From the IMG/VR virus record IMGVR_UViG_3300032282_005234, positions 1 to 25,820 of that record: 25,820 bases of DNA; one strand, given 5' to 3'. Shown here in pieces: positions 1-25,820 of the stretch. Source of the stretch: a virus. Position numbers and translations under genes: made by a program. Below the pieces are notes generated by a model. That model made no database searches. It had not been told where the DNA came from and saw only the letters and a program-made list of their open reading frames with translations. Each line of letters begins with the position of its first letter. Positions within the stretch are counted from its first letter, which is position 1.

Positions 1-3000
1 CGCCTGTGGCTGGATCTTTTTCTGGTCCTCCTGGAAGTCCTCCTACAGGTATAAATTCAGAAGTTCCTCCAGCAATCATAAATTGTGGGTTTCTAGCCAT
101 TTGAGATTCAATGTTTAATAATAAAGCGGAACCAATTTTTCTTCCACCCGTTTGTGCTTGAGTTATAAGAGATTTATCTGAAGCACCTATAACAAGACCG
201 TCTCCAAGATTTTTACCAATTCTTATTCCTTCTTGAGATGGAGATTTAGCTTTTATTGCTTCGTTTGCAGCTCTTTCAATACTAGCATTAAGCCTTTGAA
301 GTTTTGCTCTAACTTGGTTGGCTACTTGTTCATTTAAACTTGCATCATAAGCAGTTCCTGTACCTTGTGGCGAAATCATTCTTGAATAATAATTTCCTGT
401 TGGAGCCAATCTTTGTTCCATTATGGTTTGAACCGCTGCTGGTTGATAGGCTTTTGCTCTTAAAAGTGGGTTTTTTGAAGCTAGTTTTGTATTTTTATCA
501 AATTCTGCAAGACTTTGAAGTACAAGAGCTTGTTCTCTATTTAATGGTGGAAGACCTTCTTTAAATCTTTGAAGAGATGGTAGCAAATGTTCATTTAATT
601 TAGCTTGTTCATCTAAACTGTTATAATAGTTATCAATTATTCTTTTTGATTCATCTTTTCTTGCAGAATTTTTTCTTAAATTCTCAATATAATTGTTTGG
701 AGTTCCATATTCTGGTGCTAGATCTTCTGCATTAAAAGAATAAGGGTCTCCTTTATTTGTTTTTTTCAAATGAGCAGCTTGTAATGCGGTAACTTGAACA
801 AGTTTTTTTTCTATTTCTTGTTCTGTTAATCCTGCATCTATAAGAATTTGTCTTGCAGCGTTTCTTGCAGCAATGGCTTCTTCTTCCATTGTATTCCAGG
901 TCATATTTTTTGTTTGTTTATCAATTGCTGATACCGCAGAATATGGACCTGATCCATAGTAAGTTATGCCATTTGTAACAATTCCACCTAAGGCTCCTGC
1001 TCCGCCATTAAGTTGATGAAGAAGTGCTTTATGTTCTTGTGCAGCTTTTTTGTTTACAACAAATTCTCCAGGGGTAAGCATTGCTGGCTGAGTGTCATAG
1101 TCTCCCGTTCCAGGTACTGATCCACCTGTAGCAAATTTTAATGGTAATCTTCTTGATCCTTTAATTCTTGTTGTTGAAGCAACAGCCATTGCTTCTGCTT
1201 GTACAGTTGCTACGCCCACTCCACCTTGACTTGCCTTAGACATCAATGTAACCATTGACTCTAATTTAAGATTTAATTGATCAATTGCGGAAGCAAGAAG
1301 TTTTGTAGAATCAACCTCTTCAAGCATTCTTTGACTCATAAGTTCGGTTGCTTGAGAAGCAGCAATATTTTCTGCGGTAAGGAGTCCAGTTATTCCTTTA
1401 AGACCTGCACCTTCTGTACGCATATTTCTAAATAATGATATGCCCTTCATAATATATCCAAACAAGTTTCCAAACACACCTGTTAACATGATAAGAGGAC
1501 CAGCTACTGCAACAAACCCAAGTATAAATCCAAGAAGATTTTTCATTGGACCAAGCTTGTCAAGCATTTTAACTATAGAATCTCCAAAATTAATAATCTT
1601 GGTAATTACTTTTGTGAACTGTTCGCCAATTGGAAGAAGGTCTGCCTTAAGAGATTCTACTGCTCTTTTATACTTTCCAGTAGTGGATTCTGTTTGAATT
1701 TTTAATTCTTGTTGAGCCATGCTTGCAAGTTGTCCGCTTGATGCTTGCATGAGACCAAATACTGTTTTGCTTTGAGTTCCCGCTTTATTTAAATTTTCTA
1801 GCAAGGCGCTGATTCTTGACATTTGAAATTTGCCAAACATTTTTTCAATTAATTGTTCTTTAGCAAGGGGTGAAAGATCTTTTAATTTTTGTTGAAGATC
1901 TACAAGCATATTTACGGGATTACCTTTATTATTCCCCGCTATTGATGCTACGTCAATTCCATAAGCTTTAAACGCTTCCCTAGCAGCCTTTGTTGGATTT
2001 ATAATAGAAGCAAGTGCTGATTTAATAGCGTTAGCAGATTGAGCTGCTGGGACACCTGCTTCTTTCATTGCAACCATCATTGCAGCGGTATCTTTAAAAG
2101 ATCCACCCATTTGTGCAACAATTGGACCAACCCTAGGGATGGCTTCTACTAAATCTTGAAGGCTGGTGGAAGTTTGGTTTTCTACTGCGTTAAGAAAGTT
2201 TACCGCTTCAGATAACTGTTGTGTATTTAATTTGTAAACGTTTTGAAGAGAAACAGTTGTTTGCATTGCTTGTTGTTTATCAAGTTCTCCCAAAGTGGCT
2301 AATCTTAAAGCTTCTCTGGTAGCATTTACAAGATCTAATCCTGTTTTTCCAGTAGCAGCCAAATCGGCAGCCATTTGTGCAGTTTCTTTAATTGGGGTTC
2401 CCCAAGATTTTGCTAATTCAGATGCAAGACCAGATATATCTTTTCTAATGGCAGAAAGTGCTGCTTGAGAGGGTTGTACAAGTCCTGTTCCATAAACTTT
2501 TTGCATTCTTGTAAGCTCTTGATCCATTTGTTGGAATACTTTTGAAGCAGCATTTCCAAACATAGTTAACGGAACAGTAAGACCTACTGTAAGCTGGCGA
2601 CCTGCCCATTGAGTATTTTTACCCCAATTAATAAGAGAAGTGGCTCCACGATCAATTGCCATATTATATAATCTTTGTTGATTGGTAGCAATTTTTGCAG
2701 CATTGGTAGCTTGATTAATTATTGTAGGGGTATATACTGTTGCAAGACCACCCTTAAGTGGATCTTTTACAATTATTGAATTTTGTAATTTTGTTTGTTC
2801 TACTGCAAGGTTTCGCAAAGCACCTTGACTTTGAGTAGCCCCTTGATTAATTATTGAAAAATATTGTCTAAGCTTTAAATGACCAGCTTCAAGAGATTTA
2901 CCAAATTTTTCTGTTTCAGATTGAAGTTGAACTTGTTTTGCAGTAAATGCTCCTGTAGAACGGAGGGCTGAATCAAACTCTTTGGTATATTGTTTTATTC

Positions 3001-3139
3001 TTGCTACATCTGTAGCATTTATTCCTACACCAGAAAAATTTTTATTAAGTGCAGCAACTTGTGCGTTGAGTTTAGCAAACTCTGATTGAACACTGCTGAA
3101 ATTGCCCAGTGCAACAATCTGTAGTTCAATACGACTCAA
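1..3139 (-). CDS. Tail tape measure protein (partial, runs off left edge)
   Basis: Translating the minus strand from TTG at 3139 gives an open frame of 1,046 codons to the window edge, so the C-terminus is missing. Tape measure proteins set tail length and are injected with the DNA. The N-terminal third is Gln/Ala/Asn-rich helix. Residues about 168-215 (WAGRQLTVGLTVPLTMFG and on) resemble the TP901-type tape measure core. A hydrophobic stretch at about 530-562 (LLGFILGFVAVAGPLIML) looks membrane-active. About 670-709 holds GGSVPGTGDYDTQPAMLTPG followed by EFVVNKKA, and about 961-985 holds KSPSQEGIRIGKNLGDG; both motifs recur in long tape measure proteins. The TTG start is chosen because GGAGGGG lies 6-8 nt upstream, inside the last codons of the chaperone extension, and no ATG lies near. 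Its place directly after the chaperones is the standard siphovirus order. Confidence 0.93.
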   Translation of the reverse strand, partial: MSRIELQIVALGNFSSVQSEFAKLNAQVAALNKNFSGVGINATDVARIKQYTKEFDSALRSTGAFTAKQVQLQSETEKFGKSLEAGHLKLRQYFSIINQGATQSQGALRNLAVEQTKLQNSIIVKDPLKGGLATVYTPTIINQATNAAKIATNQQRLYNMAIDRGATSLINWGKNTQWAGRQLTVGLTVPLTMFGNAASKVFQQMDQELTRMQKVYGTGLVQPSQAALSAIRKDISGLASELAKSWGTPIKETAQMAADLAATGKTGLDLVNATREALRLATLGELDKQQAMQTTVSLQNVYKLNTQQLSEAVNFLNAVENQTSTSLQDLVEAIPRVGPIVAQMGGSFKDTAAMMVAMKEAGVPAAQSANAIKSALASIINPTKAAREAFKAYGIDVASIAGNNKGNPVNMLVDLQQKLKDLSPLAKEQLIEKMFGKFQMSRISALLENLNKAGTQSKTVFGLMQASSGQLASMAQQELKIQTESTTGKYKRAVESLKADLLPIGEQFTKVITKIINFGDSIVKMLDKLGPMKNLLGFILGFVAVAGPLIMLTGVFGNLFGYIMKGISLFRNMRTEGAGLKGITGLLTAENIAASQATELMSQRMLEEVDSTKLLASAIDQLNLKLESMVTLMSKASQGGVGVATVQAEAMAVASTTRIKGSRRLPLKFATGGSVPGTGDYDTQPAMLTPGEFVVNKKAAQEHKALLHQLNGGAGALGGIVTNGITYYGSGPYSAVSAIDKQTKNMTWNTMEEEAIAARNAARQILIDAGLTEQEIEKKLVQVTALQAAHLKKTNKGDPYSFNAEDLAPEYGTPNNYIENLRKNSARKDESKRIIDNYYNSLDEQAKLNEHLLPSLQRFKEGLPPLNREQALVLQSLAEFDKNTKLASKNPLLRAKAYQPAAVQTIMEQRLAPTGNYYSRMISPQGTGTAYDASLNEQVANQVRAKLQRLNASIERAANEAIKAKSPSQEGIRIGKNLGDGLVIGASDKSLITQAQTGGRKIGSALLLNIESQMARNPQFMIAGGTSEFIPVGGLPGGPEKDPATG

Positions 3140-3142
3140 TCT

Positions 3143-3460
3143 TTACCCCTCCAAAGACATGAATCCAAGACCTTCATTGATCCCAAATCCTTCTTTCTTT
3201 GCTTGGAAATTTTGACTTAGATCTGAAACATCTTGAACTTCTTCTTCTTGTTTCTCTTGCATATCTATTCCATTTATTCCAGCCAAGAATACTCTTTCTC
3301 TATCTTCTTTATCCCTTACAGCCTTTATGGTTGTAAGCAATTCTTCTAAAGATAAGTTTGACTCCAGTTCATCATAATTTTTCCAATGACCTAGAAGAAA
3401 AACTTCGGACTCCAGGGCAGCTAAGTCTAATTCGTCCCAACTAGTGCTGCCCCCAGTAGG
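3143..3460 (-). CDS. Tail assembly chaperone, C-terminal extension made by -1 frameshift (G-T type)
   Basis: This frame is open from just after a TGA at 3467-3469 to a TAA at 3143-3145 and has no plausible start with a ribosome site near its beginning. It lies in the -1 frame relative to the upstream chaperone gene and overlaps its end. If ribosomes slip on CCCAAAC (3460-3466), 105 residues are added to the first 101, giving a fusion of about 206 aa. The added part contains WDELDLAALESEVFLLGHW and then RDKEDRERVFLAGINGIDM, which matches the charged helix plus FLAAI-x-GIDL ending seen in many actinophage and Gram-positive phage T extensions. Lambda G/G-T is the precedent: the long form binds tape measure while the short form keeps it soluble. 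A TTG at 3340 gives only a 65-aa internal fragment and is unlikely to be the true start. Confidence 0.88.
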   Translation of the reverse strand, partial: PTGGSTSWDELDLAALESEVFLLGHWKNYDELESNLSLEELLTTIKAVRDKEDRERVFLAGINGIDMQEKQEEEVQDVSDLSQNFQAKKEGFGINEGLGFMSLEG

Positions 3461-3466
3461 TTTGGG
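3414..3466 (-). promoter_or_regulatory. Programmed -1 ribosomal frameshift site: slippery heptamer plus stem-loop
   Basis: In the frame of the upstream gene the sequence reads C CCA AAC (3466 to 3460), a canonical X XXY YYZ heptamer. It sits immediately after the stop that closes the -1 frame, the earliest possible point for a slip. Six to seven nt downstream, GGGCAGC (3446-3452) can pair perfectly with GCTGCCC (3415-3421), with one more G-U pair at 3453/3414. Inside the loop CTAGTT (3439-3444) can pair with AATTAG (3427-3432), giving a two-tier stem that covers the zero-frame stop codon. Spacing and stem strength fit a -1 frameshift stimulator. Confidence 0.87.
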
Positions 3467-3762
3467 TCATTCAACTTCAAACCGCCTGCGATTTCCAAAA
3501 TTTTCATCATGGTTGGTACTTCAATTACTTCTTCAAACTTATCTTTGTCTAAAGAAAGCTCTGGCTTTAAATATTCCAGGCAAACCATGGCAGCTTCAAT
3601 AAAAACTTCCATAGCGTCATCTTCTGTTTGCGTTGCCTCGTTATCCATCTTTCTAATAACTGACATAAATTTTTTTAATGCTTTAATTGATAATGGTCTG
3701 AGAGTTAAAGACTCTCCATTTGATAGTTCGACATGCACGATGTCATATACTGTGGTTGGCAA
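3427..3762 (-). CDS. Tail assembly chaperone, short form (G type)
   Basis: A 111-aa acidic, helical protein between the tail tube gene and the tape measure gene, the usual site of the G chaperone. It opens with a small beta-rich part (VYDIVHVELSNGESLTLRPL) followed by helices (IKALKKFMSVIRKM and FIEAAMVCLEYLKPELSLDK), a pattern common in phage tail chaperones. The start is TTG at 3762, chosen because AGGAGG ends 4 nt upstream; the next in-frame Met is about 30 codons inside. The last ten codons overlap the -1 frame that encodes the T extension, so most ribosomes should end at TAG (3427-3429) and a minority make the long form. A terminator and a probable new promoter lie just upstream. Confidence 0.88.
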   Translation of the reverse strand: MPTTVYDIVHVELSNGESLTLRPLSIKALKKFMSVIRKMDNEATQTEDDAMEVFIEAAMVCLEYLKPELSLDKDKFEEVIEVPTMMKILEIAGGLKLNDPNLLGAALVGTN

Positions 3763-3785
3763 AATTCCTCCTGTTGTCTTATAAA

Positions 3786-3794
3786 ATTATACCA
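3786..3794 (-). promoter_or_regulatory. Probable extended -10 promoter for chaperone/tape measure genes
   Basis: The minus strand reads TGGTATAATTT, an extended -10 (TGn-TATAAT). It lies 24 nt upstream of the chaperone start and just downstream of the tail-tube terminator. The same TGGTATAATTT string occurs after the capsid terminator at 7759-7767. No convincing -35 is visible, which extended -10 promoters can tolerate. AT-richness makes single TATAAT matches weak evidence; the repeated placement is what supports this call. Confidence 0.55.
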
Positions 3795-3810
3795 ATTATT
3801 ATAGCTAATA

Positions 3811-3848
3811 CATAAAAAATAGCTAAACCCCCCCGAAGGGGGGCTTAA
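3811..3848 (-). terminator. Intrinsic terminator after the tail tube gene
   Basis: The minus strand reads CCCCCC TTCG GGGGGG (3828-3843), extended by flanking pairs to about ten base pairs, followed by TTTAGC and ATTTTTTAT. A C/G-only stem closed by a UUCG tetraloop plus a U-rich tail is a textbook Rho-independent terminator. It begins 19 nt after the tail tube stop codon. Confidence 0.9.
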
Positions 3849-3866
3849 CCAATATATTAAGTTTTT

Positions 3867-4616
3867 TTAGTTTGTTCCCCAAACACGGTCGATAACAACA
3901 CCGTATTCAGCACCTGCATAAGATGACTTTGTATCATCTGGAAGGCAACGGAATGTAACTGGGAATACTGTTGCAGAATCACGCTTAAGGGCATGAGCTG
4001 TAGTATCAATGCTTACAACACGACGTGCCACATAGACACGCTCTTTATTGCGAAGATTTGAAGTATTTCCTGATACTGTAACTCCCGAAGCAGCAGCCGT
4101 ATAAGAACGACCCGCTTGAAATGGAGCATTTCCAACAGCAATAAGAGCTCTTTCAACTGGAGCGTCTCCGAGAGCACCTGCAGCCATGTTAATGGTTGCA
4201 CCTACTTCAGAGGTTACTGGAGTTGTTTGAACAATAGTTTGCACTGCTGTATTGGAATTAGCAACATAGTATGAGTCCATTTGTCCCCATGAAAGGTTCA
4301 GGTTTTCAAAAGTTCCTTCCGTAAGCTCGGTCTTCAAGATTACCTTAAGAGATTGCTTGAAAAGACGGGCAGCATCAAGAAGTTGATCAACCATCACCTC
4401 ACCATAATTTGGTTCGTATGAAACGTCAAGTCCATTGTTTGTATATCCAGCCTCACGCCATTTTGCACTATTAATAAGTTGCACACGGGCGCTAGAGTCT
4501 GTTCCAAAAAGAGTTTGTAAATCAGATGTTTCTGTTGATGGGCGGTCAGAACCTGTACCATTGCTGATAAAGAGGTCTGCTGCACCCACAAGAATATTTT
4601 TTACGTTTGTAGCCAT
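3867..4616 (-). CDS. Major tail protein (tail tube)
   Basis: A 249-aa protein that should polymerise into the tail tube. The assignment rests on position (directly before the chaperone pair and tape measure, after the tail-completion genes) and on look: N-terminus MATNVKNILVGAADLFIS, a central WREAGYTNNGLDVSYEPN segment, and a helix plus strand (LLDAARLFKQSLKVILKTEL) typical of siphovirus major tail proteins. The C-terminal part is Ala/Thr/Ser-rich beta. It stands alone between intergenic regions, has a strong terminator behind it and carries the same AAAGGTAGGTGAAA leader as the capsid gene, all fitting a highly expressed structural protein. No sheath gene is next to it, so the tail is probably non-contractile. 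Confidence 0.87.
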   Translation of the reverse strand: MATNVKNILVGAADLFISNGTGSDRPSTETSDLQTLFGTDSSARVQLINSAKWREAGYTNNGLDVSYEPNYGEVMVDQLLDAARLFKQSLKVILKTELTEGTFENLNLSWGQMDSYYVANSNTAVQTIVQTTPVTSEVGATINMAAGALGDAPVERALIAVGNAPFQAGRSYTAAASGVTVSGNTSNLRNKERVYVARRVVSIDTTAHALKRDSATVFPVTFRCLPDDTKSSYAGAEYGVVIDRVWGTN

Positions 4617-4625
4617 ATTTTATTT

Positions 4626-4639
4626 TTTCACCTACCTTT
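4626..4639 (-). promoter_or_regulatory. Ribosome-binding leader of tail tube gene, identical to that of capsid gene
   Basis: AAAGGTAGGTGAAA lies 9-23 nt upstream of the ATG at 4616. It contains a double AGGT-type Shine-Dalgarno element and is followed by a pure A/T spacer. The identical 14-mer precedes the capsid gene (8975-8988). The rest of the 93-nt gap 4617-4709 is AT-rich; weak TATATA-like matches are present but no promoter is called there. Confidence 0.6.
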
Positions 4640-4709
4640 GTTTTTTATAAAGTTGGCAAAAACTTACTTCCTCGTATATATACTATCATTAATTAATAAT
4701 AAAACAAAC

Positions 4710-5222
4710 TTAAGCGTAACGACCTGTAAGCATGTCTAAGTCTCTTGTGTAGGCATATAAGATGGAAATGTCTCCCACCATGAACCCGCCCTCGTTATCA
4801 AAAGCTTGGATTGGATCTGCATTCTCTACATAAAAATAATGATAATTAAATAAACTATCTTTGCCTACATAGGCATCGGCATCTTTGGCAGACTTGTCAT
4901 ATCTTCTGAATAAATCTATTAATAAGTTAATTATAGATTGTATTTGAGAAGCATTGGTAGATACTATACTTAATGAAATAACCTCTTCACAGATCCACCA
5001 GGCTTGTCCATAGGGTCTTACAGCTAAGTCATAGGTAATGTATGGCTTGCCTGGTAAAAGGTTGTTAAATTCTGGAACTTGCTGTGCTGGAATTATAGGG
5101 ATCAATGGATCTATAAAGCCATCAGCATAATAATCTTGATCATTAAATAATTCTTTATCCAGCAATTCATTCCAGATCATGTCTCTTACCTGGTAAACTG
5201 CTGATTTTGTATAATCAGCCAT
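4710..5222 (-). CDS. Tail terminator / tail completion protein
   Basis: A 170-aa protein directly upstream of the tail tube gene, the standard site of the tail terminator that caps the tube below the neck. It contains an N-terminal helix (VYQVRDMIWNELLD), a central beta part (KPYITYDLAVRPYGQAWWIC), a helix over SQIQSIINLLIDLFRRYD, and ends in ISILYAYTRDLDMLTGRYA, a pattern seen in actinophage neck proteins at this site. The ATG at 5222 overlaps the previous stop (TAATG), and GGAGG lies 7 nt upstream, so translation is coupled. Family assignment is by context and general look, not by a decisive motif. Confidence 0.65.
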   Translation of the reverse strand: MADYTKSAVYQVRDMIWNELLDKELFNDQDYYADGFIDPLIPIIPAQQVPEFNNLLPGKPYITYDLAVRPYGQAWWICEEVISLSIVSTNASQIQSIINLLIDLFRRYDKSAKDADAYVGKDSLFNYHYFYVENADPIQAFDNEGGFMVGDISILYAYTRDLDMLTGRYA

Positions 5223-5947
5223 TAAATAACCTCCAGCCCTTCTGCATACCTATTTGCTATATTAATTATAGTCTGTCTTGCTTGAGGAGCGCCATCGCCC
5301 TTTTTGTTTAGGCACAAAGCTACTTCTCTTTCAATTTGATTAAATATTCCTGATGATTGCATTACTGAAGCATAATTTTTTCTATACCACTCTAAGGAGA
5401 ATTCTTTAAAAGCATTTTTTACCATTTTCCCACCTGGATTTAATATATTAACAACGGTTCCCTCTGGTACAAATTGAATACCATTTCTTCCCAGGAAAGC
5501 TAGGACCCTGGCTGCGTGAATATGTACTGGTTGACCATTTTCCATTACCTCTGCTTTGTTATAAAAAACATGTTTATTTTTAACTCTTTTCCCCGTTTTG
5601 CCTGCAACTTGCAAAGCTTTAGGAATAGGCACTGGACGTTTTGATCTTTTAAAATCAAGAGAAAGAATTAAACTTCCTCCTTGAACCTTCATTCTGCGAA
5701 CAACAAACAATCTTGCCGTAGGAGATCCTACCTGACCCCATTCATAAATATGATGATATTTTTTAGGATTTGTTTGAGCCCTACGATCCATGGCAGTAAC
5801 GAATCTTCTGCCCGTTATTGTAAAAGAAGCTTTAGCAATTGATTCTAGCGTTCTTGGCTTTGTTAATTCTTCTATGCCCAACATCTTATTATTTATTTCT
5901 TTGGTCAAATTTGTTATAGAAGTTTTATCAATTTTGAGTTGTATCAT
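5222..5947 (-). CDS. Neck/tail-completion protein (HK97 gp10-like by position)
   Basis: A 241-aa basic protein between the head-tail stopper and the tail terminator, where HK97 gp10-like proteins usually sit. The N-terminal third is helical and carries GRRFVTAMDRRAQTNPKKYH and HIYEWGQVGSPTARLF, resembling the helix plus 'YEW' region of minor tail or neck proteins of this class. Lys/Arg-rich stretches (FKRSKRPVPIPKALQ, KTGKRVKNKHVF) follow. Its start overlaps the upstream gene by 20 nt and no strong ribosome site is seen, so it is probably translated by coupling. Placement is good; the exact role is inferred. Confidence 0.6.
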   Translation of the reverse strand: MIQLKIDKTSITNLTKEINNKMLGIEELTKPRTLESIAKASFTITGRRFVTAMDRRAQTNPKKYHHIYEWGQVGSPTARLFVVRRMKVQGGSLILSLDFKRSKRPVPIPKALQVAGKTGKRVKNKHVFYNKAEVMENGQPVHIHAARVLAFLGRNGIQFVPEGTVVNILNPGGKMVKNAFKEFSLEWYRKNYASVMQSSGIFNQIEREVALCLNKKGDGAPQARQTIINIANRYAEGLEVI

Positions 5948-6374
5948 TGTATTGAACTGGCACCCTCTGTACTATTGTTTCGTAATAACTTATTTTGCCA
6001 AATGGATCAAGCACCGCGTGGGAAGAAAATATTTCAAAAAATGTATCTGGAGAATCAATCATATCCATCTCAACATATATCTGTTTGTTATCACTAGATC
6101 TTATATTTCCAATTCTCCAACGCTTACTGAGCGGTATAAGTGTTTTAAGTTTTAATTGAAGTTTTTCTTGATATCCACCCTGACCTGATTTATCAAATGA
6201 TTTATTTTCAGATCTTGATGAAGAGTTTGTTTTTATTGGTTCTATTTTACAAATTACTGTATCGTTATAAACCCATTGCCTGTTTATAAATCCAGTATTA
6301 GAATCTTGAACATTTTGTTGAATATAAATATCAGATTTAATATTCATAACAGAAGCAATAAATGAAGGAAACAT
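5928..6374 (-). CDS. Head-tail stopper / adaptor-type neck protein
   Basis: A 148-aa, mostly beta protein that follows the connector gene with a TAATG overlap. Its order (connector, this gene, gp10-like gene, tail terminator, tail tube) matches the head-tail joining cassette of siphoviruses, in which the second gene is the stopper. The sequence contains DIYIQQNVQDSNTGFINRQW near the N-terminus and KTLIPLSKRWRIGNI in the middle, fitting the small beta-barrel stopper fold (SPP1 gp16 class). It starts at ATG 6374. The assignment is positional; no catalytic residues are expected. Confidence 0.58.
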   Translation of the reverse strand: MFPSFIASVMNIKSDIYIQQNVQDSNTGFINRQWVYNDTVICKIEPIKTNSSSRSENKSFDKSGQGGYQEKLQLKLKTLIPLSKRWRIGNIRSSDNKQIYVEMDMIDSPDTFFEIFSSHAVLDPFGKISYYETIVQRVPVQYNDTTQN

Positions 6375-7330
6375 TAAATCACTACTATTCGAATATTACG
6401 ATACAGGTCAAGAATATTGTCAACAATGACATTGCCTGTACCGTTGAAAGCCCCACCAGCCATTTCAAATGAAATTTCACTAAGGTCGACCTTCTTAAGA
6501 TATTTATTTCTCCAATTGTAATCGTTTGTTAAAATATCATTTACTAAAAGCATCGAGGCAAGTTTAATATCCTCTGGTACAAACTTATAACCTATCTTGC
6601 CTTCAAATTTATATCTAGAATTATTTCTAAATCTTCCATAATACAATACTGTTGGGTCTACTTGATTGTCATATCTTGTATCCCAGCCTGGGTTAATAAC
6701 TCTTACTGCTTTTTTTGTTTGTGTTAATTCAAGGTTAAAACCCATTGTGTTGTATGAAGGGTCAACGGTATTGTCAAAAACAAGCAGATCGTTTTCCCAA
6801 ACTTTATCAATAGTTTGCATTACTTCTACGAGTTCAATAGCATCTCCACCACGACCAAATTCTTCTTGAGTTGAATATCTCAAGCCAAAATCTTGATTTG
6901 TATATCCAATAATGATTGTTCTTGCAAGTTTTTCTGCATTAACAATATCTGTTTGTCTAATATAATTAGGATCATTGGGAGAAAGACCCCATCCAAAAAA
7001 ATCTGCTATATCGTCTGCATGAGCATATGGAGTGTCTACCCGATAATAATCAACCTGTGTGGCTGCATAACCATCAATAGTATATGACCATGTAACTTTA
7101 AGCACACGATTTAACAGAGTTTCCGTTGCAGGATCTGCAATTAAATAATAAGCTCCCGTAGGATTTTCAGAGACATCTACCCTTACAAAAGCATTGTCGC
7201 TTGAAAGTTCTTCTTCTGTATCCGCATCTGACACCACGTATGTGGGGGTATTATCTGCGGGTGTAAGAACTCCATTCTTATATACATTAAGAATTAATTC
7301 TTCTTGCGAATTGCGAACAAGCGTTTGCAA
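6374..7330 (-). CDS. Head-tail connector / adaptor protein with N-terminal Ig-like part
   Basis: A 318-aa protein that opens the neck cassette. Residues 1-100 are beta-rich (ELILNVYKNGVLTPADNTP, VLKVTWSYTIDGYAATQVDY) and look like a small Ig-like domain. From about 105 the protein is helical, with RQTDIVNAEKLARTIIIGYT and a C-terminal helix set (DIKLASMLLVNDILTNDYNW), as in connector proteins that bind under the portal. The start is TTG at 7330, chosen because AGGAGG lies 8 nt upstream and the product then begins directly with the beta domain. The N-terminal domain makes it longer than a minimal gp6-like adaptor. Confidence 0.62.
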   Translation of the reverse strand: MQTLVRNSQEELILNVYKNGVLTPADNTPTYVVSDADTEEELSSDNAFVRVDVSENPTGAYYLIADPATETLLNRVLKVTWSYTIDGYAATQVDYYRVDTPYAHADDIADFFGWGLSPNDPNYIRQTDIVNAEKLARTIIIGYTNQDFGLRYSTQEEFGRGGDAIELVEVMQTIDKVWENDLLVFDNTVDPSYNTMGFNLELTQTKKAVRVINPGWDTRYDNQVDPTVLYYGRFRNNSRYKFEGKIGYKFVPEDIKLASMLLVNDILTNDYNWRNKYLKKVDLSEISFEMAGGAFNGTGNVIVDNILDLYRNIRIVVI

Positions 7331-7349
7331 TTAATATTCCTCCTATTTT

Positions 7350-7736
7350 TTAAGAATAAAAATTTTGAGCTTCTCTAGGTGTTGCTACCCTAAATCCTTC
7401 ATCGGTATCAAAAACTTTTTGAGCAACATCTTCTGGCATTGCAACAAATGGATGATTTTGTGTAAACGTGTAACCCATTGTTTGATATGAAAAATTATCT
7501 CTTTCCATCTTTACCAAAATAGTATTCTTGGGGTTCAAAATTTCCTTCTCTTTCTTTTTGTCAATTTTTATTTCTACAGTCTCTGCACCTGCAAACTTAG
7601 CATAAGATTCGTAGGTGACACCCTCTTCTTCAAGGGATGCAATAATTTCTTTCTTCGTTTTAATGTTTTCGATATCTACACCAAAAGAACCCGCAAGTTC
7701 CTTAAGTTCAGAAATTTTCATTGTGTCAAAAGACAT
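7350..7736 (-). CDS. Small head-module protein with Rho-N/SAP-like N-terminus
   Basis: A 128-aa protein between capsid and connector genes. Residues about 5-45 (MKISELKELAGSFGVDIENI followed by KTKKEIIASLEEEG) look like a SAP or Rho-N type helix-extended-loop-helix, a fold often found in small phage head proteins in this slot. The C-terminal half (ILVKMERDNFSYQTMGYTF, then HPFVAMPEDVAQKVFDTD) recurs as a separate unit in capsid-adjacent proteins of many phages. An ATG at 7754 would add six residues, but ATG 7736 has GAGAGG at the right distance, so it is preferred. It may bind nucleic acid, or be a capsid accessory protein; the role is not determined. Confidence 0.65.
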   Translation of the reverse strand: MSFDTMKISELKELAGSFGVDIENIKTKKEIIASLEEEGVTYESYAKFAGAETVEIKIDKKKEKEILNPKNTILVKMERDNFSYQTMGYTFTQNHPFVAMPEDVAQKVFDTDEGFRVATPREAQNFYS

Positions 7737-7758
7737 AAACTTCCTCTCGTTCATTTAA

Positions 7759-7767
7759 ATTATACCA
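7759..7767 (-). promoter_or_regulatory. Probable extended -10 promoter after the capsid terminator
   Basis: TGGTATAATTT on the minus strand directly follows the T-tract of the capsid terminator and lies about 22 nt upstream of the preferred start of the next gene. The same eleven bases occur in the same setting behind the tail tube terminator. It would restart transcription for the neck genes at a level separate from that of capsid. Confidence 0.55.
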
Positions 7768-7807
7768 GAAAAACAATAAGGAGGGAGATTTTACTCTCCC
7801 TCCTTAT
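7768..7807 (-). terminator. Intrinsic terminator after the major capsid gene
   Basis: A perfect 13-bp inverted repeat (7776-7788 with 7795-7807, stem ATAAGGAGGGAGA) around a 6-nt loop is followed on the minus strand by TTGTTTTTC. It starts 18 nt beyond the capsid stop codon. Confidence 0.9.
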
Positions 7808-7824
7808 CGATCACAAACTAAAGA

Positions 7825-8967
7825 TTAGTATGTGTAGGTTCCATCTCCACCAGTGACGTTAGCACCGTGTGTAGTAGATCCAAGAGCTGCGCCTGCAGTT
7901 CCTGAAACCTTGACGTTCTTAACGATGACATGTGCGTCATAGTTTTCAACAGCGCATCCAACGCGGATGAAGAGTGTATATTCGATTGTATCCTTCTTTG
8001 GTTGGAACAAACGATAAACAACAACATCACGCTTGATACCAATGATGAAGTTCTGTGGGAACGTCAAATGCAGATCACCGTGTAACCCTGAAGGGCTTGC
8101 GTATGTTCCTGCAAGTGTTTCGTCCATCAACGGAACGTTAATCACTGGAATGCCGAATGCAAATGGAGTAGTAGTACCAGGTCCACCATCATTTGCAGCC
8201 ACATCACCACGGATAACACCAGAGGCGATATCAAATGGAGTAGAGGTTGTAGAGGTTGACAGGTTGTACAAATAATCTTGAACCAAATTCGATCCCGAGA
8301 AGAATCGAAGTTGATTACGACGTTGCTTGTACTTACGTGGCATTGCCTTGATAGCAGCGTTGAAAACGTTTCTGTCAAGTCCTGCACCTGCTGCGTCAAC
8401 AACGTGTGCATTGTCAATAGCAAGCTTGCGGAAACCCTTGAATGCTGACATCAAGCCAGTGCTGGTTCCAACACCATTGATGAGAACATCTTCAATGTCA
8501 TTTCCAGCTTGAGTTGCCATTAAGCGTGCAATGTGATCTTCGAGATCTGCTCCTTCAATATTGTCTTCAAGAGACTCAGAAGAAAGCTCCCAATCAAGAC
8601 GAAGCTTACGTGTTGTAAGCGATACCTTGGAGAATGTAGCACCTGTTGCTTGGAATGACGAACCATTCTCGTTATCGTAAGTGCCGTTGGCACCTACATA
8701 ATCACGAGGGCTGTCTTCTTGTGCAACTGTCATAATTCTCTGACCCACGGAAACACGATCAATTTCTGTTGTGTTGGAGCGCATACGGATTGTACGAGCT
8801 GCCTTCGCAAGAATTGTTGCATCCCACATGTAATCAAGGAAACGATTAGCTTGATCTGGATAAAGAAGACCATTACCGCTAAGCGTAGCAGTATCTGCAG
8901 AAGCGTTAACTCCGTCAGATCCGATATTTGTTGTATCAATTACTTTTTGTAAAAGTGTATTACTCAT
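7825..8967 (-). CDS. Major capsid protein (HK97 fold)
   Basis: A 380-aa protein directly downstream of the protease/scaffold gene. The first 60 residues fit the N-arm and start of the HK97 fold (LLYPDQANRFLDYMWDATIL, AARTIRMRSNTTEIDRV). The region LTTRKLRLDWELSSESLEDN then IEGADLEDHIARLMATQAGN is the long spine helix with its preceding strand, typical of Phage_capsid family members. The A-domain part includes PFAFGIPVINVPLMDE and FIIGIKRDVVVYRLFQPKKD. The last 30 residues are Gly/Thr/Ala-rich and probably exposed or flexible. GC content here is clearly higher than in the oxygenase region, as expected for an old, highly expressed core gene. ATG 8967 carries the shared AAAGGTAGGTGAAA leader. 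Confidence 0.93.
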   Translation of the reverse strand: MSNTLLQKVIDTTNIGSDGVNASADTATLSGNGLLYPDQANRFLDYMWDATILAKAARTIRMRSNTTEIDRVSVGQRIMTVAQEDSPRDYVGANGTYDNENGSSFQATGATFSKVSLTTRKLRLDWELSSESLEDNIEGADLEDHIARLMATQAGNDIEDVLINGVGTSTGLMSAFKGFRKLAIDNAHVVDAAGAGLDRNVFNAAIKAMPRKYKQRRNQLRFFSGSNLVQDYLYNLSTSTTSTPFDIASGVIRGDVAANDGGPGTTTPFAFGIPVINVPLMDETLAGTYASPSGLHGDLHLTFPQNFIIGIKRDVVVYRLFQPKKDTIEYTLFIRVGCAVENYDAHVIVKNVKVSGTAGAALGSTTHGANVTGGDGTYTY

Positions 8968-8974
8968 TATATTA

Positions 8975-8988
8975 TTTCACCTACCTTT
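8975..8988 (-). promoter_or_regulatory. Ribosome-binding leader of the capsid gene
   Basis: AAAGGTAGGTGAAA ends 7 nt before the ATG at 8967 and is the only notable element in the 26-nt gap after the protease/scaffold stop. It is identical over 14 nt to the tail tube leader, and the A/T-only spacers differ slightly in length. Confidence 0.6.
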
Positions 8989-8993
8989 CTTAT

Positions 8994-9476
8994 TTAGAGG
9001 TCGCGTACACCGAGGAAGTGTCCTTGCCAAATGCTTTTTTGTATTTTTGTTTCTTCTGTAGCTCCCGAAAGATCTCCAGACTTCTTAACTGCGGTTGCTG
9101 ATTCATAGTTACCGACACGAGTATCAAGATAATTAATCTGCCCGTACATTTCTGTAATAGTCTTGTTTAATTCAGCATGCTTCTCAACAATTTCATCAAT
9201 AGACTTCTTCATTTCCGCTCTGGTTTCCTCAACCATGCGGTAAACGTCTTGAACTGTTGCAGCTTGTGTAGCGTAATTCTTTTCGATTGTCTCACCAAAG
9301 AAGTTCTTGAGGTCGTTAACCATTTTTGTGAAATCAAGATCATCTGCCTCAACTTCAGAAACTGTTACTGCTTTCTCAACTGTTTCGTCTTCTGTAACTG
9401 TCTCGTCTACTTCTTGTGGAGTTACTTCGTCAGCCTGAGTAGCCTCAACTACCTCATGGCTTGTTTCTTCTGCCAT
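8994..9476 (-). CDS. Nested capsid scaffold protein from internal start
   Basis: Inside the protease gene and in the same frame, ATG at 9476 is preceded by AAAAGGAGGT with a 6-nt spacer, the best ribosome site of the head module. Initiation here would give a 160-aa protein starting MAEETSHEVVEA. It has a very acidic first 60 residues, then a long helix/coiled coil (QDVYRMVEETRAEMKKSIDE and EKHAELNKTITEMYGQINYL), and ends in WQGHFLGVRDL. This is the layout of lambda C/Nu3, where the scaffold is made separately from the 3' part of the protease gene. The Shine-Dalgarno bases encode Lys-Gly-Gly in the long protein, so chance is possible, but strength, spacing and domain boundary coincide. Confidence 0.72.
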   Translation of the reverse strand: MAEETSHEVVEATQADEVTPQEVDETVTEDETVEKAVTVSEVEADDLDFTKMVNDLKNFFGETIEKNYATQAATVQDVYRMVEETRAEMKKSIDEIVEKHAELNKTITEMYGQINYLDTRVGNYESATAVKKSGDLSGATEETKIQKSIWQGHFLGVRDL

Positions 9477-10337
9477 TGTATTACCTCCTTTTGTGATTTT
9501 TTTCTTACCCACTTGATCTGGATATAGATTTATTGTGTCTTTCGAGTCGATAACACCAGCATCGCCCTCGCGTGTAGTAGCCTCATGTGTGGGACCAGGA
9601 GCATCATCTTTTTCAAGATATGCATCTACAACTTTATTTATTGAATCAAATTTATTAGTATCAGTCTGCTCAATCCAACCAATGGAAGACATTGTGTCTC
9701 CACAAACAATGCAATCTTTTGCTGCATCTATTGAGCTGGAAGCTATCTGATCATTCTTGCACCAGAATACATTTTCTGTAACAGTGTCTGCAATCATTCC
9801 CTTAAAGATTGATCCGCCATCTGTTTTTTGAATGGAAAAAATATTAGCCAGGGGGTTTGCTGGCGAGTCTACTAGACTCAGCTCGTGCAAATCATAGTCA
9901 TGGATAACTCTACGATCTTCCCCTGACCCGTCATTTGCTTTTTCCATTTTAGAGTCAACAATGTTGCCACCAATAGAAAAACCAGTAAGGGTTCCATCAA
10001 GGACCTTTTCCCAAGTATCCTGAGCACCCTTTGAGACGTATGCAGTTACATAAACTCCGTTATAAGTTTTATTGCTTTCCTTATCAAGAAAAGAATCATA
10101 GTTAAACGAGAGCATTTTACCAACCGCTACTGGTTGATGCATTTCACGAATGTTTCCACGAAATCTTTCAAAAGCTTTTTTGCTGGCGTCTGAAGTTACA
10201 ATATCGCCATGACGATCAATATTGTCTAGTGATGCGAACCCAGAGACTGTTCTTTTCTCCTTGTTTACCTTTGCAATTGGAAATGACAACTGCATGGAGT
10301 GTTCGCTGTTTTGCCAATGCGCTTTTTGAATATTCAT
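8994..10337 (-). CDS. Prohead protease (U35-type) fused to scaffold domain
   Basis: A 447-aa protein if started at ATG 10337. Residues 15-170 are an HK97-like maturation protease: RTVSGFASLDNIDRHGDIV, catalytic His67 in REMHQP, catalytic Ser121 in LTGFSIGG, and HELSLVDSPANPLA at 151-164, where an acidic residue completes the site in this family. Residues 190-225 hold FWCKND...CIVCGDTM, with Cys193, Cys209 and Cys212, possibly a metal site. From about 288 the sequence becomes an acidic, helical scaffold. A longer reading from TTG 10361 is possible, but TTG overlaps a TATAAT and lacks a ribosome site. The protease cleaves scaffold and capsid N-termini during head maturation. It lies between portal and capsid, as in HK97-type phages. 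Confidence 0.88.
   Translation of the reverse strand: MNIQKAHWQNSEHSMQLSFPIAKVNKEKRTVSGFASLDNIDRHGDIVTSDASKKAFERFRGNIREMHQPVAVGKMLSFNYDSFLDKESNKTYNGVYVTAYVSKGAQDTWEKVLDGTLTGFSIGGNIVDSKMEKANDGSGEDRRVIHDYDLHELSLVDSPANPLANIFSIQKTDGGSIFKGMIADTVTENVFWCKNDQIASSSIDAAKDCIVCGDTMSSIGWIEQTDTNKFDSINKVVDAYLEKDDAPGPTHEATTREGDAGVIDSKDTINLYPDQVGKKKITKGGNTMAEETSHEVVEATQADEVTPQEVDETVTEDETVEKAVTVSEVEADDLDFTKMVNDLKNFFGETIEKNYATQAATVQDVYRMVEETRAEMKKSIDEIVEKHAELNKTITEMYGQINYLDTRVGNYESATAVKKSGDLSGATEETKIQKSIWQGHFLGVRDL
9477..9492 (-). promoter_or_regulatory. Internal Shine-Dalgarno for nested scaffold
   Basis: The minus strand reads AAAAGGAGGTAATACA directly before ATG 9476. The match to the anti-Shine-Dalgarno is complete over AGGAGGT, and the spacer is 6 nt. 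Confidence 0.7.
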
Positions 10338-10360
10338 ATCTAATTTAAATAATATCAACA

Positions 10361-10366
10361 ATTATA
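10361..10366 (-). promoter_or_regulatory. Possible -10 element for the protease gene
   Basis: TATAAT on the minus strand in the 54-nt gap between portal stop and protease ATG 10337 would start a transcript about 17 nt before the ATG. No clear -35 or TG extension is seen, and the gap is AT-rich, so this is weak. Confidence 0.3.
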
Positions 10367-10391
10367 GATAAATCAAAATAAAAGTGTGATA

Positions 10392-11975
10392 TTATTTCTG
10401 TTTTCTTCCTTCTCCTTGCGGATTTCTGGCTGTTCCCATTTTGTCTGAAGCATTAACTGTTCTCTTTTGATCTCTTGCCCGTGAGCCTCTTGCTTGTGCT
10501 CCCGCCTCAGCAACCTGCTGTGGCTTTAATTCAAGGGGATCATCTCCACCTTCAATTGGAGCAAGACCCTTGCGAGAGCGTACTTCATTTGGAAGAATAA
10601 CCTTGTCCTTAAGATAAGCATCATCAATACGACTTTGCGTTTCTTCATCAACAAGAGAAAGCTCTTCAAAGCGAAGCTCAAACATGTCCGTAAAATCCTT
10701 AATTACTTTATTAACCTTATATTCTAGGACTTCCTGCATCGGACGACACACTTGCTCTTTAAACGTCTTATCAGCGTCTTTAGCGTTTGCTAAGGACACA
10801 TCTGCAGGCATTCCTATCTTAGAAATTGGAACACGGTGAGCAAGTAAAATACGATCTCTATTCTCAACTGAATAGTTACGGAAAGATGAGTCTTGAATTC
10901 CCGCTTCAATTGGCTCCATCTTAAATTCTACGCGAGATTGTTCACCATCGCTTGGAAGTGGAATATAAAGGGTTCTATGATTTTTTCCACGCAAACCAGT
11001 TTGAAAAAATTCAAGAAGCTTGCGTTCGGAATCATTGGTAAGCTTTGCTCCCTTTACTGTAATAATGTAACGAGGAACAGCCTTGTTCTCAAAGTAATCA
11101 AGATTAAATCTTGAAGCAAACTCATCACCAGCAATTGCATTTTTTGCAGAAAGAATATTTGGAATTCCATAATAAGTATTTGTTGGAGTGTAAAGCTTGA
11201 AATGAAGAATTTCATTTGGTTGTGGATCTGTGCCAATTTGATCTGGAGTTTCTGTATCTCCAAAGTTTCTAAAAAATGTATAACGGTTATATACTACTTG
11301 AACAAACCCATCTCTATGGCGACGAATTCTCATAGTTGTAGTAGGAACATGACCAATATAACCAATTTTTCCAGCGTTTGTACGACCAATTTCAAGATAA
11401 GCATTTCCCGTACATTCTAGATCTGTATAAATCTTTTTCATGGTGTCTAGAAAAGAGTCATCGGAATTCATTGACTCTAGGTAGTCTCTTAGCTCTACCT
11501 TTGCTCGTTCAATTCTTAATCTAAGATTGTCTAGGTTCTTTGCATTATCCATTGCTGCTTGAACCTTTTCAGTTACCTTACGAGTCTCTTCAAAACGATA
11601 TCCCAGACCAACTACGTTGGCAACCTTAGCATTAACTGCTGAATGGTGATATGGAGAAATCTCAAACAACTGAGATAAATAAAGTACGTTGTATGGAGGC
11701 TGCACAATTTGAAAAAGAGAATATCCTGTAAGATCAAGTGGATCAAGCTTCTTAGACTTGGCATCATCATGACCTGTAAAAGACTTTTGCATTCTATTTA
11801 CTTTACGACGAAAAGTTGAACTAAGCCCGTCAATCTTAGAAAGCTCATCCCATGTCTGTGAAAATGGATCATCAAACTTTTGCAAAGAAGGTTGCTTTAA
11901 TTCAAAATCCATTTCTGAATAAATTTTAATATCGCCATCTGCATCATCATCCATAACTGACAATCTATTATCCAT
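10392..11975 (-). CDS. Portal protein
   Basis: A 527-aa protein of the usual size for an HK97/SPP1-type portal, the dodecameric ring through which DNA is packaged. Recognisable segments are YNVLYLSQLFEISPYHHSAV with NAKVANVVGLGYRFEE (clip and wing start), YTDLECTGNAYLEIGRTNAG, GYIGHVPTTTMRIRRHRDGF, ILHFKLYTPTNTYYGIPNIL, and ENRDRILLAHRVPISKIGMP before the long C-terminal helix. This fits the Phage_portal family. The C-terminus is Gln/Gly/Arg-rich and probably disordered. Start ATG 11975 overlaps the upstream stop (TAATG), giving coupled translation; a GGTTGGTG site is weak. The terminase that normally pairs with it is not in the window. Confidence 0.92.
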   Translation of the reverse strand: MDNRLSVMDDDADGDIKIYSEMDFELKQPSLQKFDDPFSQTWDELSKIDGLSSTFRRKVNRMQKSFTGHDDAKSKKLDPLDLTGYSLFQIVQPPYNVLYLSQLFEISPYHHSAVNAKVANVVGLGYRFEETRKVTEKVQAAMDNAKNLDNLRLRIERAKVELRDYLESMNSDDSFLDTMKKIYTDLECTGNAYLEIGRTNAGKIGYIGHVPTTTMRIRRHRDGFVQVVYNRYTFFRNFGDTETPDQIGTDPQPNEILHFKLYTPTNTYYGIPNILSAKNAIAGDEFASRFNLDYFENKAVPRYIITVKGAKLTNDSERKLLEFFQTGLRGKNHRTLYIPLPSDGEQSRVEFKMEPIEAGIQDSSFRNYSVENRDRILLAHRVPISKIGMPADVSLANAKDADKTFKEQVCRPMQEVLEYKVNKVIKDFTDMFELRFEELSLVDEETQSRIDDAYLKDKVILPNEVRSRKGLAPIEGGDDPLELKPQQVAEAGAQARGSRARDQKRTVNASDKMGTARNPQGEGRKQK

Positions 11976-12313
11976 TACACCAACCCCATTTTTCTTTTTT
12001 GTTTAAAGTCTTCTACGAATGCTGGTGTATCCCACATGTCTGGGACTAACCCCCAGTCAAGTCTTTGCTTTTGCTCTAAAAGTTCATCGTCAGTGATCTG
12101 TCTGTGTCCCGAAAAAAACACTGGCTTTCCTTCGTCAATTCCATAATGCTTGGCTGTATCTTTAAGTCTTTTAATTTGACGGATATCTCCCTTTCGAGCA
12201 GGGATACTTAAGTAGTTGCCATTCTCATCGCAAACTAAAGATTCGTTTGGCATTTGCCAAAGATAGAGACCATAGCTGACCTCTTCAACCTCTGTAACTT
12301 TCATTCTGGACAT
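11975..12313 (-). CDS. Small conserved-looking protein upstream of portal, function unknown
   Basis: A 112-aa protein translationally coupled to portal. It contains LYLWQMPNESLVCDENGNYL, then IPARKGDIRQIKRLKDTAKH and a C-terminal helix (LLEQKQRLDWGLVPDMWDTP, then EDFKQKRKMGL). No catalytic motif is visible. Small proteins of this kind often sit between terminase and portal in actinophage-like genomes, so a role in packaging or portal assembly is possible, but this is inferred from position only. The start could be ATG 12313 or the ATG three codons inside; neither has a good ribosome site. The 68-nt gap upstream (12314-12381) shows AT-rich sequence with a TTGTCA and a TATAGT at a short 15-nt spacing, too weak to call as a promoter. 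Confidence 0.7.
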   Translation of the reverse strand: MSRMKVTEVEEVSYGLYLWQMPNESLVCDENGNYLSIPARKGDIRQIKRLKDTAKHYGIDEGKPVFFSGHRQITDDELLEQKQRLDWGLVPDMWDTPAFVEDFKQKRKMGLV

Positions 12314-12381
12314 ATTGTATAAATACCATTTCTTTCGTTGAACTACTATAAATTGTACACTAAAGTGACAAAAACACTAAA

Positions 12382-14796
12382 TTATGGTCGTGTTGATGCG
12401 TTTTGATATGAGTGAATAGCACTTCCAGCATTATAATCTGTAGAAATTCCAGAATATTCTGCAATGGTTCCAATTGTATTTGATTCATTTACTATCTCTG
12501 TAAAGCTGGTAAGATAAGAAATGTATCTGTCTTTAGCATCATCTGCTGACAATTGATTTGGATAAATAGCAAAATATCCATAAGTTCCTATTGCATAGTT
12601 TTCAAGATTTGTATCTGAATTAATAAAAACATTATTAATGTTTTTATTTTCATAATATACACATATTATATGATAAGGCTCGTCTATAATAAGTGTTCTT
12701 GGATTTGTGTATAAATCTAAACCATTTACATATACATATAAAAATACGTTGCCTATATCCTGTGATAACTCTAATGTGTCTTTGTCAAATCTTAAATATT
12801 CTCCAGTAACACTGTTGTTTACTATATATTGATTTTGACTATCTTCGTTAATCCCGTCTGGTCTAAACCAGAACTCCAGTGTTTGAAATCCCGTTGTAGG
12901 AATTGTTGACATCATTACTGCTGTATTTCCATTATCAATTTTAATTCCAAAATTATTAGAACGAGATAAAATATTAAATTTATTAGATCTTAAATTATAG
13001 GTATGAAGAAGACTGGACCCTTCCTCATAATAGGGTTTAATTATATAATTTTTAGAATCAGATAAAACATCAATATTTTTATATATTGATATATTAAAAT
13101 TATCAATTCTTGGTTGATATAAAGAAGATAAGTCATTAGATAAAATAGTTATTCTTACTTTAACGTCAGATGCTGGAGCCCCCGTTTGTGAAAATTCAGG
13201 AATTTGTCCTCCATTTTTAACAACATGCCAATCTCCATTTAATTCTGTTTGTACTTGAACACAAACGCTTTGCATATGACTTGATAACAAATATTGATTA
13301 TTTGTTGTTGTTGCAGTATTCCAAGAAAGCTTGCTTCCAGCTATGCCGTAGAATAAAGAGGCAGGAATTGAATAGTTCCAGGTACCTTTTGCTCTTACAA
13401 CATTATCTGTAAATGATAAAACAAGATTATCTTCATATGAAACAATTGCTTCATAATAAGAATTTGAATCAATATAAGAATTAAAAATATCTAAATCGTC
13501 TGTCATATAAGTAGTATTATTTAAATATAATTTTGTAGTTGTTGCTGAAAAATTTGGGAATACGTTTCCAGAGGCGCTGCCACCACTATCTATATATATG
13601 TTTACAAAGTTATTTTTTACTGAAAAAAATATAGGAGTGGTTCCTGACGCTGCTTCTGTTTGTAAAAGAAGTACATCTGAATTGTTTGCATAAGTATAAT
13701 ATAACCCTAGACTTTCGTCCTCAGTTTTAGCAAGATAAACAAATTCTGAATCATCATTACCAGTAATCTTAAATATTATATTATCTTCAATGGGATCATC
13801 TAAATATACGGGCAAGGCGTCCCAGTCCACTATAGTAGACATAGAAAAATTATTTAATGAAATATAATTTAATAAATCATTAAATGCATAATCAAAACTT
13901 CCTGAATCTACATACATTGCACTTGATTTTTTATGTGTTAGCCCATTGTCAATTGTGTATAGGTTATTTATAATCCCGTCTTTAAATGATCTATCTGTAT
14001 CAAATGATTTTTCATACCACTTCATGCTTGGATTTTCTTGAATATCAAAAAAATCTCCATCGGTTTGCTTTACATAAGACTGTGGCTTGGCGTCTCCAAA
14101 ACCCCAAATCATGTGAGATCTTATTTGATTTTGTGACAAAGTATAATTATAAAAAGCTAGGGAGCTAAGTATGATTGGATTGTTTGGTGGCACAAAACTA
14201 AAATGTATATTGTTTTTATCTTCAAAATCTGTTTCAAATTGAAATGTAGAGGGCAGGGTAAAAGATTCTCCAGCTATTCCATTAATTGATATAGAAATTG
14301 TCCTATTAGAATAAGAAGCAAATACGTGAAGTTGAGATTCTGTAGACTTTATTTGCTTACTAGCCGTTCCAACTATTATATTTCCTGAATAAATATTAAA
14401 TGATATAACATCGTTAACTCTATATATATCTCCTATGTTTGCAGATATACTTGAATTTCCTATGGCGAGAAGACCTTGAACGGTATCAGTGTTGCTTGAC
14501 GGAATAGAAAACCATAACTCTATACCAAAAGATAGTTCTTCTGTTCCTTTTACAAAAGCATTATATTCATTATTTATATAGGCATCTGTATCTAGGTCTA
14601 CATAAAACCCCTTAACCTCTACATATTCGTTAGTATCTAGGTCTTTGTATGTAGAGGTATTAAGAGGTAATATGTCTGTATAGGTTGGGGCGGAATTAAA
14701 AACAAGACTATTACCTCTGCCTGTAAGGTCGCTGGTTGTATCTAAACTCCAAAAACCCAATGGCTTATCAGCTAAAACTTTTTTAATATATGACAT
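12382..14796 (-). CDS. Large LamG/concanavalin-like protein, probable tail adhesin or head/tail decoration
   Basis: An 804-aa all-beta protein. Residues about 1-235 are LamG-like: VLADKPLGFWSLDTTSDLTG, then LSFGIELWFSIPSSNTD, SISINGIAGESFTLPS and ILSSLAFYNYTLSQNQIRSH. A second sandwich-like part lies at about 290-460 (NFSMSTIVDWDAL, SVKNNFVNIYIDSGG). A third lies at about 630-765 (FQTLEFWFRPDGINEDSQNQ, YHIICVYYENKNINNVFINS, YFAIYPNQLSADDAKDRY). Such proteins bind glycans or ligands and are common as phage tail fibre or baseplate parts. No enzyme active site is evident. It begins at ATG 14796, only 7 nt after a TATAAT, so it may be leaderless. It sits between the oxygenase operon and the head module, which is unusual for a tail protein. 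Confidence 0.75.
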   Translation of the reverse strand: MSYIKKVLADKPLGFWSLDTTSDLTGRGNSLVFNSAPTYTDILPLNTSTYKDLDTNEYVEVKGFYVDLDTDAYINNEYNAFVKGTEELSFGIELWFSIPSSNTDTVQGLLAIGNSSISANIGDIYRVNDVISFNIYSGNIIVGTASKQIKSTESQLHVFASYSNRTISISINGIAGESFTLPSTFQFETDFEDKNNIHFSFVPPNNPIILSSLAFYNYTLSQNQIRSHMIWGFGDAKPQSYVKQTDGDFFDIQENPSMKWYEKSFDTDRSFKDGIINNLYTIDNGLTHKKSSAMYVDSGSFDYAFNDLLNYISLNNFSMSTIVDWDALPVYLDDPIEDNIIFKITGNDDSEFVYLAKTEDESLGLYYTYANNSDVLLLQTEAASGTTPIFFSVKNNFVNIYIDSGGSASGNVFPNFSATTTKLYLNNTTYMTDDLDIFNSYIDSNSYYEAIVSYEDNLVLSFTDNVVRAKGTWNYSIPASLFYGIAGSKLSWNTATTTNNQYLLSSHMQSVCVQVQTELNGDWHVVKNGGQIPEFSQTGAPASDVKVRITILSNDLSSLYQPRIDNFNISIYKNIDVLSDSKNYIIKPYYEEGSSLLHTYNLRSNKFNILSRSNNFGIKIDNGNTAVMMSTIPTTGFQTLEFWFRPDGINEDSQNQYIVNNSVTGEYLRFDKDTLELSQDIGNVFLYVYVNGLDLYTNPRTLIIDEPYHIICVYYENKNINNVFINSDTNLENYAIGTYGYFAIYPNQLSADDAKDRYISYLTSFTEIVNESNTIGTIAEYSGISTDYNAGSAIHSYQNASTRP

Positions 14797-14803
14797 ATAT
14801 ACT

Positions 14804-14809
14804 ATTATA
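14804..14809 (-). promoter_or_regulatory. Probable -10 element giving a leaderless LamG-protein mRNA
   Basis: The minus strand reads TGTATAATAGTATATATG: TATAAT, 7 nt, then ATG. Transcription would start at or next to the ATG, and no Shine-Dalgarno is present, which suggests leaderless translation. The methyltransferase gene shows the same arrangement. Confidence 0.45.
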
Positions 14810-14817
14810 CAGTTTTA

Positions 14818-15627
14818 TTAGCTATTAACAACATCTTCATATAAAACAACTTTTCCATTTTCAACATAAAGCATGTTTCTTGGATTTTCATAATCACAAC
14901 GAGCTTTTTCAATTTCATTCCATTTAAATGCTCCACGCTCTTGTTGATTTTTAAGCCATTCTTCAGTTCCTGCAAATGGAGTCATTATAAAGTTTCTAAT
15001 AAAATATTTTTGACCATTGGTTATATTGGTAACTCCATGATAATAGGGTTTTCTTGATGGAAATACTAAAATTTCTCCAGCTTTTGGCTTATAACTTACA
15101 ACATCTCCATCAATATAAAACTCTACACTTCCGCCATCATAATCATCATTAATATATGTTGTACAAGTAATAAAAAATTTGTTTCCTGGCATGTCTTTTT
15201 CAGATTCAATAAAATCTGTATGATATTGCATGGCTAAATTATTACTCATAGATTTTACATTATCTTTATATTTAGAAAAAGAAGATGATGCAAGATCGGC
15301 TCCTGGGGGTAGCTCAATATTATTAATATAAATATAATGATCAATTGCTTTTCCATATGCTTCAATTACTCTATCAGACAAATACTTTTCATCATCATAT
15401 CTTTGATTATATTCTACTCCTAAGGCTTTTTCTTCATTTATATTCTTTGATTGACTGTAAGTTCCAAAATGCGCCCAATCATCCCATTTTTTTAAATAAT
15501 ATTTTCCATTAGCATCGGCTTCTGATTTTTTCATAATTTCATAAAGCTTTGATACATCTGGAAGTAATCCTGTATATAAATGTATTTTTGGATAAAGTTC
15601 TGTATATGTTAAATCATTAGTATTCAT
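14818..15627 (-). CDS. 2-oxoglutarate/Fe(II)-dependent oxygenase (prolyl 4-hydroxylase-like) 1
   Basis: A 269-aa member of the 2OG-Fe(II) oxygenase superfamily, which couples 2-oxoglutarate decarboxylation to hydroxylation of a substrate. Metal ligands are His136 and Asp138 (YHTDF) and His197 (YYHGV); Lys207 (GQKYFI), ten residues on, should bind the 2-oxoglutarate carboxylate. The strand TTYINDDYDGGSVEF and PKAGEILVFPSRKPYYHG are P4H-like. It is the longest of the five paralogues, with about 50 extra C-terminal residues of unclear role (NEIEKARCDYENPRNMLYVE). Its ATG overlaps the previous stop (TAATG). As the last gene of the eight-gene operon it lies just before the LamG protein. The substrate is unknown. 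Confidence 0.88.
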   Translation of the reverse strand: MNTNDLTYTELYPKIHLYTGLLPDVSKLYEIMKKSEADANGKYYLKKWDDWAHFGTYSQSKNINEEKALGVEYNQRYDDEKYLSDRVIEAYGKAIDHYIYINNIELPPGADLASSSFSKYKDNVKSMSNNLAMQYHTDFIESEKDMPGNKFFITCTTYINDDYDGGSVEFYIDGDVVSYKPKAGEILVFPSRKPYYHGVTNITNGQKYFIRNFIMTPFAGTEEWLKNQQERGAFKWNEIEKARCDYENPRNMLYVENGKVVLYEDVVNS

Positions 15628-16241
15628 TATTCATATTCCTCTAGTGAAAATTCTCCTAAAATAAAATATTTATTTCCAGATTTTATTTCATGAGATTGAT
15701 GTTTAAATGGTTTATAAGTAGGAAATATTAATACGCTTCCTTGCTCTGGTTTAATTTTTATATTATGATCTGGAAATTCTATCTCTCCACCTTCATAATC
15801 ATCATTTATATAAATTAATATTGTAAATGTTTTTTTAATTGAATCTTCATAAGAATCAAAATGTGGACCCATTGATTGACCAGGAAAATATTTATTTATA
15901 GAAAAACTTTTTCTAATATAAAATTTTTCAATTTCTTTTGCTTTTGTATAATTTTTTGTACAAAGATATTGTGATTCAAAAATATTATTAATTAAATATA
16001 AAAGTTTTTTATCTAGATTTTCATTTCCTGATAAAGTAGATCTTAATATATGTTTTTTTTGACCATAAATATTTTTGCTATCATTACTTGCACTCCAATT
16101 ATTCCATTTTTCAATATATGGATAAGATAATTCATTTTTATCCATTTCTTCTAATAATTCAATATATTGTTTTGGACAATTAAAAGAATTTTTAAAATAA
16201 AAAATTGAATCATTATCTAAAGCTTCAAATTCATGATACAT
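15627..16241 (-). CDS. 2-oxoglutarate/Fe(II)-dependent oxygenase 2
   Basis: A 204-aa oxygenase. Ligands are His127 and Asp129 (GPHFDS), distal His181 (FKHQSHE) and Lys191 (GNKYFI), keeping the His-to-Lys spacing of ten. It has the family strand IYINDDYEGGEIEF and LIFPTYKPFKHQ. The N-terminal half is little conserved with its neighbours, apart from a WNNWS segment like WDDWAHF in oxygenase 1, which makes these two the closest pair by eye. It overlaps the upstream gene by 11 nt. The gene is extremely AT-rich, with long A/T runs, well below the GC of the head genes, which suggests separate acquisition or relaxed constraint. All catalytic residues are present, so it should be active. Confidence 0.88.
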   Translation of the reverse strand: MYHEFEALDNDSIFYFKNSFNCPKQYIELLEEMDKNELSYPYIEKWNNWSASNDSKNIYGQKKHILRSTLSGNENLDKKLLYLINNIFESQYLCTKNYTKAKEIEKFYIRKSFSINKYFPGQSMGPHFDSYEDSIKKTFTILIYINDDYEGGEIEFPDHNIKIKPEQGSVLIFPTYKPFKHQSHEIKSGNKYFILGEFSLEEYE

Positions 16242-16944
16242 TTTGATGTTCTCCGTAAGGTGTCAATCTAATTCCTTTTTCTTTTAAATCTTCCCATTCT
16301 TTAAACTGATCAGCCTGTTGAGCCCTAACTCCAGCAATTTCCAAAGCCCAAGCATCTTGAAGTTCTTGACTATATTCTGATTCAGCATAATCCCAGAAAG
16401 ATCCTATTGTATACCTATCTCCTTTTGAAACAACTTTAACTTCGTGTTCATTTTCATGTCCGCCTGCAAATGCAGCAAACATTCCAGCTTTTGGTTTAAA
16501 GCAAATTGGATGATCTTTAAAATTAAGTTCGCCACCTTCAAAATCATCATTTAAATATAAAAATGAAGCAATTTTACTTCTTTCAAAAGCATTATATTTA
16601 CCATTTGTACTATTATCTGAATGAAAACTTGCAAAAGCTCCTTCTATCCATTTTTGTGCATGATAACTAACTTCTTTTACTGGTCTTTGCATTGCTTCTT
16701 CAGTAACTTCTTGAAATTTCTTTTTTAATTGCATAAAATAATCTTTTGATAAATTGAATAATAATAAATCTTCATCTTCATCTTCAAAACCAAATGCATA
16801 AGATTCATAAAAAGAAATAGGCATCCATTGAAGTTTTTGATTTTCTATTCTATAATTCCAATAATTTATTATATTTTTACATTCTTCTAAAGAAATAAAA
16901 TTTTCATAAACAACTATATCATCTTTGTAAACAATTTTATTCAT
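16231..16944 (-). CDS. 2-oxoglutarate/Fe(II)-dependent oxygenase 3
   Basis: A 237-aa oxygenase. Ligands are His108 and Asp110 (SFHSDNS), distal His167 (ENEHEVK) and Arg177 (GDRYTI), the Arg replacing the Lys seen in three of the paralogues. Family strands FLYLNDDFEGGELNF and PKAGMFAAFAGGHENEHEV are clear. The N-terminus (VVYENFISLEECKNIINYWN) is the usual helix that opens P4H-like domains. The C-terminal 50 residues are helical (YSQELQDAWALEIAGVRAQQ) with an extension absent from the others. It overlaps the upstream gene by 8 nt and the downstream gene by 11 nt. The substrate cannot be told from the sequence. Confidence 0.88.
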   Translation of the reverse strand: MNKIVYKDDIVVYENFISLEECKNIINYWNYRIENQKLQWMPISFYESYAFGFEDEDEDLLLFNLSKDYFMQLKKKFQEVTEEAMQRPVKEVSYHAQKWIEGAFASFHSDNSTNGKYNAFERSKIASFLYLNDDFEGGELNFKDHPICFKPKAGMFAAFAGGHENEHEVKVVSKGDRYTIGSFWDYAESEYSQELQDAWALEIAGVRAQQADQFKEWEDLKEKGIRLTPYGEHQNVS

Positions 16945-17620
16945 TTTTTTCCTTATGTTTTTTAATGGTCCAAAAAAAAGGAGATGTATATCTTGTTCCT
17001 TGTAAAACTGGTCTTACACCATGAATGTAATTCATATCACCTGGAAAAAAATATGCTGCTCTTTTCTTTGGTTTAAACTCTATACCTTGAAGAGGAAAAT
17101 ATAATTCTCCACCTTCATAATCATCATTTATATAAAATATAGAAGCTATGTCGTACCAGGGGAATGCGTTTGGTGTTCCAGCATCTGGACCTTCATGTAA
17201 TTCTTTATCTGCATGAGGTTCTTGTCTATCTCCAATATTCCATCTTACTATTGCTGGTGTTGTAGCTTCACAATCAATATTAAAAAAATCACTTACTTCA
17301 TTTTTTAATCTGGCAAACATTTCGTAAATAATATCTACAACTTTTTGATTTGTTTTTTGTAATGTATGTAATGTTGCTACTCTGTCCATCCAAGGATTGG
17401 CATCGTATATTACGGTCCCATTTTCATTTTTTTTAGTTATAGTAAAATCCCATGAAGTATTATTTTTAGCAAAATCAAATAAGATATCATGTTCTTCTTC
17501 GGTCATAAAATTTTCTAATTCTACAATCATATTTTCTGAATTTCCAAAAAATCCTGAAGGTGTATTAGAGACATGATCCGAATTTTCTAAATTAGTTGGA
17601 ATTCTATTTTCTTCAATCAT
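16937..17620 (-). CDS. 2-oxoglutarate/Fe(II)-dependent oxygenase 4
   Basis: A 227-aa oxygenase. Ligands are His136 and Asp138 (EPHADKE), distal His200 (YIHGVRP) and Arg210 (GTRYTS). It has the family strand FYINDDYEGGELYFP and a PKKRAAYFFPGDMNYIHGV segment very close to P4H-like enzymes of marine phages and bacteria. TPAIVRWNIGDRQEPHADKE is the strand leading into HxD. The N-terminus MIVELENFMTEEEHDILFDF is the standard opening helix. It overlaps the upstream gene by 4 nt (ATGA), so translation is coupled. This copy is the most canonical of the set. Confidence 0.9.
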   Translation of the reverse strand: MIEENRIPTNLENSDHVSNTPSGFFGNSENMIVELENFMTEEEHDILFDFAKNNTSWDFTITKKNENGTVIYDANPWMDRVATLHTLQKTNQKVVDIIYEMFARLKNEVSDFFNIDCEATTPAIVRWNIGDRQEPHADKELHEGPDAGTPNAFPWYDIASIFYINDDYEGGELYFPLQGIEFKPKKRAAYFFPGDMNYIHGVRPVLQGTRYTSPFFWTIKKHKEKNE

Positions 17621-18339
17621 TTATACTTCCTTCTTGACCAAAAATATTTTTTATAAACATCTCCGCCAGGTTTTCTAAATTCTTTAGAAGATTCTGCAAA
17701 TCTATTAATTATTTCTTCTTGATTATGTATTTTCAATTCTGATTCCCAATCTTCTCTTTTAAAAGGAATAATTTGAACAAATGGTGTTCCCGCTGGTATT
17801 AAACCTTTAAAATTTTTTTGTAAAAAAAATGGCATTAATCCTGGAGTTTTTAACTTGTCATTATCAATGATACCAGAAACTGTCATAAATGGAAGATCGT
17901 ATCTATTTACTGGATTTAAGTATATAGCACTATACCCATCTGGGAGTTCTGGGGACCAGGATGGGTACCAATGAAATGGAGACTCTATATATCCATTTGG
18001 AACAATAAAACCTGGCATAGGAGGTCTTGTTGCACAAAAATCTTCATATCCTTCGGGAGATTTTACTTTCATTATTCCATTTTTTTCATAAAAAAATAAA
18101 TCACAGGGTGTTTTTATTACATATCCACTAATAAAAAAATCTAAAATTGCAGGACAAGCCTTAAATGAAGGCATTTTTTCTCCATCATAATTTAATGCAT
18201 ATTCTTCTGTGTTTGGATTTTTTATATATTTATCTGCTTCAGAGTACCATTTTGGAATTACTTTGTAAGTAGATTCTGGATAATAATCTTTTATGTGTAA
18301 ATTGTATTCTCTATTAGAATGAAAAATTATTTTATTCAT
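17617..18339 (-). CDS. Phage protein of unknown function, distantly DUF6065-like in layout
   Basis: A 240-aa protein within the oxygenase operon. It opens with YKVIPKWYSEADKYIKNP, then FKACPAILDFFISGYVIKTP with CDLFFYEK, then FHWYPSWSPELPDGY, DLPFMTVSGIID, and PAGTPFVQIIPFKREDWESE. No HxD oxygenase motif is present. The order (Cys-Pro and small-Gly helix, a strand in 'tPcDl', a central 'lPf...sG', a late 'aGtPf.qiiPf') parallels the two paralogues downstream of the promoter, which have AYNCFPLTLTNGLGW, IIPFTTLISTG and ANTPIIALMP. A common origin is therefore inferred. Similar proteins turn up next to oxygenases and methyltransferases in environmental phages. No function is assigned. Confidence 0.7.
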   Translation of the reverse strand: MNKIIFHSNREYNLHIKDYYPESTYKVIPKWYSEADKYIKNPNTEEYALNYDGEKMPSFKACPAILDFFISGYVIKTPCDLFFYEKNGIMKVKSPEGYEDFCATRPPMPGFIVPNGYIESPFHWYPSWSPELPDGYSAIYLNPVNRYDLPFMTVSGIIDNDKLKTPGLMPFFLQKNFKGLIPAGTPFVQIIPFKREDWESELKIHNQEEIINRFAESSKEFRKPGGDVYKKYFWSRRKYK

Positions 18340-19039
18340 ATTTATTTATGGTTTCTAATCTTATTGCTTTAACTTCATGAGATCCTATTTTATTTCCTTT
18401 GTGATCTGTTGCATTTCTATAAAAATTTCCCCACATTCCTTTTTTATTTAATTCAACTAAAGTTTCGGAATATTTAAAAGAATTTTTAAAAGAATCTGTT
18501 GGAATTTTGTCACTATTATAAATATTAATTTTTGAATTTTGTAAATAAGAAAGAGATATTGGCATCAAAGCAATAATTGGTGTATTTGCTTTTAATACTA
18601 TTTCTTCATTTGCTTTTGTAACTCTTGCAGCACAAGGAAATTCTCCTCTAAAAAATCCAGTGCTTATGAGTGTTGTAAAAGGAATTATTCCTTCAGTAAA
18701 CATATTTGGAATTGGCATTGCTAACATGCTTACATTTTCTTCTGTAATAAACATTAAACCTGTTTTAAAACTTATTGAAGCATTTTCTCTTTCTGTATAA
18801 GCAAATTCATGTCCTTCTATTAATTGAACATGATTTCCATTTGACTGATTAATACCGTCCCATTTAAATACAATATCTCCTGGAAAGGAAATTCCCCATC
18901 CCAGCCCGTTTGTAAGAGTTAATGGAAAACAATTATATGCATGTTTATCAAATGTGCTATCCATCCAATCTCTTTTAATTGGAAGTTGTTTAATATTGGC
19001 TGTGATATTGTTAATTTTATAAACATTTATATTATACAT
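18332..19039 (-). CDS. DUF6065-like protein, paralogue B
   Basis: A 235-aa protein with the pattern I associate with DUF6065: IKRDWMDSTFDKHAYNCFPL then TLTNGLGWGISFPGDIVFKW, a glycine-containing strand, PNMFTEGIIPFTTLISTGFF and ANTPIIALMPISL. It is plainly homologous to the adjacent upstream gene and shares the C-terminal ATDHKGNKIGSHEV, encoded by a 38-nt stretch identical in both. No known catalytic motif is evident. It overlaps both neighbours by 8 nt and is probably co-translated. Since the family usually travels as single copies in phage or bacterial modification clusters, a partner role to the oxygenases is a guess from context only. Confidence 0.75.
   Translation of the reverse strand: MYNINVYKINNITANIKQLPIKRDWMDSTFDKHAYNCFPLTLTNGLGWGISFPGDIVFKWDGINQSNGNHVQLIEGHEFAYTERENASISFKTGLMFITEENVSMLAMPIPNMFTEGIIPFTTLISTGFFRGEFPCAARVTKANEEIVLKANTPIIALMPISLSYLQNSKINIYNSDKIPTDSFKNSFKYSETLVELNKKGMWGNFYRNATDHKGNKIGSHEVKAIRLETINKYE
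18369..18406. repeat. 38-nt direct repeat, copy 1 (in paralogue B)
   Basis: Identical to 19072-19109. It starts ttaacttcatgagatcct and encodes, on the minus strand, the DHKGNKIGSHEV tail of both DUF6065-like proteins. Confidence 0.9.
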
Positions 19040-19757
19040 TTTTTATATTTTCAATATTAAAATTAAAACTATTAACTTCATGAGATCCTATTTTATTTCC
19101 TTTGTGATCAATAGCTTTTATATACCAATCTGAAGTTTTATTATTATCTTCTCCATATTTTTTAAGGGATAAGGCATATTCTTTTGTATTGTGTGGGTAA
19201 AATAAATCTTTAAAATTATTTATTTTATCAAAACAATAATAATCAAGTTTAGTATTTTGAAATTGTAAAATTGAAATTGGCAATATGCTAGCTACTGGAG
19301 TGTTTGCTTTTATTTCAATTATTGAATTTTTTTTTGTTATTTTATTAACTACATGGGTTGCTCCAGTAAAAAATGAAGTTGCTAATATTGTTGTAAAAGA
19401 TTGTATTCCTTCAATAAAATAATTTGGAGCAGGCATTATTAAACAGCTGACTCCTTCTTCTGTTTTAAATAATGTTTTTGTATTAAAAGCTATTGTTCCA
19501 AGACCTCTGTCAACATAACAAAATTCTTCTCCTGAATAAAATTTAATTTTAGATTTAGATTTATTTGCTTCTCCATTCCATTCAAAAATAATATCTTCTG
19601 GAAATGAAATTGAAAATCCTAACTTATTTGCAAGAGTTAAGGGAAAACATTTATAAGCTCCATGATCCATATGCTCAGACATCCATTCTCTTTTTACAGA
19701 AAAAGGTTCTATATTAGCACATTTTTTTTCCATTTGATATGCTTTTAAATTATACAT
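19032..19757 (-). CDS. DUF6065-like protein, paralogue A
   Basis: A 241-aa protein with VKREWMSEHMDHGAYKCFPL, TLANKLGFSISFPEDIIFEW, PNYFIEGIQSFTTILATSFF and ANTPVASILPISILQFQNTK, matching paralogue B through most of its length (roughly 40% by eye). Both start MYN and end in a DHKGNKIGSHEV-like tail, so they arose by tandem duplication. The tail is far more conserved at DNA level than the rest. It begins 4 nt after the stop of the first oxygenase gene and overlaps paralogue B by 8 nt. No catalytic residues can be named. Confidence 0.75.
   Translation of the reverse strand: MYNLKAYQMEKKCANIEPFSVKREWMSEHMDHGAYKCFPLTLANKLGFSISFPEDIIFEWNGEANKSKSKIKFYSGEEFCYVDRGLGTIAFNTKTLFKTEEGVSCLIMPAPNYFIEGIQSFTTILATSFFTGATHVVNKITKKNSIIEIKANTPVASILPISILQFQNTKLDYYCFDKINNFKDLFYPHNTKEYALSLKKYGEDNNKTSDWYIKAIDHKGNKIGSHEVNSFNFNIENIKNV
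19072..19109. repeat. 38-nt direct repeat, copy 2 (in paralogue A)
   Basis: Exact second copy of 18369-18406, 703 nt away, within the 3' end of the tandem paralogue. Confidence 0.9.
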
Positions 19758-19761
19758 AATT

Positions 19762-20406
19762 TTATTTATTCATAATTCCATTATGAAATTCTGGTGTATG
19801 TGCATTTTCATTATAATCAAGCATTGTAACTATAGAATATTTTGTTCCTTTTTTAACTGGCATTGCTCTATGAGAAAACAAATAAGTTGATGGGAAAATA
19901 TATAAATCACCAGCCTTTGGTTTAAATGAAATTCCAAGTCTACCAAAACTTAATTCTCCACCTTCATAATCATCATTTATATAAGCTACTAATGAAACAG
20001 TACAGTAATACGACCATCCGTGATCTGCATGTTCTTGAAAATGTTGTCCAGGACCATATTTAATTACATTCATAGCTTCCCAATATTTCATTTCAATATT
20101 ATACATATTGCAATAATCATTTACTGCATTTATTTTTGCATTATATGCATCTTGCCATATTTCATCTACTACTGGTCTTGGATTTTCTAATAATTTTTTA
20201 ATTTTAAAATCTACGCAATCTCTATATTCTGGCATTTTTTGTTTATATCCTACATATGCTTCTTGCCATTCAAGATTGTTTTCATTAATATAATTTTCTA
20301 TTCTTTGTACTAAATTTAATTCTTTTTTTAAAATATTTCTGTACACCCAGATCCCAGGAAACAGTTGTTCTTTTTCTAATTGGGCAGGTAATATTTGACT
20401 ATTCAT
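19762..20406 (-). CDS. 2-oxoglutarate/Fe(II)-dependent oxygenase 5 (first gene of operon)
   Basis: A 214-aa oxygenase. Ligands are His126 and Asp128 (QEHADHG), distal His179 (FSHRAMP) and Lys189 (GTKYSI), again ten apart. Family segments are VAYINDDYEGGELSFG and PKAGDLYIFPSTYLFSHRA. It opens the modification operon. A minus-strand TATAAT at 20430-20435 and a purine-rich GAGAAAGAG before ATG 20406 would drive it. The N-terminal half (LEWQEAYVGYKQKMPEYRDC) is divergent from the other four, suggesting that the copies came together over time or have diverged in substrate. All active-site residues are intact. Confidence 0.88.
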   Translation of the reverse strand: MNSQILPAQLEKEQLFPGIWVYRNILKKELNLVQRIENYINENNLEWQEAYVGYKQKMPEYRDCVDFKIKKLLENPRPVVDEIWQDAYNAKINAVNDYCNMYNIEMKYWEAMNVIKYGPGQHFQEHADHGWSYYCTVSLVAYINDDYEGGELSFGRLGISFKPKAGDLYIFPSTYLFSHRAMPVKKGTKYSIVTMLDYNENAHTPEFHNGIMNK

Positions 20407-20429
20407 ATACTGCTCTTTCTCTTAATTAC

Positions 20430-20435
20430 ATTATA
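20430..20435 (-). promoter_or_regulatory. Possible -10 element of the oxygenase operon
   Basis: TATAAT on the minus strand, 23 nt before the ATG of the first operon gene, lies in the 56-nt divergent gap. No clear -35 is seen. The gap is very AT-rich, so the call depends on position. Confidence 0.4.
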
Positions 20436-20450
20436 TTTTTTTATATAGGA

Positions 20451-20456
20451 TATAAT
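20451..20456 (+). promoter_or_regulatory. Possible -10 element of the methyltransferase gene (leaderless)
   Basis: TATAAT is followed by 6 nt and then ATG 20463. A TTACAT at 20426-20431 is a weak -35 at a long 19-nt spacing. Transcription would begin at or beside the ATG. An ATG at 20455 inside the element reaches a stop after three codons. Confidence 0.42.
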
Positions 20457-20462
20457 GACTAT

Positions 20463-21176
20463 ATGACAATTATACCAGATAATATTAAGCTTGAATATCA
20501 TATGGACAAAGTAAAAGATTATTTAAATTTTGAAAAATTTGACAAAGAATATGGAATTGATACTGCTACTAACGGGTTTTTAGATTTATGGAACATCTCT
20601 AATAATGAATCTGTTTATCCTGATTGGGAAAAAAATGATAACTTATATCCAGGTTCTAACGGTTATCAAACTGCTGCCATAAAGCATCTTAATAAAATTA
20701 ACGAAATTTTATATAAACTTATATCAAATATTAATGAATATTCATTTATTGATGTAGGATGTGGAAAAGGCAAGGTTATTATTAATAATATTATTAAAGA
20801 TGCATTATATAAAAAAAATATTGGAATAGAAATTGATAAAAATTTATGTGATATTTCTATAAATAATTTAAATATTATAAAAAATAAATTTAATATAAAT
20901 AATGTTGAAATTTATAATAAAAATATATTAGATTATAATTGTATTAAAGAACCATCAATATATTTCTTTTTTAATCCATTTAACAATTATATTTATAAAA
21001 AATTTTTAATAAAAAATAAAAAACAATTTTTAGAATATCCTACTATAATTGTTCAAATCTATCCTTTTTATCCAACTCTTGGAGAAAATACTGATTTTAT
21101 TGAATTTCCAATAGAAGAAAACATGCAATTTAAAAAAATATATAATGAAAAATATATTTTAATATATTCTTCTTAA
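20463..21176 (+). CDS. Class I SAM-dependent methyltransferase
   Basis: A 237-aa protein and the only plus-strand gene seen. Motif I is FIDVGCGKGKVI (about residues 96-107), the acidic end of strand 2 is GIEID, and motif IV is YFFFNPF, as in small protein- or metabolite-methylating class I enzymes. The N-terminal FDKEYGIDTATNGFLDLW and YPGSNGYQTAAIKHL are typical of a group of short bacterial and phage methyltransferases with a 'FD..yG.dT' opening. The NPF tetrad argues against a DNA adenine (NPPY/DPPY) or cytosine (PCQ) enzyme. Base composition is extreme, with many runs of A and T. It is convergent with the Phe/Pro-rich gene (7 nt apart) and divergent from the oxygenase operon. The target is unknown. 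Confidence 0.83.
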   Translation: MTIIPDNIKLEYHMDKVKDYLNFEKFDKEYGIDTATNGFLDLWNISNNESVYPDWEKNDNLYPGSNGYQTAAIKHLNKINEILYKLISNINEYSFIDVGCGKGKVIINNIIKDALYKKNIGIEIDKNLCDISINNLNIIKNKFNINNVEIYNKNILDYNCIKEPSIYFFFNPFNNYIYKKFLIKNKKQFLEYPTIIVQIYPFYPTLGENTDFIEFPIEENMQFKKIYNEKYILIYSS

Positions 21177-21183
21177 AAATATT

Positions 21184-21615
21184 TTAATATATAGCTTTCC
21201 ATGCTCCAGCTACTCTTACAAAACCTGCGTTTCCTGCAACTCCTGAAGCTGGACCTGCTTTTTTCCAAGCTCCAGCAACTCTTACATAAACTGAAATAGC
21301 GGTTGCTCTTTTCCAAACTCCTCCAACTCTAACCCAATACCCACTATTTGCTGGTGGAAAATAAGGTGGACTAAAAAATGCTGGTGGAAAAAACGGTGGA
21401 AAAAACGGTGGACCAAAAAATGCTGGTGGACTAAAAAATGCTGGTGGACTAAAAAATGCTGGTGGAAAAAACGGTGGAAAAAACGGTGGACTAAAAAATG
21501 CTGGTGGACTAAAAAATGCTGGTGGAAAAAATGGAGGTGAAAAATAAGCTTTTGGCGTACGCTTATTATTTTTAACGCTTGAAATTTTTATATTTTTCTT
21601 TACACTTTTTCTCAT
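21184..21615 (-). CDS. Phe/Pro-rich repeat protein with three VRVxGxWK units
   Basis: A 143-aa protein of three parts. Residues 1-23 are strongly basic (MRKSVKKNIKISSVKNNKRT). Residues about 24-90 are almost only Phe, Pro, Ala and Ser, in units such as PPAFFS and PPFF, with thirteen Pro-Pro pairs and no charge. Residues about 91-143 hold three copies of an aromatic-VRV-x-G-x-WK motif (WVRVGGVWKRA, YVRVAGAWKKA, FVRVAGAWKAI), a short beta unit found at the ends of many phage tail or fibre proteins. No signal peptide or enzyme motif is seen. It follows two fibre genes and is probably a small adhesin or fibre tip, possibly a substrate of the nearby hydroxylases. The start has a weak ribosome site. 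Confidence 0.75.
   Translation of the reverse strand: MRKSVKKNIKISSVKNNKRTPKAYFSPPFFPPAFFSPPAFFSPPFFPPFFPPAFFSPPAFFSPPAFFGPPFFPPFFPPAFFSPPYFPPANSGYWVRVGGVWKRATAISVYVRVAGAWKKAGPASGVAGNAGFVRVAGAWKAIY
21350..21546. repeat. Coding minisatellite of 12- and 18-nt units
   Basis: On the plus strand, units ggtggaaaaaac (12 nt, Phe-Phe-Pro-Pro) and ggtggactaaaaaatgct (18 nt, Ser-Pro-Pro-Ala-Phe-Phe) alternate in mixed order. A compound block of two 12-mers followed by 18-mers occurs twice. All units are multiples of three, so gain or loss keeps the frame. Confidence 0.92.
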
Positions 21616-21628
21616 GATTATCTTTCTA

Positions 21629-22057
21629 TTACGGAGTATAAACTATTACAATGTCGCCATCTGATGCGCTATATGGATTTAAAGTGCTATTAAAATTTGC
21701 AGTAGTATCAATAAAAATTGTACGAATTGGAATATTTAATGTGCTTCCCAGGGAAACAGCTCCATATGATTTAATAACTGATTGAGTTGATCCACCAGCT
21801 GCTGATCCTGTTCCTTGAATTGTAACAGAAGAATTTGTTAAAGATGCATTAGCAATAGCTGATAATGTATTAGTTGATCCTGAAATTGATTTATTTGTTA
21901 AAGTGTCTGTGGTTGCTTTTCCTACCAGCGTGTCTGTTGCTGCTGGAAGTGTGACTACGCTTGTTCCCGCAACTGCTGGAGCAGAAATGGTTACTGTTCC
22001 AGATGTAGATCCATCAAGATCAATACTGGTTTTTGGTTTAAAACTTTTCTCTGCCAT
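21629..22057 (-). CDS. Small fibre-like protein related to the C-terminus of the large fibre
   Basis: A 142-aa protein. Residues about 20-60 read VTLPAATDTLVGKATTDTLT then NKSISGSTNTLS, nearly the same as VTLPDATDTLVGKATTDTLT and two related copies in the adjacent large fibre. The C-terminal part (IPIRTIFIDTTANFNSTLNP, ending GDIVIVYTP) is beta-rich and unique. The Thr/Ser/Ala-rich, Cys-free composition is typical of trimeric fibre shafts. It starts at ATG 22057 with AAGGAG 9 nt upstream, 29 nt after the large fibre gene, with a TGTTATAAT (22086-22094) overlapping that gene's stop. It is probably a fibre accessory or tip formed by partial duplication. Confidence 0.7.
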   Translation of the reverse strand: MAEKSFKPKTSIDLDGSTSGTVTISAPAVAGTSVVTLPAATDTLVGKATTDTLTNKSISGSTNTLSAIANASLTNSSVTIQGTGSAAGGSTQSVIKSYGAVSLGSTLNIPIRTIFIDTTANFNSTLNPYSASDGDIVIVYTP

Positions 22058-22085
22058 TTATTATTTCTCCTTATTCTATTTTTCT

Positions 22086-22094
22086 ATTATAACA
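22086..22094 (-). promoter_or_regulatory. Possible extended -10 for the small fibre genes
   Basis: TGTTATAAT on the minus strand (TGn-TATAAT) overlaps the large fibre's stop codon, 29 nt upstream of the next ATG. This is the same class of element as at 3786 and 7759, but no terminator precedes it. Confidence 0.35.
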
Positions 22095-25000
22095 TTACTT
22101 TTTGTAATTTCACAGTAGCATTAGTTCCTGAAGCATCTGTAATTGTTACTGTAAGTATCATATTTGTAGAAGATACTGAAGCTGCTACTGCAATTCCCGT
22201 CATCTTTCCACCAGTTTCAATAATTGCAAATTCATTAGAATCAACAGAAGTTCCATCTGTTTGAACCATAATTTGAGAGCTTCTTACTTTGGATCCTTGC
22301 TTAATTGAAAGTACGTATCTAATTGTTGTAAATCCGCTCAGGGCTGTTGTATCAACAGTGGTAGCTGTATTAAGAGATACGGTTGTTGCTGCTGCTGAGG
22401 TACCGATGGTCTTGTTTGTAAGGGTATCTGTAGTTGCTTTACCAACTAAAGTATCGGTAGCATCTGGAAGCGTAAGAGTCTTTGCTGTAGTAAATGCTGA
22501 AGTAAGTGTTCCAGTAATACCCGTTGTTCCAGTTACGTCAATATTAAGTTTCTTTGTAGCATCAGATACATCTACAAAGTATGTAGTAGAATCTGACAAA
22601 GATTTGTTTGTAAGGGTTTGAGTATCTGTTGTTCCAAGAATTGTTCCTGAAGGAACAGCTTTACCAAGAACTTGAGTTGATGTAAGTACATCAGTTCCAT
22701 TAATTTTATATGTTTTACCTGTGGCAACATCAACATTTTCTGAATGGAGGAATGATGCTGTTGATGAATACCAGTTAATAGTTTTATCTGTAGCACCCTT
22801 AATTGTAATACCCGCACCATTTGCAGTAACATCTGTAGGGCTTGCAACTTTTGCAATTTCAATATTTGAATCTGCTACAGCAAGGGTAGATGAGTTAACT
22901 GTTGTGGTTGTTCCGCTTACCGTTAGATTTCCATTAATAGTAATTGTGCTATTTGAATTTCCTAGATTTATAGCATTTACGCCTGTTCCTGCGGTAGCAA
23001 TATTTATTGTTCCTGTAGTAAGACCAGCTCCAATTGCCATTGTTCCAGTAGTAATGTTAGGAAATAATGAAGTTGCAGTTCCAGCTGCGGAAGCAGCACT
23101 TATACTATCAATTACTGGAGTAGTTAATGTTAATCCTGCAATTGTAGTTACTGTTGTTCCAGAAGATATAAGTGTTGATCCAATTGTTGGAGCGCTATAA
23201 CCAGAAACTGATGCCCATGATAAAGTTCCAGCTCCATCATTGGTAAGATATTTACCTGAATTTGAAGTTTGTGAAGGAAGCAATGCTGTTGCTGCTGTCA
23301 TTGCAGTTGTAGCACCAGTTCCACCTGCTGCTATTGGCAAAGTTCCAGCGGTCATGGTATTTGTTCCATTTCCATAAACTGCTTGATTAGCTGATATGGA
23401 TGTAATTCCAGTTCCTCCTTGAGCAACTTGAATATAACCAATAGGAGTTACATATCTATAATCAAGTGTAACTCCTCCTCCTATTGTTCCTGAAGTAACT
23501 GTGCCTAAAGTAGTAATATTTGTAGAGCCAGCCCATGTTGAAAGGGCTGTATTTTCTACATTTCCAATACCAATTGATGTTCTGTGTGTTGAAGCTGATT
23601 CAGCAGATACTGTATTGTCGGCATTATATTTAGGAAAAGTAATTGCACTTGGATTTGTTTGTGTAAAAATGTTTGAACCAAGTGTAGTAGCACCCAGATT
23701 GGTACGAGCTGTAGAGGCATCTGTGGCACCCGTTCCACCTTTGTTTACGGCTATTGTTGTTCCAGACCATGTACCAGATGTTATAGTTCCAACTGTTGTA
23801 AGTGAAGAAGTTGTTACTCCAGATGCAAGGGTATCTCCTGAAAGTGTTCCCGCTGCTGCGGTGACAGTAATTGCTGCAGAGCCATCAAATGATACTCCAT
23901 TAATATTCCTTGCTGTAGCAAGTTTTGTTGCTGTATCAGCATTACCTGTAAGTGCTCCAGTAAATCCTGTAGAAGTAACGCTTGTCAATCCAGCTAAAGT
24001 TGTAGCAGAAGAACCTAAGTTTATGTCAGTTGTTCCAACTGTTACTTTAGAATTTGTAAGTCCTGCATTTGGAATTGTTGCAACACTTGATATGACTCCA
24101 CCTGAAGTTGTTGCTACATATCCAGCGGTTGAAAGTGGAAGAGTTACGGTTCCTGTAAAGGTTGGAGAGGCAATGGGGGCTTTTTGACCAACTAATGTTG
24201 CAAGGGAAGAAGCTGTTGACTCATCTGCAATAATTAAATCACTAAGTTCTTTAAGGGTGTCATACGCTGCTCCAGCGCCATTAATTAAATTATCTACAGC
24301 AGTTTTAACAAACTCTGTAGTTGCAACTTGAGTATTGTTTGTTGCAGAAACTGCTGTGGGGGCTGATGGGGTACCAGTAAAGGTTGGAGATGCAAGAGGA
24401 GCTTTTAAATCAAGTGCAGATTGTGTGGCTGTTGATATTGGTTTATTTGCATCTGAAGTATTATCTACGTTACCAAGACCTACGTGCGTTTTGGTTACGC
24501 CAGAAACAGTGCCAGTAAAAGTTGGAGAAGCTATGGGTGCATATGTTGAAGATGCAGTTGAAGAGGCTAATTTAGAATCAATTTGTGTTTGAATTGCAGA
24601 GGTAACACCATCAAGATATCCAATTTCAGTATCAGAAACATCGGTTACTCTAGCTTGAATTGTTGATGTATTTACAGAAATTGCTCCAGTCGAGTCATTA
24701 TATGAAAGACCAGTTCCTAGGTTATCTCCTATTGCATCTTGGGCTCTTTCATTTGTAAAATAAAGACCAGTACCTTCTGGAATATCTGTTGTAGTCAATA
24801 ATCCCACAACGGTATCTGTATAATTTTCTGCGGTAGTTATTGCATTTGAAATATCTGTGGAAGTAGATGATTGATATGATCCAAAATCTGCAACATCTAC
24901 TGGCGTATATCCAAGGGCATCGGTTACATCTGTATCTGAAAGAGATATACTTCCAGTTCTTGTGTTGAATGCTGTAACACCGCTATTTGATATAGCACCT

Positions 25001-25820
25001 GTGCTGTCATTATAAGAAAGTCCCGTTCCCAGGTTATCTCCTACGGCATCTTGAGCTCTTTCATTTGTAAAATAAAGGTTAGTTCCTTCTGCAATGTCTG
25101 TTGTAGTTTGATCATCAACATATTTCTTTGTTGCAGCATCATTGTCTGAAGAAGGGGCTGCAAGTCCTGTAATACTATTTGATCCCATTGCAATATTGCC
25201 AGACATTGTACCGCCAGCTTTTGGAAGCTTTGTTGCAATACTATTAGTTACTGTTGTAGCAAAATCTTTATCTGCTCCCAATGCATCTGATAATTCTTTA
25301 AGTGTATCAAGGGTTGATGGAGCACCATTAATAAGATTAGTAATTTGAGTATTTGTGTAAGTTTCTGCGTATGTTTTAGTTGCCAGCGCAGAAGTGTCTG
25401 CAATTCCATGAACACTTGTAGAAGCAGAGTTGTGGGTGCTTACAGCGTCATTTGCATAAGTTTTAGTTGCCAGAGCAGAAGTGTCTGCAATTCCATGAAC
25501 ACTTGTAGAAGCAGAGTTGTGGGTGCTTACTGCACCACTTGCTGCAGAGTCTGCGTATGTTTTAGTTGCAAGGGCTGAGGTGTCAGAAATTCCATGAACG
25601 CTTGTAGTTGCTGAATTATGAGTACTTACGGAAGTATCTGCGTATGTTTTAGTTGCAAGGGCTGAGGTGTCAGCAATTCCATGAACGCTTGTAGTTGCTG
25701 AATTATGATTGCTTACGGCTGTGGTTGCAAACCCTTCAGCATTATCTTGGGCTGTTCCTGCTGCTGCATCCGCATAAGTTGTTGTAGCTAATTCTGAGGT
25801 GTCAGCAATTCCATGAACGC
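22087..25820 (-). CDS. Giant repeat-built tail fibre / structural protein (partial, N-terminus beyond right edge)
   Basis: The frame is open from the right edge to TAA at 22087, at least 1,243 aa; a TTG at 25281 sometimes taken as the start is internal. It is built of fibre repeats. About five VHGIADTSALATKTYAD units lie near the visible N-terminus. Two copies of GLYFTNERAQDAIGDNLGTG-type units with LSYNDSTGAIS follow, then several APIASPTFTGTV units, NKGGTGATDASTARTNLGA-like units, a TGNLTVSGTT-like region, and TLPDATDTLVGKATTDTLTN units. The C-terminal 100 residues form a beta domain (TIRYVLSIKQGSKVRSSQIM, ending ATVKLQKVML). These modules are known from fibre or baseplate proteins of marine and freshwater phages. 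It has no Cys and is Thr/Ser/Ala/Gly-rich, as expected for a trimeric shaft. It is likely the main receptor-binding or shaft protein. Confidence 0.85.
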   Translation of the reverse strand, partial: VHGIADTSELATTTYADAAAGTAQDNAEGFATTAVSNHNSATTSVHGIADTSALATKTYADTSVSTHNSATTSVHGISDTSALATKTYADSAASGAVSTHNSASTSVHGIADTSALATKTYANDAVSTHNSASTSVHGIADTSALATKTYAETYTNTQITNLINGAPSTLDTLKELSDALGADKDFATTVTNSIATKLPKAGGTMSGNIAMGSNSITGLAAPSSDNDAATKKYVDDQTTTDIAEGTNLYFTNERAQDAVGDNLGTGLSYNDSTGAISNSGVTAFNTRTGSISLSDTDVTDALGYTPVDVADFGSYQSSTSTDISNAITTAENYTDTVVGLLTTTDIPEGTGLYFTNERAQDAIGDNLGTGLSYNDSTGAISVNTSTIQARVTDVSDTEIGYLDGVTSAIQTQIDSKLASSTASSTYAPIASPTFTGTVSGVTKTHVGLGNVDNTSDANKPISTATQSALDLKAPLASPTFTGTPSAPTAVSATNNTQVATTEFVKTAVDNLINGAGAAYDTLKELSDLIIADESTASSLATLVGQKAPIASPTFTGTVTLPLSTAGYVATTSGGVISSVATIPNAGLTNSKVTVGTTDINLGSSATTLAGLTSVTSTGFTGALTGNADTATKLATARNINGVSFDGSAAITVTAAAGTLSGDTLASGVTTSSLTTVGTITSGTWSGTTIAVNKGGTGATDASTARTNLGATTLGSNIFTQTNPSAITFPKYNADNTVSAESASTHRTSIGIGNVENTALSTWAGSTNITTLGTVTSGTIGGGVTLDYRYVTPIGYIQVAQGGTGITSISANQAVYGNGTNTMTAGTLPIAAGGTGATTAMTAATALLPSQTSNSGKYLTNDGAGTLSWASVSGYSAPTIGSTLISSGTTVTTIAGLTLTTPVIDSISAASAAGTATSLFPNITTGTMAIGAGLTTGTINIATAGTGVNAINLGNSNSTITINGNLTVSGTTTTVNSSTLAVADSNIEIAKVASPTDVTANGAGITIKGATDKTINWYSSTASFLHSENVDVATGKTYKINGTDVLTSTQVLGKAVPSGTILGTTDTQTLTNKSLSDSTTYFVDVSDATKKLNIDVTGTTGITGTLTSAFTTAKTLTLPDATDTLVGKATTDTLTNKTIGTSAAATTVSLNTATTVDTTALSGFTTIRYVLSIKQGSKVRSSQIMVQTDGTSVDSNEFAIIETGGKMTGIAVAASVSSTNMILTVTITDASGTNATVKLQKVML
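24668..25110. repeat. Two copies of the LYFTNERAQDA module in the fibre gene
   Basis: About 130 nt at 24668-24800 recur at 24978-25110 with roughly 85% identity by eye. They encode IPEGTGLYFTNERAQDAIGD and IAEGTNLYFTNERAQDAVGD, each followed by NLGTGLSYNDSTGAIS. Confidence 0.75.
25395..25820. repeat. Tandem VHGI repeats of the fibre gene
   Basis: The string attccatgaac recurs five times, at spacings of 87, 99, 87 and 132 nt (29, 33, 29 and 44 codons). It marks units that read on the minus strand as VHGIADTSALATKTYAD plus VSTHNSATTS. The longer spacings carry in-frame inserts, and the last copy is cut by the window edge. Confidence 0.88.

Follow-up and report, generated by a model that had tools for sequence, protein, structure and literature searches.

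Prolyl 4-hydroxylases (P4Hs), such as those of Chlamydomonas reinhardtii (CrP4H), the virus PBCV-1 (vCPH), bacteria and PHD2, act as single enzymes in known cases, while plants and animals modify extensin and collagen and some viruses encode hydroxylases for their own repetitive proteins (the PBCV-1 P4H and the mimivirus lysyl hydroxylase). 2OG/Fe(II) oxygenases are also frequent extra genes of aquatic phages, with 24 copies in cyanophage S-SCSM1, four of them in a row next to tail fibres (PMC9602691). Nevertheless, their function in viruses is stated not to have been specifically investigated (PMC9602691), and how viruses use prolyl 4-hydroxylase is said to remain "cryptic" (PMC9301287). Here, we analyzed a 25,820-nucleotide stretch of viral DNA (IMG/VR record IMGVR_UViG_3300032282_005234, hereafter the window) that carries an operon of such oxygenases. 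Altogether, the results indicate that uncultured tailed phages carry a conserved kit of four to eight prolyl-hydroxylase-like enzymes plus one to four partner proteins, almost always right beside a virion-region protein made of Phe-Phe-Pro-Pro repeats, so that these phages probably chemically harden or decorate their own fibre protein. This names a specific, testable candidate substrate and a partner family, and moves the question from metabolism to virion chemistry. The features of the locus are as follows:

19762..20406 (-), g8, P4H-like 2OG/Fe(II) oxygenase, first gene of the cassette
19032..19757 (-), g7, DUF6065 protein (PF19541, 95.3 bits)
18332..19039 (-), g6, DUF6065 protein (PF19541, 93.5 bits), conserved in the cassettes
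17617..18339 (-), g5, DUF6065-like protein (phrog_7084, 7e-33), predicted dUTPase/dCTP-deaminase-like fold
16937..17620 (-), g4, P4H-like 2OG oxygenase
16231..16944 (-), g3, P4H-like 2OG oxygenase
15627..16241 (-), g2, P4H-like 2OG oxygenase, the position that is multiplied in other phages
14818..15627 (-), g1, P4H-like 2OG oxygenase
21184..21615 (-), 143-aa Pro/Phe-repeat protein, candidate substrate, with the repeat SPPFFPPAFFSPPAFF... at about 21352-21540 (tandem repeats detected at 21353-21544)
21629..22057 (-), 142-aa virion structural/tail-fibre-like protein (phrog_6002, weak)
22087..25818 (-), tail fibre protein (phrog_454, 2631 and 7032), running off the window
20463..21176 (+), opposite-strand methyltransferase-like gene (weak matches) between the repeat protein and the cassette; not part of the conserved cassette and in the same place only in the locus labelled L010
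12382..14796 (-), LamG-domain virion protein (PF13385, 28.7 bits; phrog_11584) directly downstream of the cassette

We first tested the observation of the first-pass annotation, which had described an operon of five divergent, catalytically intact 2OG/Fe(II) oxygenases, and it was confirmed. Residue by residue, the five genes, the shared NDD[YF][ED]GG motif and the His/Asp/His/basic positions (136/138/197/207 in g1, 127/129/181/191 in g2, 108/110/167/177 in g3, 136/138/200/210 in g4 and 126/128/179/189 in g8) are exactly as described, and all five proteins pass the Pfam PF13640 cut-off (39.1, 44.2, 39.4, 30.2 and 52.9 bits, the last for g8, against 27), which is far beyond chance. The genes overlap by 1, 11, 8, 4, 8 and 8 nt, with a 4-nt gap between g8 and g7. 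The description was however incomplete: the operon has eight genes, the three DUF6065 or DUF6065-like genes lying among the oxygenases having been missed (g6 and g7 are over the PF19541 cut-off of 26.6 bits, while g5 is below Pfam detection but related by PHROG and profile), and the Pro/Phe-repeat protein was not mentioned.

The active-site residues are invariant in 21 orthologues of g8 (H126/D128/H179/K189), in 15 orthologues of g4 (H136/D138/H200/R210) and in those of g3 (H108/D110/H167/R177), and conserved in 25 orthologues of g1 (H136/D138/H197/K207). An AF2 model of g8 (pLDDT 87) has the double-stranded beta-helix fold, the other four oxygenases being assigned by profile, and in Foldseek it matches CrP4H (2jig; 3gze with a Ser-Pro peptide), PBCV-1 vCPH, B. 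anthracis P4H and PHD2 at E-values of 1e-8 to 3e-10. For g5, an AF2 model (pLDDT 86) gave top PDB hits that were all dCTP deaminases or dUTPases, with probabilities mostly of 0.84-1.0 but E >= 3e-3, below the usual threshold, and TMt mostly of 0.4-0.55. As for the five catalytic motifs, of which only motif 3 was considered, a G-I-I-D motif-3-like stretch was noticed in g5 and was not seen in the g6/g7 alignments. A DUF6065 profile search of PDB sequences returned nothing meaningful.

We next asked whether the gene set is found in other phages, as the first-pass annotation had proposed to check. In public viral contigs, 69 complete copies of the cassette keep nearly the same gene order, with 4-8 oxygenases and 1-4 DUF6065-type genes, and each position is its own clade. 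Catalytic integrity holds for the window, but 22 of the 69 complete cassettes contain one oxygenase paralogue that failed the active-site pattern, clearly dead in aligned examples; the g2 position is expanded and sometimes catalytically dead. A glycosyltransferase directly follows the cassette in 6 of 69. In contrast, a nucleotide search of the cassette region in 50,697 phage records returned no match, nor did tblastn searches with g6 and g1, and no isolate carrying the cassette was found in these records.

We then examined the repeat protein. All 67 cassette loci with enough upstream DNA carry an equivalent repeat ORF within 0.9 kb upstream of g8, such ORFs being almost absent otherwise (78 of 1826 ORFs). 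Reciprocally, contigs found only by FFPPFFPPFFPP-coding DNA, in a partial survey of such contigs, have a downstream oxygenase in 43 of 51 evaluable cases (7 of 10 unrelated groups), the other 8 showing none within reach, against 0/38 (tail-fibre GGTGATTA), 1/42 (PTPT) and 2/38 (GPPG) for control motifs (Fisher p <= 1e-14 for loci, <= 6e-5 for groups). Minimal pairs of a repeat protein with a single oxygenase also exist (loci L107, L157, L168 and L172), most of these enzymes having g4/g8 affinity, and g4-type enzymes also occur beside FFPP proteins in other phages.

To explore the DUF6065 partners, we searched genome contigs with the phage DUF6065 alignment, which gave nothing, whereas bacterial DUF6065 gave 80 loci. 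In Rhizobiales/Caulobacterales genomes DUF6065 lies directly behind autotransporters with Pro runs, and in Ochrobactrum behind a collagen-repeat protein; however, in Xanthomonas and others it has no Pro-rich neighbour, and no 2OG gene was found near any of the 80 bacterial copies.

The best explanation (probability about 0.6) is that the cassette is a protein-modification kit for a phage fibre protein. In this view, the repeat protein made with the tail fibre carries a hydrophobic (F/Y)FPP/SPPAFF repeat, g8 and g4 as core enzymes and g1, g2 and g3 as additions would hydroxylate its prolines, and perhaps also its Phe or other residues, while DUF6065 proteins would present or bind the Pro-rich chain; in some phages a glycosyltransferase would then add sugars to the new hydroxyls, giving an extensin-like fibre element acting at or near the host-binding end. 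The analysis establishes the enzyme class, the fold (of the modelled g8) and the active sites, the conserved cassette and its specific genetic linkage to the repeat protein; that the repeat is the substrate, that prolyl hydroxylation occurs at all and on which atoms, the role of DUF6065 and the place of the FFPP protein in the virion are inferred. Genetic linkage does not prove catalysis, FFPP is not a characterised P4H substrate, and the fold that g5 resembles is that of a nucleotide enzyme. The interpretation of the first-pass annotation, a dedicated virion or host modification system with several substrates rather than one housekeeping enzyme, is partly supported: a dedicated virion-modification system is well supported by context (conserved cassette, tail-fibre neighbour, FFPP-repeat partner), but several substrates are not shown, one repeat protein modified at several positions fitting at least as well, and oxygenase arrays are not unprecedented. 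A broader reading remains tentative, namely that tailed phages build an extensin-like, hydroxyproline-rich and sometimes glycosylated fibre element by a dedicated multi-enzyme pathway (P4H paralogues, DUF6065, glycosyltransferase) acting on FFPP repeats, and that DUF6065 is a previously unknown partner for Pro-rich surface proteins in phages and bacteria alike.

Among the alternatives, the one that survives best, although unlikely, is linkage without substrate relation: tail-fibre regions are gene-turnover hot spots in aquatic phages, where repeat proteins and oxygenases could collect independently. Cyanophage oxygenases also lie near tail fibres, and our controls were not matched by habitat, two of three having higher GC (0.50 and 0.55 against 0.39). 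However, the tail-fibre control gave 0/38 and the GC-matched PTPT control 1/42, the forward linkage is 67/67, and minimal pairs occur in differing repeat-protein architectures. An auxiliary metabolic role, in which the oxygenases alter host 2-oxoglutarate/succinate or nitrogen metabolism, has been proposed for cyanophage homologues (PMC3037559; PMC9602691), but it is improbable here because five divergent P4H-type enzymes, each kept as a separate clade with DUF6065 beside virion genes, is not what a 2OG sink needs. Nucleic-acid hypermodification by TET/JBP-like oxygenases with a dUTPase-fold partner is about as doubtful: g2 and g8 have weak sub-threshold Tet_JBP matches and g5 the dUTPase-like predicted fold, but PF13640 far outscores Tet_JBP, the best structural matches are peptide prolyl hydroxylases, the cassette has no DNA-modification genes and g6/g7 appear to lack the motif-3 Asp. 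A defence role was rejected, as PADLOC matched only a generic CRISPR-associated 2OG model. Finally, hydroxylation of host translation factors, as by P. putida PHD acting on EF-Tu (g8 does match 4iw3, a P4H:EF-Tu complex), is the least likely, since it does not explain the FFPP linkage or the conserved place among virion genes.

How, then, does the locus compare with known systems? In the literature we could search, we found no description of the conserved cassette, the DUF6065 link or the FFPP partner, and no paper on DUF6065, on FFPPFFPP, or on prolyl hydroxylase together with proline-rich, bacteriophage and tail fiber. Compared with known P4Hs, the oxygenases share PF13640, the double-stranded beta-helix fold (modelled for g8) with HxD...H and a basic residue ten after the distal His, but here 4-8 divergent paralogues are combined with DUF6065 and an FFPP-repeat partner as putative substrate. 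The T4-like cyanophage genes belong to the same superfamily, several per genome and in arrays beside tail fibres, but no FFPP repeat was found in the cyanophage stretches examined, S-CAM7 having collagen-like repeats and the short tail fibre beside the S-SCSM1 array RQPRxFR-type repeats instead, and g6 had no tblastn hit in the phage records. Plant extensins and other hydroxyproline-rich glycoproteins offer an analogy of working (a Pro- and aromatic-rich repeat, P4Hs and, in some loci, a glycosyltransferase), with no homology of the repeat protein claimed and hydroxylation here only inferred. Viral collagen hydroxylation likewise pairs a virus-encoded hydroxylase with the virus's own repetitive protein, but the repeat here is FFPP/SPPAFF rather than Gly-X-Y, and it lies beside a multi-enzyme cassette in a tailed phage.

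The window is a virus contig with portal, protease, capsid, adaptor, tape-measure and tail-fibre genes, and its protease is nearest to those of Streptomyces phages such as Coruscant (46.6% identity). The first-pass annotation had described an operon of five divergent 2OG/Fe(II) oxygenases in this contig; that observation held, as five genes pass the PF13640 cut-off and every residue number it gave is correct. In fact, the locus comprises eight co-directional genes, because three genes lie between the first and the second oxygenase. The features of the locus are:

20406 to 14818, minus strand: eight co-directional genes, in which five PF13640 oxygenases (g8, g4, g3, g2 and g1) are accompanied by two DUF6065 genes (g7 and g6) and one DUF6065-like gene (g5, phrog_7084).
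21184-21615, upstream of g8: 143-aa repeat protein.
20463-21176, plus strand: lone methyltransferase-like gene between the repeat protein and g8, shared only with L010, one of the related viral loci retrieved below.

The 15-20 kb block has 27% GC, against 34-38% around it.

We next tested whether this gene set is conserved. A search of viral contigs with g8 gave 80 loci, nearly all of which carry the same cassette: g8, one to four DUF6065-type genes, g4, g1, g3 and then one to four g2 copies (the window and two relatives place g1 last). Of 69 complete cassettes, 35 have seven oxygenases, 13 have six, 19 have five, one has four and one has eight; 96% of the gene junctions are under 30 nt and 71% overlap. 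In a tree of 69 oxygenases, each cassette position formed its own clade (g1 and g3 100/100, g4 100/99, g8 99/94 and g2 94/65), and the five are thus old, separately maintained enzymes and not recent copies. The iron-binding triad and the basic residue are invariant in the aligned g8, g4, g3 and g1 orthologues. The g2 position is looser: in 22 of 69 cassettes one oxygenase failed the active-site pattern, and aligned examples have clearly lost the HxD and the distal His, which hints at a non-catalytic subunit. Such paralogues are kept at the end of the cassette in loci L054 (13972-14517), L058 (8721-9311) and L062 (14574-15149). A second cluster, in a 120-kb phage contig (L091, 3654-10870), contains several oxygenases, a g5-like gene and, by reading the sequence, a glutathione-peroxidase-like and an AdoMet-decarboxylase-like gene.

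To obtain clues to function, g8 and g5 were modelled with AlphaFold. The g8 model (pLDDT 87) matches prolyl 4-hydroxylases: C. reinhardtii P4H (also in its Ser-Pro peptide complex), PBCV-1 vCPH, B. anthracis P4H, P. putida P4H with EF-Tu, and PHD2. The g5 model (pLDDT 86) matches dCTP deaminases and dUTPases in all top 50 PDB hits, with high probability but with E no better than 3e-3, while in BFVD uncharacterised Caudovirales proteins come first, followed by dUTPases; we take this as a likely but unproven dUTPase-like jelly roll. The profile link from g5 to DUF6065 is modest (E 1e-4, probability 56%), whereas that between bacterial and phage DUF6065 is strong (E 3e-24). Haloarchaeal tailed viruses also carry a lone g5 relative near the virion genes, without a neighbouring oxygenase annotated (Halorubrum tailed phage 5; L088, 7836-8678).

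The 143-aa protein upstream of g8 is a candidate substrate. Its middle part is SPPFFPPAFFSPPAFFSPPFFPPFFPP..., a tandem repeat in the DNA. In other loci the slot holds FnIII-domain proteins ending in (FFPP)n / FFAPP repeats, and in some the repeat is followed by a weak Hint/intein-splicing-like match (CLSPDSVIFTADGWVQAKDI...; L082, 6558-7883; L079, 4128-5450; L157, 2140-3861; and L163), suggesting self-processing of the repeat protein. A small Cys-rich protein (DUF6171-like, with CxxC motifs) lies between the repeat protein and g8 in many loci (L022, 783-1031; L040, 7727-8002; and many relatives). All 67 loci with enough upstream DNA have such a repeat ORF on the same strand within 0.9 kb.

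This test was then reversed, and contigs were retrieved only because their DNA codes for FFPPFFPPFFPP. Of 51 evaluable contigs, 43 have a cassette-type oxygenase within 7 kb downstream on the same strand and 36 have a DUF6065-type gene; in contrast, controls treated identically gave 0/38, 1/42 and 2/38. When related loci were collapsed, 7 of 10 groups had such a downstream oxygenase, against 0/32, 1/38 and 2/37 in the controls (Fisher p between 4e-6 and 6e-5). Because the grouping into clusters is transitive and the controls are not habitat-matched, these p-values are indicative, and the counts shift slightly with the ORF definition (41/49 or 39/47). In other phages, single oxygenases sit directly behind FFPP proteins of differing architecture (L107, L157, L168 and L172). 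Most of those sampled join the g4 or g8 clades, suggesting that g4 and g8 are the core activities.

An independent hint comes from bacteria. In Sinorhizobium, Mesorhizobium, Rhizobium and relatives, DUF6065 stands directly behind autotransporters with long proline runs (loci L460-L475 and L520). In 20 Rhizobiales/Caulobacterales loci, only 16 of 399 long ORFs have such runs and most of these lie in that slot; a strict adjacency criterion scored 11 of 20. In Ochrobactrum the neighbour has collagen-like repeats. Xanthomonas and others lack this arrangement, and no 2OG gene lies nearby in bacteria. So DUF6065 may be the general partner of Pro-rich surface proteins, but this is suggestive only.

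Altogether, the analysis establishes the enzyme class, the active sites, the conservation of the cassette and its specific linkage to the repeat protein. What the enzymes do remains an inference from these data: in this view, they would hydroxylate the FFPP prolines (or Phe) of a fibre-associated protein, DUF6065 would act as a binding or presenting factor, and the new hydroxyls would be glycosylated where a glycosyltransferase follows the cassette (6 of 69). An unmodified FFPP chain would be very hydrophobic, and hydroxylation would make it more soluble and stiff, as in extensins.

Cyanophages carry 1-5 oxygenase genes of this kind (PMC3037559) and S-SCSM1 has 24, for which metabolic roles have been proposed but not tested (PMC9602691). 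In S-SCSM1, a short tail fibre between oxygenase arrays (L543, 4081-5346) has an Arg/Pro/Phe-rich RQPRxFR repeat, perhaps an analogous substrate. Viral prolyl 4-hydroxylase was described for PBCV-1, as cited in PMC9301287, which calls viral use of the enzyme cryptic. No paper on DUF6065 or on FFPP repeats was found in the literature searched. The array as such is therefore not new; the conserved cassette with DUF6065 and the repeat partner appears to be.

Follow-up and report, generated by a model that had tools for sequence, protein, structure and literature searches.

A Pro-Pro/Phe-Phe stalk in a family of phage tail-type adhesins as a candidate target of phage prolyl 4-hydroxylase-like enzymes

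P4H-type 2OG-Fe(II) oxygenases are common non-core genes in aquatic phages, and in a survey, the viral use of prolyl 4-hydroxylase (P4H) is said to "remain cryptic" (PMC9301287). Is a Pro-rich protein encoded close to such enzymes in a phage genome their substrate? The question is raised by the window analysed here, i.e. the whole stretch of 25,820 nucleotides of IMG/VR virus record IMGVR_UViG_3300032282_005234.

The Pro/Phe-rich protein and its gene neighbourhood

A first-pass annotation had pointed out a small protein with thirteen Pro-Pro pairs about 0.8 kb from a group of P4H-like genes, and had proposed on this proximity that its repeat tract may be hydroxylated, for stiffness or as a basis for glycosylation, to give a self-modifying receptor-binding tip. 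Both starting observations were confirmed, as the minus-strand ORF (143 aa, 28 Pro and 25 Phe) holds 13 Pro-Pro pairs and the nearest P4H-like gene, Pa, starts at 20406, 0.78 kb away. The features of the region are listed below.

22087..25281, minus strand: tail fibre gene, same frame continuing toward the window end (phrog_454 tail fiber, E 7.5e-21)
21629..22057, minus strand: short fibre-type protein, directly upstream of the adhesin (fibre cluster c1; phrog_6002, E 3.1e-5)
21184..21615, minus strand: Pro/Phe-rich adhesin-like protein, 143 aa (ORF; relatives at 18 loci)
21352..21537, minus strand: PPxFF/PPFF tract, aa 27-88 of the adhesin (sequence; unit statistics, shuffles)
21187..21339, minus strand: C-terminal part of the adhesin, aa 93-143, three VRV[GA]G[VA]WK repeats (conserved in L001, L137 and L140)
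20463..21176, plus strand: methyltransferase-like gene between adhesin and enzymes (PF02390, E 5.7e-4, below the cut-off)
19762..20406, minus strand: P4H-like 2OG-Fe(II) oxygenase Pa (PF13640, E 7.8e-14; HxD..H..K)
19032..19757, minus strand: DUF6065-like protein, cluster c4 (alignment; neighbour statistics)
18332..19039, minus strand: DUF6065 protein, cluster c4, predicted dUTPase-like fold (PF19541, E 1.9e-26; model)
17617..18339, minus strand: DUF6065-related protein, cluster c3, D6065b (hhalign to c4, probability 96.8)
16937..17620, minus strand: P4H-like oxygenase Pb (PF13640, E 8.8e-7)
16231..16944, minus strand: P4H-like oxygenase Pc (PF13640, E 1.3e-9)
15627..16241, minus strand: P4H-like oxygenase Pd (PF13640, E 3.8e-11)
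14818..15627, minus strand: P4H-like oxygenase Pe (PF13640, E 1.5e-9)

The minus-strand order is thus tail fibre, short fibre-type gene, adhesin, Pa, three DUF6065-type genes and Pb-Pe, interrupted between the adhesin and Pa by the methyltransferase-like gene on the plus strand, so that adhesin and enzymes need not share a transcript in the window. The oxygenase genes are followed by an 804-aa protein (12382-14796) that matches phrog_11584 and appears LamG-like by eye, the cluster of which is common beside the portal in relatives. The portal protein of the window is 54% identical to those of Streptomyces phages such as Wakanda, from which an actinobacterial phage is likely.

The tract contains 11 PP.?FF/FFPP units; when the residues of the protein were shuffled 5000 times, the mean number was 0.42 and no shuffle gave more than 4. 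No Pfam match was found for the adhesin at E<=1, and its only two PHROG matches were weak (E 0.1 and 0.2). A Gly-X-Y repeat is absent from the protein, which is not classed as collagen-like, and the residue that follows PP is mostly Ala or Phe. An antisense artefact was ruled out, since no plus-strand ORF of at least 60 aa in the window covers the tract and in relatives the tract is in frame with other domains. When contigs of bacterial genomes were scanned, tract-like ORFs were found at 19 of 119 loci, none of these 19 with an oxygenase; in our reading, they look like antisense or low-complexity frames.

The C-terminus of the adhesin is made of three [YWF]VRV[GA]G[VA]WK repeats and thus forms a tip distinct from the tract. 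The proposal that the tract itself is the receptor-binding tip was therefore abandoned: it is a length-variable stalk placed between other domains. When the window protein was compared to the closely related L137, L140 and L001, the flanks proved conserved and the length of the tract differed, which is the behaviour of a stalk.

A family of tail-type adhesins with PPxFF stalks

Phage tail-type adhesins of this kind form a large family, in which the window protein is one of the short forms; they are built of a variable N-terminus, a PPxFF stalk and an exchangeable C-terminal tip. The search for relatives gave 18 loci, and at least 117 were retrieved with a DNA pattern spanning two hexads. A locus was counted as PPxFF when four or more PP.?[FYL]F units fell within 100 aa of an ORF, and 107 such loci were found among the matches listed. 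The N-terminal part of the members is FN3-like by eye or a long fibre, and the tips are Hint/intein-like, short, Cys-rich or, in L034, a Peptidase_S74 chaperone. The window protein carries the PPxFFy hexads and is encoded in the tail module beside a fibre gene, located upstream; it is devoid of the FN3-like N-terminal domains and the Hint-like tip found in the commonest members. Their position, their fibre neighbours and the Peptidase_S74 tip of L034 suggest that these proteins are phage receptor-binding proteins.

The hexads (1267, from 121 distinct proteins among the matches listed) have Phe at positions 4 and 5 in 99.3% of cases, although part of this PP/FF invariance is selection by sampling, because the pattern used demands FF-PP-FF-PP once per locus. 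In the same set, position 3 takes various residues (G 45%, S 16%, A 10%, also L, V, R and others), position 6 is small and the Pro codons are mixed; the free third position and the mixed Pro codons are not products of the sampling pattern. As position 3 and the Pro codons vary around an invariant PP and FF, the constraint acts at the protein level.

Regarding the tips, a 25-member alignment of the Hint-like ones matched the Pho RadA intein (3.6e-7) and a bacterial intein-like domain (8.8e-6). These tips lie C-terminal to the tract (L003, L004, L006, L014, L015 and others), with a C..DT start and HN near the end, and the Cys is absent from some variants (SVGVNTL). These domains may act in cleaving the tip or in rearranging it. 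The automatic tip classes are rough, with 21 tips classed as "other" though the printed examples are Hint-like. The adhesins of the window and L014 gave no match by tblastn against 50,697 GenBank phage records; low-complexity sequence is masked by BLAST, and a match confined to the tract could escape this search.

Association of PPxFF stalks with oxygenases

The five window enzymes Pa-Pe all match PF13640 (E 7.8e-14 to 8.8e-7, all over the curated cut-off and above 27 bits), and the HxD..H iron ligands and the K/R for 2-oxoglutarate are present in the five of them. This HxD..H..K/R set is intact in 501 of the 507 relatives with letters in all four columns. The nearest solved relatives by profile are prolyl 3-hydroxylase 1, a Bacillus P4H, PiuC-type enzymes, lysyl hydroxylases, P4HA2 and PHD2, mainly prolyl or lysyl hydroxylases, which makes Pa-Pe candidate peptidyl prolyl hydroxylases. 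A tblastn search linked Pa distantly to cyanophage proteins, with 231 records matched at identities that all lay below 60%.

The enzymes belong to a cassette with a conserved order in relatives, adhesin-(sulfotransferase-AspH)-Pa-DUF6065-Pb-Pe/Pc-Pd, in which the Pa type is the oxygenase nearest to the tract. Among the matches listed, the first gene downstream of the adhesin was Pa in 53 of 138 adhesin entries, a gene outside the named clusters in 34 on the same strand and 11 on the other, a sulfotransferase in 17, an opposite-strand Pb in 12, the contig end in 7 and others in 4. The sulfotransferase and Asp/Asn beta-hydroxylase-like genes stand between the adhesin and Pa in a subset of phages (L004:10754-11473, L006:11333-11941). 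A glycosyltransferase was no regular part of the PPxFF cassette in the neighbour-cluster statistics. The DUF6065 proteins (17617-19757 in the window, and relatives) are close cassette partners with a predicted dUTPase-like fold, the model resembling dUTPases in fold searches (best E 2.7e-4; Z 11); D6065b had no Pfam match in the profile search, and a full-text literature search for DUF6065 returned no paper.

The co-occurrence of stalks and oxygenases was measured with an HMM built from the five window proteins, used in the same way for PPxFF loci and controls. A PF13640-type oxygenase was detected at 88 of the 107 PPxFF loci among the matches listed, compared to 6 of 120 random viral loci and 7 of 120 loci with (Gly-Pro-Pro)n, taken with a (GPP)4 pattern. 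Where a collagen-like ORF was present, the number was 6 of 60. For the 124 PPxFF genes in oxygenase loci among the matches listed, the nearest oxygenase lay at a median of 64 nt and was on the same strand in 108. When duplicates were merged by hand, 94 of 108 distinct PPxFF records among the matches listed had a match in the locus DNA. Whole-record PF13640 searches, which covered the 19 tract loci lacking a locus match, the 18 first relatives and the window, gave 9 further records above the cut-off among the other 14, 3 with sub-cut-off matches only and 2 with none, raising the total to 103 of 108 among the matches listed; the two records without any oxygenase were of 8.5 and 13.5 kb. A PF13640 match was present in 18 of the 19 whole records formed by the first relatives and the window. 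Thus, the finding that would have spoken against the first-pass annotation, homologues regularly lacking a nearby oxygenase, did not appear in these records, and the co-occurrence, with three kinds of control, among them the stalk swap described below, and a conserved gene order, favours the link between adhesin and oxygenases beyond mere proximity, even if the role of the tract as a tip did not stand.

A sharper control was provided by a second stalk type with a single Pro, FTPFxF, which is found with similar N-termini and Hint-like tips (full scan, 111 stretches; 97 loci with at least 4 units). An oxygenase was present at 31 of these 97 loci, at a median distance of 4.5 kb, and several of the FTPFxF adhesins with a nearby oxygenase, among those examined, had a single one of type Pd. 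Over the whole scan, the same oxygenase types occurred without a PP tract at 34 of 110 loci; one of these, L575, counts in the YYNPP scan as a locus with a PP tract. Neighbours were compared within 1.5 kb downstream, where at least 1.5 kb of sequence was present, with one adhesin per 90% cluster and PPxFF adhesins taken from the matches listed. Under these conditions, an oxygenase followed 43 of 57 PPxFF clusters versus 4 of 44 FTPFxF clusters (p 7e-12; before clustering, 90 of 110 versus 9 of 80), whereas the adjacent fibre gene was similarly frequent in both (49/57 vs. 34/44, p 0.30). DUF6065 was found downstream in 30/57 vs. 0/44, the c9/c24 family in 2/57 vs. 23/44 and the DUF6065-related c3 in 3/57 vs. 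25/44. The sulfotransferase (PF03567) and the Asp/Asn hydroxylase (PF05118) were each present at 17 of 126 PPxFF loci among the matches listed and at 2 of 97 FTPFxF loci.

An oxygenase-fold family without a Pfam match (L678:6161-6808 and 37 relatives) accompanies FTPFxF adhesins, with up to 3 copies directly downstream. The c9 model (pLDDT 92) matches 2OG oxygenases such as a Pseudomonas putida P4H, and c9 retains an H-D-H, H, R pattern. The related c24 showed no clear iron ligands by eye in its representative sequence. A generic Pro/aromatic classifier (counts 18/4/12/46) was dropped as main evidence, since DUF6065-related proteins score in it as false positives.

To follow the association along descent, a tree of the N-terminal domain was used from which the tract was excluded (90 rows). 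The stalk changed 8 times in this tree, and in all 7 independent switches the oxygenase went along with it (sign test, p 0.016); this result was obtained in 192 of 200 pairings, the rest giving 6 with 1 undecided. For the alternative oxygenase (c9/c24), 3.1 of 7 pairs showed a change opposite to that of the PP stalk (p 0.25). In the portal tree, with 7 independent pairs and at least 2 oxygenases required, 3.0 pairs changed in the same way, 0.1 in the other way and 3.9 showed no difference (p 0.25), a trend as on the N-terminal tree that is not significant.

The same picture was examined in 81 portal relatives, where a PP repeat and an oxygenase coincided in 17, a PP repeat alone was found in 0, an oxygenase alone in 14 and neither in 50; oxygenases were therefore present at 14 of the 64 relatives without a PP repeat, some of these 14 loci being cut off. 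When at least 6 kb of the tail side was available, the numbers were 17, 0, 8 and 20 of 45, respectively. The PP repeats of these relatives include VTPPVTPP and YYNPPVYYNPP, and the oxygenase-free adhesins have VGVGVG, TPTPTP or TTTT linkers; L192 has a TPTPTP/TNPG tract with one oxygenase.

Probable hydroxylation of the stalk and alternative explanations

Since the family almost always travels with a block of P4H-like enzymes, the PPxFF stretch is a strong and testable candidate target of these common phage enzymes, and we consider it probable that Pa-Pe hydroxylate the PP pairs of a phage tail-type adhesin in which the PPxFF tract serves as a stalk that can be lengthened. In such a mechanism, the stalk would link a virion-proximal part to a host-facing C-terminal part, the adhesin would be produced together with its fibre neighbours, and the oxygenases would hydroxylate the PP prolines after translation, before or during assembly. 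The product would probably be 4-hydroxyproline, and the modification may stiffen the stalk (poly-proline II) or alter its surface. The classic site at which P4H acts in collagen is Pro-Pro-Gly. In the family, PP is followed most often by Gly (45% among the matches listed), although Ala or Phe mostly take this place in the window protein. Counting against this proposal are the same oxygenase types without a PP tract, the two PPxFF records without oxygenase and the opposite-strand gene that parts the adhesin from the enzymes in the window; five enzymes also seem more than one repeat needs.

The main rival explanation, which we regard as unlikely, is that the oxygenases act elsewhere, on other fibre proteins, host surface molecules or small metabolites, with stalk and enzymes being exchanged as one mobile tail-module block. 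The adjacency of stalk and enzymes makes such co-transfer likely, and the tip tree cannot break their linkage, because it contains just 2 supported stalk switches, the tips being placed between stalk and enzymes. Other substrates would also fit the presence of oxygenases without PP tracts at FTPFxF-scan and portal loci, the several oxygenase types per phage and the roles in nitrogen/2-oxoglutarate control and DNA repair proposed for cyanophage 2OG oxygenases in an earlier report (PMC3037559). Against this explanation stand an enzyme set that changes with the stalk type when the adjacent fibre gene does not, and the unrelated PP repeats (VTPP, YYNPP) of portal relatives that also accompany oxygenases. 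Moreover, five PPxFF adhesins with an FTPFxF-like tip have both P4H-type and c9-type enzymes, and this retention of the P4H type suggests that the P4H-type set follows the stalk.

It is very improbable, in our opinion, that the oxygenases modify the adhesin at Phe, or at Asp/Asn in the tip, rather than at Pro, with the PP pairs required only for docking of the enzymes or for the form of the stalk. FF varies no more than PP, a subset of cassettes includes an Asp/Asn beta-hydroxylase-like gene and the cassette holds several oxygenases, but the single-Pro FTPFxF stalks also hold Phe, mostly without the PF13640 enzyme set, and the nearest solved relatives are mainly prolyl hydroxylases. A passive, unmodified aromatic stalk or hydrophobic anchor, associated with the enzymes without any functional basis, would be compatible with the free variation of stalk length between close relatives; given the strength and specificity of the association with oxygenases in the controls, the stalk swap and the N-terminal tree, it is scarcely to be expected.

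The proposed hydroxylation of the PP stalk has partial counterparts in other systems. Work by Eriksson from 1999 reportedly dealt with a prolyl 4-hydroxylase and Pro-rich viral repeats of chlorovirus PBCV-1. Both cases share a virus that encodes a P4H-family enzyme plus Pro-rich repeat proteins as possible substrates, although PBCV-1 is a eukaryotic virus with a single enzyme and other repeat motifs, whereas the phages analysed here encode a conserved block of several enzymes, five of them in the window, beside one stalk gene. Plant extensins have S-P-P repeats with aromatic residues and dedicated P4Hs, a resemblance to the PPxFF stalk for which no homology is claimed. Collagen-like phage fibres also have a Pro-rich repetitive stalk in a tail-type protein, but the PPxFFy hexad is devoid of Gly-X-Y periodicity and, unlike PPxFF loci, collagen-like viral loci seldom have an oxygenase. 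The 2OG-Fe(II) oxygenases of aquatic phages (PHROG 61) described in two reports (PMC12774648, PMC3037559) belong to the same superfamily as Pa-Pe. No PP-repeat ORF was found near an oxygenase in three annotated cyanophage regions, and a fourth cyanophage/marine virus region, L686, showed scattered PP in minus-strand frames only. Literature searches, with subscription journals mostly outside their coverage, returned no paper on hydroxylated phage fibre tracts.

With a defined repeat that accompanies these enzymes and a matched stalk-swap control, the viral P4H question becomes a simple peptide assay. Beyond the window, we put forward only tentatively a pairing code in aquatic phages, with exchangeable Pro/aromatic stalks each bearing its own hydroxylase set (PF13640 plus DUF6065 for PPxFF, a different 2OG-oxygenase-fold family for FTPFxF); hydroxyproline-bearing fibres, possibly sulfated in a subset, would then be a common way in which phages modify themselves, and would supply the role of phage P4Hs that has long been missing. 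If the hydroxylation of the stalk is true, phages would alter the proline chemistry of their own adhesins, and the maturation of their fibres would be tied to the oxygen, iron and 2-oxoglutarate of the host.
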